64,000 nucleotides of DNA, taken from assembly GCF_003325355.1 (NCBI RefSeq), contig NZ_CP030850.1, positions 2,170,001 to 2,234,000 on the forward strand. Direction: 5' to 3'. Origin of the DNA: Runella rosea (lineage in GTDB: Bacteria > Bacteroidota > Bacteroidia > Cytophagales > Spirosomataceae). Within the stretch, counting starts at the first letter, position 1. Each line of letters starts with the position of its first letter. This document shows positions 1 through 64,000 of the stretch, piece by piece. A program made the translations under genes and the position numbers. The notes beneath the pieces are model-generated. The model ran no database searches, was not told the DNA's origin, and saw nothing but the letters and a program-made list of their open reading frames with translations.

Positions 1-688
1 CTAGTTGTGCTTGAGCCGTTTCGACGTCGTCGGGGTGAATAAACTCAAAAAAAGGAGTTGCTAACAGGTAGCTATCCTCCCAGCCAAGCACCTGATGGAA
101 AGCGGGGTTGACTCGTTTGAAATAACCATCCGTTCCAGCTACACAAATCAGGTCGTTGGAAGAGTTAAAAAGTTTTTCAAAATGCGCCTGTTCTTCACGG
201 TTTCTTCGCTCCACAATCAATGAAATCGCGACCTCGGCTAACAATTGCAGAGAACGTTGCTGTTTTTCAGTAAGCTTCCCAGGGTGATCATCAATAACAC
301 AAAGCGACCCCAAAGCGTAACCATTGGGGTCTGTCAGTGGATATCCTGCATAAAAACGAATGTTGGGGTCGGAGGTTACCAACGAATTATCTTTAAAACG
401 CTCATCGAGGGTTGCGTCCTCAACTTCAAAAATCTCAGTACCCATGATGGCATACTGACAAAAAGCTAAGCTTCTATCTGTTTCAGTTACACCAAGGCCA
501 GTCCTAGCCTTAAACCACTGTCGGTCTTCATCAATTAACGAAACGAGCGATATAGAAGTGCCGCATATCATAGAAGCCAACTCGGTGAGCCGGTCAAATT
601 CAGCTTCGGGCAGGGTATCTAAGATTCGATAATTCTTAAGTGCTTTTAATCGTTCAATCTCGTTTAAGGGTACTGGTAAGTTCTCCAT
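1..688 (-). CDS. GAF-PAS sensor protein, partial (N-terminal part)
   Basis: The reading frame opens at an ATG at 686-688 and runs off the left edge, leaving about 229 codons. Residues about 20-165 resemble a GAF domain of the type found at the start of Bacteroidota sensor kinases (opening MENLPVPLNEIERL, then a typical core with LIDEDRQWFKAR and SLCVIDDHPGKL). Residues from about 170 form the start of a PAS domain (LICVAGTDGYFKRVNPAF, then FFEFIHPDDV). By family knowledge the missing C-terminus is probably a histidine kinase or diguanylate-type output, but this cannot be seen. It probably acts in the cytoplasm as a small-ligand or redox sensor. Confidence 0.8.
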   Translation of the reverse strand, partial: MENLPVPLNEIERLKALKNYRILDTLPEAEFDRLTELASMICGTSISLVSLIDEDRQWFKARTGLGVTETDRSLAFCQYAIMGTEIFEVEDATLDERFKDNSLVTSDPNIRFYAGYPLTDPNGYALGSLCVIDDHPGKLTEKQQRSLQLLAEVAISLIVERRNREEQAHFEKLFNSSNDLICVAGTDGYFKRVNPAFHQVLGWEDSYLLATPFFEFIHPDDVETAQAQL

Positions 689-1200
689 TTATGGTTTTTG
701 AGTTCTCTCAAGTTAGATTTTGTCATCAAAAGTTGAGGTCGCAACGGGACTGATTAACATTATTCCCTGAAATAATTTTAATTAAAAAAGAATCAATCTA
801 GGAATGATGAGAAGGCGCGTCTTCAAACATACTGATTTCAATTATTATGATAGCGGGTGGCTAGACAAAAGTAGTGACAAGAAGATACATTTCTAATAAC
901 TATCCTGAAAAAATTTATGTCGGGTTAGTGACTAAATTATGTTTGACTAGCTGTACAGAAACATCTTCAACTAACGTCATAGCTCGACCACAAACCACCG
1001 CGCAAAGATTCATCTGAGCAAGCAAATAGATTTTGTTTCCGTAATATCTCTTTCATCCCTAAAATCCACCCAGACGGTTCGGGAAATACGGTATTTTGGC
1101 GCGATGCACATCGTCCACAAAATACCAAAAGCCCCCAAAAACGCACACCATTATTTTTACGGGGCATTTCAGCACTCTTCGCAACTTTTACCTTATCAGT
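689..1200. other. Intergenic stretch without a convincing gene
   Basis: This region upstream of the GAF-PAS gene holds its promoter region. A minus-strand frame of 66 codons at 967-1167 starts 33 bases downstream of the stop of the next gene, but it has no recognisable domain and an irregular composition, so it was not called. No RNA gene or repeat was seen. Confidence 0.4.
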
Positions 1201-1458
1201 CTAATTCAGGTATCCGACAAAAAAAGCTTTGATCAATAATTCATGGCTTTTATGGCTCATCAAGGCATCTTTTTCCATCAGGCAGAATACATTTTGAAAA
1301 GGCAATTTTCCTTCCTCAATGTATTGGTGTGCAACGGGGTTTTGTTGGTTATCTTTCAACACCCAAACGTCCTTACCAGACACGTTACTACGATTTATAT
1401 CATGGCTGCCGTATTTTAACAAATCGGCAATCGGCACACAAACAAATTCATTTTTCAT
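1201..1458 (-). CDS. Small hypothetical protein
   Basis: This 85-codon frame encodes a soluble mixed-composition protein (start MKNEFVCVPIADLLKYGS, end LLIKAFFVGYLN) with no signal peptide or membrane segment. The even amino-acid composition argues for a real gene, but I do not recognise the family. It stands alone between two gene-poor stretches. No obvious Shine-Dalgarno sequence precedes it, which is normal in Bacteroidota. Function unknown. Confidence 0.45.
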   Translation of the reverse strand: MKNEFVCVPIADLLKYGSHDINRSNVSGKDVWVLKDNQQNPVAHQYIEEGKLPFQNVFCLMEKDALMSHKSHELLIKAFFVGYLN

Positions 1459-2194
1459 AACACGTTGAGAATAATATGTAAATTTTTATTTAACAAGAAC
1501 GCAATGGCAATAAGGCATAATTAATGAACTAAAATTAATTCATTTGGCGCAATAATTTATCAAAATAACCAAAATTTAAATTTATAGTTTAATTAAGACA
1601 ATACCTTGTACAACAAAAGCTTCCCGTAAAATAGCATTTTAAATACTTCAATATCTCATCGTATATACGTACACCCAATGCGGTCAGAGAATTGCTTTCA
1701 AGCATTTTGTTCGCGCCAGCTTAGGCTGATTCCCAAAACCCAACGAACAATAAGCGGTTTGTATGCCATGTTTATTAATCTTACCCCTACTTAGCTTTAT
1801 CTATGCCTATTGAATGTATACTACACTGAAACACGCATTTTCAAAAGAACTACAACCTGACGTTGTACTATATACGTTAACTGATTTGTATAAAAATAGT
1901 CAGGTACAATAACGAGTTTACGCGCTTGTTTCTGCCAAAAATGAGGACACCAAAAGGCATGATATACCTAAACGTCAACCCTTTTCTTTGTCCTATTTTA
2001 AGTCAGCCTATTTGCATAAAATATTCTGCACAAAAAACCCCGCAGTGATTATAAACTGCGGGGTTTTCAACTAATTGTACATAGACAAGAAGTAAACTCA
2101 AGTCTTGCCGTAGTAACGCTGTACCATTCACTTTCTTGTCTAAGGCACATTAAAATTGCAATTTACCCCCGAAAAAACTCTTCTCAAAAATGGG
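1459..2194. other. Gene-poor AT-rich intergenic region
   Basis: No frame with credible coding character was found on either strand in this stretch of about 730 bases. The only structure seen is the strong hairpin terminator at 2034-2067, downstream of tsaD, which is transcribed leftwards. Confidence 0.5.
2034..2067 (-). terminator. Rho-independent terminator hairpin
   Basis: A perfect 13-bp stem (2034-2046 pairing with 2055-2067) with an 8-base loop is flanked by A and T runs on either side. It lies about 130 bases downstream of the tsaD stop codon and probably ends the tsaD transcript. The symmetric A/T tails would let it work in both directions. Confidence 0.8.
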
Positions 2195-3196
2195 TTAAAA
2201 CGCCATTCTTGGCATTGGACTGATGGTTTGTTCAGAAAATTCTCCTTTTATATATTTGAAGTGGGCCGCCATGGCAATCATGGCAGCGTTGTCGGTGCAG
2301 TACTCAAAACGCGGGATGTATACATTCCAATGCTCTTTCTCCCCCATTTCCAGCAACGCCTTACGCAAGCCCGAATTGGCCGAAACTCCCCCCGCAATGG
2401 CAATTTCCGAAACCCCCGTTTGTTTGGCGGCCTTGCGCAATTTTTGCAACAGCATTTTGACTAAGGTATGCTGCACACTAGCACAAATATCGGCGAGATT
2501 TTCTTCCACAAATTGCGGGTTACTTTTCGATTTGTCCTGCAAAAAATACAAAATGGAGGTCTTGATGCCGCTGAAGGAAAAATTGAGTCCAGGCATTTCA
2601 GACAGCGGAAACGGAAACGCGAGCGGGTTTCCCTGTTGGGCGTATTTATCCACCAATGGCCCACCTGGATACGGCAGATTGAGCAGCTTTGCGGTCTTGT
2701 CAAAAGCCTCTCCGACGGCGTCATCCTGCGTTTCTCCGATGATTTCCATGTCGAGCGCGTCACGTACCAGCACAATTTGGGTATGCCCCCCGCTCACGGT
2801 CAAACACAAAAAAGGGAAGGCCGGGCAAGGCTCCTCAATAAAATGCGCCAACACGTGCGCTTGCATGTGGTGGACTTCAATCAAGGGCACTTTTAGCCCC
2901 AAAGCTAGGGCTTTGGCAAAAGACGCCCCTACCAATAATGCTCCCAAAAGCCCCGGACCGCGCGTAAAAGCGATGGCATTAAGGTCTTTTTTACTTACTT
3001 TTGCATCTTCAAGTGCTTTTTCGACCACTGGCAGGATGTGCTGCTGATGCGCGCGGGAGGCTAGTTCAGGCACAACTCCGCCGTATTTTTGATGAATCAC
3101 CTGCGTCGCTACAATGTTGGAGCGCAGTTGACCGTTAGAAATTACGGCCGCCGAGGTTTCATCACACGAAGATTCTATGGCTAATATAGTTGTCAT
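2195..3196 (-). CDS. tsaD: tRNA N6-adenosine threonylcarbamoyltransferase TsaD
   Basis: TsaD transfers the threonylcarbamoyl group from TC-AMP to A37 of ANN-decoding tRNAs (t6A synthesis), working with TsaB and TsaE in the cytoplasm. The 333-residue length is typical. Visible family features are the N-terminal MTTILAIESSCDETSAAV, the metal-binding HHMQAH motif at residues 109-114 (His110, His114), an LTVSGGHTQIVLV ATP-binding loop, and CTDNAAMIAMAAH near the C-terminus with the third metal-ligand Asp. It is divergently transcribed from tamB with 94 bases between the two starts. Confidence 0.97.
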   Translation of the reverse strand: MTTILAIESSCDETSAAVISNGQLRSNIVATQVIHQKYGGVVPELASRAHQQHILPVVEKALEDAKVSKKDLNAIAFTRGPGLLGALLVGASFAKALALGLKVPLIEVHHMQAHVLAHFIEEPCPAFPFLCLTVSGGHTQIVLVRDALDMEIIGETQDDAVGEAFDKTAKLLNLPYPGGPLVDKYAQQGNPLAFPFPLSEMPGLNFSFSGIKTSILYFLQDKSKSNPQFVEENLADICASVQHTLVKMLLQKLRKAAKQTGVSEIAIAGGVSANSGLRKALLEMGEKEHWNVYIPRFEYCTDNAAMIAMAAHFKYIKGEFSEQTISPMPRMAF

Positions 3197-3290
3197 TTCG
3201 CTTGAATATTTGTTAATTGTTATCCGTTAAGGGTTAAGTGTGAATGGGTTATTCATAAAAAGCTTTTAACTGACTATCCGCAGCGCGGCC

Positions 3291-6200
3291 ATGAAACGTT
3301 TCCTCTGGTACATAGGCAATGCCATTTTTATCCTGCTTGTCGCGGTTATGCTGCTGACAGAAGTGGTGATATTGGGCATCCAGTTTCCAGCGATACAAAC
3401 CGAGGTGGTCAACCGCGTAGCCAAATGGCTTTCCAAAGAACTCCAGCACCCTACCTCCGTAGGCCGCGTAAACGTCCAGTGGTTTGATGCCGTTTCGTTG
3501 GAAGACGTCACCATTTTGGACCGTAACGGTCGCCCGATGATTGATGTAGCCCGCATTGATATTAATCACGATTTTTGGTCTCTTATTTTCAGCAAAGGTA
3601 AGAAGACTTTTGGCACCACCCTCGACGAAGCCACACTTTACAAACCTTCGGTATGGCTCGTTAAGAATCCTAAAACGGGAGAATTAAACCTTGACGCGTT
3701 CATTGCCCGCATTGAAGAACTGACGGCCAACCCCAATGCTCCTGGCGTAAAAGATCAAAACGTACCGTTTGTCATCAAACAGGTTCACCTCATCGACGGC
3801 TCCTTTCGCTGGGACGACCCGCGCGAAAAACGAATGCAGGGAAAAACCTTTGACTATAACCACTTTACCCTCAAAAGTATCAACGGAGAAGCCAAGAATT
3901 TCCTGGTTTTGGGGGACACCATCGCCCTGAAAGTGCAGAATTTACGCACCTTCGACAAACGCACCAACCTCACCATCAAAGAGCTGGACAGCAAAGTATT
4001 GTATTGTCGTACTAAGTTGGAATTGGCCCAATTGTACGCACGCATCGGAAATTCGGTGATTGGCAACTATATTTCTTTCAACTACGATTCGCCCGCCGCC
4101 TTCGGTGATTTTAACGAAAAAATCCTGATGCGGGCACACTTAGACAGTACCCGCGTACGCTCCGAAGATTTGGGTTGGTTTGCCGATTATCTTTTTACCC
4201 TCGACGAAACCTGGCACGCCAACGGTAATTTTGTGGGTACGGTCAACAATTTCCGTTTGTCAGAAACAAACTTACGATTTGGAAAAAACAGCGTGTTGCG
4301 CGGCGACATTGGATTCAAGGGCGTGACGGAATTTGAAACATCCGTGATGGCGTTTGACCTCAAAAATACCCGCGTAGACGCCGCCGATTTACGCCAATAC
4401 TACCCCGAAAAATCATTCAATGACTTAGTACAGAAATTTGGAGTAGTTGATTTTTCGGGAAAATACAACGGCACCATCGACAAGTTTAAGCTTAACGGTG
4501 ATTTTAAAACGGCGTTGGGACAAGTAATGGTGAAGGAACTGGAAATGAACCTAGCCGCCAAAATCCCGACCTACACGGCAGACATCAACACACATAATTT
4601 TGACCTAGGCAAGCTGCTCGACGACGACGATTTTTCTGAACTAGACCTCAATGGCAAAATCAGCGGCAAAGGCTTCTCGCTCAAAACGGCCTCTCTCAAC
4701 CTCGATGGACGTCTGCCGCGATTCCGCTACAATAATTATGACTACCGCAACGTGTTTCTCAACGGAACGCTTCAAAATAAGTTTTTTAAGGGTTCGGTCA
4801 TCGTCAAAGACTCTAATCTCATCGCGGATGTAGACGGAGCTTTTGATTTCTCAAAGCCCAAATACGTCTACCACGCCGAGGGGTTTATTCAGCGGGCTGA
4901 CCTCCGGGCGCTCAAATTCATGAGCGACTCGCTCATGATTCACACCGAGCTAAACGTGGATTTGGAAGGAAACACCATGGATGAAATCGTGGGGCGAGCT
5001 AAATTTCTGAATAGCTACGCCACTTTCAAAAAGCGTAACATTGTGGTAGATACGCTGCTGGTTGATTCTCGCCTGACCGATGGCCTCCGTCGTCTGTTTA
5101 TCTCATCAGAGTTTTTCAATTTTCAGGCGCAGGGCGTTTTCCAGCCTACCAAAGCCGTCACCGATTTGGCTCAATTGTTTGATGAATACCAAATGTATTT
5201 CTTTGGCGACGAAGGCGCGCGGCTTCAATACTACGAGGATAAAAAGCGCAAGCAGCCTTTTTGGCAACGGTACAGCATTGACTACCGCATTCGAGCAAAA
5301 AAAATGGATCAATTGCTGGCCTTTCTGTATCCCGACGGCTACGTATCCAACGGCTCCACGGCCGAGGGAGTGTTTACCGTTGACAATACGTCCATTTTTT
5401 CTATGACGGGACAGTTTGATACCCTCAAAATCGGCAATAACTCCTTTTACAATTCAGAACTTGACCTCAACACGTCTAAATTCACCAACAGCCCAGAGGT
5501 GTTGGCATCAGCCATTATAAATTCGGAGAAACAACAATTGGTGGGCATTGCCCCCACCGAAAAACTAGCCCTTGAAGCCGCGTGGGAAACCGACCACATC
5601 AATTTCAGAAGTAGCCTGCGCCAGCAAAATATGTCTAATCGCGCTACGCTAAACGGCGAACTTCGGTTTGTGGGCGATTATCTTTATTTACAATTCAGAA
5701 AATCGAAACTCCGTTTGTTGGAAGAAGACTGGAACGTAGACCCCAACAACCTCATCACCATTATGGGGGCAAACGTTACGTTAAGCAACGTTAATCTAAA
5801 ACCAAACGGAAAGGACCAACTCATAGCGCTAAACGGTGAAATCTCGACCGACTCAACCAAAACTCTTTCGTTTGAAACGCGTAATTTTGAACTCACTAAC
5901 CTAACGCCCCTTATCAACGTCAATCTGGCAGGTACTGCCAACGGGACCGTTACGATGCGGGATTTGTACCGGACCCTGATTTTTGACACCAAGGCCGACG
6001 TGCAGAAGTTGACTTACAATAACTTTTTGATGGGCAACCTCACGGGCGACGGCGAATGGGACCCCATCGACAAGCACCTCCACGTGGATGTTCATCTGGA
6101 CTCAAAAGCCAAGCGCGAACTTTCTATTACCGGCACTTACACTCCCAATCAAGCCAACAACGAATTAGATTTAAAGGCCAATTTCAGCGAAACCAACCTG

Positions 6201-7880
6201 CAACTGCTTGAACCTTTTGCGCGCGGTTTGGTCTCGGATTTGAGCGGACGCGCCGTGGGGACCGTTTCCATCACAGGGCCTGTCACTGCGCCAGTACTGG
6301 ATGGAACAGTGGACGTAAAGCAGGGGCGCCTTACGTTTGATTACCTCAAAGCAGTGTTTTCATTTGAAGACAAAGTGTACTTCGGCGAAAGCGATATTCG
6401 GGTTCGAAATTTACGCCTGACCGACCCAGAAGGCAATACCGCTACCTTGCGAGGCGGTGTCTATCATGATAGTTTCAACAAGTTTTCGCTTGGTTTTGAT
6501 GCCGATATGCGTAATTTCAAAATCCTGAATACCAACATTCGAGACAATGAACTGTTTTATGGCAGCGCCTATGCCACGGGGAAAATGGAGATATTTGGTC
6601 CTATCAACAACTTCAAAATCAGCGCGGATTTGACCAGCAACCGCGGCACAAAAATCTACATTCCACTCGACGGTGCTGCCGAAGTCGCGTCTGAGGATTT
6701 TGTACAATTTGTCTCTTCGCTGCCCGATACCGCCAACAAACAGACCGCAAATAAAGACAAGATTGTACCTGCCGAAGAAAGCATTATCAAAATGGATTTT
6801 CGGTTAAACATGACCCCCGATGCCTATTGCGAAATCCAATTTGACCGCCAAACGGGCGATGCCATCAAAGCTTACGGACGCGGGTTGATTAACCTTAAAA
6901 TAGATACGCGCGGCGATTTTAACATGAACGGTGCCTACGAAATTCAAAACGGTGACTACCTCTTTACCCTCCAAAACGTTATCAATAAGAAGTTTCAAAT
7001 TCAGAAAGGAAGTCGCATTTCCTGGACTGGCGACCCCTACGGTGCCACCCTTGACGTAAAAGCAAGCTATATAACCAATGCACTGTTGGCACCATTGTTT
7101 CAATCAAGTAATACCACATCCAGCGACTTAGCCTCCAGACGTTACCCAGTTGAAGTAACTATTGCGCTGAATGAAAAAATGCTCACTCCGCAAATTTCTT
7201 ACGGAATCAAATTCAAAGAATATCCTTCGACTCGCTCGTTTGAAATCACGGCCGTAGAAGAGCGCCTCAAGCGCGATGAGCAGTACCTGTCGCAGCAGGT
7301 GAGTAGTATGCTGCTCTTCGGGCAGTTGATTTCCGACCAAAACAACATTTTGTTGCAATCAGCCTCGGGGCTGACCAACAGCCTCAGCGAAATGGTCACG
7401 AGCCAATTGAGCAAATGGGGCTCATCCATCAATGAAAACTTAGAACTGGGCGTTTCGGGATTGAACCTTAACTTCAATGAAGCCAACCCCAACGCTATCA
7501 ACAACCTTCAATTGCGGTTTTCGTACCGATTCTTGAACGACCGATTCCGCATCACCCGCGACGGGCGGCTCTCTTACGGCCAAAACCAATACGATGCCAC
7601 GAGTTTACTATTGGACTGGACCCTCGAATATTGGCTCACCGACGACGGAAGCCAACGCCTCCGAATGTATAACCGCAATATTCAGAATCAAATCATCTCC
7701 AGCGGCCCCAATGCCATTTCGTACGGAGCGAGTTATCTGTTTACGCGCAGTTTCAACAATTTCAGATTCTTTGGCCCCAAAACATCCCGTCCTGAATCTA
7801 CCCCACCCCCGACGCCTACCCCCAAAACCAACTCTGGGCGCTTAACGACCTACCGTAATTTAGAGGAACTTAAGAATTGA
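3291..7880 (+). CDS. tamB: Translocation and assembly module protein TamB
   Basis: This 1529-residue protein has one N-terminal membrane segment (about residues 5-27) followed by a very long, beta-rich, repetitive periplasmic region and a C-terminal TamB (DUF490) domain from about residue 1150. The size and layout match TamB, an inner-membrane-anchored bridge to the outer membrane that works with an Omp85 protein in outer-membrane protein insertion or phospholipid transport. The C-terminus ends with a proline-rich PTPTPKTNSGR tail. The neighbour tsaD is a common genomic partner in Bacteroidota. The 3' end overlaps the convergent RND gene by 11 bases. No TamA partner is in the window. Confidence 0.88.
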   Translation: MKRFLWYIGNAIFILLVAVMLLTEVVILGIQFPAIQTEVVNRVAKWLSKELQHPTSVGRVNVQWFDAVSLEDVTILDRNGRPMIDVARIDINHDFWSLIFSKGKKTFGTTLDEATLYKPSVWLVKNPKTGELNLDAFIARIEELTANPNAPGVKDQNVPFVIKQVHLIDGSFRWDDPREKRMQGKTFDYNHFTLKSINGEAKNFLVLGDTIALKVQNLRTFDKRTNLTIKELDSKVLYCRTKLELAQLYARIGNSVIGNYISFNYDSPAAFGDFNEKILMRAHLDSTRVRSEDLGWFADYLFTLDETWHANGNFVGTVNNFRLSETNLRFGKNSVLRGDIGFKGVTEFETSVMAFDLKNTRVDAADLRQYYPEKSFNDLVQKFGVVDFSGKYNGTIDKFKLNGDFKTALGQVMVKELEMNLAAKIPTYTADINTHNFDLGKLLDDDDFSELDLNGKISGKGFSLKTASLNLDGRLPRFRYNNYDYRNVFLNGTLQNKFFKGSVIVKDSNLIADVDGAFDFSKPKYVYHAEGFIQRADLRALKFMSDSLMIHTELNVDLEGNTMDEIVGRAKFLNSYATFKKRNIVVDTLLVDSRLTDGLRRLFISSEFFNFQAQGVFQPTKAVTDLAQLFDEYQMYFFGDEGARLQYYEDKKRKQPFWQRYSIDYRIRAKKMDQLLAFLYPDGYVSNGSTAEGVFTVDNTSIFSMTGQFDTLKIGNNSFYNSELDLNTSKFTNSPEVLASAIINSEKQQLVGIAPTEKLALEAAWETDHINFRSSLRQQNMSNRATLNGELRFVGDYLYLQFRKSKLRLLEEDWNVDPNNLITIMGANVTLSNVNLKPNGKDQLIALNGEISTDSTKTLSFETRNFELTNLTPLINVNLAGTANGTVTMRDLYRTLIFDTKADVQKLTYNNFLMGNLTGDGEWDPIDKHLHVDVHLDSKAKRELSITGTYTPNQANNELDLKANFSETNLQLLEPFARGLVSDLSGRAVGTVSITGPVTAPVLDGTVDVKQGRLTFDYLKAVFSFEDKVYFGESDIRVRNLRLTDPEGNTATLRGGVYHDSFNKFSLGFDADMRNFKILNTNIRDNELFYGSAYATGKMEIFGPINNFKISADLTSNRGTKIYIPLDGAAEVASEDFVQFVSSLPDTANKQTANKDKIVPAEESIIKMDFRLNMTPDAYCEIQFDRQTGDAIKAYGRGLINLKIDTRGDFNMNGAYEIQNGDYLFTLQNVINKKFQIQKGSRISWTGDPYGATLDVKASYITNALLAPLFQSSNTTSSDLASRRYPVEVTIALNEKMLTPQISYGIKFKEYPSTRSFEITAVEERLKRDEQYLSQQVSSMLLFGQLISDQNNILLQSASGLTNSLSEMVTSQLSKWGSSINENLELGVSGLNLNFNEANPNAINNLQLRFSYRFLNDRFRITRDGRLSYGQNQYDATSLLLDWTLEYWLTDDGSQRLRMYNRNIQNQIISSGPNAISYGASYLFTRSFNNFRFFGPKTSRPESTPPPTPTPKTNSGRLTTYRNLEELKN

Positions 7881-10800
7881 TTTTCCCTTTTGCCATCCAA
7901 TAATACAACAACGGAATCAGCGTCCAAGATGCCGCTACGCCCACGGTCATTCCGCCGATCACGGTCAGGGCTAAGGGTCGTTGAAGTTCGGCCCCCAATC
8001 CCCCCGAAAACAGAACGGGCAGCAATCCTAAGATGGTGGTCAGGTAGGTCATCAATTGCGATTTTAGACGGCGCTTGCCCGACAGTCGAATTGCCTCGAC
8101 AAGCCCTAAGTGTTCGCGTTCGCGGTTCATGGTGTCTATTTTCAAAATGGAATCGTTATCAATCAACCCAATCAAAACCACCAAACCAATCACCGCCAAG
8201 GCATTGAGACTTTCGCCAAATAGCGTCAAGGTAAGCAGCGCCCCCGCAATGCCCAACAGAGCCGTCAGCATCACGATCAGGGGTTGGAGCAATGACTCAA
8301 ATTGCGCCGTCAGAATACAAAACAACAACGCCACGGCAATCAGCACCACCCACGCCAATTCTTCTAAATACCCAATATTTCGGAAATAGTCACCCGTAAG
8401 TCGGTAATTTAAGGCTGTCTCGGGCCTAAGTATTTCTTCAATTTTAGGTAACAAAGAGGGAATTTGACGATTTACCACGTCTAAATTTACGGGTAAATAG
8501 GCTCCGTCTTTGCCCGTATGAAAAAGGCGATAATCGTCTACAAAACGCATTTCTACCAATTCCCGCAACGGAATTAATTGGTTTTGACGGTTGGGAACAA
8601 ACGCCGTTTGCAAAACACTTTGAAGGCCCGTTGGGTGTTGCGTGGCCAACACAATGGGTACAAACTTTTGCTCTGATTGTAGCTGCCCAATCTGATTTTC
8701 ATTAAACAACGTTTTGAGACTTTGGAAGGCCTGTTCAGCAGTGACTCCATACAAAAGCAGTTGCTCTTCGCGCAGGCTCACCGCCAAACGCTTTTGGTAC
8801 CCCACGGGATTCGTTTTAAATCCTTTCCCTTCCAAACGTCGAAGGGCGTCGGTGGCCTGCTGGGGAGTAGGAACGTCTTGGTTTTGTGTACTGAAGAGAC
8901 GAATTTGCAGCGGAGGCTGGAGACTGCCAAAAAGCTGTTCAAACACATTCCTCGCTGGACGCACTTCCACCACAGCATTGGGATAGGTCTGACGAATCTT
9001 TGCAGAAAGCAGAGATGACAACCGTTGATAGCTTTGATGATCCGCCACTTTGATACTGAGCGTTGCCTGACTGAACGATTGCTGCAACTGCTGATTGAGC
9101 AAAAACTGCTGCTGTCCCACGTACGCGCTCACGTACACGGGGGCGGAGGCAAACGGTTCGCCGCGCGGCCCCGCCCCTACATTGATTAATTTTGCAATGC
9201 GTTGTTCGTTTTGGCTGACACTCAGCGGCTCATTCCAATCAATCTTTACCTCCAATTCACTGCGACTGATGGCAGGCATACCGCGTTTTTCAAGTCCCTG
9301 CCCTACCCAAACGGCACTGCCCAGCAACCCAACCACAAGCACCCAAGCCACTTTTCGGAAGCGAAAAGCTACATCAAAAGTGCGGTTGTACACCTTTTCA
9401 ATGCGACGCATTAGCCATGTTTCGTTCGCCATTTGTTTGCCTTCCTTTTTTGATTTCAGAAAAACCAACCGATACAGAACGGGAATCAGCGTATAGGAAG
9501 TCAGCAACGATACCGCCAAGGCGAGCGACACCGACACCGCTTGGTCAAAAAACAACGCCCCCGCCAAACCGCTTAAAAACACCAACGGCAGAAAAACAGC
9601 CGAATTGGTCAGTACGGACGTAAACAACGGGCGAATCACTTCTTCCGTCCCGTCTATACAAGCTTCGTCGAGCAAGAAACCCTGTTCTCTTTTTTCTTCA
9701 ATGTTTTCAATCAGGATAATGGCGCTATCGATAATTTCGCCAATGCCCAGCACCAATCCCGCCAACGATACAATATTGATGCTCAGTCCCAACAGATAAA
9801 ACCCCAAAAAAGTAACACTCAACGAAACAGGAATGACAATTCCAATCAAAACGGGTACGCGCGGATTGGGTAGAAAGAAAAAAATCATGACGAACGTCAG
9901 CAAGGCCCCCGTAAGGATGTTGCTGACGAGGTTATTGATGGAGACGTCCAGCAGTTCGGTTTGGTCTTGCGAAAGGGTAAAGGCCAGATCGGGGTAGTCA
10001 TTCCGAAATTGAGTCAGCAGTTCATCCAACTTTATCCGCATTTGCAGCAGTTGAGCGTCAGATTGTTTAATAATGGCCAGCCCCACCGCCCGTTGCCCAT
10101 TGAAGGTATACAGGCCGCGCTGCTGCTGTTCCTGAATGGACACATTCACCAGTTCGCCCAGGCGTATCAATCGCCCCGCTGCCAAGGCCAGTGAACCATT
10201 TGCCGAGTTCTGCGGGGGCACAGAACTATCGTCTAAGGGCTGTGTCCCCACAGCCTTTTCTGAACCACCCACCCGAAACGTAATATTCTCAATGTCTTGC
10301 GGAGTACGCAGCACTGACGAAAACCGAATGTTGTACTGATATTGTCCGTCTTTGACCGCCACATTGCCAAGGTTGATGTTGTTTTGGCGCAGTAATTCCG
10401 CGATCTGCGCTTCCGTAATTCCCAAACTCTGCATTTTGTTGCGGTCGGCACTAACCACCACTTCGGGCAAGGCCAATCCCGTAGCATCCACCAGCGCCAC
10501 TTCGGGCAACTGCTCGATGCGCCGTTTGAGGACGTTTTGGCAGAAATCGGAAAGTTCAACCTCACCGCCAAGCCCCCCGTGGGTACTTAGCTCCCCCTTT
10601 GGGAGCCGGGGGGCTACATTCAACTGAAACACGGCAATATCACCCGCACCTGCTTTGATGACTTTGGGGCGCTCCATGTCGCGCGGAAACTGTGAAAGGA
10701 TACCGTCGATTTTTTCGTTGGTTTCCAAGTACGCGAGCCGCACATCGGTGCCAAAATCAAAACGTAGTTTTAGCACCGAAAAGCCATCTTGCGTGGTGGC

Positions 10801-11037
10801 TTCAACATCCTCTAAATGATTGACTTGGAGGAGTTGGTTTTTGAGGGGAAGCACTACGGCCTGCTGCAATTCGCGGGCGGCGGCGTTGGGATAGCTCACC
10901 TGCACCGTGATCTCGGGCACGGGAATATCGGGCAGCAACGACACCGGCAGCAGCCGAAAGACTACCACGCCCAGCACCGACAGCGCCAATGCCGTAATGA
11001 GTACGGCCACGGGCCGATGCAGGAGAAAGCGCGTCAT
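7870..11037 (-). CDS. RND efflux transporter permease subunit (permease 1)
   Basis: This 1055-residue inner-membrane proton-driven pump has the RND layout: a TM1 helix (MTRFLLHRPVAVLITALAL), a porter domain, six TM helices around residue 380-560, a second porter domain and a C-terminal TM bundle. The TM4 relay region reads GEIIDSAIILIEN, keeping one Asp where AcrB has two. It exports small molecules with the adaptor at 14408-15484 and probably a TolC-type channel. The porter loops contain three GC-rich inverted repeats read in frame (9140-9177, 10206-10255, 10571-10615), giving residues such as PRLPKGELSTHGGLGGE that look foreign to the family. It converges on tamB with an 11-base overlap. 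Confidence 0.93.
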   Translation of the reverse strand: MTRFLLHRPVAVLITALALSVLGVVVFRLLPVSLLPDIPVPEITVQVSYPNAAARELQQAVVLPLKNQLLQVNHLEDVEATTQDGFSVLKLRFDFGTDVRLAYLETNEKIDGILSQFPRDMERPKVIKAGAGDIAVFQLNVAPRLPKGELSTHGGLGGEVELSDFCQNVLKRRIEQLPEVALVDATGLALPEVVVSADRNKMQSLGITEAQIAELLRQNNINLGNVAVKDGQYQYNIRFSSVLRTPQDIENITFRVGGSEKAVGTQPLDDSSVPPQNSANGSLALAAGRLIRLGELVNVSIQEQQQRGLYTFNGQRAVGLAIIKQSDAQLLQMRIKLDELLTQFRNDYPDLAFTLSQDQTELLDVSINNLVSNILTGALLTFVMIFFFLPNPRVPVLIGIVIPVSLSVTFLGFYLLGLSINIVSLAGLVLGIGEIIDSAIILIENIEEKREQGFLLDEACIDGTEEVIRPLFTSVLTNSAVFLPLVFLSGLAGALFFDQAVSVSLALAVSLLTSYTLIPVLYRLVFLKSKKEGKQMANETWLMRRIEKVYNRTFDVAFRFRKVAWVLVVGLLGSAVWVGQGLEKRGMPAISRSELEVKIDWNEPLSVSQNEQRIAKLINVGAGPRGEPFASAPVYVSAYVGQQQFLLNQQLQQSFSQATLSIKVADHQSYQRLSSLLSAKIRQTYPNAVVEVRPARNVFEQLFGSLQPPLQIRLFSTQNQDVPTPQQATDALRRLEGKGFKTNPVGYQKRLAVSLREEQLLLYGVTAEQAFQSLKTLFNENQIGQLQSEQKFVPIVLATQHPTGLQSVLQTAFVPNRQNQLIPLRELVEMRFVDDYRLFHTGKDGAYLPVNLDVVNRQIPSLLPKIEEILRPETALNYRLTGDYFRNIGYLEELAWVVLIAVALLFCILTAQFESLLQPLIVMLTALLGIAGALLTLTLFGESLNALAVIGLVVLIGLIDNDSILKIDTMNREREHLGLVEAIRLSGKRRLKSQLMTYLTTILGLLPVLFSGGLGAELQRPLALTVIGGMTVGVAASWTLIPLLYYWMAKGKINS
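9140..9177. repeat. GC-rich inverted repeat inside RND permease 1
   Basis: Outer arms GGGGCGG (9140-9146) and CCGCCCC (9171-9177) enclose an imperfect inner palindrome (9148-9162). It is translated in frame as part of GAGPRGEPFASAP in a periplasmic loop. It shares the core CCGCGCGG with the element in permease 2. Confidence 0.55.
10206..10255. repeat. Double hairpin element inside RND permease 1
   Basis: Two consecutive perfect stems lie inside the coding sequence: AGTTCTG/CAGAACT (10206-10227, 8-base loop of CGGGGGCA) and GGCTGTG/CACAGCC (10238-10255, 4-base loop). They are read in frame as VGTQPLDDSSVPPQN within a periplasmic loop. The paired-hairpin design resembles a REP/BIME-type or ORF-inserted palindromic element. 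Confidence 0.6.
10571..10615. repeat. Nested palindromic element inside RND permease 1
   Basis: The outer arms AGCCCCCC (10571) and GGGGGGCT (ending at 10615) enclose an inner GCTCCC-type hairpin. In the coding frame it contributes PRLPKGELSTHGGLG, a low-complexity stretch between two ordinary porter-domain strands. The frame is kept, so the gene probably remains functional. Confidence 0.65.
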
Positions 11038-11139
11038 TCGTTGTTTTCTCCTTTCCGATTAATCATTTTAATCCCATTTCGCCAAGAGTGCTTTAGTAAT
11101 GCCGGCATTCAATTCATTGGTTTTTATCGTTTTGCCGAA

Positions 11140-12021
11140 CTACTCGCGGCACGTAACATAGATAGCGGAAATATCATCATTTTTTGCTAAAACAGCATAG
11201 CGGTCTCCAAAAACATAGATATGACGGGCCGCCCCCCCCTTAGGAAACTGACGTCCAATACGATACTCATACGAAGTTTGAGGTAAAGCACTGCCCGCCT
11301 CAGATGCCTCATTTACTTTAGTGACCAATACCGCCAAATAATTGGCGGGAACCATTATCGCAAGATTTTCTATATCTATCCAGCCTGTCTTGGAAGCAGT
11401 GAAGGAAATCGGGCGGGAGATCAAAGGGACCAGCTGATGCTTAGGATATAATTTGTAATCAGTACCTATTTCATCAAGTGAAAATACAGTCAGTACGTAG
11501 TTGCCCGGCCGGGACTCACTGATAAAAACCGAAATCGCTTCAATCGTTCCTTTGCGTTTTTGGGTCGAAAAAACCGTTCCTACCCCCGCCCCCGATTGGC
11601 TGGCCTTCACAAAATAGTAGTCGGTCGGCGAATGTTTCAACATCTCCCCTTGGGGGTTGCCCAAAAGAAACACTTTGCCGGAGGACTTCCGCACCGTTAT
11701 TTCCGGCAATGCCAGAGGGCGCTCCCGGAGCCGGATTATCAAAGGTTGGGCAGGTTCATCTTTCTTCAACGTGAAGGTAGTGTCGGCGTACCCCAAGGCC
11801 GACACTATCATTTTCTGACCGACGACAAGGGTGCCCACGGTTAGGGTGAAGGCCCCTTCTTCATTGGCAATGGCCCCCACTTTTGCATCCGTCATGCTCA
11901 AAAGGGTGGCGTAAGGAATACCCTCCCCTTTAGCATTGACTACTTTACCTCTTACCACCGGCGTTTGGGCATTCCCAGCCAAAAAAGCACCCATTAAAAG
12001 CAAAAGTGACCACCTTTTCAT
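11140..12021 (-). CDS. Secreted protein with carboxypeptidase-D regulatory-like domain
   Basis: This 293-residue protein has a signal peptide (MKRWSLLLLMGAFLAGNAQ) followed by a CarboxypepD_reg-like beta sandwich at about residues 22-105 (VVRGKVVNAKGEGIPYATLL, then SALGYADTTFTLKKDE). The remaining 190 residues are beta-rich without a recognised catalytic motif. Such domains occur at the front of TonB-dependent receptors, but here no barrel follows. The start overlaps the stop of the upstream propeller gene by 4 bases (ATGA), so both are probably co-expressed. It likely lies on the periplasmic or outer-membrane side; role unknown. Confidence 0.75.
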   Translation of the reverse strand: MKRWSLLLLMGAFLAGNAQTPVVRGKVVNAKGEGIPYATLLSMTDAKVGAIANEEGAFTLTVGTLVVGQKMIVSALGYADTTFTLKKDEPAQPLIIRLRERPLALPEITVRKSSGKVFLLGNPQGEMLKHSPTDYYFVKASQSGAGVGTVFSTQKRKGTIEAISVFISESRPGNYVLTVFSLDEIGTDYKLYPKHQLVPLISRPISFTASKTGWIDIENLAIMVPANYLAVLVTKVNEASEAGSALPQTSYEYRIGRQFPKGGAARHIYVFGDRYAVLAKNDDISAIYVTCRE

Positions 12022-13175
12022 TGAGCAAGACGATAGTTTAACAATAAAATAGTGTTAGCCTCTGTACCGACTGGTATGTTACGTAAGATGTCCGAGCGAT
12101 TCCACCAGAGGGTTGGATTACTTCGATTCAGTTCATCCGGATAGACCGGTTTTAGATACATATTTTGATAGCAGGCCATTGGGAAGGGGATGGAGTTCTC
12201 CTTTATCTCTTCCGAGACATTCTTAAATTGTTCGGTATGCCCTGTTTTTTGATTGTACCTAACCAAGTGGTGCGAAGTGGGTGTATAGTAATGAAAAAAA
12301 TTAATAACATTGTTGCGCTCACTGACAAGATTAACCATAAACGCATACTCCCCCTTTTGAAGGCGTTGCTCTACCTGCTCGGTATCAGTAGATTTCCAGT
12401 TTGTTTTTGGGAAAACCGACGTTCCAAAATCTATTTTCAAATACGGAACAATTGCCTTATTCGTAATTCTATAAATGACTTCATTGAAGGGTTCGGCATA
12501 ATAAAGGGAAGAATCAATGTAGCTGAAACTGGCGGGAAAAACAGCGTCCGTAATGAGCGGATACTCCGTTGCCAATGAAGCCTGTAAATGGTTGAATTCC
12601 CGATCAACGACCTGCAGGTAGCTTTTCTCATCATAGTCCATTGTAATTACCTGATGGGCAGCATCCAAAAACTCAATATTTGATACCCAGCGCCTATACT
12701 TCTGTTCGCATTTAAAATTCCCACTTTTTAAATCATAGTAACAAACTTTAAATTGTGTTCGATCATAGATCATCAATTCATTTTTAAGCGTATCAATGGC
12801 AAAAGCATGCAGTGTGAGGTACTCCCCCATCCCGCCACCAATACGGTGTAAATGATACCGGAAGGAATTTCCTTCGTAGCAGATCAATGAATTTGTATTG
12901 ACCGAAGCTAAACAGGTAAACCTACCCATTCGCTTTAATGAGGTCACAAGCCCAAAAGTCACAGTATCAGGGAATAACAACCGCTCAAAAAAAACAGTGT
13001 CGCAAAGATTCATGAAATCTCCAGAAACCGACTCTTTACACTCCAATTTAACCGTTTTTACCATCGGAGCATCCGAACCCGAGCAGGATATAACTACTGA
13101 ACAGCTTATGGAAAACAACAGCCACAGAAGGTAATAAGTCCATCGTATTTTAAAAACTCTGCCCTGTAATCGCAT
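12018..13175 (-). CDS. Six-bladed beta-propeller lipoprotein-like protein (cluster 1)
   Basis: This protein of about 385 residues has an N-terminal hydrophobic segment ending in VVISCSG, a plausible lipobox, followed by repeated beta-strand patterns (FRYHLHRIGGGMGEYLTLHA; IDTLKNELMIYDR) typical of the Bacteroidota six-bladed propeller family found beside NVEAL-type peptides. I place the start at the ATG at 13173-13175, six bases after the stop of the small-peptide gene; a TTG two codons upstream is less likely. It sits in a run of minus-strand genes with two small peptides upstream and a CarboxypepD_reg protein downstream. Family function is unknown; surface signalling or peptide binding is inference. 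Confidence 0.7.
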   Translation of the reverse strand: MRLQGRVFKIRWTYYLLWLLFSISCSVVISCSGSDAPMVKTVKLECKESVSGDFMNLCDTVFFERLLFPDTVTFGLVTSLKRMGRFTCLASVNTNSLICYEGNSFRYHLHRIGGGMGEYLTLHAFAIDTLKNELMIYDRTQFKVCYYDLKSGNFKCEQKYRRWVSNIEFLDAAHQVITMDYDEKSYLQVVDREFNHLQASLATEYPLITDAVFPASFSYIDSSLYYAEPFNEVIYRITNKAIVPYLKIDFGTSVFPKTNWKSTDTEQVEQRLQKGEYAFMVNLVSERNNVINFFHYYTPTSHHLVRYNQKTGHTEQFKNVSEEIKENSIPFPMACYQNMYLKPVYPDELNRSNPTLWWNRSDILRNIPVGTEANTILLLNYRLAQ

Positions 13176-13181
13176 ATTCAA

Positions 13182-13376
13182 TTACTGTTTATAAGAAGGA
13201 ACATTATCCCCTCTTAGGTGACAGATAAAATCAGGATTTGTTTTGCAGTCTTGCTTCAAAAAGACTTTTTTTCCTACAAAATCACCCGCTTTAGCTTCAT
13301 TATGAAAGGGAAACTGCCCTATGGCAAACATTACTGCGAGGATTAAAACGATTGATACTGCTTTATGTTTTTTCAT
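13182..13376 (-). CDS. NVEAL-like small secreted peptide 1
   Basis: A 64-residue peptide with a clear signal/membrane segment (AVSIVLILAVMFAIGQF) and a short mature part that begins KAGDFVGKKVFLKQDC and has a second Cys in FICHL. It shares the pattern KAGDxVG, KKVFL, CK, P, then C-x-L with the next gene, so the two are paralogues. It directly precedes the propeller gene, an association known for NVEAL-domain proteins in Bacteroidota. The two conserved Cys may form a disulfide. Biological role unknown. Confidence 0.7.
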   Translation of the reverse strand: MKKHKAVSIVLILAVMFAIGQFPFHNEAKAGDFVGKKVFLKQDCKTNPDFICHLRGDNVPSYKQ

Positions 13377-13462
13377 AAGATGGCTTTTATAAGTGGATTC
13401 CGATAAAACACGCTAATTTGGGTTAAACTTTTAACAAAATCTAACCCAAATCAGAAGGCATT

Positions 13463-13657
13463 CTACATCTTTATAGTAGGCCAATCCGTTAGGCGGCAAA
13501 CGTAAGAGGGGTCTGACTTGCAATGATTGCACAGAAATACTTTTTTGTACCCTACATGATCACCTGCCTTTACTGAATTACTTACGAATGTTAAACCCAC
13601 TACCATTGCGGTGACGGTGAGTACGGCCAATACTTTGATGTTGGTTATTTTTTTCAT
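13463..13657 (-). CDS. NVEAL-like small secreted peptide 2
   Basis: The ATG at 13655-13657 is preferred over one 19 codons upstream because it begins MKKITNIKVLAVLTV, a signal peptide, and gives 64 residues, exactly the length of its paralogue. The mature part reads SVKAGDHVGYKKVFL followed by CNHCKSDPSYVCRL, with three Cys. It is separated from peptide 1 by 86 bases and probably arose by local duplication. Confidence 0.7.
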   Translation of the reverse strand: MKKITNIKVLAVLTVTAMVVGLTFVSNSVKAGDHVGYKKVFLCNHCKSDPSYVCRLTDWPTIKM

Positions 13658-13749
13658 AGTGCATAAATGTTTAGTGAACAATACAAAAATAGCTGCCGTC
13701 TCCTTCAGCATCAATCCCCTGAAAGTACATTTCGGTATAGTCTATTTTG

Positions 13750-14400
13750 CTATTTTATGCCAAAGTGCTCTCGCCATTCTTTTCTTATTTCGCCTACCCA
13801 AAGCAGCAGGTCGTTATTGGTCTTTAAATGTAGTTTTTCCATGATGTTTATCTTGTGGTTTTTGACCGTTTCAGCACTGATAAACAAACTCAATCCAATT
13901 TGTGCATTGGTAAAACCTTCACACAGCAGCGATAACACTTCCCGTTCTCTGCTGCTGAGAACGTCAAAGAAGACCAAGTTGCCGGTCGTTTTAACCTGCT
14001 TACGTGCCATTTGTCGCTGCAAGCCTTCGCTAAAATAAAAATACCCCTCACTTATTTGCCACAAACAGGTCAGGTATTCATCAAAGACGCATCCCGACAA
14101 CAACAGTGCGTGCATTTGTACATTGGCCACCACAACCGCCGCTGCCTGCGATAAGGCCGTCAATACAATGATTCGGGTCAGCGGCGCATTTTTGGCAAAT
14201 AAGCGCGCAATCTCCATGCTGTTTTCATGGGTCACTTCGATGATGACAAAATCCGCCTGTTCCCTCACACTGATGGGCAATACCTCCCCAACCGTACATG
14301 ATTCATACATTGTGGCCTCGGCCTGCAATGCCCTGAAATAATCCCTCAAGCGCGTAGCGCCCTCTACATTAATCAGCAGTATTTTTTTATCTTTAAGCAT
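13750..14400 (-). CDS. LuxR-family transcription regulator with receiver-like domain
   Basis: This 216-residue protein has an N-terminal alpha/beta domain (about 1-125; KKILLINVEGATRLRDYF) that resembles a response-regulator receiver but shows no clear acidic pocket and phosphoacceptor Asp pattern, so phosphorylation is doubtful. The C-terminal part (about 148-205) is a LuxR-type helix-turn-helix: LSSREREVLSLLCEGFTN, then ISAETVKNHKINIMEKL. It begins 7 bases after the adaptor gene stop, suggesting one operon, and may control the efflux locus or the peptide/propeller genes downstream. Confidence 0.85.
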   Translation of the reverse strand: MLKDKKILLINVEGATRLRDYFRALQAEATMYESCTVGEVLPISVREQADFVIIEVTHENSMEIARLFAKNAPLTRIIVLTALSQAAAVVVANVQMHALLLSGCVFDEYLTCLWQISEGYFYFSEGLQRQMARKQVKTTGNLVFFDVLSSREREVLSLLCEGFTNAQIGLSLFISAETVKNHKINIMEKLHLKTNNDLLLWVGEIRKEWREHFGIK

Positions 14401-14407
14401 GAGCGAT

Positions 14408-15484
14408 TCAATCAGGATTTTCTTTTTTCTTTAACCTCACCCGCGCATCGTGCCCCAAATTCAGGTTTCCTTCTACTATCACCGCATCGCCTGCTTTGAT
14501 GCCTTCGCTGAGGGCAATTTCGGTATCGTTTTCGTGGGCGATGGTCACGTAGTTCCATTTGGCGAGGCCGCTCGTGTCGGTTTCGGCGGCGTAGGTAAAT
14601 ACTACCTTGCGACCGCTCCGCTCCACCACCGCCGCTTTGGGTACCACGATTTGGTTGGGAATGCCTTTCTCTACCTGTACCCGCACGTTCATGCCCTCAA
14701 AGAGGTACTTATCGGCCCCGTTGATGCGGGCCTTTAGCTGCACCAATCCCTGCTCGCTCACGTAGGGGTTGATCTCTACCACCTGCCCCTTGTAGCGGCG
14801 CTCGCCAAATGCCACGGGTTGCACCGCCACCGTTTGGCCCAACTGCACGGCCATGAGCTCGGTTTCGAGTACCGCAAACTCCACCAAAGGCGCGGCCTGA
14901 CTCAGCAGCGTACAAAACTCCCCCGAAGCAGCACTGAAGGGTTTAGCGTTGAGATTGGCCACCACACCGCCAAAAGGTGCCCGTAAGTAAGTATTATCCA
15001 CATCATTGCGGGCTTTTTGCAACGCCAACAGCCCCCGCTCGAAACCGCTGCGGAGTTTGATATAGGCCCATACATCGGCCTTAACGGAAGTGGTATCTCC
15101 CTTGCGACCTCCCTGTGAGATGAGCAGATCGTTGATCTCGACACGAGCCTCTGCGAGTTGAAGCTCGGCTTGGCGCAGGGCCAGCAGTTGCTCACGGTTT
15201 TCGAGTTGGGCCAAGAGTTGCCCTGCCCGCACAGACGAGCCGTTTTGTACATTGATTTGAGCGATAACCCCGTTGGTTTTAAAACCGATCCTTGATGCAC
15301 TCTGATTAATCACCCGCCCATTTGACAGCAACAGCCACCGAAACGCCTTGCGTTGGGCAGTTTGGGTGGCTACTACAGGAATGGTACTGACAGAGGGGTT
15401 GGCTGTATCGGTTTCTTCCTCCGTGGGTTGGGAGGGAGTGCATTGTATTAACGTAACCAGTAAAGCAATAAGCAGATATTTCAT
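14408..15484 (-). CDS. Efflux RND transporter periplasmic adaptor (HlyD family)
   Basis: This 358-residue membrane-fusion lipoprotein links an RND permease to an outer-membrane channel. I choose the ATG at 15482-15484 because it gives a lipoprotein signal (MKYLLIALLVTLIQC); the longer frame upstream adds 62 unlikely residues. Visible parts are the lipoyl-like barrel half (VIAQINVQNGSSVRAGQLLAQL), an alpha-hairpin (RQAELQLAEARVEIND), the second lipoyl half (TYLRAPFGGVVANLNAK) and the beta-barrel/MP domains. The permeases at 7870-11037 and 18745-21933 are probable partners, although both are now separated from it by other genes. Confidence 0.92.
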   Translation of the reverse strand: MKYLLIALLVTLIQCTPSQPTEEETDTANPSVSTIPVVATQTAQRKAFRWLLLSNGRVINQSASRIGFKTNGVIAQINVQNGSSVRAGQLLAQLENREQLLALRQAELQLAEARVEINDLLISQGGRKGDTTSVKADVWAYIKLRSGFERGLLALQKARNDVDNTYLRAPFGGVVANLNAKPFSAASGEFCTLLSQAAPLVEFAVLETELMAVQLGQTVAVQPVAFGERRYKGQVVEINPYVSEQGLVQLKARINGADKYLFEGMNVRVQVEKGIPNQIVVPKAAVVERSGRKVVFTYAAETDTSGLAKWNYVTIAHENDTEIALSEGIKAGDAVIVEGNLNLGHDARVRLKKKENPD

Positions 15485-15655
15485 ACAGGGACTTTGGATA
15501 GGCAGGGAGTAAAATATGATGAAACGAGCAATAGAACAACTGCTTATTTTGAATATCTCACCGGTATGAAACCACTGAATGTGCCCTGTTTTATTTGGAG
15601 TATCTACAGCCGTTGACAAATTTTCGGTATTTTTGTATAAAACGATTTGTAAAAC

Positions 15656-15898
15656 ATGGACATTCAACACATTATTTCGATTAACTCAGAGATTCTATCG
15701 GGAACTCCCGTTTTTACGGGAACTCGTGTACCTATTGAAACCTTGTTTTGGCATTTAGAAGACGGAATTTCATTAGATAGCTTTTTGCAGGATTTTCCAT
15801 CTGTAAAAAGAGAGCAGGCCGTTGGTTTATTGGAAATGGCCCAAAAAACAGTTGTCTCACCAAAATTTCTTCAATGGATTCATCAAATGGGTGCTTGA
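15656..15898 (+). CDS. DUF433 family antitoxin-like protein
   Basis: An 80-residue DUF433 protein: HIISINSEILSGTPVFTGTR is the family hallmark, followed by a helix-turn-helix-like region (DSFLQDFPSVKREQAVGLLE). DUF433 proteins are VapB-like antitoxins usually paired with a DUF5615 PIN-like toxin immediately downstream. Here the toxin frame begins within the last codons of this gene but stops after 33 codons (see next entry), so this is an orphan antitoxin. Confidence 0.88.
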   Translation: MDIQHIISINSEILSGTPVFTGTRVPIETLFWHLEDGISLDSFLQDFPSVKREQAVGLLEMAQKTVVSPKFLQWIHQMGA

Positions 15899-15992
15899 TG
15901 AAAACTTGCCAAAACAATTAAAAAACGATTTTGTCGAACATGAAATATCTAACAAGAATAGGTTCACAATGATAATACCACCAACGTCATAA
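15891..15992 (+). pseudogene. Truncated DUF5615 PIN-like toxin remnant
   Basis: The frame starting GTG at 15891 overlaps the DUF433 stop and reads VLDENLPKQLKNDFVEHEIS, matching the N-terminus of DUF5615 toxins (LDENLPxxL, with the first PIN Asp). It stops at TAA 15990-15992 and the rest of the roughly 110-residue family is missing; the next gene begins immediately on the opposite strand. The toxin was probably deleted when the propeller cluster arrived. Confidence 0.7.
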
Positions 15993-15998
15993 AATGGT

Positions 15999-16451
15999 TC
16001 AATTATTTATACTTTTTTCTAATTTACTCAAAATATCATCTACTTCATTAGGTTCAATATCAGTCATTTTATCTACATGACCTTGATGTATCTCTAACAA
16101 TAACAAATGACCTTGATTTATTAAACCATTTTTGAAAAACAAGCTACTTTTATCAAGCAGTAGCGATTTAGTAGAAAGTTCACCTTCTGTATAGTATTGA
16201 TATATAGGTTTCAAGTTTAATTGGCTCGAAATGAAAAATAATATTTTAGGATTTTTTAAATTTTTTTTAGAAAAAGATATGCCTTTTTCAACGCAAGGAC
16301 CACATCCGTCGATAGGAATAACTAACGAAAACCCATCAAAGTTTTCTTTTGGAGAAACCTCTTTAAAGGTTGTATTTACTTTAATAAGCTCTTTTGATTG
16401 ATTATTGCAACTTAGAAATAGCAAATAAACTATAAGATAAAAAATCTTCAT
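15999..16451 (-). CDS. Thioredoxin-like lipoprotein with CGPC motif
   Basis: This 150-residue protein has a lipoprotein signal (MKIFYLIVYLLFLSC) and a short domain with PIDGCGPCVEKGISF, a CGPC redox-like motif followed by a helix and a strand (KILFFISSQLNL), as in thioredoxin-fold proteins. It is small for a full thioredoxin. The start overlaps the propeller gene by 50 bases, so the two are translationally linked. AT-rich codon use is unlike the efflux genes on either side. A role in thiol chemistry of the adjacent Cys-containing peptide is an inference. Confidence 0.6.
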   Translation of the reverse strand: MKIFYLIVYLLFLSCNNQSKELIKVNTTFKEVSPKENFDGFSLVIPIDGCGPCVEKGISFSKKNLKNPKILFFISSQLNLKPIYQYYTEGELSTKSLLLDKSSLFFKNGLINQGHLLLLEIHQGHVDKMTDIEPNEVDDILSKLEKSINN

Positions 16452-17568
16452 TTGTCTTTGGATTTTTAGGATGATTATTTGATATCAAAAGACCTTCTCT
16501 TGAAACAAAGCAATCGACAAAATTAAAGGTATTTGCTTTAAAGATTTCCGTTTCCCCTATCAATTCAAACTTTTCATTGAAAATTTGAACACTAAAAGGT
16601 TTCATCAATACCAGATTTTCTAAAGAATAATTGTTAGTTTTTTCTTCTGTTGGAAAAAGCACAAATCTGTAAAATAGCTTCCTAAATTTATCATATTTAA
16701 GTAAGAAATAAGCATGGGTAGATTTATATGCATCAATCGAAGCTTTAAATGAATTACTTGATAATGGTAAAATTTTACCAGAATAATGGCGACTTTTGCC
16801 ACTGAATCTTTTAACTTTATTTGTTTCCAAAGAAAAAAGATAAATACTGTCACTTGCAGGAAATGATACAATTAATTGTTGGCCAACCAAAATAGTTGTC
16901 GGTCGAAAATGTATAAAATCCCAGGTATCATTAGGGTCTTGTAATAATTCTGGAAATTTTAATGGCAAAGGTATAGCATCTTTTGTATTGCAATTTAAAG
17001 ATACAAATGCCTCAGTATTCAATAACATTGCTTTTTTATTGGGATGTACTTTAGGCTGCATAAACCCAATAATTGAATTGTTATAAAATATAATTTTATT
17101 GTTGTTTTGAGGATAGATGCCTCGTTGCCCAGCTTCGGTATTGGCATCTAATCGGTAATTGTTTACTTTCTCTAATTTTGAATTAACATGGATTATACGA
17201 TAGGGGTCTGTTAAAAGAAAAATAGAGTCATTAGCGTGATAATAGGCCTGAGATATATTGCCAACCCCGTTTGGTCCTTGCTCGGGAAAGCTAAGTCTTT
17301 TTGCTATTTTTTTATCTTTAATATCTATAAATAATAAATCATTATAGTTTGTTTTGAAAATGTAACTTCTACCACCTTCTTCTATATAATCTACTGTACT
17401 ACTGTAAATAGCAACACTTTTATCAATGGGAATTTTGATTTCTTTTATTGTTTTTAAAGTTGCCGATATATTTTTTTTATCTTTATTATCTTCTTTACTA
17501 GAACATGATATTGCCAGAGCTACAAGGTAACAATATAATAAAGTATTTATATAGCTTAAATTTTTCAT
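16402..17568 (-). CDS. Six-bladed beta-propeller (DUF4221-like) lipoprotein (cluster 2)
   Basis: A 388-residue protein with a lipobox (YLVALAISCSSKEDN) and repeated propeller strands (SYIFKTNYNDLLFIDI; SDSIYLFSLETNKVKRF). It is related in design to the cluster-1 propeller but not closely in sequence. Codon use is notably AT-rich. A perfect 14-bp inverted repeat sits two bases upstream of its ATG, and a small Cys-rich secreted peptide gene lies upstream. Probably periplasmic or surface exposed; function unknown. Confidence 0.72.
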   Translation of the reverse strand: MKNLSYINTLLYCYLVALAISCSSKEDNKDKKNISATLKTIKEIKIPIDKSVAIYSSTVDYIEEGGRSYIFKTNYNDLLFIDIKDKKIAKRLSFPEQGPNGVGNISQAYYHANDSIFLLTDPYRIIHVNSKLEKVNNYRLDANTEAGQRGIYPQNNNKIIFYNNSIIGFMQPKVHPNKKAMLLNTEAFVSLNCNTKDAIPLPLKFPELLQDPNDTWDFIHFRPTTILVGQQLIVSFPASDSIYLFSLETNKVKRFSGKSRHYSGKILPLSSNSFKASIDAYKSTHAYFLLKYDKFRKLFYRFVLFPTEEKTNNYSLENLVLMKPFSVQIFNEKFELIGETEIFKANTFNFVDCFVSREGLLISNNHPKNPKTNEDFLSYSLFAISKLQ

Positions 17569-17570
17569 TT

Positions 17571-17600
17571 AATAGAATTTTAATACATTAAAATTCTATT
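17571..17600. promoter_or_regulatory. Perfect palindrome directly upstream of propeller start codon
   Basis: The arms AATAGAATTTTAAT (17571-17584) and ATTAAAATTCTATT (17587-17600) are separated by 2 bases. It lies between the peptide gene and the propeller ATG at 17566-17568. It could be a repressor operator, a weak terminator of the peptide transcript, or an RNA hairpin that limits ribosome access. Confidence 0.6.
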
Positions 17601-17714
17601 GTTACTATTAAGCTTGTATGGTTGAAAAGAGTCAAAAGCAACAATAGAATTTATAGGACATTTAAATTGGATTCAAAAGTTTTACACCTTTGTTAGAGCG
17701 AGACTTTTAATGTT

Positions 17715-17891
17715 TTAAAGACATGCACAATTTCCTAAAGTACTTGGGGGACATTTCCATTCCTTGCCGCTGCTATCTAGTCTGCAATTTTGTCCAGAAG
17801 CCCAAGCTTCCCCTGCTGTGAAAAATAAAGCCCCGCCTAAACAAGAGATTATAAATGTAGATACTGCTAAAATCTTCATAGTCTTTTTCAT
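17715..17891 (-). CDS. Small Cys-rich secreted peptide (NVEAL-like)
   Basis: A 58-codon frame from the ATG at 17889-17891 to TAA at 17715-17717. It has a signal peptide (MKKTMKILAVSTFIISCLGG, then ALFFTAGEAWA) and a short mature part with four Cys (GQNCRLD, EWKCPP, GNCACL). It has the same position relative to a propeller gene as the two peptides at 13182-13657, but its mature sequence is different. Found by reading the sequence between genes; supported by signal peptide and context. Confidence 0.65.
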   Translation of the reverse strand: MKKTMKILAVSTFIISCLGGALFFTAGEAWASGQNCRLDSSGKEWKCPPSTLGNCACL

Positions 17892-18014
17892 GTTCCGTTT
17901 TGTTTAAATGTGTTAACTTTTTTTCCCACCTCTACCGCGCGTTAGGTCTGGTTAATGCAAAGGTGGGGGCTTACTACTACATAGTCAATCGGATAAGTAG
18001 CTGATTTTAGTCAG

Positions 18015-18260
18015 TTACTTTATCCATTTTTCGAGTTCCGGCTGCAATTTTGTAGCAAACCACACCAGTTTCGTGTATCCTTGCAATGAAAAACGCAGGC
18101 GAAGTTTCTCGCGGTGAGTCTTTACGGTATGTTGACTAATAAATAGTTTTTTTGCGGTTTGCTCAATGGTCAATCCCTGAGCGCAAGCCAAAAGCACTTC
18201 GCCTTCGCGGTAAGAGATTCGTTGGCCGTCGTATTCAAAAAATTTGTCACGTGGGGTCAT
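18015..18260 (-). CDS. Short LuxR-type helix-turn-helix protein
   Basis: An 81-residue protein that consists almost only of a LuxR/GerE DNA-binding domain: ISYREGEVLLACAQGLTIEQ, then FISQHTVKTHREKLRLRFSL. There is no receiver domain. It lies upstream of the second peptide/propeller cluster on the same strand, mirroring the LuxR-type regulator at 13750-14400 next to cluster 1. It may regulate the cluster; target unknown. Confidence 0.8.
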   Translation of the reverse strand: MTPRDKFFEYDGQRISYREGEVLLACAQGLTIEQTAKKLFISQHTVKTHREKLRLRFSLQGYTKLVWFATKLQPELEKWIK

Positions 18261-18744
18261 AGCTGTATTTTGTTAAAGGTTAAGATTTGTTTTCAAGGCA
18301 TGGGAAAAGGGCATAAAGTAAGCAACAGGGCTTTGCCTTCCGCTCAACCAAGCGATGAGTGGAAGGCACCCGGGGAAATACATACCACCGTTGCAGGCAG
18401 CAAGTACTGATGTGTGTGGGAAGGGGGGGGGGGTAATAAATTGATAATCAATACTTTGCATACTGTTTTGTTTTTGGTTTACGCTGTTTTTTAAACAAAA
18501 AATTATCTCCGTCTACCTGGCCACAGATCACCTTACCGTGGCGCGGCAGTTTAAATTGTAACGAGTATATAATTTTCAATGCAGGGTAAAAGCTAAAAAC
18601 ATAATGCTTAATAATGTAAATAAAAGGAGAAAGCGAAAGCAGCGCAAGAAAAAAAACAAATAGTTATCAAACGGCCTATCAGCGCTTAAAATACTGTTTT
18701 TAGCCCTAATAGGGTGACAGAAGGTAGAGAAAAAAAGAAACTTT
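18261..18744. other. Intergenic region with G11 tract and hairpin
   Basis: The stretch contains an inverted repeat (TGCCTTCC near 18334 and GGAAGGCA near 18360) and a run of eleven G at 18423-18433. A 62-codon minus-strand frame across the G tract lacks family features. The right part leads into permease 2 and should hold its promoter; no clear promoter motif was identified. Confidence 0.5.
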
Positions 18745-21700
18745 ATGAAAAGTATTTATTCCTTTTTATTGGGTTTTTCCGTACTCAGTTTGGTGGGGCT
18801 ATTGCTGGTACCGAGGCTGTCGGTGCAGTTGGCCCCGTCGGGCGGGGGGCAAAACATCACCGTCAGCTACACTTGGTCGGGAGCCTCGCCGCTCACGCTG
18901 GAGGCGCAGGTCACTGCATTGCTGGAGGGTACGTTTAGTACGGTGCAGGGAGTAAAAAAAGTATCGTCGGTGTCTGGGTATGGCTACGGCTATGTGTCGT
19001 TGGAGTTAGACAAAAACGCCGATGCCGATGCCCTGCGGCTTGAGGTGGCGTCGTTGGTTCGGCAGGTGTACAAGCGGCTACCCGCTGGGATAAGCTACCC
19101 TCAAGTAGCCCTCAATACCCCCAACCAACAAGAGCGCCAAAAGCCCCTGCTTACCCTCCAACTTGATGGCCCCGCTGCGGCCGCTACGCTCCGCGAGTAT
19201 GCCGAGGAACAACTCAAGCCCACATTGGCCCAAGTACGGGGTGTGTATCAAGTAGAAATCAGCGGCGGCAGCCGCCAAGAGTGGGTAGTGAACTACCATG
19301 CCGATGCACTCAAAAACTTACAACTAACTGAAAATCAAATAATTAATGCTATACAGCAACACTTCCGTCAAGAAGCCCTCGGGAGCCTAGCCCAACCCAA
19401 CGGCCAAAAATTATCCGTAAGTATGGCTCCCCTCTCCAACGGATCGGAGTCGCGACCGACAGGGGACGGGGAGGGTCCGCCGCGCGGTGAGGTTACCCTG
19501 AGCAACATCCCCATCGCCAATCTTTCCGGGCGCATCGTCCGCTTGGGAGAAGTGGCCACCATCTCACGCCAAGAGCAGCCTGCTACGGCTTTTTACCGTG
19601 TCAACGGCCAAAATGCGTTGAATATGACCCTGTCTGCAGCGGCAGGAGCGAATCAATTGAAGGTAGCGCAGGAAGTGCGAAAACGCATCACTACCCTCCA
19701 ACAACAATTGCCCACCGGCTACCAACTCCGCACCGAATACGACGCTACGCAATACATCGAAGAAAACCTGCAACGCATTGGTATTCAGTCAGGTTTTGCG
19801 GTGTTGATTCTGTTTTTGTTTGTGCTGCTCACTACCCGCAGTTGGGGATACATGGCCCTGATCGGGGTAAGTATGGTGGTGTGTTTGTTATTGTCGGTGA
19901 TCCTGTTTTATATTTTTAGAGTGGAGATTCACCTGTATTCGCTGGCTGCGCTTACTACCTCGTTGGGCATCATTATCGACAATGTCATTGTGATGATTGA
20001 CCACTATCGCCGCTACCGAAATTTGAGGGTATTTTCGGCGCTGTTGGGCGCTACACTCACCACCTGCGCAGGCTTGGCGGTCATCTGGTTTTTGCCCGAC
20101 GAAGCCCGCGTTGACTTGCTTGATTTTGCAGTAGTTATGGTCATTACACTAGGGGTTTCGCTGGTGGTTGCAGTGGGTTTTGTGCCTGCGCTGATGGACA
20201 GTTCCTCTAAGTCAATGGCATTGACTAACCCCGAGCGACAAAAGGCAACATTACCGCGTGGCGAGGCTCTTTACGGGGATATTTTACGCCTTTTGGTACG
20301 TTTTCGCAAAACGACCATTTTGTCTGGAATTTTACTATTTGGAACTCCTATCTTTCTGCTTCCCAATCAGTTAGAAAAAGAAAGTTCGTTAGCAACTTAT
20401 TACAATCCACTCTTTGGGAATGAATGGTTTAACGACCAAATACGTCCCATTTTGAACAAATGGCTGGGTGGAACCCTACGGCTTTTTGTGAATTATGTGT
20501 ATGAAGGTGCGTACTTTGGCAAGTCTGAACGTACAGCATTATACGTTGTAGCCGAATTACCCAACAACAGCACGATCGAACAAATGAATTTGGTCTTTAA
20601 ACGGCTGGAAAACGAGCTAAAAACGTACCCCGAAGTAGACCGTTTTATCACACAGATATACAACGGGCAGCAGGGCAGCATGGTGGTTTACTTCAAGAAA
20701 AACCACGAAGACGGCTCGTTTCCGTACCAACTCAAAAACCGTACAATCGCCCTTTCTACCGAAATGAGCGGCATTAGCTGGAATATTTACGGTGTAGGGC
20801 AGGGCTTCAGTCAGTCGTTGGAAGAAAACCAAACGCCGAGTTTTAACGTACGAATGTTGGGCTATAATTATCAACAACTGGAAGACCAAGCCACCCGACT
20901 GAAAACGTTATTGGAAGTACATCCGCGCATTCAGGAGGTGAATATTAACCGGGGAATGGGGATGTTCAGCAATAAAAATCTGTACGAATACGCCCTCCAA
21001 ACTCAAAACAGCAGGTTAGCAATGCACAGCACTACTCTGTCGGGTATATATGAAGGGCTTCACCAACGCAGCAATCAACCTACCGATGACATATATACGT
21101 TTATGGAAAATAAATACGAGCCCATTAAGGTAATTCCTGCGCAGGCCCGCACTTTTGACGTGTATCAGCTCAATAATCAGCTATTTCAATCGGGTTCAGC
21201 ACCGTATAAACTCAGGGCTTTGGCAACTGTTACCAAAGAGAAAGTCATTCCTGAGATTTTCAAAGAAGACCAGCAATACGTTCGGATGGTGAGTTTTGAG
21301 TATTTTGGTAGCGGGCATTTCGGCGATAAATTTCTGACCAAAACCTTAGAGGAATTTCGTCCCACACTGCCGGTAGGTTATACGGTCAAAAAATCAGAAT
21401 ACAATTGGTTCAGTGAAGAAACCCGCACACAATACGAACTGATTGGGTTGGTAATGGTACTGATTTATATCATTTGCGCGGTTATTTTTGAGAGTTTGCT
21501 CCAGCCTTTGGCCTTGATTGGGATGATTCCGCTATCGTATGTCGGGGTGTTTTTGGCTTTTTATTGGTTCGATTACAACTTCGACCAAGGCGGTTATGCG
21601 TCTTTTGTGCTGTTGGCGGGCAATGTGGTTTGTGCGGGTATATTTATCATTACCGAATGGAATATTATGCAGAAATCCGACCCAAAAAGACCACCTTTTG

Positions 21701-21933
21701 CGCTGTATCTGCGCGCTGTTCACCACAAAGTACGCCCGATTTTGCTTACGGTACTCTCGACGGTTGTCGGTTTGGTACCTTTTTTGTTGTACGAAAATGA
21801 GCCTTTTTGGTTTGCTTTAGGCGTAGGAACCATCGGTGGGCTGCTCATGTCGCTACTTGTTTTGCTGTTTTTTCTGCCCGTTTTTCTGATAAAAAAAAGG
21901 GATTTTGTATCTAACGATTATATATATACGTAA
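18745..21933 (+). CDS. RND efflux transporter permease subunit (permease 2)
   Basis: A 1062-residue RND permease with TM1 (SFLLGFSVLSLVGLLLVP), two porter domains and two TM bundles. The TM4 relay reads LGIIIDNVIVMIDHYRR. It forms a pair with permease 1: both are clearly RND but distant from each other, as in Bacteroidota loci that use two permeases with one adaptor. TolC follows at 22122. Residues about 228-251 (APLSNGSESRPTGDGEGPPR) come from a GC-rich inverted repeat inserted in frame in a periplasmic loop. Confidence 0.93.
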   Translation: MKSIYSFLLGFSVLSLVGLLLVPRLSVQLAPSGGGQNITVSYTWSGASPLTLEAQVTALLEGTFSTVQGVKKVSSVSGYGYGYVSLELDKNADADALRLEVASLVRQVYKRLPAGISYPQVALNTPNQQERQKPLLTLQLDGPAAAATLREYAEEQLKPTLAQVRGVYQVEISGGSRQEWVVNYHADALKNLQLTENQIINAIQQHFRQEALGSLAQPNGQKLSVSMAPLSNGSESRPTGDGEGPPRGEVTLSNIPIANLSGRIVRLGEVATISRQEQPATAFYRVNGQNALNMTLSAAAGANQLKVAQEVRKRITTLQQQLPTGYQLRTEYDATQYIEENLQRIGIQSGFAVLILFLFVLLTTRSWGYMALIGVSMVVCLLLSVILFYIFRVEIHLYSLAALTTSLGIIIDNVIVMIDHYRRYRNLRVFSALLGATLTTCAGLAVIWFLPDEARVDLLDFAVVMVITLGVSLVVAVGFVPALMDSSSKSMALTNPERQKATLPRGEALYGDILRLLVRFRKTTILSGILLFGTPIFLLPNQLEKESSLATYYNPLFGNEWFNDQIRPILNKWLGGTLRLFVNYVYEGAYFGKSERTALYVVAELPNNSTIEQMNLVFKRLENELKTYPEVDRFITQIYNGQQGSMVVYFKKNHEDGSFPYQLKNRTIALSTEMSGISWNIYGVGQGFSQSLEENQTPSFNVRMLGYNYQQLEDQATRLKTLLEVHPRIQEVNINRGMGMFSNKNLYEYALQTQNSRLAMHSTTLSGIYEGLHQRSNQPTDDIYTFMENKYEPIKVIPAQARTFDVYQLNNQLFQSGSAPYKLRALATVTKEKVIPEIFKEDQQYVRMVSFEYFGSGHFGDKFLTKTLEEFRPTLPVGYTVKKSEYNWFSEETRTQYELIGLVMVLIYIICAVIFESLLQPLALIGMIPLSYVGVFLAFYWFDYNFDQGGYASFVLLAGNVVCAGIFIITEWNIMQKSDPKRPPFALYLRAVHHKVRPILLTVLSTVVGLVPFLLYENEPFWFALGVGTIGGLLMSLLVLLFFLPVFLIKKRDFVSNDYIYT
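19426..19477. repeat. GC-rich inverted repeat inside RND permease 2
   Basis: The left part CTCCCCTCTCC and right part GGGGACGGGGAGGG form an imperfect inverted repeat that stays in frame. It is followed by CGCCGCGCGGTGAGGTT. The terminal GGTGAGGTT also follows the 10571-10615 element of permease 1 on its coding strand, so the elements are related. Confidence 0.55.
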
Positions 21934-22059
21934 AAAACCAAAAACAATGGATTTTTGGTCAAATTTCTAACGGTAAAAAAATATACGTTTACTCAAAAAC
22001 AGCTAGAAAAGCTGCCAAAAAACTAGCCAACCATAATTCTAACGATTATATATATACGT
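21910..22059. repeat. 22-bp direct repeat around permease 2 stop
   Basis: An exact 22-base sequence starting TCTAACGATTATATATA and ending TACGT occurs at 21910-21931 and 22038-22059. The first copy runs into the stop codon of permease 2. The intervening 106 bases carry no gene. Confidence 0.8.
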
Positions 22060-22121
22060 TAAATAGATTTCAGCCTTCACGCATACGATTTCAACCCCTG
22101 CAAACTGTATTCTTTTACGCC

Positions 22122-23699
22122 ATGATTCCTTTTTCAGAAACTCCGATGCCACCGTCTTTCCCCACCATTCGGCGGTTTTACAGAACTTTTACATTTTACA
22201 TCTTTCGCGAGGCCGCCCGTGCGGTTTACATTTCTCGGTTCTTAAAAATCATTCTCATTCTTTCCCTTTTCCCCACCTTTTTACTTTCTGCCCAACCGCG
22301 TGTGCTTACGCTTCAGGAAGCTGTCGAACTGGGCAAGGCCAATTCGCCGTATTATTATCGAGCAAAGAATACGTACGAACGCAGCTATTGGCGGTATCAG
22401 AATTTTAAGGCTAATTTCAAACCACAAATTCGCCTCAATGCCACCGCTCCCACTTTTTTTCGCTCCATCAACCCCGTCACTCAACCCGACGGCTCGATTG
22501 AATTTCGACGCGTCAATCAGGCCAATAATTCTGCAGGACTCAATATTGTGCAAAATATCGGGCTCACGGGCGGTCAACTTCGATTCGGAACCGCCCTGCA
22601 ACGAACCGATAATTTTTTGGCTGGGCAAGCAAGTTTTTTTCTTTCCTCCCCTTTTACCCTTGCTTACGATCAAAACGCCTTGCTGTATAACGAGCTCAAA
22701 TGGCGCAAACTCATCGAGCCGCTTACCTTCGAAACCGCCAACCGGGGGTATGCCGAAGATATGGAAGACGCTGGCTTAACGGCAGTGGGTTTGTTTTTTG
22801 AAGGGTTGGTAGCGCAGGTAGCCGTAGAAATTTCACTAACCAACCAGGCCAATACCGATACACTGTATAAAATTTCCAAAGAGCGATTTTCAATCGGCAA
22901 AATCACGGAAAACGAACTGCTTCAATTGGAACTCAATACCCTCAATGCCCAAAATCAGGTCAACGAAGCCAAAGTAAATCTGGAAATCGCGTCCCAAAAT
23001 TTGAAACGGATCCTGGGTTTGTCCTTGACTGAGCAACTTGTTTATACAATACCGCCCCAAATTCCAACGTTGACCATATCGCCTGAATTGGCATTGACCG
23101 AAGCGAGAAACAACCGCAAAGCCTTGATTGACTTTAAAAGCCAACGGCTCGAAGCCGATCGGCAGATCGCGGAAGCTAAAGGCTCCAACAGCATCAATTT
23201 CAGCGTACTGGCCAATGTGGGTACCCAACAGACTGGGCAACGTTTTTCGGATGCGTACAGCAACCTGCAAAATCGTCAATACATCGGTGTCAACATTGAT
23301 GTACCGATTCAGGATTGGGGCTACCGCAAATCACAGATCAAATTGGCAAAAGCCAATCGTGAATTGATTGAGGTGACCGTAAAACAGGAAGAAATTAATT
23401 TTGAACAGGAAATTTATTTACAGGCCCTGCGGTTCAATCAGCAAAACAGCCAATTGTTGGTCGCTCAGAAAGCCGACACCATTGCGCATCGTCGTTTGGA
23501 GATCACGAAGCAACGCTATCTTTTAGGGAAAATCTCAACCACTGATCTCAACATTGCACTCAACGAAACGGTACAGGCGCGGCAGAATTTTGTCAATGTT
23601 CTGAAAACCTATTGGACGTCTTTTTATACCTTGCGTCGCTTAACGCTTTTTGATTTCCAACGTATGGAAAAAATAACTTACGGAGAGAAGCGTTTTTGA
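22122..23699 (+). CDS. TolC family outer-membrane efflux protein
   Basis: A 525-residue protein with a signal sequence (FLKIILILSLFPTFLLSAQ) preceded by about 35 residues; a later ATG at 22146 may be the true start. The mature part shows two OEP repeats with long helices: LTLQEAVELGKANSPYYYRA and ISTTDLNIALNETVQARQNF. It forms the trimeric outer-membrane channel for the RND pump encoded just upstream (188-base gap). Confidence 0.9.
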   Translation: MIPFSETPMPPSFPTIRRFYRTFTFYIFREAARAVYISRFLKIILILSLFPTFLLSAQPRVLTLQEAVELGKANSPYYYRAKNTYERSYWRYQNFKANFKPQIRLNATAPTFFRSINPVTQPDGSIEFRRVNQANNSAGLNIVQNIGLTGGQLRFGTALQRTDNFLAGQASFFLSSPFTLAYDQNALLYNELKWRKLIEPLTFETANRGYAEDMEDAGLTAVGLFFEGLVAQVAVEISLTNQANTDTLYKISKERFSIGKITENELLQLELNTLNAQNQVNEAKVNLEIASQNLKRILGLSLTEQLVYTIPPQIPTLTISPELALTEARNNRKALIDFKSQRLEADRQIAEAKGSNSINFSVLANVGTQQTGQRFSDAYSNLQNRQYIGVNIDVPIQDWGYRKSQIKLAKANRELIEVTVKQEEINFEQEIYLQALRFNQQNSQLLVAQKADTIAHRRLEITKQRYLLGKISTTDLNIALNETVQARQNFVNVLKTYWTSFYTLRRLTLFDFQRMEKITYGEKRF

Positions 23700-23843
23700 A
23701 TGGATTACAGAAATAAATTTGAATAAAACAGTGGTATGCAGCGTTAGCATTCTATTCATAAACAGCTTTTCAGTAAAAGTATATTCTCTCCTAACTTTTG
23801 TATTTTACATTTTTCTGTTCATCATTATTTTGTTTACATACTT

Positions 23844-26396
23844 TTGATGTCGTCACTTATTTTTTGGAAAAACTGGAATCCTAGTCAACGTTTTCTATAC
23901 ATTACTTCGCTGGGCCTACTTGCTATGGGCCTGATGGCCTTGTTATTTTTTCATTACAGAGGCCTTGAAAACACCGTTCGGTGGGAGGTTTTAAGCGAAT
24001 TGGACGAGGTGCCTGTGCCGCTTGACAGCCTGACGCTTTCTGAAAATGCGACACAGGATAGTTCGGCAATAAAAGGGCAAGCGACAAAATCACAAATTCT
24101 CCTCCCCGGCAAAGCCTATTTGTTGAAAGAACAATTTGTGCCCGTTCAGACCGACCTCCCGGCTTGGTTGGTTTGGGGCTATTGGGGCATCGTGCTTGCG
24201 GGCGTGGTGTTGCTTTTGAGTGCTGTTACGGTGCTTTCTCGTCGGTGGTACATTGGTGCAATGATGGCTTTTATCGGCCTGCTGGCGAGTTTGCATTTAG
24301 AAGTTCTACAACTTTTCGGTTCTGAAAAAGCCCTAGGCTTCGGCATTGCGGCGGTTTTGCTCGGCGGCGTCAGCTATTATCTACACGCTTTCCGCGACGA
24401 TATTACGATTGAGCGCCGGATATTTATCTTTACTGCGCTCACAGTTGCGCTGGCGGGATTCCTTTCTTTCTTTTCCAAAACACCGTTTACCGCGCTCACG
24501 ATTTCGTCTTATTCTTTAGTACCGTTATTAATCATCGCCGTTGTTTTTATCGGATGGTTGTCTATCGAAATCATTGCTGGTTTTGTGTACATCGTTACGC
24601 ATCCACGCACGGGATTCGGAAAAAGTAGCCTACCCAACTTTTTGTTTATTACAGGTCTGTACCTTTTCAGTGTTTTGCTTCTGTACCTCAAAATAACACG
24701 GCAGACCGAAACCAACTTCCTCTATCTTAGCCCTTTTGTGCTGTATTGCGTCAGTCTGGTGCTGGGCATTTGGAGCCTTGCCAAACGAACCGAAACCGCA
24801 ATACCTTTCCGGGAAGCTGCCGTTTGGCTGTATGTTGGGTTAGGATTAGTCACCACGGGCGTCATGGCATTTGTGTTGTTTACCGACAACAATCCGATGA
24901 TTGAAGTATTTGAAGATGCCGTTATTTATTCCCAACTGGCGATGGGAACGGTATTTGTGGGTTATATCGGGCTCAATTTCTGGCCTTTGTTCAAACAGAG
25001 CAAGGCGGTCTATAAAGTCATGTATAAGCCTATGCGTATTATGCAGTCGCAAGTTTGGCTGATTGGCGTGATGGGCGTTGTACTACTCATATCGCTCAAT
25101 CGTTTTCACAGCATTGACCAGGCCCGGGCGGGGCATTACAACGCCTTGGGAGATTTGCACACCGCTACCCAAGAATACCTGCTTGCGGAGCAATACTATC
25201 AACTGGCGCTTGATTTAGATTTTCAAAATCATAAGTCTGGGTTCTCGCTGGCGTCGCTTGCGTTGCGTCAGGGCGACCGCCTCAGCGCGGGGGCGTACTT
25301 TCAACAAGCGTTACACAAAGCCCCTACCCCCCAAGCGTACGCTGGACTGAGTCAGGCGTTGTTGAACGAAAATCTGTTTTTTGATGCCGTTTTTAACCTA
25401 AGAAAAGGTCTTCAAACCTTCACCCACAGCGGCGAACTGCACAATAATTTGGGTTATCTCTACACCCGTACTGCTATTGCAGATTCGGCCTATTATTATT
25501 TTGAACTGGCCCAACAGCACGCGGTCAATACCGACGTGGCCGAAACAAACCTGTTGGCATTTTGGGGAAAAGCCTTGGCGGCCGTCGATTCGGCCAACGC
25601 TTTATCGGCCCTTGGACTTACAAAAAGCGATTTTCGGGAAACCAACCTTTTGCAAAGCACCAAAGCGTCACTTTCTCACGAAGCCAACCGCATTGCGTTG
25701 GCCCAATTGGTGGGTGAAAAAACAAAGGTTGAAAAAACTGGCCTCGCCCTAGCAAGCGATTCAGTCTTAAGCGTCAATAATTTTGCGTACCTGTATAACA
25801 CCAATCAATACGCGCAAGACACTAGCCTTGCTCCTCTTTTCAGAAAATTAATCAATACGGGCAACAACGGCAATTTTTACAATGAGTTGCAGGTAGCCTA
25901 TGCCTATGCAGAATACAATCGCGATAAAATTGCGGCTTTCGACATCCTAGCCGCCCAAACCGTGGCAGATACCTCCAAAAAGGTAGCCCTAGCCCGCCAA
26001 ACACTTCAATTTTGGTTATTGAGAGAACGAACCGAAGAAGCCGCCACCGCCAATTTGACAAAAAGTTTAACCACCGAAGCCGACTTTCTGACGGCCCTCC
26101 GAAAGCATCCGTTCAGCTTACAGATTTTGCAAAAAGCCACCGTTTTTTTCAATCAGCGAAACCAACCCAAAATTGCATATCAATTCATTTTAAACGCCCT
26201 CAGATTTCGGCGTGATTCTCCCGAATTGGTAAAAACATATATTCTTCAATGCATTCATTTACGCCTAACCGACTTCGCCGAAGAGGGTCTTCGTGACCTG
26301 TTTGCGCTTACCTCATTTACCGACTATCAATCATTTCTAAAAATCTATCAGTCCCAACGCGCACTCATCGAAAAAGAACGTGGAAGTTTTCAATGA
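23844..26396 (+). CDS. Large membrane protein with C-terminal TPR region
   Basis: An 850-residue protein with about ten predicted transmembrane segments up to residue ~420 (WGIVLAGVVLLLSAVTVL; PLLIIAVVFIGWLSIEII), then a soluble region of TPR-like repeats (LHTATQEYLLAEQYYQLALD; GELHNNLGYLYTRTAIADSA). The topology suggests an inner-membrane protein with a TPR scaffold on one face. I do not recognise a specific function. The next gene begins 65 bases later. Confidence 0.7.
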   Translation: MMSSLIFWKNWNPSQRFLYITSLGLLAMGLMALLFFHYRGLENTVRWEVLSELDEVPVPLDSLTLSENATQDSSAIKGQATKSQILLPGKAYLLKEQFVPVQTDLPAWLVWGYWGIVLAGVVLLLSAVTVLSRRWYIGAMMAFIGLLASLHLEVLQLFGSEKALGFGIAAVLLGGVSYYLHAFRDDITIERRIFIFTALTVALAGFLSFFSKTPFTALTISSYSLVPLLIIAVVFIGWLSIEIIAGFVYIVTHPRTGFGKSSLPNFLFITGLYLFSVLLLYLKITRQTETNFLYLSPFVLYCVSLVLGIWSLAKRTETAIPFREAAVWLYVGLGLVTTGVMAFVLFTDNNPMIEVFEDAVIYSQLAMGTVFVGYIGLNFWPLFKQSKAVYKVMYKPMRIMQSQVWLIGVMGVVLLISLNRFHSIDQARAGHYNALGDLHTATQEYLLAEQYYQLALDLDFQNHKSGFSLASLALRQGDRLSAGAYFQQALHKAPTPQAYAGLSQALLNENLFFDAVFNLRKGLQTFTHSGELHNNLGYLYTRTAIADSAYYYFELAQQHAVNTDVAETNLLAFWGKALAAVDSANALSALGLTKSDFRETNLLQSTKASLSHEANRIALAQLVGEKTKVEKTGLALASDSVLSVNNFAYLYNTNQYAQDTSLAPLFRKLINTGNNGNFYNELQVAYAYAEYNRDKIAAFDILAAQTVADTSKKVALARQTLQFWLLRERTEEAATANLTKSLTTEADFLTALRKHPFSLQILQKATVFFNQRNQPKIAYQFILNALRFRRDSPELVKTYILQCIHLRLTDFAEEGLRDLFALTSFTDYQSFLKIYQSQRALIEKERGSFQ

Positions 26397-26461
26397 AAAT
26401 TGTACTTTTACTCATTCATTTTGCCCTATAAACGCTTTCAAATTTAAATAACCCACTTTTT

Positions 26462-27550
26462 ATGTGGAAAGTACTGGCCACTGGCTTAGGTGTCTTAGCT
26501 GTATTATTCAGTTGTGTATTTGCTTACTTTTATTTTAAATACTTGCGTTATGAAGAGGATTTTGTAGCTGAATTTTTGCTTAAAAACCCTAAAAAGTGCG
26601 CAGTCTTTTGGGTACGCAATGACTCATTATTGGTTGGGCATCGGTCAGACACCCTGATGCCATTAGCGAGTACGGCCAAGACCATCGTTGCGGTTGAGTT
26701 TGCTCAACAGGCCTCCGAAGGAAAAATTAACCTTACAGAACGGATTCCGTTAAGCGAGGTGGCACGGTTCTATATTCCTGACACTGACGGTGGAGCGCAC
26801 CGTGCCTGGTTAGGGAGTTTGAAAACGTCAAAATCAACAGACAACAATACCGCGTCGTTGATAGAGGTTGCTAAAGGCATGATGCAATTCAGCAGTAATG
26901 CCAATACCGAGTTTCTGATGTGGAAATTGGGGTTGAACAATATCAATGCCAATCTCACCAAACTAGGCCTCGGTAAGCACCAACCATTGTATCCGTTTGT
27001 GTCGGCGCTGTACGTGTGTTCGGATGAACACTCTGCCACGGGGCTAAAAAAAATGCCCCTGTCGCTGTACCTCCAACGCACCAATAAGTATTTTGAATTG
27101 CTTAAAGTGGATACCACGGTCAAAGCAAAGTTCAACATGGCCAATGTTCCGCTTCCAGTGCAGCGCATTTGGTCAGACCGCCTTCCTGGCTCAACCGTTC
27201 GGGAATACGCGGGATTGATGAAAAAAATAAACAGTCGGACTTATTTTAGCAAAAGCGCCCAAACGGTTTTGGATACATTGATGGAATGGCCCATGCGACT
27301 GAATCCAGACAACAAAAAGAAGTTTGTCCATTTTGGGGCCAAAGGCGGCTCTACGGCATTTGTGCTTAATTATGCTCTATATGCCACCGATAAGCAGGGT
27401 AACAGAACCGAGATGGTTATTTTCACGAACAACCTCGGTGTTTTTGAACAAACCCTTTTGCAAGCTGAGTTTCAGGTTTTTATCCAAAGAATATTGACCA
27501 ATGACGCCAACAACAAAGACATACTGTCTATATTGAAAAAACTTAACTAA
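26462..27550 (+). CDS. Class A beta-lactamase-fold serine hydrolase
   Basis: A 362-residue protein with an N-terminal membrane anchor (residues about 5-27). The active-site motif STAK at 70-73 supplies the Ser and general base Lys; SSN in FSSNANTEF corresponds to the SDN motif, and KGGS in FGAKGGSTAFVL to KTG. The Glu of the class A omega loop is not obvious, so it may be a DD-peptidase or esterase-like enzyme rather than a true beta-lactamase. The following gene starts one base after its stop. Confidence 0.8.
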   Translation: MWKVLATGLGVLAVLFSCVFAYFYFKYLRYEEDFVAEFLLKNPKKCAVFWVRNDSLLVGHRSDTLMPLASTAKTIVAVEFAQQASEGKINLTERIPLSEVARFYIPDTDGGAHRAWLGSLKTSKSTDNNTASLIEVAKGMMQFSSNANTEFLMWKLGLNNINANLTKLGLGKHQPLYPFVSALYVCSDEHSATGLKKMPLSLYLQRTNKYFELLKVDTTVKAKFNMANVPLPVQRIWSDRLPGSTVREYAGLMKKINSRTYFSKSAQTVLDTLMEWPMRLNPDNKKKFVHFGAKGGSTAFVLNYALYATDKQGNRTEMVIFTNNLGVFEQTLLQAEFQVFIQRILTNDANNKDILSILKKLN

Positions 27551-27551
27551 T

Positions 27552-28070
27552 ATGGCATCTTTACCAAGTAAGCTTCAATGGGTGAATGGCGCTTTCAGCC
27601 GTGTTACCCAACTAATTGACGGTAAAAAAGTGGTTGGAGAACTAAAACGCGAGCTTTTTAGCTCTGACGTAATAGCACGACTCAATGACACCACGCTCCG
27701 TTTTGATGTACGCGGTTTTCTAAAAAAACAGGTCGATGTCTACGACCACAACAACACCATTATTGCCGTTATTGAGCTGCACATGGGCCGAACGGCAACG
27801 CTACATCTCAACGGTGAAACGTACATTTTTAAAAAGAATGGTTTTCTGTCTCGCGAGTGGTCACTTATCCACGACCTTCCCGATACTGAGCAAGACCCCG
27901 AGGTTATCCATTACACCGCCGTTCGTACTTTTTTCAAAAAAGAAGGCGAACTTGCACTGTTGGAGCCCTCTCCTGAAAGTGACGTATTGATTCTTACGGG
28001 ATTATTTTTGCGTAACTATTTTGTACGGCGTCAGGCAAAAAAAGCGGCAGTCATCGGAGCGATCAGTTAA
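27552..28070 (+). CDS. Hypothetical beta-rich protein
   Basis: A 172-residue soluble protein without a signal peptide, rich in alternating beta-strand patterns (TTLRFDVRGFLKKQVDVYDH, then GRTATLHLNGETYIFKK). It resembles in outline tubby/LURP-one-like folds, but this is only an impression. It is coupled to the hydrolase upstream (1-base gap) and followed 30 bases later by an ABC ATPase. Confidence 0.6.
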   Translation: MASLPSKLQWVNGAFSRVTQLIDGKKVVGELKRELFSSDVIARLNDTTLRFDVRGFLKKQVDVYDHNNTIIAVIELHMGRTATLHLNGETYIFKKNGFLSREWSLIHDLPDTEQDPEVIHYTAVRTFFKKEGELALLEPSPESDVLILTGLFLRNYFVRRQAKKAAVIGAIS

Positions 28071-28100
28071 GCTATTCATTTCAACAAAAATCACTCAGTC

Positions 28101-28826
28101 ATGAAAATCATCGAAACCTCCCACATTGCCAAACGCTACATCATGGGTAGCGAAGTGATAGATGCCCTCAAAGACGTAACGATTTCGGTCAACAAAGGTG
28201 AATATGTGGCCTTTATGGGGCCATCAGGCTCTGGGAAATCTACCCTGATGAACATCATCGGCTGCTTGGACACGCCCACTTCGGGCAAATACATCCTGAA
28301 CCGCAAGGACGTCAGTGATATGAGCGAAAATGAACTGGCAGAAGTGCGTAACAAAGAAATTGGGTTTGTGTTTCAAACCTTTAATCTACTGCCCCGCATG
28401 ACCTCGCTCGAAAACGTAGCCCTGCCGCTGATTTATGCAGGATACACCAAAGCGCAACGCACCGAAAAAGCCATGCTTGCCCTCAAAAACGTGGGACTAG
28501 AAAATCGCGCGGGTCACCGTCCCAACGAACTCTCTGGGGGACAGCGCCAACGCGTTGCCGTTGCCCGGGCATTGGTCAACGACCCCAGTATTCTATTGGC
28601 CGATGAGCCCACAGGAAACTTAGACAGCCGAACCTCCTACGAAATCATGGATTTGTTTGACCAACTGCATTCTAAAGGAAACACCATCGTAGTGGTAACG
28701 CACGAAGACGACATCGCCAAATACGCCCACCGCATCATCCGTCTCCGCGATGGTTTGGTAGAATCCGACATGGTTAACCCCAATCCCACAAAAGTCGTTT
28801 TAACACCGCAGGGACTAGAGAGCTAA
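28101..28826 (+). CDS. ABC transporter ATP-binding protein (LolD/MacB type)
   Basis: A 241-residue ATPase with Walker [10 protein letters not shown]-loop [19 protein letters not shown], signature [15 protein letters not shown], Walker [13 protein letters not shown] and the H-loop ([15 protein letters not shown]). The GNLD and the LolD-like start ([14 protein letters not shown]) assign it to the LolD/MacB/FtsE group that powers lipoprotein release or macrolide/peptide export. No MacB-like permease is adjacent, so its partner is elsewhere. Confidence 0.93.
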
Positions 28827-28850
28827 GAAGGAATTTAGATATTAACAATG

Positions 28851-28897
28851 AAGGGGGTAAGAAGTGATGAGATTTAGACTCAACTTCTTACCCCCTT
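28851..28897. terminator. Bidirectional terminator between convergent genes
   Basis: A perfect 15-bp stem (28851-28865 with 28883-28897) with a 17-base loop lies between the ABC ATPase and the convergent S41 protease gene. Short A and T runs on the ends suit termination from both sides. Confidence 0.8.
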
Positions 28898-28926
28898 TGC
28901 TTCTCCTTGTTTCTTAGCACTTCAGC

Positions 28927-30333
28927 TCATTTCAAAAAAGGCCTATCGACAATCATTTCCGTTTCAATCAACGAAGGTCCGATTCTGAGGCGGTCGCTGT
29001 CGGGTGTTTCTGAAACGCCTCGGCGGGCGCTACGATTGCCCGTAATTTGAAAGTAGGCTTCCGACAAAAGTGGCTCACGCAAGTCCCCAAAGGCATAAAA
29101 CGGCTGAGAAATATCTTCCTTAATCAGCACATTCGGGGTAAAGCCTGCCGTGTAGTCGGATTGTCCAGCCGAATTAAAAACCTTAATTACAATCGGCATC
29201 ATTCCCTGCGGAAACCGATTTTTGGGGTCTTTGATCAGAATAGAGCCCACGTTTTTGCCGACCGTAACATCGCCAATAATAAACACATCCATAAAAGGCT
29301 TCAACCCATTAATAACCAACTCACTTGCCGAAGCGGTACGACTACTCACCAACACGTACACGCGCTGTACATTTCCACCGATATTCTCGGTTTTGGGTTG
29401 GAAGTAGTTCACATTAAAGTCTTTACCCTGCTTTTTTTCCAGTTCGGGGGTTACGGTTGCGTTGTATTCATCACGGGAAAAAACCGTTTTATCCGTTACG
29501 CCTTTGGCGATAAAACTACCCAACGTACGGGCCGTAGACGTATATCCGCCCCCATTATAGCGCAAATCGAGAATGAATTCGTTGATGCCCGCCGCCTTGA
29601 ATTTACCGAAAATGGTCGCCATCTTTTGGTCGTACAAAGGCTGTTCACTGTTGTTGGGTTTGGAATAAAATCGATTATAAACCAGATATCCAATCTTTTT
29701 GGTTCCTTTTGTATAAACCGTATCCAACAGCATCGGGTCTTCCTGCAAAGGTTGCGCTACTACCGTTTTGGTCTGGTCGCCCGACACAAAGGCTTTGTTT
29801 TCATAACGCCCCACCGTGTACACGTAGTTCGTACCCTCCGCCAAGAGTGATCCGTAATTATCAACCGTCGCAAGCTGGCCATCTACCGTTATCTTACTGA
29901 AAACATCCCCACGCTTAATACCCGCCTTTGCCGCTGGCGAGCCCGGAAATACGTACATCACAAAAGCCGCAATCGTATTGTTGCTGTTGTACAAGGCCAA
30001 CCGCGCCCCCGTCGTTTTGCTTTCACCCGACAACGAAGATTCCGTTTCTTCCGCATTTTCTAAAAAACGAGAAAAGCGGTCACCGTCTGGACGAGCCGTC
30101 TTATCAAACGTATAAAGTAACGAATTGAAAAATGTTTCGGGCGCCAATGATTTATTTTCCAAAGCACCCGCTGGAATTTTGTCCTTCCAGTAGTACCAAT
30201 AATCCATATTGACCGAAACAAATTCGTTGACCAACTCATCCCCTGCTTTTACGTCGGTTTGCTTACACGCATTCATCCCCGCTAATGACGCAACGATGGC
30301 AAAAAGAAGTGTTTTTGAAATTAATTTCTGCAT
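28927..30333 (-). CDS. S41 family C-terminal processing peptidase lipoprotein
   Basis: A 468-residue protein with a lipoprotein signal (FAIVASLAGMNACKQ). A PDZ-like region lies at about 130-200 (GSPAAKAGIKRGDVFSKI) and the S41 core follows: FILDLRYNGGGYTSTAR, then the nucleophile Ser in SRTASASELVINGL and the Lys in DVTVGKNVGS. It is a periplasmic Ser/Lys protease of the tricorn/CtpA type. It is monocistronic with a terminator at its 3' end. Confidence 0.9.
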   Translation of the reverse strand: MQKLISKTLLFAIVASLAGMNACKQTDVKAGDELVNEFVSVNMDYWYYWKDKIPAGALENKSLAPETFFNSLLYTFDKTARPDGDRFSRFLENAEETESSLSGESKTTGARLALYNSNNTIAAFVMYVFPGSPAAKAGIKRGDVFSKITVDGQLATVDNYGSLLAEGTNYVYTVGRYENKAFVSGDQTKTVVAQPLQEDPMLLDTVYTKGTKKIGYLVYNRFYSKPNNSEQPLYDQKMATIFGKFKAAGINEFILDLRYNGGGYTSTARTLGSFIAKGVTDKTVFSRDEYNATVTPELEKKQGKDFNVNYFQPKTENIGGNVQRVYVLVSSRTASASELVINGLKPFMDVFIIGDVTVGKNVGSILIKDPKNRFPQGMMPIVIKVFNSAGQSDYTAGFTPNVLIKEDISQPFYAFGDLREPLLSEAYFQITGNRSARRGVSETPDSDRLRIGPSLIETEMIVDRPFLK

Positions 30334-30450
30334 ATTTGTTGAGAAGGTTTTGACGTAGAAAAACGTGATAAACTCAAATTTATTTTAAATCCCTGACATG
30401 CCCAACTTTACAATCTTTCATTTACTATTTACGACAAATTGTACACCCAA

Positions 30451-31476
30451 ATGTTTTTACGAACCATTATTTTTTCAACATTTTTTCTACCAACGCTCCT
30501 TGTAGCCCAATGGATTCCTCAAACCACCCATACAGAAGCGCATTTCAGGGCCATTTCGGCCATTAACGAAAAAACCATCTGGGCGGGCGGTAGCAAAGGA
30601 ACGGTTCTACACACCACAACTGGTGGTGAAAACTGGACTGTTTTACAGGTACCAGCCGCAGAAAAACTAGACTTTAGGGGCATTAAAGGCCTAGACGAAA
30701 AAACCGCCGTGGCCGTCAGTGCAGGTTTGGCCGAAGAAGGACAGGCGCGTATTTACCGCACCAACGACGCCGGCAAAACCTGGACACAAGTATGGCAAAC
30801 CGATCAAAAAGGCGTTTTTCTGGACGGAATTGCCTTTTGGGACAAAAAAAACGGCCTCATCTTCGGCGATCCCATCGATGGCCATTTATACCTTCTTAAA
30901 ACCACCGACGGCGGCAAAACCTGGGAGCGCCTCTCCCCTGCTACGCTACCCGCCAATTTACCCAACGAGGCTTCTTTTGCCGCCAGCAATTCAACGATGG
31001 TCATGCAAGGAACCAAAAATGTATGGGTTGGCACTGGCGGCGCCGACCGCGCCCGCGTTTTTCGCTCCACCGACCGGGGCGCTACGTGGCAAGTGACCGA
31101 TACGCCAATGAAAGCCAATGCATCGTCAGGAATATTTGGGCTGCATTTTTGGGACGCAAAAAGCGGCATCGCCGTGGGCGGCGATTACAAAGCCGAAAAA
31201 CAAGCTTTTGAGAACGTAATCGTCACCAACGATGGTGGTAAAAGTTGGCAAAAAAGCACCCCAACCACACCCGACGGGCTCAAAGAAGCGGTTCATAAAT
31301 TAAAGAACGGTACATTGGTAGCCGTCGGCCCCGCCGGAAGCGGTTGGTCTAAAGACAACGGAAAAACCTGGCAACCGCTCACGGGAGCCTCCAACGGCCT
31401 CCACGCCCTGACCTGCGTGGGCAATACATGCTGGGCCATCGGCGCAAAAGGACAAATCGTGCAATTGTCAAATTAA
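30451..31476 (+). CDS. YCF48/BNR-repeat secreted protein
   Basis: The ATG at 30451 is chosen over a TTG four codons upstream because a signal peptide follows directly (MFLRTIIFSTFFLPTLLVAQ). The roughly 340-residue protein is a beta-propeller with repeated sialidase/YCF48 Asp-box-like units (NDAGKTWTQVW; TTDGGKTWERLS; STDRGATWQVTD; SKDNGKTWQPL). Such secreted proteins bind or process glycans or act as assembly factors; the exact role is unknown. Confidence 0.85.
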   Translation: MFLRTIIFSTFFLPTLLVAQWIPQTTHTEAHFRAISAINEKTIWAGGSKGTVLHTTTGGENWTVLQVPAAEKLDFRGIKGLDEKTAVAVSAGLAEEGQARIYRTNDAGKTWTQVWQTDQKGVFLDGIAFWDKKNGLIFGDPIDGHLYLLKTTDGGKTWERLSPATLPANLPNEASFAASNSTMVMQGTKNVWVGTGGADRARVFRSTDRGATWQVTDTPMKANASSGIFGLHFWDAKSGIAVGGDYKAEKQAFENVIVTNDGGKSWQKSTPTTPDGLKEAVHKLKNGTLVAVGPAGSGWSKDNGKTWQPLTGASNGLHALTCVGNTCWAIGAKGQIVQLSN

Positions 31477-31506
31477 TCCTTTAGATTTACGGCATAAATA
31501 AATAGT

Positions 31507-31583
31507 TGCATCGGGGTGCTTCATTTGAGGCTGAGATTACACCCGTGAACCTGAACCGGTTAGGACCGGCGTAGGAAATGCGT
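31507..31583 (+). ncRNA. TPP riboswitch (THI element)
   Basis: The conserved thi-box core is visible in order: CGGGGTGC, CTGAGA, ACCCGTGAACCTGA, CCGGTTAGGACCGGCGTAGG and the closing AAATGCG. It lies 78 bases ahead of the methyltransferase start and is followed by a terminator hairpin, so TPP is expected to switch the operon off at transcription. Confidence 0.95.
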
Positions 31584-31610
31584 CACACTGAAAACATTCA
31601 TATCATCCAT

Positions 31611-31651
31611 AGCCACATTTCCCCTTTTTGGGGGAAGTGTGGCTTTTTTTT
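31611..31651 (+). terminator. Riboswitch expression-platform terminator
   Basis: A 14-bp stem (31611-31624 with 31631-31644, one G-U pair) and a run of eight T at 31644-31651 sit between the TPP aptamer and the first operon gene, the expected place for a TPP-dependent terminator. Confidence 0.88.
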
Positions 31652-31660
31652 GTTACAACT

Positions 31661-32359
31661 ATGAGCTTTGAAATCGTCAAAAAAGACCTGACCAACTGGC
31701 AAAACCGCAAGGAGTGGTTTTTTAATCGGGAGTTTACCGATACCTACGAACAATGGTACGAAGGCCCTTACAAACGGGCAGAAGTGTGGCAAAAGAAAGT
31801 CATCAAACAACTCGTCAAAAAAGACTCCCGCATCAACACCCTCTTGGAATTTGGCTGCGGAACTACGCGTTTTACCCGGTGGTGGCACCAAATCGGCATC
31901 GAAGCCTCTGGCGGCGATATTTCGCCTTTTATGTTGTCCCAAGCTGTGCATTTGTTCAAAGGAGATTTGGTCATGGCCGACTCCCACTTCATGCCCTTCA
32001 AAGACCACACCTTCGACGCCGTGGCATTTATTACCACTTTTGAGTACTACCGCGACCCAGTTCAGGTGATTCGCGAAGCAGCGCGGGTGGGCAAACACGG
32101 CATTGTGTTTGGAATGATGAACCGCAATTCTCCCAAAGTAGCTCGTCGACGTATTCAGCAGGCATTCGGCAAGAATCCTTTTTACGTTACGGCTACTTTC
32201 TACACCCCTAATCACCTCATTTCGGTCATTGATGAAGCACTAAAAGGCCGCGAATATAGCATTGAATGGACTTGTACTGGCCTTCCGAAGTGGTTTCCAG
32301 TGCAGCAGTGGAGCGTGCCGTACGGCGATTTTTTTGGGCTATACGTAAAACTTTTGTAA
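31661..32359 (+). CDS. Class I SAM-dependent methyltransferase under TPP control
   Basis: A 232-residue protein from the ATG at 31661 (an earlier in-frame ATG lies inside the terminator). Motif I is LLEFGCGTTRFT, the acidic residue at the end of strand 2 is in GGDISPFMLSQA, and motif IV is DAVAFITTFEYY. The substrate is unknown. A Trm112-like zinc-ribbon protein, which in other organisms activates methyltransferases, is encoded by the last gene of the same operon, suggesting a heterodimer. The next gene starts 3 bases after its stop. Confidence 0.85.
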   Translation: MSFEIVKKDLTNWQNRKEWFFNREFTDTYEQWYEGPYKRAEVWQKKVIKQLVKKDSRINTLLEFGCGTTRFTRWWHQIGIEASGGDISPFMLSQAVHLFKGDLVMADSHFMPFKDHTFDAVAFITTFEYYRDPVQVIREAARVGKHGIVFGMMNRNSPKVARRRIQQAFGKNPFYVTATFYTPNHLISVIDEALKGREYSIEWTCTGLPKWFPVQQWSVPYGDFFGLYVKLL

Positions 32360-32362
32360 ACC

Positions 32363-33424
32363 ATGAAAACAAACGAAACGGGAAAAATAACGGACGAAGC
32401 GTTTAAAAATCAAATTTTCCCTTACTGCGGTGCCCCCCGCAAAGAGGTGAAAATTGGCCCGCATTTTGGCACCGATATTGCCCTCATTGAATTGCCCAAC
32501 GGGTACGAAATGGCCCTTACCAGCGATCCACTTTCTTATATTCCAAGCCTCGGTCTGGAAGAATCGGCATGGTTGTCGGTGCATTTGATGGCCAACGACA
32601 TGGCTACTACGGGCGTAGCGCCGCAATACGCGCAGTTTGTCCTGAACCTTCCTACTGGTGTATCAGAGACTGATTTTCAGACGTATTGGCAACACGTCCA
32701 TCGCTTTTGTGAGCAAATCGGCGTCGCCATCACGGGCGGACATACGGGGCGGTTTGAAGGCATCAACTCAACCATTGCGGGCGGCGGTACCATGATTGCC
32801 GTGGCCGAAAAAGGCAAAATGCTGTGCAGCCAATGGGCGCAACCCGGCCACGACATCATCGTGACCAAACAAGCCGCGTTGATTGCCACCTCTATTTTGG
32901 CGCGTAGCTTTCCCAATACGGTCAAAAATGAATGCGGTGTGGCTGTTTTTCAGGAAGCTTCGGAACTGTTTTACCAAACAACCAGCCTGAAAGAAGGGCT
33001 GATTGCGTCGGCTTTCAACGAAAAGGAAGGGCCAAGCGTGATGGCTATGCACGACGTAACCGAAGGCGGCATCTTAGGTGCTATCTACGAAATGGCCATG
33101 GCTTCTGAGTGCGGTGCAGAAGTAGTAACCGATTCATTACCCATCGGCCACGTTGTTAAAACTGTTTGCGACCTGTTTGATATTGACCCCGCTTATTCGG
33201 TAGGAGCTGGCGCAATGATTATGGCCGTAAGACCCGAAAAAACGGCCCAATTGATTCAAAAACTAACAAAAGAAGGGATTCCAGCAACCTGTGTTGGCAA
33301 ATTTACAACCTCCGAAAAAGGGGTTCAACAAAGCACCCAATCAGGGTATTCTCGCATCATTCCACCCGCAACCGACCCGTACTGGGCGGCTTTTTTCAAT
33401 GCTTTAACCCAAGGACTTACATGA
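32363..33424 (+). CDS. AIR synthase-related protein (HypE/ThiL superfamily)
   Basis: A 353-residue protein of the PurM/ThiL/HypE ATP-binding superfamily: MALTSDPLSY, SVHLMANDMATTGVAPQYAQ, AITGGHTGRFEG, MAMHDVTEGGILGAIYEMA. The ThiL hallmark GDDAA is absent (here GTDIAL), so it is not a standard thiamine-phosphate kinase and lies closer to HypE-like proteins. It probably phosphorylates or ATP-activates a small molecule or carboxamide. Its stop overlaps the next start by 4 bases (ATGA). Confidence 0.85.
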   Translation: MKTNETGKITDEAFKNQIFPYCGAPRKEVKIGPHFGTDIALIELPNGYEMALTSDPLSYIPSLGLEESAWLSVHLMANDMATTGVAPQYAQFVLNLPTGVSETDFQTYWQHVHRFCEQIGVAITGGHTGRFEGINSTIAGGGTMIAVAEKGKMLCSQWAQPGHDIIVTKQAALIATSILARSFPNTVKNECGVAVFQEASELFYQTTSLKEGLIASAFNEKEGPSVMAMHDVTEGGILGAIYEMAMASECGAEVVTDSLPIGHVVKTVCDLFDIDPAYSVGAGAMIMAVRPEKTAQLIQKLTKEGIPATCVGKFTTSEKGVQQSTQSGYSRIIPPATDPYWAAFFNALTQGLT

Positions 33425-34080
33425 AAAAACGCAACGAAATAACGGGTGGGGTATATTTGGTCATTGACCCGAGTTGGGATACTGCATTTACCTTGCCTCG
33501 ATTGGCGCAAGCCCTCCACGCGGGCATCAGCACAGTGCAAATCTGGGACCACTGGCCCGAGGAAACCAACAAAATCGCTTTTATCCAAGACATTACGGCG
33601 TTGGCCCACGCCGCCGAAGTACCCGTTTTAATCAATAATCACTGGGAATTAGTAAAAGAAACCGCTTTGGACGGGGTTCATTTTGACCACCCATGCGCCG
33701 AAATTGAGGAGATTGAGACCATTATCGGTCGCCCATTTTTGAAGGGAATCACCTGCGGCAACGATTTGACCACGGTACATTGGGCCAATGACCACAAATT
33801 TGATTACGTTTCTTTTTGCTCCTTGTTCCCGTCCTCTTCTGCTGATTCCTGCGAAATAGTTGCCAAAGCCACCGTACAGAAAGCCCGAAAGCTGACTAAA
33901 ATGCCCATTTTCGTCGCTGGAGGAATCTCCTTAGAAAATATTGCTACGCTGCAAGACTGCGGCATCAATGGCGTGGCCCTTATTTCGGCCATCATGAAGT
34001 CAGTCAATCCGTTTGAAACCACCCAACAATTCAACACTCATTTTTCAACGTCATCCCATGAAACCAACCCTCGTCCATAA
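33421..34080 (+). CDS. Divergent thiamine-phosphate synthase-like protein (ThiE/TenI family)
   Basis: A 219-residue TIM-barrel of the TMP synthase/TenI family: GGVYLVIDPSWD, VPVLINNHWELV, LDGVHFDHP, PIFVAGGISLENIATLQDCG. Several residues needed by ThiE are replaced: the QLREK phosphate/pyrimidine motif reads QIWDH, and the GPIFxTxTK pyrophosphate loop reads CSLFPSSSADS without the Lys. So catalysis of the normal ThiE reaction is doubtful, and a TenI-like or new role is possible. The last 23 bases overlap the Trm112-like gene. Confidence 0.82.
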   Translation: MKKRNEITGGVYLVIDPSWDTAFTLPRLAQALHAGISTVQIWDHWPEETNKIAFIQDITALAHAAEVPVLINNHWELVKETALDGVHFDHPCAEIEEIETIIGRPFLKGITCGNDLTTVHWANDHKFDYVSFCSLFPSSSADSCEIVAKATVQKARKLTKMPIFVAGGISLENIATLQDCGINGVALISAIMKSVNPFETTQQFNTHFSTSSHETNPRP

Positions 34081-34318
34081 ACTCTGCTGTCCGTTTGACA
34101 AGCAGGACCTCCAACTCACGATTATTAAACAAGATACCGACCAAAACATCATTGAAGGGCTACTTACCTGCGAAACCTGCCGGCGGTATTATCCAATCGT
34201 GTACGGAATTCCCATCATGAACCCCGACGAATACCGCGAGAAGCAACTCGAAGAGCCCATTCTGCAACGTTGGTCGAAGCAGCTGGGGGCGAGTTTTAAA
34301 GAGAAATTATTGAAGTAA
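34058..34318 (+). CDS. Trm112-like zinc-ribbon protein
   Basis: An 86-residue protein starting at the ATG at 34058 inside the end of the ThiE-like gene. Family marks: LCCPFDKQDLQL, LLTCETCRRYYPIVYGIPIM. Two Cys pairs form a zinc ribbon. Trm112 family members bind and stabilise SAM methyltransferases; the operon's first gene is the obvious candidate partner (inference). Confidence 0.82.
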   Translation: MKPTLVHKLCCPFDKQDLQLTIIKQDTDQNIIEGLLTCETCRRYYPIVYGIPIMNPDEYREKQLEEPILQRWSKQLGASFKEKLLK

Positions 34319-34326
34319 AATTCAAC

Positions 34327-34358
34327 GAGAGATTCCTACTTTTTAGCAGGAATCTCTC
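34327..34358. terminator. Terminator-like hairpin at convergent 3' ends
   Basis: GAGAGATTCCT (34327-34337) pairs with AGGAATCTCTC (34348-34358) around a 10-base loop. It ends the TPP-controlled operon and overlaps the last codons of the convergent gene. Confidence 0.65.
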
Positions 34359-35166
34359 CTAAATCAACCTTGTTGGTGTCTTTGTTCCAGTAAAGACGGT
34401 AGTTTTTGCCAGAATCTATTTTGTATTCTTCGCTGGCTTTATCGAGGGTACTCACGCGCATATACACTTGGTTATCAGCCAATTTAAATTCTGCTTTCTT
34501 TTTGGATGGCAGAAAAAATGCCTGCCAATTGGTGCGGTCGCCGCTTACTTCATAAGAGACCTCACCGCTCAATTCGTTTTGAATAGAAAACGGATAGCGG
34601 TCGTTGATGGGATCTTCCGCCACATCGGCCAAGGCCACGATTTCTACTTTTACCGTCACCAATGGGCCTTTGCCTTTTTTCTTAATTCCCACGTATAATT
34701 CTTCTCCCGCGCAGCTTGTACTTAGCACTCCCACGGCACTTTTGGTGCTGTCGATTTTCTGACAAGCCTCTGCCTCCTTTCCAGAATCAAATCGGCTAGC
34801 GGCGCTTTTATCAGCAAAGAAATACACCTCTACCCCCACGGCCCCGTTGGGTTCGGCGAGGTAAGGCGTAAAATCAAATCTTTCTTTTGACAACGTATCG
34901 GGATTAATGACGCGCAGGCTTTTATAGAAAGTATCGGAGGTATTTACTTTATCGTTCTGATAGACCGTAACCCGGTAAAAAGCCGTTTTAGTACCTTTGG
35001 GGAGCGATACTTTAATCGGCTTATTCTTCGCCAAAACCTTGTTTACCATATTATTGGGGCGAAAAACCACGTAGTCCACAATGACTTCCTGAAGCATTTT
35101 CTGGGCGGTAGCGTTGATGGTCATCAAAAACGCGCTCAATAGACTAAAGAGGAATATTTTTTTCAT
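34336..35166 (-). CDS. Secreted protein of unknown function
   Basis: The ATG at 35164-35166 gives a signal peptide (MKKIFLFSLLSAFLMTINAT, then AQ); ten extra codons upstream are unlikely. The 276-residue product is beta-rich (MLQEVIVDYVVFRPNNMVNK, then KTAFYRVTVYQNDKVN), with two Cys in the middle that could form a disulfide. No family was recognised. It converges on the TPP operon and shares its terminator region. Confidence 0.65.
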   Translation of the reverse strand: MKKIFLFSLLSAFLMTINATAQKMLQEVIVDYVVFRPNNMVNKVLAKNKPIKVSLPKGTKTAFYRVTVYQNDKVNTSDTFYKSLRVINPDTLSKERFDFTPYLAEPNGAVGVEVYFFADKSAASRFDSGKEAEACQKIDSTKSAVGVLSTSCAGEELYVGIKKKGKGPLVTVKVEIVALADVAEDPINDRYPFSIQNELSGEVSYEVSGDRTNWQAFFLPSKKKAEFKLADNQVYMRVSTLDKASEEYKIDSGKNYRLYWNKDTNKVDLGEIPAKK

Positions 35167-35228
35167 AGTAACTAAAAGTTGTAAGCGGATACACAACGTA
35201 AAAATGGGGATTTTATTTTCAGACAGGC

Positions 35229-35236
35229 TATCTTTG
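35229..35236 (+). promoter_or_regulatory. Candidate -7 promoter element for PAP2 gene
   Basis: TATCTTTG matches the Bacteroidota -7 consensus TAnnTTTG and lies only 4 bases before the ATG of the PAP2 gene, which would give a nearly leaderless mRNA. No clean -33 TTTG was seen, so the call is tentative. Confidence 0.35.
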
Positions 35237-35240
35237 CCCC

Positions 35241-35870
35241 ATGAACCTGCTTAAATTACTGCGCATCAATTGGGCTTTTATGCTTCCTTACGGTCTCTTC
35301 CTGTTGGGACTTGGCAGCTACCAACTCCTTTATCGTCAGGGCATTATTAGTTTAGAAGTCAATCATTTTTATCATCCTTTGGCCGACGTGTTCTTCAAAT
35401 ACGTTACCCATTTAGGAGATGGGGCTTTTGTGATAGGCGTAGGGCTTATAATGTTGTATAAGTCGCGACCAAAAGGGATTTTGGTTTTGGCCTCCTACGC
35501 TATTTCGGGAATTATTGCCCAATTGATTAAGAATTTCGGGTTTCCGAAAGAGCCACGTCCAGCCGAATATTTTTCGGGGATGATGCAGCATCTACACACC
35601 GTTGAAGGGGTTGAATTGAGTCATTGGAATAGCTTTCCGTCGGGACATACGACCTCAGCATTTGCATTATTTGCCTTAATTGCGATTTGGGTTAAATCAC
35701 CGTTGCTAAAATTTTTATGTTTGATAACCGCCGCGACCATCGGCTTTTCCCGCATGTACTTGATGCAACACTTTTTGATTGATGTGTATGTGGGGTCATT
35801 ATTGGGGACACTGACGGCCTATACCTTAGTTTTAAACAGTCACCGATTCAGACTGACATCGACACTTTAG
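35241..35870 (+). CDS. PAP2-family membrane phosphatase
   Basis: A 209-residue protein with five or six membrane segments. The three PAP2 active-site motifs are visible: KNFGFPKEPRP (motif 1), FPSGHTTSAFAL (motif 2 with the catalytic His) and SRMYLMQHFLIDVYVGSLLG (motif 3 with Arg and His-Asp). It probably dephosphorylates lipid phosphates such as undecaprenyl diphosphate or phosphatidylglycerol phosphate. It lies upstream of a polyprenyl-phosphate-using GT39 transferase. Confidence 0.9.
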   Translation: MNLLKLLRINWAFMLPYGLFLLGLGSYQLLYRQGIISLEVNHFYHPLADVFFKYVTHLGDGAFVIGVGLIMLYKSRPKGILVLASYAISGIIAQLIKNFGFPKEPRPAEYFSGMMQHLHTVEGVELSHWNSFPSGHTTSAFALFALIAIWVKSPLLKFLCLITAATIGFSRMYLMQHFLIDVYVGSLLGTLTAYTLVLNSHRFRLTSTL

Positions 35871-35932
35871 ATACTGAATATCAACACAATACGTATAGAA
35901 CCCATTTTATTGGCTGATAAACTTACTAACCA

Positions 35933-37678
35933 TTGAAAAACCAATCTTCTATCTCAATCGAAAAACCCTGGGTCGTTGCCCTGCTAGCGGTTGTTTTTTT
36001 TGTTCCTTATTTAGGCAACGTCCATTTATTTGACTGGGACGAAATCAACTTTGCCGAATCGGCACGGGAAATGTTGGCCACGGGTAATTATCTGCGCGTA
36101 CAGATTGATTATCAACCCTTTTGGGAAAAACCGCCTTTGTTTATCTGGATACAGGCATTGTCAATGAAGGTATTCGGTGTCAATGAATTTGCCGCCCGTT
36201 TTCCCAATGCTGTCGTCGGAATCATTACCCTACTTACCTTTTATTTTGTGGGCAAACGCCTGATTGACGCCCGATTCGGCTTTTTGTGGGCCTTGGCTTA
36301 TTTGGGTTCGGTCACCCCACATTTGTATTTTAAGTCAGGAATTATCGACCCATTATTCAACTATTTCATGTTTTTGAGCGTGCTGTACCTAATCGCTCCT
36401 TTGAAAAAAGAAAGCCAGTCGAGTGCCTTGCGTTTTTTCCTTGCGGGGATTTTTGCAGGGTTGGCGGTCTGGACCAAAGGCCCCGTGGGGGTGGGAGTTC
36501 CCACATTAACCTTGGGTGCATTTTGGCTCATCCGTTATTTTCAGCATCGCAAGTCTAAAGTAAACCCGTCGGACCGGATCTTCTCCCTCAAAAACATTCT
36601 CATCTATGGCCTTACGGGTGGGGTACTTACGGCAGGTTGGATGTTGGCCATTATTTGGGAAAGCGGCTGGGCTACGTTTGTGGCTTTTCTGGAGTATTTG
36701 TACCGCCTCGGCGCTACCTCCGAAGCCGACCACGGCCAACCATTTTATTATCATTTCGTAGTGGTTTTGATTGGTTGCTTCCCTATTTCAGTACTAGGAT
36801 TGCCGTATGTAAGTCGAATTTTCACCCCTCTGCTCCAAAAATTAGGCAAGGCTCGGCAGGAAGATGTTACAACCTCTGAAAAGCTTTCTGCCTTTACATT
36901 GATGATGCTTTGCCTGTTTTGGGTGGTGATGATTGTTTTTTCAATTGTCACGACCAAAATCGTGCATTATAGTTCCATGACCTATTTCCCGCTGTCGTTT
37001 TTGGCAGCTTTGTGGTTGTACCGTTGGCTTAAGAATGAAATTACCTGGCCGCGCTGGATGACCATTTTATTGCTCATCATTGGGTTTATCTTGTCGCTGG
37101 TCCTCACCGCCGTACCGCTCATTGGGATGTATTCGGCGGCAGTCACGCCCTACATAGATGATGTATTTGTGGTAGCCAATTTGCAAGCTCCCGTGGAGTG
37201 GGCAGGGCATGAATGGCTGTTTGGCGTACTGTATTTCGGTACAATTGTGCTTTCAACCATTCTATGGAAAAGCCGCAAATTATTGGCAGTCAGAACGTTA
37301 TTTTTCGCTACTGCGCTTTTGTTGTTTGTTTACGGTGCCGTAGTTGTTCCAAAAATTGAAGGCTACACCCAGCGCACCGTCATTGATTTTTACCAGTCCA
37401 AACAAGGTCAGGATGTGTATGTTTGGCCCATTGGCTTTAAGAGCTATGCCCAATTTTTTTACTTCAAAAAGCCCACGGGTGTGCGCCTCGAAGCAAGCAA
37501 CGAAGACTGGCTGTTGAACGGTCCCGTAGATAAACCTACGTTTCTGATTTCGCGCCTCGACCGTGCCGAACAATTCCGTAACCACCCAAATCTGGAACTG
37601 CTCAAAGAAGAAAACGGCTTTGTTTTCTTCCGCCGAAAGCCTGATTATGAGAAGATTTCGGAATCACTAAAGAAATAA
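35933..37678 (+). CDS. GT39-type glycosyltransferase (ArnT/PMT-like)
   Basis: A 581-residue polytopic protein read from a TTG start at 35933. The N-terminal loop carries the GT39/83 acidic motif (LFDWDEINFAESAREMLATG) and YQPFWEKPPLFIWIQALSM, typical of ArnT-like enzymes that use a polyprenyl-phosphate sugar donor. About ten TM segments are followed by a C-terminal periplasmic domain (from about residue 470). It probably glycosylates lipid A or proteins on the periplasmic face. A terminator follows directly. Confidence 0.88.
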   Translation: MKNQSSISIEKPWVVALLAVVFFVPYLGNVHLFDWDEINFAESAREMLATGNYLRVQIDYQPFWEKPPLFIWIQALSMKVFGVNEFAARFPNAVVGIITLLTFYFVGKRLIDARFGFLWALAYLGSVTPHLYFKSGIIDPLFNYFMFLSVLYLIAPLKKESQSSALRFFLAGIFAGLAVWTKGPVGVGVPTLTLGAFWLIRYFQHRKSKVNPSDRIFSLKNILIYGLTGGVLTAGWMLAIIWESGWATFVAFLEYLYRLGATSEADHGQPFYYHFVVVLIGCFPISVLGLPYVSRIFTPLLQKLGKARQEDVTTSEKLSAFTLMMLCLFWVVMIVFSIVTTKIVHYSSMTYFPLSFLAALWLYRWLKNEITWPRWMTILLLIIGFILSLVLTAVPLIGMYSAAVTPYIDDVFVVANLQAPVEWAGHEWLFGVLYFGTIVLSTILWKSRKLLAVRTLFFATALLLFVYGAVVVPKIEGYTQRTVIDFYQSKQGQDVYVWPIGFKSYAQFFYFKKPTGVRLEASNEDWLLNGPVDKPTFLISRLDRAEQFRNHPNLELLKEENGFVFFRRKPDYEKISESLKK

Positions 37679-37686
37679 AAACATTC

Positions 37687-37717
37687 AAAAGGAAGGCTTT
37701 CTAAGGTCTTCCTTTTT
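37687..37717 (+). terminator. Rho-independent terminator
   Basis: AAAAGGAAG (37687-37695) pairs with CTTCCTTTT (37708-37716), followed by more T. It ends the GT39 transcript and separates it from the TetR gene. Confidence 0.75.
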
Positions 37718-37784
37718 TGTTTCCAAAATTTATTTTTCTTTTTTATTTGGAAAACAAAAATGTAATTAATTCCTTTGTAGCACA

Positions 37785-37802
37785 TTTAACCATTTGGTTA
37801 AA
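37785..37802. promoter_or_regulatory. TetR-family operator (autoregulatory)
   Basis: TTTAACCA-TT-TGGTTAAA is a perfect 18-bp palindrome ending 14 bases before the ATG of the TetR gene. A near-identical site precedes the exporter operon at 38435-38452, supporting it as the regulator's binding site. Confidence 0.85.
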
Positions 37803-37816
37803 CTTACAAGTTAAAC

Positions 37817-38419
37817 ATGATAGAAATAGAACTATCCACCGAAGAAAAAATCTTAAAAGCCGCAGAAGAAGTCTTTATGCGAGACGGCTACGACGGCTCA
37901 CGTATGCAGGACATCGCCGATGTGGCTGGCATTAATAAAGCGCTTTTGCATTATTATTTTCGTTCCAAAGACAAGTTGTTTGAGAAAGTGTTTGACGCAA
38001 AAATCCAGAGTTTTTTCCCTCAAATGGGTGAAAAATTTAGTCGAGACATTCCTTTTGTTGATAAAATTCACCTATTTATTGAAGGGTACATGGGCTTGTT
38101 GCTCAAAAATCCGTACCTGCCTTTGTTTGTGCTCAACACCGTGAATAACAAAGACAAATCGGCATTTATAAAAAAATTGCCCATTGAACTCAGCCGGCAG
38201 GTAGCCCAAAGCTATTATGCTGAATTCAAAAAAGGGAATGTGAGGGAATTAAATCCTGCTCAGTTTATCATGTCTCTGATGGGGATGTGTATTTTTCCAT
38301 TTTTGGCAAAACCCATTTTACTCGATATGTTCAAGGCCGATAATGACACTTTTGACAAGTTGATGGAAGAGCGCATTCAGGAACTGAAACGCTATGTAAC
38401 ATTGATTTTAACACCCTAA
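37817..38419 (+). CDS. TetR family transcription regulator
   Basis: A 200-residue regulator with a TetR helix-turn-helix at about residues 8-55 (EEKILKAAEEVFMRDGYDGS, then INKALLHYYFRSKDKLFEKV) and a helical ligand-binding domain. It precedes a TolC-HlyD-ABC exporter operon. Identical half-sites before both units suggest it represses itself and the exporter until an inducer binds. Confidence 0.93.
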   Translation: MIEIELSTEEKILKAAEEVFMRDGYDGSRMQDIADVAGINKALLHYYFRSKDKLFEKVFDAKIQSFFPQMGEKFSRDIPFVDKIHLFIEGYMGLLLKNPYLPLFVLNTVNNKDKSAFIKKLPIELSRQVAQSYYAEFKKGNVRELNPAQFIMSLMGMCIFPFLAKPILLDMFKADNDTFDKLMEERIQELKRYVTLILTP

Positions 38420-38434
38420 TTTTTTTACCCCATT

Positions 38435-38452
38435 TTTAACCAAATAGTTAAA
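38435..38452. promoter_or_regulatory. TetR-family operator before exporter operon
   Basis: TTTAACCA-AA-TAGTTAAA, an 18-bp palindrome with one mismatch, lies 10 bases before the TolC start and matches the site at 37785-37802. Confidence 0.8.
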
Positions 38453-38462
38453 CTTTCAGGTT

Positions 38463-39728
38463 ATGCGAAGTTTTATTTTATACATTGGCCTTTTGTTGGT
38501 TTTAAATCACATCGGCCATGCGCAAACGCCCCTGTCATTGGAGGATTGCTACCGACAAGCCGAAATGCACAGCCCGCTGGCGGCTCAAACGCGCTTGATT
38601 CAAGAGGCCACCGAGCTACAAATCAAGATTTTAAGCAGCAACTACGTACCCCAATCCCGTCTCAATGGACAAGCCACTTGGCAGTCGGACGTTACAAGTT
38701 TACCCATCAAATTACCCAATTTCGAAATTTCGCCCCCGCCCAAAGACCAGTATAAATTGACGCTTGACGTGACCCAAACCATCTGGGACGGCGGCGTAAT
38801 CCAAAAACAAAAAGCCGTGGCTTTGGCCAATCAACAAGCCGAACAACAAAAGGTAGCGGTGGACCTCTATCAGATTCGCGAACAGGTCAGCAACCTGTTT
38901 TTCGGGGCGCTTTTTGCCGAGCGGCAGCTGCGTAATTTCGAAATCCTTCAAAAAGAATTGCGGGCCAAACTCACCAAAACCCAAGCCTCCGTCCAAAACG
39001 GCATCGCGATTCGTTCCAATGTTTTGTCGTTAGAAGCCCGATTGCTGGAAATTGAACAGCAAATGTTGGAAACCCAAAAACGACGCATCGCCGCTTTAGA
39101 AGGCCTTTCGCTGTTGACGGGTACGGCGATTGACACAAATACACAACTTGTTGGAACGCGCATAGAAACGCAAAATTCAGAAATTGTTCGTCCCGAATTG
39201 CGCTTATTTGACGCCCAAAAACAAACCTTTACCGTCAACGAGCAAATAATCAAGGCCAAAAATGCCCCCAAACTTTCGGCATTTGCCACGGGTGGGTACG
39301 GCCGACCAGGGCTTAATTTTTTGGCAACAAACTTCCAAACCTATTTCATCGGGGGCATACAACTACAAATCCCGCTCACTCATTGGTACACCAAAAGTCA
39401 GGGGATGGAAATTAGGCAGTTGAGGGCCAATCAACAACGCGTGGAACGGCAACGCGAAAGTTTTTTGCTCGCTACGCAGGTTAGATTAGCCAATCAACGC
39501 CGAGAAGTGGAGCGCTTACAGGCGCTGGTTGAAAGCGACCGTAAGCTCATCGACATCCGAAGTACCATTCGAAAAGCCTCCGAATCACAACTCGACAACG
39601 GCATCATCACCGCCAGCGACTATCTGACCGAAGTAAACAACGAAGATACCGCCCGCCAAAATCAAATATTGCACGAAGTGCAACTACTACAAGCCCAAAA
39701 TAACCTGCGCCTGACGGCAGGAAACTAA
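38463..39728 (+). CDS. TolC family outer-membrane channel (ABC exporter)
   Basis: A 421-residue protein with a signal peptide (FILYIGLLLVLNHIGHAQ) and two OEP domains (LSLEDCYRQAEMHSPLAAQ; NQRREVERLQALVESDRKL). It is the first gene of the TetR-controlled exporter operon; the adaptor starts 16 bases after its stop. Confidence 0.92.
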   Translation: MRSFILYIGLLLVLNHIGHAQTPLSLEDCYRQAEMHSPLAAQTRLIQEATELQIKILSSNYVPQSRLNGQATWQSDVTSLPIKLPNFEISPPPKDQYKLTLDVTQTIWDGGVIQKQKAVALANQQAEQQKVAVDLYQIREQVSNLFFGALFAERQLRNFEILQKELRAKLTKTQASVQNGIAIRSNVLSLEARLLEIEQQMLETQKRRIAALEGLSLLTGTAIDTNTQLVGTRIETQNSEIVRPELRLFDAQKQTFTVNEQIIKAKNAPKLSAFATGGYGRPGLNFLATNFQTYFIGGIQLQIPLTHWYTKSQGMEIRQLRANQQRVERQRESFLLATQVRLANQRREVERLQALVESDRKLIDIRSTIRKASESQLDNGIITASDYLTEVNNEDTARQNQILHEVQLLQAQNNLRLTAGN

Positions 39729-39744
39729 AAACAATCCTATCATT

Positions 39745-40719
39745 ATGAATCGCACTTACCTCTCTCTTTTTCTTCTCCTTGGCTTGGCTGCTTGCAATGG
39801 CGACAACCAAGAATTTGACGCCAGCGGCGTTTTTGAAGCCGACGAAGTGATTATTTCGTCCGAATCAGTCGGAAAAATCCTCCGATTTGAGGTGGAAGAA
39901 GGTACCGAGCTGAAAGCTGGTCAAGTCATCGGGAGCATTGATTGTACAAATCTCTCGCTCCAAAAAGCCCAAATCGAAGCCAGCATTGATGCATTAGGCC
40001 AAAAAACCAACGACGCTGCGCCCCAAACGCAGATTATCCGTGAGCAACTTGTTTCGCAACAACGCCAGATTGCCACCCAACGTGAGCAATTGCGGATTCT
40101 GGAACGCGAGCGCAAACGCATTGAAAATCTCGTCAAAGCCGAAGCCGTTCCAGCCAAACAATTGGACGATGTCGAAGGACAAATAGAGGTTTTGAAAAAG
40201 CAAATCGAAGCCACCGAAAGTCAGGTAAGCGTGCTGAATCAACAGATTAAATCACAACAACAACAGGTTTCAATTCAAAATCGTGGCGTGTTGAGCGAGC
40301 GCAAACCATTAGAAGAACGCATTGCTCAGATGAACGACCAACTCCAACGTTGCAACATCACCAACCCGATTGATGGCACCGTGTTGGTCAAATACGCCAC
40401 CACCGACGAAATGACCGCTACCGGAAAAGCTTTGTATAAAATCGCCAATCTTTCGACGCTCACGCTGCGGGCCTACATCACGGGCGACCAGCTCGCCAAA
40501 ATCAAGCTTAATCAACCCGTAAAAGTATTTGTGGACAACGGAAAAGATGCCTACAAAGAAGTAAGCGGAACCGTGACGTGGATTGCGAGTAAAGCCGAAT
40601 TTACGCCCAAGACCATTCAGACCAAAGACGAGCGCGCCAACTTGGTGTATGCGACCAAAATCAAGGTCAAAAATGACGGCTACCTCAAAATCGGCATGTA
40701 CGGGGAAGTTAAATTGTAA
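39745..40719 (+). CDS. HlyD family adaptor lipoprotein (YbhG-like)
   Basis: A 324-residue lipoprotein (SLFLLLGLAACNGDNQEFD) with a lipoyl half-motif (GKILRFEVEEGTELKAGQVI), a long coiled-coil hairpin (about residues 70-195, Gln-rich) and a second half (RCNITNPIDGTVLVKYATTD). It bridges the ABC permeases and TolC, like E. coli YbhG. The next ATPase starts 5 bases later. Confidence 0.92.
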   Translation: MNRTYLSLFLLLGLAACNGDNQEFDASGVFEADEVIISSESVGKILRFEVEEGTELKAGQVIGSIDCTNLSLQKAQIEASIDALGQKTNDAAPQTQIIREQLVSQQRQIATQREQLRILERERKRIENLVKAEAVPAKQLDDVEGQIEVLKKQIEATESQVSVLNQQIKSQQQQVSIQNRGVLSERKPLEERIAQMNDQLQRCNITNPIDGTVLVKYATTDEMTATGKALYKIANLSTLTLRAYITGDQLAKIKLNQPVKVFVDNGKDAYKEVSGTVTWIASKAEFTPKTIQTKDERANLVYATKIKVKNDGYLKIGMYGEVKL

Positions 40720-40724
40720 CTAAA

Positions 40725-41645
40725 ATGGCAACAGTCCACGTAGAAAATATCAAAAAAACGTACGAGAAAGGCAGCGTCTTGGCCCTTGACAACGTCAGTT
40801 TTGACGTAAAATCAGGCGAGTTGTTTGGCCTCATCGGCCCCGACGGCGCGGGCAAAACCTCCCTTTTTCGGATTTTGACCACCCTCCTCCTCCCCGACGG
40901 CGGCCACGCCCAAGTTGCAGGGCTGGACGTAGTCAACGATTTGTGGAAAATCCGGCGCATCGTGGGCTACATGCCGGGGAAGTTTTCGCTGTACCAAGAT
41001 TTGAGCATTGAGGAAAATCTCCAGTTTTTCGCCACCGTTTTCAACACAACGGTCGAGAAAAACTACCACTTGATTGAAGACATTTACGTACAGATTGAGC
41101 CCTTCAAAAAACGCTTGGCGGGCAAACTTTCGGGCGGGATGAAGCAGAAATTGGCGCTTTGTTGCGCCCTCATTCACGAGCCCCAAGTGCTGTTTTTAGA
41201 TGAGCCCACCACGGGCGTTGACCCCGTATCCCGCAAAGAATTCTGGGACATGCTCGACCGCCTCAAAGCCCGGGGCATCACGATTGTGGTATCTACCCCT
41301 TACATGGACGAAGCAAGTCGCTGTGACCGCATCGCCCTGATTCAGAAAGGAAAGATTTTGGAATTGAACACGCTGACAAAAATCATCGAACGCCATGCCC
41401 AAAACCTCTACGCCGTCAATGCCAACAACCGTTACCAGCTAATGCACGACCTGCGAAAACCTGCCGAAATCGAAAGTTCTTTTGCCTTCGGCGAAGAGCA
41501 ACACGTAACGCTCCGTACCCCAGAAAACGGCGAAAATTACCTCATTGATTATCTTACCCAAACGGGCCATTCGGACATTACAGTCAGGAAAATCGAACCC
41601 ACCATCGAGGATGTTTTCATCAAACTCATGCTCGAAAACCAATAA
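40725..41645 (+). CDS. ABC-2 exporter ATPase, first subunit
   Basis: A 306-residue ATPase: Walker A GPDGAGKT, signature LSGGMKQKLALCC, Walker B VLFLDEPTTGVDP, followed by about 80 extra residues. Its order and partner match the N-terminal half of E. coli YbhF, here as a separate gene. It energises the two permeases at 42462-44701. Confidence 0.94.
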   Translation: MATVHVENIKKTYEKGSVLALDNVSFDVKSGELFGLIGPDGAGKTSLFRILTTLLLPDGGHAQVAGLDVVNDLWKIRRIVGYMPGKFSLYQDLSIEENLQFFATVFNTTVEKNYHLIEDIYVQIEPFKKRLAGKLSGGMKQKLALCCALIHEPQVLFLDEPTTGVDPVSRKEFWDMLDRLKARGITIVVSTPYMDEASRCDRIALIQKGKILELNTLTKIIERHAQNLYAVNANNRYQLMHDLRKPAEIESSFAFGEEQHVTLRTPENGENYLIDYLTQTGHSDITVRKIEPTIEDVFIKLMLENQ

Positions 41646-41650
41646 AACCT

Positions 41651-42391
41651 ATGCCGCAGTCGGTCATTTATACCCACCAACTTACCCGCAAATTTGGCGA
41701 TTTTGTGGCCGTTGATGCCATTACGTTTGAAGTACAGCAAGGCGAAATTTTTGGATTTCTGGGGGCCAACGGTGCCGGAAAAACCACCGCCATGCGCATC
41801 TTGTGCGGGTTGCTTTCTCCGACCTCGGGGCAGGCCACCGTTGCGGGTTTTGATGTGTATCGTCAAAACGAAGAAATCAAAAAGCACATCGGCTACATGA
41901 GCCAAAAGTTTTCCTTGTACGAAAACCTGACCGTGCGCGAAAACATTCAGTTTTTCGGTGGCATTTACGGCCTTTCGCGTCAGGAATTGAAAGACAAAAC
42001 CAACGTGCTCATCGACCGCCTCGGCCTGCACAACGAAGCCAACAAACTAGTGGGCGCCTTGCCGTTGGGCTGGAAACAAAAAATCTCATTTTCTGTCGCC
42101 ATCCTTCACCGCCCCAAAATTGTGTTTCTCGACGAACCCACCGGTGGCGTAGACCCGATTACCCGTCGGCAGTTTTGGGACATGATTTACGAAGCCGCCC
42201 ACGACGGTATCACGGTGTTTGTCACCACGCACTACATGGACGAAGCCGAATACTGCGACCGCGTTTCTATCATGGTGGACGGGGCCATTGCGGCATTGGA
42301 TACTCCCGCAGGGCTCAAAAAACAATTTAATGCCCACAATATGGATGAGGTATTTCTGCAATTGGCGCGCGGAGCGAAGAGAGGAGATTAA
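41651..42391 (+). CDS. ABC-2 exporter ATPase, second subunit
   Basis: A 246-residue ATPase: Walker A GANGAGKT, Walker B IVFLDEPTGGVDP, H-loop FVTTHYMDEAEYCDR. The signature is the YbhF-C type (GALPLGWKQKISFS) instead of LSGGQ. It forms an asymmetric pair with the preceding ATPase, as in two-ATPase ABC-2 exporters. Confidence 0.93.
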   Translation: MPQSVIYTHQLTRKFGDFVAVDAITFEVQQGEIFGFLGANGAGKTTAMRILCGLLSPTSGQATVAGFDVYRQNEEIKKHIGYMSQKFSLYENLTVRENIQFFGGIYGLSRQELKDKTNVLIDRLGLHNEANKLVGALPLGWKQKISFSVAILHRPKIVFLDEPTGGVDPITRRQFWDMIYEAAHDGITVFVTTHYMDEAEYCDRVSIMVDGAIAALDTPAGLKKQFNAHNMDEVFLQLARGAKRGD

Positions 42392-42461
42392 TGCTTTTGT
42401 GGCGACAGTCTCCGAGCATGCCCCCAAAATGCAGACAAAAAAATAAACCTGAAGTAATAAC

Positions 42462-43568
42462 ATGAAAACCTTTTTCGCCTTCATCCAAAAAGAATTCCGA
42501 CACGTATTGCGCGATAAACGCAGTTTGGTGATTTTGTTTGGCTTACCCGTCGTGATGATGATTCTGTTTGGTTTTGCATTGTCGAGCGAAGTCAAAAACT
42601 CCAACGTCGCCATCCTTGATTACGCCCAAGACGATGCATCGCGCCTGCTGATTGACCGAATCGACCAGAGCCAGTACTTCAGCGTGCACCAAAAACTACA
42701 TTCGGAGGCCGAGATTGAACAAGTTTTTCGAAAAGGGCAAGTACGTTTAGTGGTTATTTTTCCACAACACTTTCAGCAGGACCTGCTCCACAGCAATCAC
42801 GTGCAGGTACGCCTCGTTGGCGATGCCTCCGACCCCAACACGTCCAACATCGTCATCAACTATGCGTCAAGTATTTTTCGGGATTACCAGAATGAATTAA
42901 GCAATAACAAAAAACTACCGTACAGCATTGAGACCGAAACCCGGATGCTATACAACCCTCAGCTAAAAAGCTCGTACAACTTTGTTCCGGGCGTAATGAC
43001 CCTGATTTTGATGCTGTTGGGTGCCATGATGACCTCGGTTTCGATTGTCAAAGAAAAAGAAATGGGCACCATGGAAATTCTGTTGGTATCGCCCATGCGT
43101 CCGCTGTTGGTGGTGCTGAGCAAGGCCATTCCGTACATGGTGCTGTGTTTTATCGACGTTGTCATCATTCTGCTCTTAGCGGTTTTCCTGTTGGAGATGC
43201 CCATTCGCGGCAGCTTGTTTTTACTGTTGGCCGAAAGCCTGCTGTTTATACTCACCACACTTTCGTTGGGACTTCTGGTTTCGTCCGTGGTTGATTCGCA
43301 GCAAACGGCCATGTTTTTTTCATTGGTGGGTTTTCTAATGCCCGCGTTGGTGTTCAGCGGTTTTATGTTTCCTATAGAAAACATGCCTTTACCACTTCGA
43401 ATAATGAGCAACATCGTGCCAACCAAATGGTATTACAGCATCGTACGGGCCATCATGGTCAAAGGATTAGGCTTTTCGTACGTCATCAAACAAACCTTGA
43501 TTCTGGTCGGCATGACCGTCTTTTTTCTGGGTATCGCCATTCGTAAATTCAAAATTCGGCTGGCTTAA
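42462..43568 (+). CDS. ABC-2 type permease 1 (YbhS/YbhR-like)
   Basis: A 368-residue ABC-2 permease: one N-terminal TM segment (SLVILFGLPVVMMILFGFAL), a large periplasmic domain (about 45-175) and five C-terminal TM helices with the family sequence KEKEMGTMEILLVSPMRP. It starts 70 bases after the second ATPase. Confidence 0.93.
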   Translation: MKTFFAFIQKEFRHVLRDKRSLVILFGLPVVMMILFGFALSSEVKNSNVAILDYAQDDASRLLIDRIDQSQYFSVHQKLHSEAEIEQVFRKGQVRLVVIFPQHFQQDLLHSNHVQVRLVGDASDPNTSNIVINYASSIFRDYQNELSNNKKLPYSIETETRMLYNPQLKSSYNFVPGVMTLILMLLGAMMTSVSIVKEKEMGTMEILLVSPMRPLLVVLSKAIPYMVLCFIDVVIILLLAVFLLEMPIRGSLFLLLAESLLFILTTLSLGLLVSSVVDSQQTAMFFSLVGFLMPALVFSGFMFPIENMPLPLRIMSNIVPTKWYYSIVRAIMVKGLGFSYVIKQTLILVGMTVFFLGIAIRKFKIRLA

Positions 43569-43579
43569 CCACTATCATC

Positions 43580-44701
43580 ATGAGAAATCTTTTCTTCTTA
43601 CTGCAAAAAGAGTTTCGGCAAATTTTCCGAAATCCGACCATCCTGCGGATGATTTTGTTGATGCCCATCATTCAGCTCATCGTCATTCCGTTGGCCGCCG
43701 ATTACGAAATCAAACAGATTTCCATCAGCGTAGTCGACCAAGACCATTCTCCTTACGCTCGGAAGTTGGTCCAAAAGCTGACGGCTTCGGGCTATTTTCA
43801 GTTAGTCGAGTACACCCAATCTTACGCGCAGGCTACCCAAACCGTAGGCGATGGCAAAACCGATTTGATTTTAACCATCCCTCCCCATTTTGAGCGCGAC
43901 CTGATTAAGTTAAACAAAGGTCAATTGTATTTGGCCGCCGATGCCGTCAATGGCGTTCGGGCGGGCTTGGGTACGGCCTACGCCTCCCAAATGATTGGGG
44001 ATTTTAACCGTGAAATTCGGGAAGAATGGATGCTTTTGCCAAAGTTTAACGAAATTCCACAAATTGAAATTACTTCGGCCAATTGGTTCAACCAGCACTT
44101 TGATTATCACCTGTTTATGGTTCCGGGCATCATGGCCATTCTGGTCACGATGGTGGGGGCTTTTCTGACCGCGCTCAACATCGTTGCCGAAAAAGAAGTG
44201 GGTACCATTGAGCAAATCAACGTCACGCCCCTCAAAAAACACGAGTTTATTCTCGGAAAACTGATTCCATTTTGGGTATTAGGCATGGTTTCTATCACGC
44301 TCGGAATGCTGATTGCATTTGTCGTATTTCGCATCCTGCCCGTAGGCTCGTACCTGACCGTTTATGCTTTTTCGGCGGTGTATTTATTGGGCGTTTTGGG
44401 AATCGGGCTGCTCATCAGCACCTTTGCCGATACCCAACAACAGGCTACCCTCTTCGCTTTTTTCTGCATGATGGTGTTCATTTTGTTGGGTGGCCTGTAC
44501 ACGCCCATCGAAAGTATGCCCGACTGGGCGCAGTGGCTGACGAAAGCCAACCCGCCCGCGTACTTCATCAAAGTTATCCGGGCCGTTTACATCAAGGGAA
44601 GCACCTTCACCGACCTGCTACCTGACTTTTTTGCCATGGTCGGTTTTGCCATTTTGTTTAATGGATTGGCGGTCTTGAATTATCGAAAAAGAAGTGCGTA
44701 A
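43580..44701 (+). CDS. ABC-2 type permease 2 (YbhR-like)
   Basis: A 373-residue paralogue of permease 1 with the same layout: TM1 (ILRMILLMPIIQLIVIPLAA), a periplasmic domain, then TM bundle with AEKEVGTIEQINVTPLKKHE. Together with permease 1 it forms the heterodimeric channel. Last gene of the exporter operon. Confidence 0.93.
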   Translation: MRNLFFLLQKEFRQIFRNPTILRMILLMPIIQLIVIPLAADYEIKQISISVVDQDHSPYARKLVQKLTASGYFQLVEYTQSYAQATQTVGDGKTDLILTIPPHFERDLIKLNKGQLYLAADAVNGVRAGLGTAYASQMIGDFNREIREEWMLLPKFNEIPQIEITSANWFNQHFDYHLFMVPGIMAILVTMVGAFLTALNIVAEKEVGTIEQINVTPLKKHEFILGKLIPFWVLGMVSITLGMLIAFVVFRILPVGSYLTVYAFSAVYLLGVLGIGLLISTFADTQQQATLFAFFCMMVFILLGGLYTPIESMPDWAQWLTKANPPAYFIKVIRAVYIKGSTFTDLLPDFFAMVGFAILFNGLAVLNYRKRSA

Positions 44702-44737
44702 AAGTCGTTATTTTGTACAATCAATTTAACAACTCGC

Positions 44738-45178
44738 ATGAATATTGTGATTCGCAAAGGAACGCCCGAGGATTTTCCTGCTATTCTCCAACTGATTCAG
44801 GAATTCGCGGTGTTTCAGAAGACGCCCGAAAAAGTGACCATTACCCTCGACCAAATGCTGGAAAACAAAGACCTTTTTCAGTGTCTTGTGGTGGAGAAGG
44901 AAGATGACCAACTCATCGGTTTTGCCTCTTTTTTCATGGCCTATTATTCATGGTCGGGCAAGGCGCTGTATCTGGATGATTTGTACGTAAAAAAAGAATT
45001 TAGAGGTCACCAAATTGGCACTCAATTACTTGACCGACTGATTGATTACGCCAACACCGAACAGTGCAAAAAAGTCCGCTGGCAAGTCTCCAACTGGAAC
45101 AAAGAAGCCATCGAATTTTACAAAAAAATGGGTGCAAAAGTCGATGATACTGAAATCAATTGTGACCTGTATTTATAA
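44738..45178 (+). CDS. GNAT family N-acetyltransferase
   Basis: A 146-residue GNAT protein: IRKGTPEDFPAILQLIQEF, LYLDDLYVKKEFRGHQIGTQ (acetyl-CoA-binding motif A), ending WNKEAIEFYKKMGAKV. The size and motifs fit the diamine/spermidine acetyltransferase-like subgroup, but the substrate is not certain. Confidence 0.9.
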   Translation: MNIVIRKGTPEDFPAILQLIQEFAVFQKTPEKVTITLDQMLENKDLFQCLVVEKEDDQLIGFASFFMAYYSWSGKALYLDDLYVKKEFRGHQIGTQLLDRLIDYANTEQCKKVRWQVSNWNKEAIEFYKKMGAKVDDTEINCDLYL

Positions 45179-45184
45179 ATAAAC

Positions 45185-45237
45185 CACGCAAAGCCGCAGA
45201 GGAATTAATACACTCCTTTTCTTTGCGTCTCTGCGTG
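45185..45237. repeat. Imperfect inverted repeat between convergent genes
   Basis: CACGCAAAGCCGCAGAG (45185-45201) and CTTTGCGTCTCTGCGTG (45221-45237) match at 14 of 17 paired positions. It separates the GNAT and phosphorylase genes, which converge, and may act as a terminator; the arms resemble dispersed repeats of the CACGCAGAGACGC type. Confidence 0.55.
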
Positions 45238-45251
45238 ATTCACCTTTTTAC

Positions 45252-46904
45252 TTACTTATACACTTTCTCATAATACTCCGCCGCCATGCGGTCGGAGTTG
45301 AAAAAGCCCCCAACTTCGTTCATGCTTCGCAAAACCATTTCCTGCCAATCGTTGGGGCGCTCATAATACAGCGGCAGTATCTCATTTTCCAACACATTCA
45401 ACATATTCGACATATCTTCCCAATCGCGTGCCGATTCCGACGCTACGGGTACAATGAAAGAATTCTCGCCGTGCCGCGAAAACTCACACACCCAGCCGTC
45501 GTAAGTTGAAAAATTCAGACTGGCGTTCATAGCCGCCGTCATACCGCTCGTTCCCGACGCCTCACGCGGGACAATCGGGGTATTGAGCCACACATCAGAA
45601 CCCTGTTTCAGTTCTTTCGACAACGCCAATTCGTAGCCCGTCAACACCGCCATGTTTGGGTATAAATGACTCAGATAAAACAGTTGGTTGAAAGTATAAA
45701 TGGCACCTTCATCTTTCGGATACGGTTTTCCTGCCCAGATAAACTGAATCGGAAAATCTTTATTTCGCATGAGTCGGTCAAACCGCTCGCGGTCGCGGGT
45801 AAGGAGTTCGGGGCGCTTGTAGGCGGCAAAGCGTCGGGCCCAAACGACCGTCAAAATATTGGGGTCAAACAACTTACCGACCTGATCGGCAACGGTTTTG
45901 AAAAGTTCTCGTTTGAGTTCTTTTTTACGGTTTTCCAATCCATCCAAATCATTTTCAACGCGCGCCTTTTCGAGTTCAGCGTCCACCCAAGAGGCTTTAT
46001 GCTGCGAATTGGTCACGTGCGTAATCTCACAAATATCTCCCGCGGCACTCCACATTCTACGCGATACTTCGCCGTGCAATTTGGAAACGGCATTGGCCTG
46101 ATGACTCAACCGCAGCGCCGCCAATGAATGACTAAAAACGGTGTCGTGCGGGCCGATACCCGTGATTTTTCGAACACTATGCAGCGGAACACCTGCAAAA
46201 AAACTTAGGCTCTCCAAAAAGTGAATATCGTGTTTTTCGTTGCCTGCTTCTTCGGGCGTATGCGTCGTAAAAACCAATCTTTTTTTGACAGATTCCCTCT
46301 TGCCCAACTTTTTATACAAATAATACACCGACGATACCGCGTGGGCTTCGTTGAGGTGATAAATATCGGGTTCGTAACCGATTTCATCCAAAAACTTGGC
46401 TCCGCCGATGCCCAGAAGCATACATTGCATCACTTTTACGGCGGCATCAGAATCATAAAGATGATAGGATATTTGGCGGGCCCACGGCTCGTTTCCGTCG
46501 GTGTCGGTCGTTAAAAAAAACATCGGGACCGTTCCAAACAGCTTCGGGTCCAAAAAATAAGCGGCTACCCAAACGGGTTGATAGGCGATGGTGATTTGAA
46601 ATCGAATGCCAGTGTCTTTCAGGAAACTATACATTTTTTCCCGAAACTGTGGCACCATGCTGTTGTCGGTAGCCCGCACTTGGTCATAGTACCCATGTTT
46701 CCACAAAATACCGATACCGATGAGATTCTGACGCAAATCATGAGCGCTTTTCATGTGCGAGCCCGCCAGAAACCCCAGCCCTCCCGAGTACGTTTTTAGG
46801 GCTTGGTCAATGGCAAATTCCATCGAAAAATAAGCCACCGATTTTTTGAAACGGGGGTCTATCGCGTACGGATGGGCATACGCTGAAGGAAGTTTTTTAG
46901 CCAT
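45252..46904 (-). CDS. Alpha-glucan family phosphorylase (GT35), PLP-Lys changed
   Basis: From the ATG at 46902-46904 (a longer frame adds 22 poor codons) the product has 550 residues, the short alpha-glucan phosphorylase type: VAYFSMEFAIDQALKTYSGG, FTTHTPEEAGNEKHD, TVVWARRFAAYKRPELL, QFIWAGKPYPKDEGA. The PLP-anchoring region EASGTSGMTAAMNASLNF carries Thr456 where classical phosphorylases have the Lys that binds pyridoxal phosphate. It would degrade cytoplasmic glycogen to glucose-1-phosphate if active; the change makes that uncertain. Confidence 0.88.
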   Translation of the reverse strand: MAKKLPSAYAHPYAIDPRFKKSVAYFSMEFAIDQALKTYSGGLGFLAGSHMKSAHDLRQNLIGIGILWKHGYYDQVRATDNSMVPQFREKMYSFLKDTGIRFQITIAYQPVWVAAYFLDPKLFGTVPMFFLTTDTDGNEPWARQISYHLYDSDAAVKVMQCMLLGIGGAKFLDEIGYEPDIYHLNEAHAVSSVYYLYKKLGKRESVKKRLVFTTHTPEEAGNEKHDIHFLESLSFFAGVPLHSVRKITGIGPHDTVFSHSLAALRLSHQANAVSKLHGEVSRRMWSAAGDICEITHVTNSQHKASWVDAELEKARVENDLDGLENRKKELKRELFKTVADQVGKLFDPNILTVVWARRFAAYKRPELLTRDRERFDRLMRNKDFPIQFIWAGKPYPKDEGAIYTFNQLFYLSHLYPNMAVLTGYELALSKELKQGSDVWLNTPIVPREASGTSGMTAAMNASLNFSTYDGWVCEFSRHGENSFIVPVASESARDWEDMSNMLNVLENEILPLYYERPNDWQEMVLRSMNEVGGFFNSDRMAAEYYEKVYK

Positions 46905-47090
46905 AACTACGTTGCAATCACAGGTTGAAGAAGGTGCTAAACTAAGGAAATTTCCATTTACATCGGGCAATAAGGCAATTTTCTTGCGGTAAGCCTCAAC
47001 ATTTGTTCAATTTTCAACGCACAAATTGGCGTAATAGTCTATGAAGAAATCGTTTTTGGAGGCTGGTCACATAAAAATCACCGACCAATT

Positions 47091-47121
47091 TTGCAAATAC
47101 AGTCGTATTATCATACTTTTG
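47091..47121 (+). promoter_or_regulatory. Bacteroidota-type promoter of the tRNA gene
   Basis: TTTG (47091-47094) and TACTTTTG (47114-47121) match the -33 TTTG and -7 TAnnTTTG elements with a 19-base spacing. It lies 27 bases ahead of the tRNA 5' end. Confidence 0.75.
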
Positions 47122-47148
47122 CACCCACAAAATACCGAGAGGTATTTC

Positions 47149-47222
47149 GGGCCCATAGCTCAGTTGGTTAGAGCATCTGACTCATAATCAGGGGGTCGTA
47201 GGATCGTGCCCTACTGGGCCCA
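47149..47222 (+). tRNA. tRNA with CAT anticodon (elongator Met or Ile2)
   Basis: A 74-nt cloverleaf: acceptor GGGCCCA/TGGGCCC, D-arm GCTCAGTTGGTTAGAGC, anticodon loop CTCATAA with CAT at 47183-47185, T-arm GTAGG/CCTAC. Which of tRNA-Met or lysidine-modified tRNA-Ile it is cannot be settled by reading alone. The T-loop reads ATCGTGC instead of TTCGANT, swapping the usual T54-A58 for A54-T58. The CCA end is not encoded. It marks the left border of the accessory region. Confidence 0.92.
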
Positions 47223-47232
47223 CTTGATAATC

Positions 47233-47268
47233 AAGCACTTATGAGATAGAACTTGTAAGTGCTTTTTT
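47233..47268 (+). terminator. tRNA transcript terminator
   Basis: AAGCACTTA (47233-47241) pairs with TAAGTGCTT (47256-47264), followed by a T run to 47268, 10 bases beyond the tRNA. Confidence 0.8.
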
Positions 47269-47317
47269 ATTTGATACACACTTTGATACACAACTCTCTT
47301 GTATTCTCTAGTTTATT

Positions 47318-47578
47318 CTATTCTTTCAGGCAAATACTGAACCAAGAATGAGGGTAGTTTTTTCCAGAAATTACATAGTATAAAAGCTCAGCTGGTTCTA
47401 ATTTTACCATATCAACTCTATAGTATTTTCCCGCCAAGAATCCCTCACTATTGTAACTGCATATTACAATAAATGGACAGTGTAATCTACACAGCACTCC
47501 CTTTTGATTTACTATCATCACTGAGAAAGGGTCTAAATAATTAGGTCTGTCATGACTATAAATTTGAGGTGTTTCCAT
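47318..47578 (-). CDS. Hypothetical island protein
   Basis: An 86-residue protein (METPQIYSHDRPNYLDPFSV, then FIVICSYNSEGFLAGKYYRV) with Cys residues and mixed composition. It follows the DUF3871 gene on the same strand with a 48-base gap and is probably the last gene of that unit. No known domain. Confidence 0.55.
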   Translation of the reverse strand: METPQIYSHDRPNYLDPFSVMIVNQKGVLCRLHCPFIVICSYNSEGFLAGKYYRVDMVKLEPAELLYYVISGKNYPHSWFSICLKE

Positions 47579-47626
47579 AGTGATTCATGGTAAGAGGCTG
47601 GAAAAAGCCAGCCCCTATGTTTAAAG

Positions 47627-48613
47627 TTAAGATAAGAACCAATGGTACTCTTGCTGTTGAATGGCATGGCTAATACTGCCCACAAGTTCAAAAGCATTGA
47701 CAGACCTGCCCAAAAAAGAATCAATATAACTCTGCTTATTGGCTCCGGTGAAGAGGTTATACACTTTCCAGAGGCTAATGTCACCATTGTCCCTTTTACA
47801 GAATGATACATCGTGATAATAATCTCTGGCTATTGAACTGATTTGAGAATCACCAAAATGGAGTCTTGGCACCAACTTCTTTTCCTCAGCAGGCAGGAAT
47901 TGGTATAATCTTGCCCTGCCAATCATAGTTGCAAATTGATGCTCTGTAAGATAGGCTTCTGTCATAGATTGCATGGCTTTGAGATGATTGTTCATTTTGT
48001 AGCCCAATACCAGTTCATAAATCCCCTTCATCAGCTGTGATAGGTGCTTTGCTTTCAGGTTAAGAACCAATCCATCGGACCAAACACACAGGTTACAGCA
48101 CACTTTGTTCTGAAAACCAATGAAGATTTTGAAGTGCTCATCAGCTCCTTTTCTGTTGTAGAGGTTATCAAGATTGTAAGCCTTTACTCCACCAATGGTC
48201 AAAGATAACTCATTCCCATTGATTCTGTCCCTAATGCTGGCTACTTCAATCACAAACATCATTCTTTCAAAGTAAATGGTTTCTTCATGTGGCAGCAGGT
48301 CTTTGGCCCTTTTATCTTTGGCCTCAGGAATCCTACCCTTGATTGGGTGGGATACCCTGATGGCAGGAGATAAGATAGTCTCATTGGGAAAAACCTGATT
48401 GACAATTTCTAAGGCACAATTAATAAAATCCTGATGTGAAATCACTGGCTCATTATCTTTTACAAAGACTGGAATTAAGTGCTGTTGTTCCAATTCTGCC
48501 AAAGACATGGGAATCGTATTGGCCTGTATAAAAGCCACTTCTGTTGAGGAGGTGATGATTTCCTGCTTAGAAACAGGTACTAAAGAGTGATTATTGACGA
48601 GTTGCAGTTCCAT
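47627..48613 (-). CDS. DUF3871 family protein
   Basis: A 328-residue protein of the Bacteroidota DUF3871 family, common in integrated elements and plasmids: SHPIKGRIPEAKDKRAKDLL, YFERMMFVIEVASIRDRING, LTIGGVKAYNLDNLYNRKGA. No catalytic motif is known. Its start overlaps the AAA ATPase gene by 23 bases; both probably act in replication or recombination of the element (inference from context). Confidence 0.82.
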   Translation of the reverse strand: MELQLVNNHSLVPVSKQEIITSSTEVAFIQANTIPMSLAELEQQHLIPVFVKDNEPVISHQDFINCALEIVNQVFPNETILSPAIRVSHPIKGRIPEAKDKRAKDLLPHEETIYFERMMFVIEVASIRDRINGNELSLTIGGVKAYNLDNLYNRKGADEHFKIFIGFQNKVCCNLCVWSDGLVLNLKAKHLSQLMKGIYELVLGYKMNNHLKAMQSMTEAYLTEHQFATMIGRARLYQFLPAEEKKLVPRLHFGDSQISSIARDYYHDVSFCKRDNGDISLWKVYNLFTGANKQSYIDSFLGRSVNAFELVGSISHAIQQQEYHWFLS

Positions 48614-49454
48614 TGGTAGATAGAGTTTGAGATAGAATAGTAGAAACAGGAGTTTGTAGTTGGGTTTTACGCTGATTGAAATAGCTCAGGTGAGATTGCT
48701 GATACTCAGGATGTGACAAATAGAGTTCTCTTAATTCATCCATAGTTTGACATTCAATGATATACTCATGAAAAGGTTTATCAGATTGTCCTAATTGGCA
48801 CCAATTATATATGAGTTTTCCAGTTTGAGCAGTAATGGTGAATTCAGGTTGTCCTGCAAATAATCCTGTACGGTCTTTGGTCGCGATGGCATGGTGTTTA
48901 TTGTCCAGTTCAAAGACCAATGTGAGTTCATAATCAGTGCCTTCTCTTTGGATTGGCTTCATTCCTACCTTTTCAGGCACTTGCTTGCCATTTTTCTCAT
49001 TCAGTACATAATCCTGTTTGGCTCTGAGGGTACAGATGATATGGCAATCTGCTTGTAGAATAGCTTGAATCAGCTGTTGATGTCTAGGAGTGAATTTAGC
49101 CCAGTTGGTGTAACTGTTGCCTGTCAGCTGTGAATGAGCATCCAAGATATACTCCCATTCTAAACTCAAACTATCAATGATAACCACCTGTATTTTGGCC
49201 TCAGTGCATACCTTAATAGCCTGAATGTAGAGTTCAGGAGAGAAGGGTGGCTTTAAGGGTAGAATATAAAAACTACCTAAGTGAGCATAAAGTGAAGCAC
49301 TTTGATTTTCAGTATCAATGACAGCTATTTGCTTCCAGTCATTGACCAGTCCAAAAGCCATGAGCAAAGCAGAATAGGTTTTTCCACTACCTGAGCTGCC
49401 CTGTAGCCCTAATTTGATTTTGACATTTTTACGTTGTGCTGGTTGTAATTGCAT
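48591..49454 (-). CDS. Phage-type AAA ATPase (Sak4/RecA-like)
   Basis: A 287-residue ATPase from the ATG at 49452-49454; the 11 codons upstream are unlikely. It has Walker A GLQGSSGSGKTYSALLMA, a Walker B region VVIIDSLSLEWEYILDAH and sensor ADCHIICTLRAKQDYV. This is the AAA_24 / Sak4-like RecA-fold family found in phages and mobile elements, where it promotes single-strand annealing recombination. It is paired with the DUF3871 gene. Confidence 0.85.
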   Translation of the reverse strand: MQLQPAQRKNVKIKLGLQGSSGSGKTYSALLMAFGLVNDWKQIAVIDTENQSASLYAHLGSFYILPLKPPFSPELYIQAIKVCTEAKIQVVIIDSLSLEWEYILDAHSQLTGNSYTNWAKFTPRHQQLIQAILQADCHIICTLRAKQDYVLNEKNGKQVPEKVGMKPIQREGTDYELTLVFELDNKHHAIATKDRTGLFAGQPEFTITAQTGKLIYNWCQLGQSDKPFHEYIIECQTMDELRELYLSHPEYQQSHLSYFNQRKTQLQTPVSTILSQTLSTNGTATRQ

Positions 49455-49916
49455 TACAAGAGTAGATTTTAGTGAATAAAAGAACATAAGAAAGGGTAGA
49501 GCCTCTAGAAAGACCCTACCCCTTTGAAAATGATGTTTGAATGACTGTCACGCAGCTTCTAATTGATTGCCAAATGCAGCCTCTTCCACAGTGCCACTAA
49601 CTACAGACTGTATTCATAGCTGTAAATTCCTATGAAAGTGGTTCATCGTCACATTGGGTGAAAGTTGGGGTTTAAGCTTTAATTTTGAAGAATAGACTTT
49701 TCTTTCCTGACTTTTACGTGATACGTAATTGGGTACTGTAAGCATGATTGTAAATGTTTTAGTGTGATTGTTTTGATTTACCTTGAAGCCCCTTTCTCCG
49801 AAGTGTAATATACTTATCTAAAGTAATAAGGGGAGTAAGAGCTTCAAAAGTAAGCTAAGGGGGAGAGTAAGGGATTTGATTCACTCTCAGATGCCCATTT
49901 TAAGGAGACGGGGGGG
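49455..49916. other. Intergenic region with a possible decayed small gene
   Basis: A minus-strand frame at 49614-49745 reads MLTVPNYVSRKSQERKVYSS and ends after 43 codons, and a different frame immediately after it continues SVVSGTVEEAAFGNQLEAA to a stop at about 49557. Together they could be one small gene broken by a frameshift, but no family supports it. Otherwise nothing was recognised. Confidence 0.3.
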
Positions 49917-50384
49917 CTATTTTAGAAACTGTTTTTTGATGCGGCAAGCATAGAACTCGTCAGGGAAGGGGAAAGACCTAAGTGAAAAATTGGTTGAAGG
50001 CATGGAAGAATACAGCCAAAGCAAACGTTTTGGGTAGTTAGCTCCCTTGGCAATCCCACAATGACCCCAGCTCTCATTCCAGAACTGAACAATGTCACCT
50101 GCCTGTAATTCATTGATATTTACTTCTGTAGCAATCCCTCTTCTGACTAAATTATATACTACTCCTTTGATACGGGGGTCATTTTGTTGCCTCATTTGCC
50201 AAGCATCAGGATAATTGATATGCACTTCTTTGAGGTCTTTTTGACTGAATTTGATGGTAGTGGATTGCTGCAATACTACCACCATTGATTGCACACAATT
50301 TGAGAGGTGATAAGGGGGTAGTTTTACCTCAGTACATACTTTTTGGATGGGATGGAGAAGCAGGACAAGCAGTAGAACTCTCAT
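49917..50384 (-). CDS. NlpC/P60- or CHAP-like secreted cysteine peptidase
   Basis: A 155-residue protein with a short hydrophobic start (MRVLLLVLLLHPIQKV). The Cys in SNCVQSMVVVLQQS and the His in GDIVQFWNESWGHCGIAKGA fit the Cys-His pair of NlpC/P60/CHAP peptidoglycan amidohydrolases (LQAGDIVQF is a family hallmark). It would cut cell-wall peptides; on mobile elements such enzymes aid conjugation or lysis. It follows the small gene at 50387-50626 by 2 bases. Confidence 0.68.
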   Translation of the reverse strand: MRVLLLVLLLHPIQKVCTEVKLPPYHLSNCVQSMVVVLQQSTTIKFSQKDLKEVHINYPDAWQMRQQNDPRIKGVVYNLVRRGIATEVNINELQAGDIVQFWNESWGHCGIAKGANYPKRLLWLYSSMPSTNFSLRSFPFPDEFYACRIKKQFLK

Positions 50385-50386
50385 TA

Positions 50387-50626
50387 TCAGCTATTTTTAA
50401 TCAAAAAAGATAATTTTTTGAAGGGTTTTAATGAAAAAACATATACCACAACAGGATAATGGGTACAAGATTGGTAATTTTCTATTAAAGGCATACCCTT
50501 ATTGACAAAATGTAGTGTTTCAAGTTGGGTGTTTGAAAATATTAAGCCCCAATCAGAACGCTGAGGGTTTAGCTGGGTAACAGAATAAAAAAGATTGGCA
50601 ATACTACTTGTCCCAGTATAAGGCAC
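50387..50626 (-). CDS. Small hypothetical protein, start uncertain
   Basis: A 79-codon frame read from a GTG at 50626 (VPYTGTSSIANLFYSVTQLN). The same frame is open for about 35 further codons upstream (to about 50720) and encodes a hydrophobic segment (ASYFGILVLIRPLQVSNL, then SCIRKKTTTAPF), which would fit a membrane anchor, but no ATG is present. The real start is therefore unclear or the 5' end has been lost. It sits 2 bases before the NlpC-like gene. Confidence 0.4.
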   Translation of the reverse strand: MPYTGTSSIANLFYSVTQLNPQRSDWGLIFSNTQLETLHFVNKGMPLIENYQSCTHYPVVVYVFSLKPFKKLSFLIKNS

Positions 50627-50644
50627 AAAGGGTGCTGTGGTAGT

Positions 50645-50928
50645 CTTTTTCCTTATACAAGATAGATTTGATACCTGTAAGGGCCTAATAAGAACAAGTA
50701 TTCCAAAATAGCTGGCTAATCACATATACCGTTTCAACAAGTCAAGATAAAAGACTAACATTGCTCAGAGAAGTTTCTGCCTTATACAAAAGAAGTATGT
50801 CAATAGTTTTGCTAACCGCATACCACCCAACCAAACCAATATCGCTATATACACTTTACTTTGGTTTGCTAGGTTTAGAATAGCTTGCTGCTGGTAATGG
50901 GCTCATCATCTTCTGTATAAGGAAAAAG
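50645..50928. repeat. Inverted repeat pair, possible small mobile element
   Basis: CTTTTTCCTTATACAAGA at 50645-50662 is repeated inverted at 50912-50928 (CTTTTTCCTTATACAGA on the other strand); 15 bases match exactly from the outer end. A partial third match (CCTTATACAAAAGA) lies inside near 50783. No clear target duplication was seen. The enclosed segment has no gene but holds hairpin A. Confidence 0.5.
50825..50874. repeat. Hairpin A of the island hairpin family
   Basis: ACCCAACCAAACCAA (50825-50839) pairs with TTGGTTTGCTAGGT (50861-50874) with one bulged base and two mismatches. The left arm begins CCCAACCAA like hairpins B and D. Confidence 0.55.
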
Positions 50929-50978
50929 CTATTACAGCTGTAAATCTTGGCTCTTATTAGAACTATCGTAGCAATATC

Positions 50979-51037
50979 AAACCCAGCCAACCAAGACAAA
51001 ACACTTATAGATAAAATTATTTTAGTTGGCTGGGTTT
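50979..51037. repeat. Hairpin B of the island hairpin family
   Basis: AAACCCAGCCAAC (50979-50991) pairs perfectly with GTTGGCTGGGTTT (51025-51037). The stretch CCAACCAAGACAAAACACTT inside is nearly repeated in hairpin C (58556-58600). It lies on the 3' side of the minus-strand DndDE-like module. Confidence 0.75.
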
Positions 51038-51303
51038 TGAACCATGACTAAAATTAGAGATAAGTACTTCCTAAAAAGGCTTGGAGAGAACCGCATAGGG
51101 CTTTGTTAGATGAATTGAGTAATATACTGCAAATCAATTAGTTATAAAACAATGACAATTTTATAAATAGCTGATTTTCAATCATTTAAAAATATTCATT
51201 CAACAAAGCCACTACATAGGCTCAGAGAACAAAAGGGTTGAGTCAGGAAAAATGTATTTTAGGGGCAATCTTTCTAAGAATCAAGTAGATAATATTGAGA
51301 GGG

Positions 51304-51489
51304 CAGGACTTTCTCATAAAAATTAAATCACTGTAAATCAACGCTTTAATGTTGACCCTGAATTGATTGCTTGTCATTAAAATAACTAGCTGAGTTACAA
51401 AATCTAAATTTAGTCTCTCATAAAACTCTAAAAATACTCGTGTTAGCTGGGGGTTATGAGCAGTAAGTCATTTTTATGAGAAAGCCCTG
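51304..51489. mobile_element. MITE copy 1 (186 bp) with 10-bp target duplication
   Basis: Starts CAGGACTTTCTCATAAAAAT and ends ATTTTTATGAGAAAGCCCTG, forming about 20-bp terminal inverted repeats with one mismatch. ATTGAGAGGG flanks it on both sides (51294-51303 and 51490-51499), an exact 10-bp duplication. It has no coding capacity. Confidence 0.88.
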
Positions 51490-51701
51490 ATTGAGAGGGG
51501 GAATTAAATACAACAATAAGTACTGTAAATGCACTTGCCTTGTAAAACAACTTTGTCGCATGGTTTGCATGCCAAGGGGGAATTAATAGGCTGGCAGTAT
51601 TAAAAAGACTTTTGCACTTCCCAATAGCAAATTTTATAGAATTTAACTTAGTGTTTGTTTTTTTAGTGTTGTATTTTACCTTTATTAACTATCCATGCAA
51701 A

Positions 51702-51885
51702 CAGGGCGTTCTCATAAAAAAAACAAAGTGTTCGCCCACCTTCAGATAACAAGAGACTTCAAAGATTTATTTTATCAAACCTTAAATTTGGGGACTCATT
51801 TAGTTTTTTTAAGGACAAGCAAACACTTTAAGCTAAATATTAAAATGGTGATTTATATAGAGTTGGTTTATATGAGAAAATTCTG
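51702..51885. mobile_element. MITE copy 3 (184 bp), diverged
   Basis: Begins CAGGGCGTTCTCATAAAAA and ends TATGAGAAAATTCTG. The interior aligns with copies 1 (inverted) and 2 (same orientation), e.g. GGACAAGCAA and the run near ATATTAAAA. The flanks TCCATGCAAA and TCCATACAAC (8 of 10 equal) look like an aged 10-bp target duplication. Confidence 0.7.
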
Positions 51886-51909
51886 TCCATACAACAAAGA
51901 CATGTAAAA

Positions 51910-53490
51910 TTATAAATTCTCCTCTTTTCTAGTTTTCCACCATTGTCTTAACTCTAAAATTTTTGGGTCTCTAATGTTTATAAGTCCTTTTCCAGATTCT
52001 AATTTTTTTATTTCTGCTTCAAGTTTGTACTTACTAATTGGTGTACCAATGAAATTACTTATAACTTTATAATCTTTGTTTTGAATATTTAAGCAGATTG
52101 GTAATTTTACTTGAGAGGCAAAATCAAAATCCTTAGTTTTATAGTCTTCGGCACCTTGTGAAAGCATAATGATAATTACACCTTTTGACCTTAAAAGCCT
52201 TAGAAGTTCTTCTAGTGATTTTCGTGCATTTTTATTTTTTAAATAAATGTGTACTTCGTCAATAACTATAATATATCGGAGTGGAAAAATATGATCCGTT
52301 GGCTCACAATCGTTTGTGGAGCTGAAGTACGTATTAAAATATCTCAATAATAAAAAAACGAGAAGCTGTCTTAAGGTATCAGAAAGCGCAGGGGGAAGGT
52401 TTAGATATAAACTCTTTTCAAGTATATTTGGGTTGTTTACATCGCAATTGAAAATATTTATTGTTAAATCTTGAATCCCTGCAAATAATGTGTCTTGTTT
52501 TCTATTATTTTCGTAATAATATACCTCAATTGCGTTAAATAGTTCATTAATAGTAGGATACGTATGTATTTTGCTATCAAAAAGATTAGAAATAATATTA
52601 GTTAAAATGTTTTTTTGAGCAACACCAATATTAGGTACAAATGTAGCTATTGTATCAACAAAAGCTTTAATACTAAAAGGTCGTTGTCTCTCATCTAATG
52701 AAATTGAAAGTAAAGGGTTGAATTTGATACCATTGTCGTTAACAATATCAATAAACTCACAGTTTGAGGCATCCAAAAAAGGCTTCAGCTGAGAAAGATT
52801 TCCTTCACCTTTATAATCAAAAAAGATAAACTTTAGTTCATTGTTTGTTTTCTTAGATATTTGATACAGGATGTCTTTTATTAGTTGGGTTTTTCCCGAA
52901 CCTGCCATTCCCGCAATAGCAATATTTCTATTGTCGAATTCTCTAAGATCATTAATTTTAATTTCAAAAACTTCGCCATTTTCAGTCTTTCCTAATTCAA
53001 ATGTAAGCAAAGAAGTAAATTCTTTCATAGCATTTAAAACTACATTTGTGCTGCTAATTTTAACAGTATTAGACCTTAATATTAATCCATTTTTAATTGG
53101 TTTTAACAAGAATGAAATATGGTCACCATTAGTAATATCTCCTTTCTCTAATTCATTTATCCATAAATCTAAACCATCACGCAGATGAAATTTGTAAAGT
53201 TTTATAAATTCAATTTCAGAAAGTTCTTTTCCATAATGTTGGTCGAATATTGTTTTATATAAAACATAATTATCAGTGTCGTTAACTAAACGACCAAATA
53301 TGTTACTTGTAGGAGAGTATTCTCGACCATTTTGGGGTAAACTATTTTCATTTTCGTGAAACATTTTCCCTTTGTTAATACTTAATGCAAGAGCAATTCT
53401 TCCAGTTATAGTGTCTCTCTTGAAATTGTAGATATTAGTAATTCTATCCAAAAGATCAGTACTTTCATTGTCAATTTTAAATCTAATCAT
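51910..53490 (-). CDS. DndE-domain / HerA-type ATPase fusion protein
   Basis: A 526-residue protein. Residues 1-115 match the DndE family pattern (RITGxxxRIALALS-like helix, then LPQNGREYSPTSNIFGRLVN, then FKFHLRDGLDLW-like end); DndE binds nicked or modified DNA in phosphorothioation systems. Residues about 185-520 form a HerA/FtsK-type ATPase: Walker A GMAGSGKT (194-201), Walker B YIIVIDEVHIYL (406-417), a likely Arg/sensor region IIIMLSQGAEDYKT. So a DNA-binding module is joined to a DNA-translocating or remodelling ATPase. It is the last gene of the four-gene unit and overlaps the DndD-like gene by 8 bases. Confidence 0.78.
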   Translation of the reverse strand: MIRFKIDNESTDLLDRITNIYNFKRDTITGRIALALSINKGKMFHENENSLPQNGREYSPTSNIFGRLVNDTDNYVLYKTIFDQHYGKELSEIEFIKLYKFHLRDGLDLWINELEKGDITNGDHISFLLKPIKNGLILRSNTVKISSTNVVLNAMKEFTSLLTFELGKTENGEVFEIKINDLREFDNRNIAIAGMAGSGKTQLIKDILYQISKKTNNELKFIFFDYKGEGNLSQLKPFLDASNCEFIDIVNDNGIKFNPLLSISLDERQRPFSIKAFVDTIATFVPNIGVAQKNILTNIISNLFDSKIHTYPTINELFNAIEVYYYENNRKQDTLFAGIQDLTINIFNCDVNNPNILEKSLYLNLPPALSDTLRQLLVFLLLRYFNTYFSSTNDCEPTDHIFPLRYIIVIDEVHIYLKNKNARKSLEELLRLLRSKGVIIIMLSQGAEDYKTKDFDFASQVKLPICLNIQNKDYKVISNFIGTPISKYKLEAEIKKLESGKGLINIRDPKILELRQWWKTRKEENL

Positions 53491-55573
53491 TGCTTATAGT
53501 GTTAAAATAACCGCTTTTTAAATTTGTATTTACTCCATCACTAAATAGTAAATATGATTTTGAAATGTATTCTGAAATGTCTTTATACCTTTTGGGTGTA
53601 ATTTCACTATTGGTAGAAAATAAAATTACCTGTTCTGAAAGTGTTGGATAATATTTTTTAGTTATACTATCTCTGTGTTCTTCATCAAGTCTACCTAATG
53701 GTGTATCTATAAAAATTGGTAAATTTTTAACTGATTCTTTTAAAATTGATTTAATTAAACAGGAAATATATATTTGTTTTTCCCCCGACGATAGACTTTC
53801 TTTTCTAATCTCATTATCATCTTGATCAAATAATGAAATTTTCATTCCTTGCCCCGACGCTAAAATAGTGACTTTTACATCTTCGATAAATTTAGTTTGA
53901 TTTTGTTCACTGTTCAATTTGTGCATAAGTAATTTTAATTCAGAAAGAATTGTTTTTTCCAAACTGTCTTTATGGTTGTTTTTTTGTTCATCAAGGAACT
54001 GATTTAAAACATCAATATACTGGTTGCTTTTTTTGATTTTTAGTTTATTCTGCTCGTTTATATCAACTTTCTTAACAAATGCTATTAATTGATGATTAAG
54101 CCTTATAATGTCGCCTCTAAGCTTTGTAATTTGCTGATTGTTTTCGCCAATTTGTCTATTCTTTTCAGAAATATTAAAGTCTGCTGTTTCTTTCTTAGAA
54201 GAATATTCAAGAATTAATTCGTCCTCAAGTTCTGCATCTATCTTGCTTAAAGTTTTATTCAAGTCTGATAATTTTATTTTTATTTTATTGAATTCTTCTA
54301 TTGTAGATTCAAACAAATCCTTTGATTGGGTATTAAGTAGATTAATAGCATCTTCTATGAGTTTCTTCTCTGAATTATTGAGATCGTATTCGAATTCAAG
54401 TTCTGTATATTCACTATTTACTTTGAACAGTTGTAAACCTAAAGATTGGGCCTTGTCATAATAAAACATTTTATCTTTAAAAGACATGGTTGAGTTTTGA
54501 GGTTCAGGCGGTTTGTTGAAAAGTAATTCAATAAAATTTTCAATTTTTTCTGAATATTCTTTTAAAGAGCTTTGTGAAAGTGTATTTTTTTCTTGAATTT
54601 CTAAATGTTCTTTTACCTCTTCTAGTTTTCCAGTTAAAATTGCTAGAGGAATGATTTCGCTTAATTCATTAAAACGCTCGTTGAGTTCGATTTCTTTAGA
54701 TTTTAGTTTATCAATATCTGTAATAATAGCATTTCTATCAAAGGTTGAATTGCCTAGTTTACTGTGTTGAAAAATTAGGTTTTCGTATTCTCGAACTCTT
54801 TTCTTTAAGTCATCAATCTCTTTTGACCTTTCTGCGTTTTCTTCTTCAAGGTTGTTTATCTGATCTTCAGAAATCTCAATTGCTTTTTCAATATTAATAA
54901 TTTGCTCATGCAAATTTTTAGGAGCACCTTCTTTCTTTAAATTATTTATGTAAAACTCAATATCATCAATTAACGTCTCGTATGTATCTAAACCCAATAT
55001 TTTCCCTAAAGCGTCATTTATAAAACTGCCTTCATCTTTAATTGACAAATTGGCAATTTCTGCAATTTTTTCCGCATCAAAAAAAACAAATTTTGCTGCA
55101 TCAATTGGAATGATATAATCGTTTATATAGTTTATTTTTGTATTTTCATCATCGAATAATTCAAATTTTGAATTTATGTCGACAATTGAAAGTGTTTCGT
55201 TCATTGTAGAAATATCAAAAGTTCTCTTTATTAAAATAGTATCTATATTTGGATTAGGGGTTTCAATATTTGAAATTTTGATACTTACTGAAAATTGAGT
55301 TTTATTCTCTTTTTTTGCAGTCCAGTTAATTGATTGTTGCATAAAAGAAGAGTAGTTTTTCTCTTTTTGGATTTCTTTCTTGAAATTTTCGTCTATTTGA
55401 GATATTTTCTCACCATATAAACACCAAACAATTGAGAGCAAAAAATTTGTTTTCCCGTAGCCATTTCGACCACCAATTATTATGATGTTCTTCTCGTTAC
55501 TTGTTTGAAGATCAACATCTACAGAATTGTAATATTGTCTGAAATTATTAATTTGGATATTTGAGAATTTCAT
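53483..55573 (-). CDS. DndD-like SMC-family ATPase
   Basis: A 696-residue SMC/Rad50-like protein: Walker A GGRNGYGKT (34-42), a long coiled coil (about 215-540), ABC signature LSSGEKQIYIS (594-604) and Walker B with the DndD hallmark IFIDTPLGRLDEEHRD (620-635). DndD is the ATPase of the DNA phosphorothioation machinery and also occurs in related DNA-targeting systems. Strong AT bias. It overlaps the 60-residue gene by 4 bases and the ATPase fusion by 8 bases, so the unit is tightly co-translated. Confidence 0.85.
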   Translation of the reverse strand: MKFSNIQINNFRQYYNSVDVDLQTSNEKNIIIIGGRNGYGKTNFLLSIVWCLYGEKISQIDENFKKEIQKEKNYSSFMQQSINWTAKKENKTQFSVSIKISNIETPNPNIDTILIKRTFDISTMNETLSIVDINSKFELFDDENTKINYINDYIIPIDAAKFVFFDAEKIAEIANLSIKDEGSFINDALGKILGLDTYETLIDDIEFYINNLKKEGAPKNLHEQIINIEKAIEISEDQINNLEEENAERSKEIDDLKKRVREYENLIFQHSKLGNSTFDRNAIITDIDKLKSKEIELNERFNELSEIIPLAILTGKLEEVKEHLEIQEKNTLSQSSLKEYSEKIENFIELLFNKPPEPQNSTMSFKDKMFYYDKAQSLGLQLFKVNSEYTELEFEYDLNNSEKKLIEDAINLLNTQSKDLFESTIEEFNKIKIKLSDLNKTLSKIDAELEDELILEYSSKKETADFNISEKNRQIGENNQQITKLRGDIIRLNHQLIAFVKKVDINEQNKLKIKKSNQYIDVLNQFLDEQKNNHKDSLEKTILSELKLLMHKLNSEQNQTKFIEDVKVTILASGQGMKISLFDQDDNEIRKESLSSGEKQIYISCLIKSILKESVKNLPIFIDTPLGRLDEEHRDSITKKYYPTLSEQVILFSTNSEITPKRYKDISEYISKSYLLFSDGVNTNLKSGYFNTISND

Positions 55574-55752
55574 TTTGTTGATTTTTCAATTATGTCATTG
55601 ATTTTTTGTTGATGATAATTGTTTCTTTTTAGCAACTTTTTTGTCCTAACAGATTCAATTAAGGATTTTAAATGATTATAATCAATACCTTTCTCATCGG
55701 ATATTTCTTTAAGCCTTTGCTCTTGTAATTTTTTATTTTCTACGACTTTCAT
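55570..55752 (-). CDS. Small charged protein of the DndD-like operon
   Basis: A 60-residue, Lys/Glu-rich helical protein (MKVVENKKLQEQRLKEISDE, then GIDYNHLKSLIESVRTKKLL). It overlaps the 825-residue gene by 20 bases and the DndD-like gene by 4. Small accessory proteins of this size accompany DndD-type ATPases in DNA-modification clusters; assignment to that group is by position and character, not by a clear motif. Confidence 0.6.
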   Translation of the reverse strand: MKVVENKKLQEQRLKEISDEKGIDYNHLKSLIESVRTKKLLKRNNYHQQKINDIIEKSTK

Positions 55753-58210
55753 ATTTGTTTGTTTGAATTATTTTTGCGATTTCTATAAAAATGCATTCTT
55801 CTTCTTTTTTTAAGCACCCTTGATTAAATTTTGTTCGCTGTTTGTAAAAAAATTTATAAAGACTTTCTTCGCCCATTTTATTGGCTGAAGGCAATCTTCT
55901 GTTTTCTATTATAAACTGTTTGAGTTTGTTGTATTTTTCTATATCGTTGACTTTTCTTTTTTGTAATGTTTCTTTTTCGAATTTATTAATAACTTCTTTT
56001 ATTAAACTGCATTTTTTGTCATCTAAAGCGATTTTTTTTATTTTCCTTACTTGAATTTTGTACCACCTGTTAAGTATTAGTTCTGTGTCAGGGCATCCAC
56101 TTGAGAATGGCAATCTATTGTTCGCGTTTAAAAAATCTGTAAGCTCGTCAAATCTTTCTTCCCAAGTTTTTTTTTCATTTATTTTTGAGCCATCGGATAA
56201 TATATATTTGTCTTCATATATTTTTTGAGATAAGCCTATTATTGAGTTTTTATAAAAAATAAATGTTTCTGATTCATCTAGCTTTAAGTTCTGAATAATG
56301 CTATATTCATTGGAATTAGGTCTAAATTGAAGTACATATGATGCGATTTTTGATATATGTTGAGGAGATGAGTTGTTTTCTAAATACTCGATTACTATTT
56401 GGCGGATGGTTCCTCCTTTAATATTGTCCTTTTCCTTTTCCCATTTTTTTAAACCATAAGTGCTACTTCTACCAAAGTAAATTATTTCACTTGTTCTTTG
56501 AAGACTTCCACGAAGGGAGTCAACACTCTTCGTAATTTCAGGGTAATCTTTTTGAATTAAATTATATATTACTTCTATTTTAGATGGAATACCGATTTTT
56601 TCTAAAACCTCTATTGCATATTCAGTAACTTGTTTTACTGTATTTCTTTTAAATACTAATGTTTCGTAAAGATCTAAGTAAAGTTCAAACTCTTGATTAA
56701 TTATTTTTTCTGAAATTGATAAAATTATTGGCAATATTATTTTTTTTTCTGTTTTTAAAAAGTTTGTTAAATAACTTAGAAAGTTAAAGCTATAAGTATC
56801 ATTAATACGTTCATTTAATCTGCCATTAATGTCATCGACTAATGCATTAAAATCAAATTCTTTACTTATGTTTCTATTTACTAAATAAAAGTTCTTCCAA
56901 TTATGGCGATTCCTATGTTTAATATATTTAGGCTCTAATACGTCTTCAATATTCCCAATAAGTTCAAAATTTTTAGAAATGTAGATAAAAATTATGAATA
57001 AGTTAAATTCATTTGAAAAGTTAGTTTTATTGAGTGTATTTATGCTATAGTTTAAATCTTCGTCAATTCTAATAAAGTCTTGATTTATGTCAATTCCGTA
57101 TTTTTGGAGTAGATTTTCATCTATATTTTTGATAAATTGAAGTTTGTTAAACATTTCATCTAAACAATTTTTTCTTATTTGCCTAGCTCTTTCTTTTGTT
57201 ATGTTTAAATCTTTACCAACTTGTGTTAAAGTTAGTTCTTGTTGATCTTTATATATTTTAACCGATTTCTGAAAAACAATATTTTGATGACTTTTAAATA
57301 AAGCATTATTTTTGATTAGGAAATCTACTAAATTAAAAATTGATAAATTTTCAAGTATTTCATTTGGTATTTCAGATATAAGAAATGTTTTATTTATGTA
57401 AAATTTGTTTTTTAGAGCAATTAATTTGCTTTCATTTTCAACTTTGCCTACTATTTCAATAAAAACCTTTATTGAATCAATAAATTGTTCAATTTCGTTT
57501 GTTGTTTTTGTTCCAACATTTTTAATATCTTTAATTGAAAATTGATCATTTGTTAATATATTATCACTTACATTTCTGATTTTTAGATTACCTTTTAGAA
57601 ATGAAACTATTGCATTTTTGCTTCTATTTGAAAGATTATTTGAATTGCTTTCTATAAAACTATTAATTACTTCTCTTTGGCTTCTTGTTAGAGTGGATAT
57701 TAATGCAACAAAAGGGTTTTCTCTTGTAGGAACGGTGAGTTTGGTAATGTTTTCTTTATCAATGTACTTTAAGCATAAATTTGTTAGTTCTTCATTGGAT
57801 TTACTACCACAGTTCCTAAGATTTAAAAAGGTTTTGTTATTTTGATAATATTCTAAAAGTGATTTTAAATCCCTCAAGCTGTTGCTTTTACATACGTTAT
57901 ATGAACGTATACTTATATTTTCATAATCGATTATTTCTTCTATTGAGATTGTTTCTGTAAAAATATTTTCCTTTATAGGAAGAATGTTGATTGCATTTTC
58001 ATTTTCAATGTATTTTATACATAACGTAATTAGTTCTTTGTTGGATTTATTACCACAGTTTCTAAGATTAATAAAGGTTTTATTTTTTTTGTAATAGTTT
58101 AATATTGATTTTAAGTCCTTTAAACCATTGTTTTTACATACAGTAAACGAACGTATACTTATGTTTTCATGGCTAAATATTTCATTTATTTGTATTTTGT
58201 GTTTACTCAT
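55733..58210 (-). CDS. Multi-domain DNA-binding protein: alpha-CTD repeats, sigma-4-like HTH, HARE-like HTH
   Basis: An 825-residue protein and first gene of the unit. Residues 12-69 and 94-151 are near-copies of an RNA polymerase alpha-CTD-like helix-hairpin fold (ENISIRSFTVCKNNGLKDLK, then INLRNCGNKSNKEL); a third, weaker unit lies at about 226-248 (KDIKNVGTKTTNEI). Residues 326-351 form a sigma region-4-like HTH (LTLTQVGKDLNITKERARQI). Residues about 528-590 resemble a HARE-type winged helix (YAIEVLEKIGIPSKIEVIYN, ending YGLKKW), followed by a second winged helix (602-663) and two helicase-associated-like repeats (683-722, 757-795; FxxxNNRLP pattern). It is the probable DNA-recognition subunit. 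Confidence 0.72.
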   Translation of the reverse strand: MSKHKIQINEIFSHENISIRSFTVCKNNGLKDLKSILNYYKKNKTFINLRNCGNKSNKELITLCIKYIENENAINILPIKENIFTETISIEEIIDYENISIRSYNVCKSNSLRDLKSLLEYYQNNKTFLNLRNCGSKSNEELTNLCLKYIDKENITKLTVPTRENPFVALISTLTRSQREVINSFIESNSNNLSNRSKNAIVSFLKGNLKIRNVSDNILTNDQFSIKDIKNVGTKTTNEIEQFIDSIKVFIEIVGKVENESKLIALKNKFYINKTFLISEIPNEILENLSIFNLVDFLIKNNALFKSHQNIVFQKSVKIYKDQQELTLTQVGKDLNITKERARQIRKNCLDEMFNKLQFIKNIDENLLQKYGIDINQDFIRIDEDLNYSINTLNKTNFSNEFNLFIIFIYISKNFELIGNIEDVLEPKYIKHRNRHNWKNFYLVNRNISKEFDFNALVDDINGRLNERINDTYSFNFLSYLTNFLKTEKKIILPIILSISEKIINQEFELYLDLYETLVFKRNTVKQVTEYAIEVLEKIGIPSKIEVIYNLIQKDYPEITKSVDSLRGSLQRTSEIIYFGRSSTYGLKKWEKEKDNIKGGTIRQIVIEYLENNSSPQHISKIASYVLQFRPNSNEYSIIQNLKLDESETFIFYKNSIIGLSQKIYEDKYILSDGSKINEKKTWEERFDELTDFLNANNRLPFSSGCPDTELILNRWYKIQVRKIKKIALDDKKCSLIKEVINKFEKETLQKRKVNDIEKYNKLKQFIIENRRLPSANKMGEESLYKFFYKQRTKFNQGCLKKEEECIFIEIAKIIQTNKYESRRK

Positions 58211-58718
58211 ATTTTTACTTGATATTTTCTGTGATAAAATATTATTATTTTAAATTTTATGAAGTTGCCTAGTCTTAACTTATACCAAAATTTAAATCAG
58301 AAATATATTATTTTGTTAATTTTTATATAGTTTTGTGTCGTTAATTCTACTTTTTTGTGTAAAATATATTCATATTTCTATTTTTTTAGAATTATAGAAT
58401 TCTTTGTACTAAAATGTTACACATTTTAAATTTAACTTTCCAAATTATCTACGTAAAATATCCACTTTTTATTTTCTTAGAGCGTGTTGGGTAATTATGT
58501 TTGGTAACTGGCATAATACGTTGTAACATTACTTAAATGTTAACCAAAAGTAGCCAGACAACCAAGGCAAAACACTTTTATATATTTTGATTGGCTTCTG
58601 TAAACTATAGCCTTGTTCCTAACTGCTTAAATCTTTGGACTGGTTTGTAGCTCAAACTAGAACAAAAATGATAGACAATCTGATTAAAAATGTGCGATTG
58701 TTCTGCAGTGGTAGAAAA
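58211..58718. other. AT-rich intergenic region between the two modules
   Basis: It contains the upstream region of the DndDE-like operon and hairpin C at its right end. No gene was recognised; the frame at 58635-58817 is a shadow of the kinase gene. Confidence 0.55.
58556..58600. repeat. Hairpin C of the island hairpin family
   Basis: CAGACAACCAAGGCAAAACA on the left matches the same position in hairpin B with 3 changes in 23 bases over the extended region; the right side TTTTGATTGGCTTCTG pairs imperfectly. It lies 119 bases beyond the stop of the kinase gene, between the two modules. Confidence 0.65.
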
Positions 58719-60533
58719 TTAGTTACTATTTATAATTTTTACAATGTACCATTTGTTATTAAGTTTTGTCAAGTCAAAGTATTGGTCATAATATCCTGCT
58801 CCATTATATGTATCTGATGCATAGTATTTTGCATGCACAATGGCTTTTAGCCCATCATTACTAACTTCAGTTACTTCTGTAATTTCTACCTTATTTACAC
58901 CTCCAAAAGCTTGGGATGAACAAAACCATGCCTTCCCTTTTTTCTCCCAAAATGGATTATAAGTTACTTGCCAAGCTCTTTCGCAATCTGCATTATTCAA
59001 GGCTAACAAGAATATCATGCTTATTTCTTCGGCAGTAGTATTATTAGATAGTGTGCCAGATGATACAGCAGTATCAACGGCAGACGTATCAAGTTCAGCA
59101 AAATTATTAGGTGGTGCATCAGATAATATAGCAGTAGTATCAACTAATATAGCAGTAGTATCAACAGCAACACTTATGTCATTGGCAACCAAAGTGGAGT
59201 CTGTTGTAGGAGGATAGACTATGTTTTCTTGTTTTTTTCCTAAACTTATTATGGCAAGCACAATGACAGTAAATGCAATTACAAATATAACTACTTTTAC
59301 CCATTCATTATCTTGCGGAGCAGGTACAGGTTGTTGAGTTTTTATTATTATAGGTGGATTTTTTTGTTGAAAGTTAATCCATATTTCTGACTGATTTTTA
59401 TTAATAAAAACAGTAGTGTATTGGTCTTCATACTTCAATCTAAGAGTTTTAGCAGTGTATTCATCTTTATCTAAGACACAAGGGGTGGTACCAATTTTTT
59501 GAAAAGCACTATTAAAAATGGTAGCCCCCGAAGGGTTAGAAAGTATTTTTATAAAATCAGTTTTAGGTTGCGTAGCTATGGGTTCGGTAAAGTCATTATT
59601 GCCTTGTTCTTGATTAGGGCTTTTAAACATTGTTATCTGCTCCACATTTTCTGGCAATGAATCGCAAAAAGCTCTCAGCTTTGACAAGTAAAATGATAGA
59701 GAAGGCTTATTAAGCCTGGAGAGACGTTGAACAAGCGCAGAATTATCAAAGTCTATAAAATCTTGACCAATAAATAATGTGTTTTGCAATGTATTGAAAC
59801 CTCCTTGCATCACTTCTAACCATAGACTTTTATCGTATTTTAATGCTTCTATGGCACAAATAATCACCCAAAATGAAAACCTGTCTATTTTCTCATTATA
59901 GTCAAGATGTGAACGTTCGGGATGTTGGAATTCTGTTAATCCTCTCTCAAGGCTGTGTTTTCCCGAAAGTGGAGGGACATACATTCCATCATAATCTATT
60001 AATTTGACTACACTCTCACCTCCGTCATTCTTGCTAACGATAACATTTCCACATTGTAGGTCTCCATGTCCAACTTTATGCTTCTCCAAACTTTTGCTAA
60101 CCTCAACAAGTTGTTTTTGCAGTTCGGTAAGTGCTTTATTATCATGAAGTTTATGTCCGATATAATCATTCAACAACTCTCCTTCTACCCAATCCATTTT
60201 AATAATTGGATAGCCCCTGTTTCCTACTTTGATTTCTGCCTCTAATAGTTCAAATTCTGTTTGCCAAGTGGTGTCAATTTTTCTCAGATAAGAAGAAACT
60301 TCTCGGTATCGTTCTATTTTATCATTTTCAGCACTTGTAAAACAACGTATCGCATATTTATTATCTAATTCGTCTTTTGCTTTGAAAACCACAGCAAAAG
60401 CCCCACTACCATACGAGTAAATCTTGATAGGTGTGATTCTTGAAGGTATGAAAGTTAAATTTGACAGCGTTTTTAACGAAGTACCTCCTTTACTTTGAAT
60501 CACCTGATTATATTCAGAAACGCTCGGAAACAT
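58719..60533 (-). CDS. TerY-module Ser/Thr kinase-like protein with PEGA and extracytoplasmic domain
   Basis: A 604-residue protein: kinase domain (about 30-290) with Gly loop GSGAFAVVFKA, catalytic HGDLQCGN (156-163) and IDYDGMY in place of DFG; the usual beta-3 Lys of VAIK is Arg63 (YAIRCF). A PEGA-like strand region follows (about 326-390; ILSNPSGATIFNSAFQKIGT), then one TM helix (about 411-431), a Thr/Ala/Asp-rich linker containing a 21-bp tandem repeat (59125-59166), and an NTF2/DUF4878-like C-terminal domain (ADCERAWQVTYNPFWEKKGK). It begins on a TAATG shared with the phosphatase stop. Third member of the TerY phosphorylation triad. Confidence 0.82.
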   Translation of the reverse strand: MFPSVSEYNQVIQSKGGTSLKTLSNLTFIPSRITPIKIYSYGSGAFAVVFKAKDELDNKYAIRCFTSAENDKIERYREVSSYLRKIDTTWQTEFELLEAEIKVGNRGYPIIKMDWVEGELLNDYIGHKLHDNKALTELQKQLVEVSKSLEKHKVGHGDLQCGNVIVSKNDGGESVVKLIDYDGMYVPPLSGKHSLERGLTEFQHPERSHLDYNEKIDRFSFWVIICAIEALKYDKSLWLEVMQGGFNTLQNTLFIGQDFIDFDNSALVQRLSRLNKPSLSFYLSKLRAFCDSLPENVEQITMFKSPNQEQGNNDFTEPIATQPKTDFIKILSNPSGATIFNSAFQKIGTTPCVLDKDEYTAKTLRLKYEDQYTTVFINKNQSEIWINFQQKNPPIIIKTQQPVPAPQDNEWVKVVIFVIAFTVIVLAIISLGKKQENIVYPPTTDSTLVANDISVAVDTTAILVDTTAILSDAPPNNFAELDTSAVDTAVSSGTLSNNTTAEEISMIFLLALNNADCERAWQVTYNPFWEKKGKAWFCSSQAFGGVNKVEITEVTEVSNDGLKAIVHAKYYASDTYNGAGYYDQYFDLTKLNNKWYIVKIINSN

Positions 60534-61729
60534 TAGTTTTTATGCTTTTTGGGTTTTACTGTTTCTTTTTTCAAACCGTTTTGGATAGTATCAATTTGGG
60601 TATCCTGTTGTATTTTATCTGTACTGGTCTTCTTTTCGGAGTTTTCGATTTTGTCTTTAAGTTTCTTAATCTCAGTAATTTTTTCTTCTACTTTCGCTTC
60701 ATAATCCTGTACTTGACTTTCTAAGCGTTTAATTTTCTCTTCTTCTTTGTTTTGAAAATTATTGTATAGAAAAAATAGATTAAGGATAGTTATTAGCCCT
60801 ACGCAAATTATCAAAAGTGTTTTTTGAAGTTTGGAATCTTTCCTGATTTCAGACAAATCCTGTCTTAGTCGAGTAATTTCTTGAAACAGTTGTTGCATAT
60901 CATTACCTGTTAGTTCGTTATTGTAGTAGTTTAATTCTGAGGGAATAAACTCAAACTCTTTCTCTTTTGGGAAGCTAAAATCAGTAGGTGGGAATATTTC
61001 TTGAACAGCCTCAGAATGAATATCTTGAATTATAATTGCAGTTATATCATCTTCTTCGAGCCACCTTTGTTCCCACTGTTCTAAACAAAATGTGTGTAAA
61101 TTTTCAAAATCGTTGATTTGCAGTAGAGTATTACAAGTACTGGGGTTTTTCAACATCAACCTACTGAGGGCATCACTGGCCAAAATTATGGTATCACCTT
61201 GTTGAAGATGAATGACATGCTGGACAAAAAAATCCTTATTTATTTCATTATCAGATAGTTTAGCGGTATTCAAAAAATGCTTTTTTTCGTCTAACTCATC
61301 TAAAGATGTAGAGGGAAATGATATGATTTTATCTGACCTTAGAATAAAAGTGTTTGAATCTCCACAGCTAATAATTGACAATGTATTATCATTCTTAATT
61401 ATGGCACCAATGAACGTAGATGTTGCCCCTCTTTTTAGCTTGTCCCTTTCAAGTGAAGCAATGGCAGGGTTAGGACTAAACTCGTACTTTAGTTTTGAAA
61501 ATTCTTCGGCACAGCTCTTAAAAAGCCCAATCAAAGCATCAGGTTCAAATGCTGGATTTTCAATAAATCTTTTTGTTATGAGGTCTGCCCATAGTTCTGG
61601 GTTAAAACTTTGGGTAGCACCATCAGCGATAGCATAGCATCTGGTTTCCTGTGAGTAAGCATACTTATCTTGTATATAATTGTACTTATAAGATGCTCTT
61701 TTGTGTAATTGAAGAATTTTTAGAGCCAT
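60533..61729 (-). CDS. TerY-module PP2C-type phosphatase with TM and coiled coil
   Basis: A 398-residue protein. The PP2C core (1-235) shows CYAIADGATQSF (Asp36), KRGATSTFIGAIIK, SCGDSNTFILR, ILASDALSRLM (Asp186) and EEDDITAIII (Asp227/228), the metal ligands of the family. A TM helix follows at about 304-322 and then a charged coiled coil (325-380). It shares a TAATG with the vWA gene before it and the kinase after it. Predicted to reverse phosphorylation by the kinase. Confidence 0.88.
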   Translation of the reverse strand: MALKILQLHKRASYKYNYIQDKYAYSQETRCYAIADGATQSFNPELWADLITKRFIENPAFEPDALIGLFKSCAEEFSKLKYEFSPNPAIASLERDKLKRGATSTFIGAIIKNDNTLSIISCGDSNTFILRSDKIISFPSTSLDELDEKKHFLNTAKLSDNEINKDFFVQHVIHLQQGDTIILASDALSRLMLKNPSTCNTLLQINDFENLHTFCLEQWEQRWLEEDDITAIIIQDIHSEAVQEIFPPTDFSFPKEKEFEFIPSELNYYNNELTGNDMQQLFQEITRLRQDLSEIRKDSKLQKTLLIICVGLITILNLFFLYNNFQNKEEEKIKRLESQVQDYEAKVEEKITEIKKLKDKIENSEKKTSTDKIQQDTQIDTIQNGLKKETVKPKKHKN

Positions 61730-62544
61730 TACACTGGGTTAGAACCGATATTTAAGAAATTGATTAAATCGGTAGCATTACCGTTGAAAATATATCCTCT
61801 TGCATTTGACTGAAGATTGTAACCTCTGTTCTGAGCAAGCCGAATCATATTTTCATTGAGAGGAGTAGCTGTTTCAAAAAGTAATTGAGCAAACTTATCA
61901 TTATTGTCTCTCAATTCAGTCGGAAACAGAATTCTATCACCTATTCTTGATGAGATATGAATGTTTAAGATATTGACCGTACCATAATTGGTGGATAAGG
62001 CTTTTATTTGCTCTATTTCATTTCTTAGGAAATTAAAGCCATTACCTGCATCAGTAGCCTCCCCATCAGTGATATTGATAATTATAGGAGGATGACAATC
62101 TCTGTGATTACCCCATTGTATCCAGTCCGTACAAAGTCTCCTTGCATTTTCAAATGCTTTTGTCATTGGGGTTGCGCCATTGGAGTAAGGTTTTATCCAT
62201 ATAGGTTTGTCATTTTCGACAACTAGTGGATAATCAAAAATATTTTTAATAGACACTACCCATTTATTGGTCAAAGCCCCTTCCCATGCGGACTGTACCC
62301 CATTTTGTCCATCTTTTCCATATCCGATAATAGCTAACTCAAATCGGTTTTTTAATTCTCCACCACCACTAATACATCGAAGTCCAACTTCATATATTAC
62401 ATCATTGATAGCATTGGCGAGTTCAATTGCTTTGGTGTGAGAAGCGTTCCCAAATTTTTCATTCATCGAACCACTTTGGTCTATTAGATAGACTATTAAA
62501 CAGGGGTTTGTACTACTTATAGTTAAATTACGAAGGTCAAACAT
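61729..62544 (-). CDS. TerY-like von Willebrand factor A protein
   Basis: A 271-residue vWA protein with an intact MIDAS: DQSGSM (22-27), the Thr in SNGATPMTKAFENA and the Asp in INITDGEATD. It resembles TerY, the vWA partner of kinase and PP2C in the TerY phosphorylation triad, which has been reported to act in anti-phage defence and in metal/stress systems. It is the first of the three coupled genes and lies 12 bases after the DUF805 gene. Confidence 0.88.
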   Translation of the reverse strand: MFDLRNLTISSTNPCLIVYLIDQSGSMNEKFGNASHTKAIELANAINDVIYEVGLRCISGGGELKNRFELAIIGYGKDGQNGVQSAWEGALTNKWVVSIKNIFDYPLVVENDKPIWIKPYSNGATPMTKAFENARRLCTDWIQWGNHRDCHPPIIINITDGEATDAGNGFNFLRNEIEQIKALSTNYGTVNILNIHISSRIGDRILFPTELRDNNDKFAQLLFETATPLNENMIRLAQNRGYNLQSNARGYIFNGNATDLINFLNIGSNPV

Positions 62545-62556
62545 GGCTCACTTTAA

Positions 62557-63033
62557 TTAATTATATAAATCACCACTCTTATATTCTCCTGTATTGGTGT
62601 TATTGGATGGATTTTGTTGGCTGATGTTGCCTTGATTGTTATGTCCGCCACTATAGCCTCCTTGATACCCTCCATCTGTTGGATTTGGCTGTGAAGATGA
62701 TGTATTGCTTGTTTGAATACTTTTGGGATTAGGGCCATATTGATTTGTCCCAGATTCGCCATCTTGAAAAATCAACCACAATCCATAAAATGGAATTAAT
62801 TGCATCCAACCACTATTACCAATATCATGGCATCTTTTTGCTCCTTGTGCACAAAAAAACCAAAGCATTGGGATTATAAGAATGAGAAGTATTACCTCCG
62901 CTCCACCGCTCCCGCTATTAGATGGTGAAATTATCGCACTTAAAATGCCATATATTGTTGAATAGATAATTACACTCAATCCGTATTCTGTTCTTCGAAT
63001 ACGACCTTCAAAGGAAAATGGAGCATTGAACAT
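62557..63033 (-). CDS. DUF805 membrane protein
   Basis: A 158-residue protein: FEGRIRRTEYGLSVIIYSTI, a Ser/Gly loop, a second TM (VILLILIIPMLWFFCA), then the family signature AQGAKRCHDIGNSGW and LIPFYGLWLIFQDGESGTNQ, and a Gly/Asn-rich tail. DUF805 proteins commonly travel with vWA/PP2C/kinase genes in Bacteroidota islands. It is the first gene of the operon, with a palindromic operator 42 bases upstream. Confidence 0.9.
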   Translation of the reverse strand: MFNAPFSFEGRIRRTEYGLSVIIYSTIYGILSAIISPSNSGSGGAEVILLILIIPMLWFFCAQGAKRCHDIGNSGWMQLIPFYGLWLIFQDGESGTNQYGPNPKSIQTSNTSSSQPNPTDGGYQGGYSGGHNNQGNISQQNPSNNTNTGEYKSGDLYN

Positions 63034-63074
63034 AGTAGCAAATTAAAAAGTGTGAAACGTTGCAAGTACATTTA

Positions 63075-63097
63075 TATACGCAACTTTATTGCGTATA
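63075..63097. promoter_or_regulatory. Palindromic operator before the DUF805-TerY operon
   Basis: TATACGCAA (63075-63083) and TTGCGTATA (63089-63097) form a perfect 9-bp inverted repeat with a 5-base spacer. It lies 42 bases upstream of the DUF805 start and is the best candidate for a regulator site of the module; the regulator is not in the window. Confidence 0.72.
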
Positions 63098-63393
63098 CAC
63101 TTCCAAAAAGGGAAAATAAATACCATTTAATTTAAGGTTAAAGTGCCTTCGTGGTTTATATACTTAATAAAGGCAAACATTCATCTTTTTTATGTCAATT
63201 CCATAAAATAGTTATCAAACGGTACCTGAAGCGTTCTGAATGGGATACTATAACTCCAAATTTAGGGGTGGCTCTACAGAACATGACCGACGATTAAATC
63301 GTCAAAACTGCTTACTCAGCCTTCGAGTCAGGCCCTAACACGAAGTCACAGTAAGCTTCAACAGGGGCCGCACATACCATTAAGGGAAAAATA

Positions 63394-63578
63394 CAGGGTT
63401 TTCTCATAAAAATGGCAAAGTACTTGTAAACCAAAGCTAACAAGAGCCTTTCTAGGATTTATTGTATATGAAACCTGAATTTTGTAACTTATCTAGCTAT
63501 TTTAATGACAAACAAGTAATTTATGTATAATATTAAAACATTGATTTACAGGTATTTAATATTTGTGAGGAAGCCCTG
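63394..63578. mobile_element. MITE copy 2 (185 bp)
   Basis: Starts CAGGGTTTTCTCATAAAAAT and ends ATTTGTGAGGAAGCCCTG. On the plus strand it aligns along its length with the reverse complement of copy 1 (for example GTAACTTATCTAGCTATTTT and TTAATGACAAACAA). The flanks GGGAAAAATA and CCTAATACCG show no target duplication, so it is older or rearranged. Confidence 0.82.
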
Positions 63579-63620
63579 CCTAATACCGAACCTTGAAGCA
63601 ATGATAGAAATATAACAATA

Positions 63621-63671
63621 ACCCAACCAAGACAACAAGTTAGTTGTAGTTAACTGCTGTTTTAGTTGGGC
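63621..63671. repeat. Hairpin D of the island hairpin family
   Basis: ACCCAACCAAGACAACA on the left pairs imperfectly with TGCTGTTTTAGTTGGGC on the right. The outer boxes fit RYYYAAC and GTTRRRY. It lies 34 bases after the stop of the gene at 63705 and upstream of the TerY module. Confidence 0.65.
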
Positions 63672-63704
63672 TTGTATGGGTGCTACGGCCTCTATACTAA
63701 GATT

Positions 63705-64000
63705 TTATTCTATCACTTGGAGTTCATAGACAGTCGGTTTCCCACTTGCCGCTTTGATGCTAAGTTTGCAGAAAACACCTTGCTTATTAGTTATCTTCAA
63801 CTGTTTCTCAGCAATTTCCTCTAAACGATTCTTTAGCGTATTATCCGAACATTCAAACCGCTGTCTTAACTGTTGCAAAAGCTCCTTTTGAGAAAGTGAG
63901 GGACATAATAACCTACCTAATTCTTCAGCGACCTCTCCCCCCTCTGCTACTTGAGGTCGTTCAGAAGTGAGCTGTTGGAGCATTTCTTCGTGCGCTAATG
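63705..64000 (-). CDS. C-terminal part of an unidentified protein, cut by the right edge
   Basis: The last 98 codons of a minus-strand gene; the frame stays open to the edge (LAHEEMLQQLTSERPQVAEG upstream of the first internal ATG at 63983). It has a short winged-helix-like region (LSQKELLQQLRQRFECSDNT, then LKNRLEEIAEKQLKITNKQG) as seen at the end of primase/helicase-type proteins of Bacteroidota mobile elements. Function uncertain. Confidence 0.55.
   Translation of the reverse strand, partial: LAHEEMLQQLTSERPQVAEGGEVAEELGRLLCPSLSQKELLQQLRQRFECSDNTLKNRLEEIAEKQLKITNKQGVFCKLSIKAASGKPTVYELQVIE

Follow-up and report, generated by a model that had tools for sequence, protein, structure and literature searches.

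What does the DndD and DndE machinery do in a genome that shows no DndC? The question is raised by a four-gene operon of Runella rosea, found in a window of 64,000 nucleotides (the whole stretch of DNA analyzed here, positions 2,170,001 to 2,234,000 of contig NZ_CP030850.1). The first-pass annotation described four overlapping genes, for a DndE domain fused to a HerA-type ATPase, a DndD-type ATPase, a 60-residue protein and an 825-residue DNA-binding protein, and it proposed that two new parts, the HerA motor and the 825-residue protein, replace the sulfur genes. The gene content of this description holds, and the relatives of the operon lead to a different account of how it arose.

The operon and its proteins

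All four open reading frames were confirmed on the minus strand (Table 1). Neighboring genes overlap by 20, 4 and 8 bases, read 5' to 3' along the operon. A search for the four-gene order, proposed as a check in the first-pass annotation, recovered P825-SP60-DndD-DndE::HerA in 25 of 28 named loci, and the order persists across a clade with members of the Flavobacteriaceae, Weeksellaceae, Cyclobacteriaceae and Chitinophagaceae. For the pairs computed, dN is well below dS in all four genes, which indicates purifying selection; together with the conserved order this excludes a chance origin. Broken copies are few: P825 is split into two frames in L037 and L044, and DndE::HerA is interrupted or shortened in L037 and L038. 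The blastp searches for relatives were run with the composition correction and the low-complexity filter off.

Table 1. Genes of the R. rosea operon, with positions in the window
Product	Length (aa)	Position	Strand	Basis and assignment
P825	825	55733..58210	minus	ORF call and multi-domain matches below cut-off; predicted multi-domain DNA-binding protein
SP60 (Sp-DndD, PF20306)	60	55570..55752	minus	orphan copy of the C-terminal DndD-docking tail of DndC
DndD	696	53483..55573	minus	TIGR03185; ABC ATPase with coiled coil
DndE::HerA	526	51910..53490	minus	PF08870; padloc mad8 and DndH; 7es4; AlphaFold2

The DndD protein passes TIGR03185 (274.4 bits, cut-off 245.85), and the two motifs noticed earlier, LSSGEKQIYIS and IFIDTPLGRLD, are present in its translation. 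Its best padloc scores are to DndD (302.5) and PbeC (291.8). The only cysteines, at positions 51 and 605, form neither CxC nor CxxC, and no such Zn-hook motif was found in this protein or in the other 43 DndD rows. The ATPase motifs of the operon are intact.

Residues 3-109 of DndE::HerA pass the DndE model PF08870 (27.6 bits, cut-off 25) and, in an AlphaFold2 model, form a double ribbon-helix-helix (RHH) of two strand-helix-helix units. A second DndE model, TIGR03184, scores 13, far below its cut-off of 71.85. The first-pass annotation had made its reading depend on profile membership, which thus stands for DndD and, through PF08870 but not TIGR03184, for DndE. The remainder of the protein (about 160-515) is a DndH-type HerA/FtsK motor, so that the proposed fusion is borne out: its best padloc match is mad8 (75.9 bits), DndH is also matched, and the nearest solved structure by both sequence and fold is the C-domain of DndH/DptH (7es4, TMt 0.82).

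The architecture of P825 comprises two alpha-CTD-like units, a sigma region 4-like HTH with invariant E340, R341, R343 and Q344, two winged-helix (HARE-like) units that are seen in the AlphaFold2 model, and HA-type helical repeats. The matches behind its earlier description as a DNA-binding protein all fall below cut-off (alpha-CTD PF03118, 22.9 against 23.8; sigma region 4 PF04545, 23.5 against 24.1; HA PF03457, 23.0 against 28.4), and the HARE model is absent from its Pfam match list. The relative in L039 matches RNAP-delta, also below cut-off (23.7 of 42). Foldseek returned no significant fold match for the P825 model (best E 0.064), and a hidden nuclease was rejected, with no nuclease family in the Pfam, padloc and PDB sequence searches. 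P825 was found in 26 of the 27 DndC-less (state-C) loci scanned and precedes SP wherever both were read. It is not exclusive to the module, because near-full relatives occur in G211 and G160, where about 20 kb were read with no Dnd-panel match. At 1e-5, 317 of 395 genomes were positive; among the matches listed, most are weak and confined to the sigma-4 or the alpha-CTD part, and near-full ones occur in at least five genomes (G000, G084, G250, G211 and G160).

DndC and its C-terminal tail

The lack of DndC noted in the window extends to the whole R. rosea genome, where the DndC model TIGR03183 gave no match even at E<=10, so that a DndC located elsewhere was rejected; DndB gave none at E<=1. 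At E<=0.001, DndC gave no match in 24 of the 28 genomes holding related loci. As to the DndA role, IscS-type enzymes are housekeeping enzymes (PMC10853773).

The HerA motor lies beside DndC in seven related operons, and in two further operons (L039 and L041) HerA and P825 both lie beside a full DndC. HerA was rejected as a replacement for DndC on these grounds, and the proposal that two new parts took over from the sulfur genes fails because both parts occur beside DndC in relatives. According to the first-pass annotation, a dndC gene in the corresponding operon of related strains would refute its reading. Such a gene does occur in two of the 28 related loci and shows descent from a sulfur-adding system.

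The DndD tree groups every DndC-less operon in a single clade (C, support 100/97), with B, the two loci with DndC (L039 and L041), as its sister (99/96). The tree left out L022 (DndE::HerA alone on a contig fragment), L011 and L080 (which share their genomes with L019 and L035), L086 (frames broken), L090 (DndD off the contig) and L015 (the second DndD-like protein of R. rosea). Because C is a single clade and sister to the DndC-bearing B, we infer one loss of the DndC catalytic domain, with the docking tail kept. By sequence and phylogeny, then, P825, full DndC, DndD and DndE::HerA were together in the immediate ancestor, as they still are in two living relatives, and the sulfurtransferase domain of DndC was lost while its DndD-docking tail stayed on as a free 60-residue subunit. 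Earlier still, the DndB-like DGQHR gene that is present in six of seven cousin operons may have given way to P825. Four state-C genomes were searched for DndB relatives, which were present, outside the operon loci, in L018 and L025 and were not found in L012 or L035.

The 60-residue protein itself passes PF20306, Sp-DndD, in a protein search (27.8 bits, cut-off 27.2) and scores 26.8, under the cut-off, in a six-frame genome search. This membership had not been seen in the first-pass annotation, and the Pfam text on Sp-DndD says only that it is found in certain Dnd systems. In L039 and L041, a full DndC with its tail attached and with PP-loop and conserved cysteines intact occupies the exact slot of SP60. 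When an SP profile was compared with a profile of 16 DndCs, hhalign gave a score of 46.0 (E 5e-7 for one comparison, probability 92.5) over residues 434-485 of the E. coli-type DndC. Among the controls, 30 column shuffles gave a maximum of 15.7, the reversed profile scored 15.9, DndD 12.3 and P825 15.2. A third arrangement, on Aureimonas and Rhizobium plasmids, has a DndC shortened to 379 residues and a separate SP of 71 residues. On this sequence evidence, SP60 is a free-standing DndC C-terminal tail, newly identified here, and is what remains of DndC.

Searches with sequences only give a weaker SP-DndC link than the profile-profile comparison. PF20306 is above its cut-off of 27.2 on residues 418-462 of the Halorubrum (archaeal) DndC (38.4), scores 28.7 in a genome search and 24.6 as a protein on a 464-residue DndC frame of genome G740, stays below cut-off on the DndC of L050 (17.1) and does not match the DndCs of L039 and L041 at E<=1. 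The SP HMM reaches three of the 16 DndC frames (L039, L041 and L013), a set that includes two tail-less Rhizobium-type frames and a broken one (L086).

Residues 433-482 of DndC are a DndD-binding segment, and mutations within it abolish binding (PMC12193691; the numbering is the same in an E. coli relative). DndC L458 aligns to SP L31, invariant in 27 of 27 SP rows, and R470 to SP R43 in 26 of 27. Two positions argue against carry-over of docking: R471 aligns to SP N44 in 24 of 27 rows, and E462 to V in 17 of 27. By analogy with DndC, SP60 would have retained the binding to DndD. Sp-DndD, formerly an unexplained small protein, thereby gains a predicted binding site and published mutations to copy.

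Proposed activity and rival readings

Since the sulfur-adding enzyme was lost and its docking tail kept, the system probably guards DNA without sulfur. With moderate confidence, we read this derived Dnd system as an ATP-driven DNA-scanning clamp with a translocase that would work without phosphorothioation, probably in defense. SP60 would still sit on the DndD head, at the site of the DndC tail, and two DndD ATPases would together make an ATP-gated DNA clamp. The double RHH of DndE would read DNA and couple that clamp to HerA, the motor that would pull or pump DNA. P825 would substitute for the lost specificity loop of DndC with promoter-like DNA reading (alpha-CTD, sigma 4 and winged helices), or it may regulate the operon. 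The complex would act directly on DNA, probably foreign, through binding, translocation or exclusion and not through a phosphorothioate mark. The effector step is missing, because no nuclease or modification gene is shared by the flanks of at least three loci; any cutting would be the job of another protein. A bolder version, which we offer tentatively and would not bet on, has SP60 as a structural part that clamps the DndD heads, while P825, with RNA polymerase-like DNA-reading heads and winged helices, directs the clamp and the HerA motor to foreign promoters, so that transcribing invaders would be stripped or silenced with neither cutting nor marking. If true, DndD, DndE::motor and the docking tail would constitute a portable core that can take on sulfur transfer, type III-like restriction-modification or a promoter reader.

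Some flanking genes are defense genes or integrases. Among 328 flanking ORFs from 29 loci, only three clusters span at least three loci, all integrase- or excisionase-like by reading, and a conserved fifth gene was rejected on that count. With padloc on 112 flanking proteins, each model matches at most two, so the defense context is thin. The integrases near some copies, the matches of the motor to VirB4/TraC models and VirB4 folds, and the resemblance of P825 to a transcription factor (RNA polymerase-like DNA-reading domains, matched below cut-off) would all suit an element for DNA handling or transfer, serving conjugation, segregation or the regulation of an integrative element instead of defense. 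We consider this unlikely: the closest solved motor is that of DndH/DptH, the partners are Dnd parts, and a reading of the three flanking-ORF clusters turned up no relaxase or mating-pair family shared by three or more loci. Carriage by phages or plasmids was likewise rejected, as relatives in phage and plasmid records match DndE::HerA in the motor part only (three plasmids and one phage), P825 has none there, and no DndE::HerA relative was confirmed on viral contigs.

There is a slimmer chance that the DNA is still modified, the chemistry coming in trans from a different PP-loop or methyl-transferring enzyme that docks via SP60. A retained docking tail fits such a scheme, as does a second DndD-like/HerA/SP cluster in the R. 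rosea genome, with an N6_N4 methylase and a ResIII helicase next to it, and other modifications have been proposed for DndC-less systems (PMC10853773). The genome-wide lack of DndC in R. rosea and in most related genomes weighs against it, as does the failure of any modification gene to recur beside the operons. That the operon is a functionless remnant decaying after the loss of DndC is highly improbable: the few broken copies would fit, but dN is far below dS, the order is kept across families and the ATPase motifs are intact. Equally hard to credit is SP60 as an unrelated small regulator, like the DndC tail by chance, since the shared operon slot, a profile score close to three times that of the best control, a DndC above the PF20306 cut-off and the split DndC/SP of Rhizobium and Aureimonas outweigh the 17% identity to the E. 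coli-type tail, the incomplete reach of both models and the ease with which short helical proteins look alike.

Relation to known systems

With DndCDE (DndABCDE), the R. rosea operon shares the DndD ATPase, the DndE double RHH and the DndD-docking segment of DndC. It differs in having neither the DndC catalytic domain nor DndB, in a docking segment that is a free 60-residue protein, in a DndE with a motor and in the addition of P825. The first-pass annotation could not name the system, which was too strong: DndE fused to HerA/FtsK and adjoining a DndD-related ATPase marks the clade-3 Dnd systems (Rakesh, Aravind and Krishnan 2024, PMC10853773), called PT-modification systems there, and DndC-less Dnd systems are in print in the same paper. 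What sets the R. rosea operon apart from clade 3 is the loss of DndC, SP60 as its tail and P825 in the operon, none of which is described in the portion of PMC10853773 consulted. That portion leaves the role of DndC-less systems open, and the series found here runs from full DndC through split DndC and tail to the tail alone. Together with a single clade in which the docking tail is all that is kept, this series makes a Dnd without sulfur testable with a four-gene clone and two ATPase mutants.

The motor of DndE::HerA is closest to the DndH C-domain (7es4) of DndFGH, whereas full-length DndH is unmatched: only motor residues 1344-1709 of 1715 found matches in the R. rosea genome, at two places, and the N-terminal half was not found there. 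PbeABCD/CxC also has an ATPase, a DndE-like protein and a small protein, but the R. rosea DndD has no Zn-hook cysteines and the small protein is of another family, PF20304 (Sp-CxC), which does not match the DndC tail and is absent from the match list of SP60; kinship of SP60 with PbeB was rejected, with no match. Wadjet and other SMC-type defense systems combine an ATP-gated coiled-coil clamp, small accessory parts and a DNA target. The R. rosea operon has no Jet nuclease and its ATPase is of another family, so the likeness is one of working only. With MADS it shares the motor alone, through mad8.

The four genes and the small protein SP60

The four minus-strand ORFs of the module overlap successively by 20, 4 and 8 bases. 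DndD passed the cut-off of its model TIGR03185 (274.4 bits against 245.85), and DndE::HerA passed that of PF08870 over residues 3-109. The motor of DndE::HerA was closest to mad8 and DndH in padloc, and the DptH structure 7es4 was nearest to it both in a PDB sequence search and in fold comparison (TMt 0.82, E 2e-18). An AlphaFold2 model of the same protein (24 sequences, pLDDT 83.4) has two strand-helix-helix units N-terminal to the P-loop domain. SP60 passed the cut-off of the Sp-DndD model (27.8 bits against 27.2) but scored only 26.8 in a six-frame genome search.

Coordinates of the module genes and of separate DndC-tail genes at two related loci
Feature	Position	Strand	Basis
P825	58210-55733	-	ORF
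SP60	55752-55570	-	ORF; PF20306 match
DndD	55573-53483	-	ORF; TIGR03185 match
DndE::HerA	53490-51910	-	ORF; PF08870 match
Tail-less DndC + separate tail gene	L061 8073-8288		
Tail-less DndC + separate tail gene	L062 8073-8288		

Judged by its sequence, SP60 is the DndC tail. At the related locus L039, the slot of SP is occupied by a 423-aa DndC (451 bits with the DndC model TIGR03183) whose C-terminus shares 37% identity with SP (2.7e-6, blastp with composition correction off) and is matched by the SP HMM at 366-419 (1.2e-9). The DndC of locus L041 is similar (439.9 bits; SP HMM 6.5e-5). We also compared the SP profile with 16 other DndCs, leaving out L039 and L041, and it matched at E. coli-type positions 434-485 with a score of 46.0 (E 5e-7 for one comparison). 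The best scores of the controls were 15.7 for 30 column shuffles, 15.9 for the reversed alignment, 12.3 for DndD and 15.2 for P825. The simpler SP HMM matches only 3 of 16 DndC frames (L039, L041 and L013). The PF20306 cut-off was passed on a Halorubrum DndC (418-462, 38.4 bits) and was not reached on the DndCs of L050 (17.1), L039 and L041. On Rhizobium and Aureimonas plasmids, a 379-aa DndC is followed by a separate 71-aa SP (48.2 and 55.6 bits) and then by DndD, and in these clusters DndE is joined to an FtsK-type motor of a different type. In L061 and L062, the loci on the Aureimonas and Rhizobium plasmids, a TusA gene stands after the DndE-FtsK-like fusion.

PMC12193691 describes an AlphaFold3 model in which DndC 433-482 contacts the DndD head, and reports that DndC L458D/E462A/R471A abolishes pull-down. 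The E. coli DndC compared here (544 aa; 540 aa in B7A) bears identical residues at the published positions. L458 pairs with SP L31, which is invariant in 27 of 27 SP rows, and E462 pairs with V35, a position that is E in 10 of the 27. R470 and R471 pair with R43 (26/27 rows) and N44 (24/27), respectively.

Distribution of the module and order of events

Using DndE::HerA to scan the genome collection, we retrieved 28 loci. The order P825-SP-DndD-DndE::HerA is kept in 25, P825-DndC-DndD-DndE::HerA is found in two (L039 and L041), and L022, a fragment, has nothing but DndE::HerA. P825 is split over two frames in L037 and L044, and DndE::HerA is broken or shortened in L037 and L038. An additional locus with SP, L012, came from genome G250. 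All loci are labelled Bacteroidota except L036, from a Patescibacteria MAG, whose DndD is placed within the Bacteroidota clade of the DndD tree; this may reflect either mis-binning or transfer.

The module is uncommon in the phylum. A DndE::HerA match at 1e-10 was found in 7 of 296 sampled genomes, and among those seven only the Runella rosea genome, G084 and G250 showed at least 47% identity over near-full length. Between the window and the related locus L020, dN/dS was 0.154/0.824 for SP, 0.086/1.73 for DndD, 0.171/1.59 for DndE::HerA and 0.358/2.54 for P825, the fastest-evolving of the four genes. Such fast evolution would suit a part facing changing DNA or partners.

Three arrangements were distinguished. 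Arrangement A (DndC-DndD-DndE::HerA, seven loci) has a DGQHR/DndB gene in six loci and P825 in none. Arrangement B (P825-DndC-DndD-DndE::HerA, two loci) has no DGQHR. In arrangement C (P825-SP-DndD-DndE::HerA), P825 and SP are present in 26 of 27 scanned loci, the exception being the fragment L022, and DndC or DGQHR in none of the 27. In the DndD tree (44 rows), one branch sets C apart (100/97), another sets B+C apart (99/96), and DndC adjoins DndD in every row outside C. This pattern is explained if the DndC catalytic domain was lost a single time, once P825 had arrived. Ten long end branches were flagged, two of them within B+C (L012, L041), as were six rows of odd letter make-up, all outside B+C. 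The canonical rows L087-L089, with a separate DndE, group among the A rows, so the DndE::HerA fusion may have arisen once or several times. DGQHR was likely exchanged for P825.

In the Runella rosea genome, we found no DndC at E<=10 (TIGR03183) and no DndB at E<=1, and DndH matched in its motor part only. Among the 28 genomes with related loci, many of them drafts, TIGR03183 exceeded its cut-off in two (L039, L041), gave weak fragments in two and found nothing at E<=0.001 in 24. Relatives of DndB occur elsewhere in the genomes of L018 and L025, that is, in two of the four state-C genomes among the eight genomes searched.

P825 and the proposed working

Pfam matches on P825 fall under their cut-offs: RNA polymerase alpha-CTD in two stretches (22.9 against 23.8), sigma region 4 (23.5 against 24.1) and HA (23.0 against 28.4). 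Residues E340, R341, R343 and Q344, the sigma region 4 motif that reads -35, show no variation across the alignment of 25 sequences. Among the matches listed for the P825 profile against 395 genomes, most of the weak ones cover the sigma-4 part and lie in frames ~280-320 aa long; others cover the alpha-CTD part, with frame lengths of ~331-344 aa. RpoD-type sigma and RpoA are about this long, in agreement with sigma-4 and alpha-CTD domains in P825. Two winged-helix units occupy roughly 520-661 of the P825 model (25 sequences, pLDDT 83.5), which also shows C-terminal helical repeats. The model's matches to PDB folds are weak (E at least 0.064), the top ones being SelB winged helices, transcription factors and sigma region 4; no catalytic domain was found.

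Relatives of P825 also stand alone, at L123 9737-11710 (657 aa) and L124 9972-12125 (717 aa); within the stretch analysed there, the Dnd panel matched nothing. A weak 626-aa relative (L125 8129-10009, 52.8 bits) has a Dnd cluster (L087) within a few kilobases, one member of which is a DndH-like motor protein of 1743 aa.

In PMC12193691, DndD dimerises and is modelled Rad50-like on DNA, with its coiled coil bound by DndE and its head by the DndC tail. We propose that SP60 would retain the contact of the DndC tail with the DndD head, that the HerA motor would move DNA and that P825 would be the aiming or regulating part, so that foreign DNA would be interfered with and no mark written. We consider this class of mechanism moderately likely, and defence as the module's purpose a little less so.

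The available sections of PMC10853773 already state that HerA/FtsK domains are joined to DndE beside a DndD-related ATPase, count DndDE dyads without other PT genes and note that systems without DndC may act in other ways. Their discussion of 'SP' deals with CxC systems and a predicted negative regulator, and they contain neither SP as DndC tail, nor P825, nor stepwise loss. A literature search on Sp-DndD/PF20306, the DndC tail, DndE-HerA and Dnd without DndC found no paper. Some of what concerns the tail, P825 or the stepwise loss may be described in a survey of ABC ATPases from 2020, which we take to be reference 24 of PMC10853773.

Surroundings and a second cluster

We ran padloc on 112 flanking proteins, of 134 chosen from 24 loci. 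The matches listed at 1e-10 (the first 25 of 112 families) are scattered and include a CBASS cyclase and 2TM effector, a DRT-type RT and type I and II methylases; Pfam identified phage integrase in 4 of the 112 proteins. Apart from integrase- and excisionase-like genes, no fifth gene was common to at least three loci among the flanking ORFs. Adjoining the module in the window (58719-62544, minus strand) are three consecutive genes with protein kinase, weak PP2C/SpoIIE-like and weak vWA matches, a trio that resembles the TerY-type phosphorylation triad. At 47149-51900, tRNA-Met, DUF3871 and AAA_24 genes lie between the module and a putative glycogen phosphorylase-like gene; this stretch may be a mobile-island edge.

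The Runella rosea genome has a second, divergent cluster (G000:C1 ~6,252,970-6,261,130; L015 6974-15134; minus strand). It encodes a HerA-type ATPase (526 aa), a DndD-like ATPase (TIGR03185, 175.5 against a cut-off of 245.85) and a 71-aa protein with an Sp-DndD match under the cut-off (23.8 against 27.2). Genes for a ResIII helicase and for an N6_N4 DNA methylase are present as well, and the cluster looks like the same core coupled to type III-like restriction-modification.
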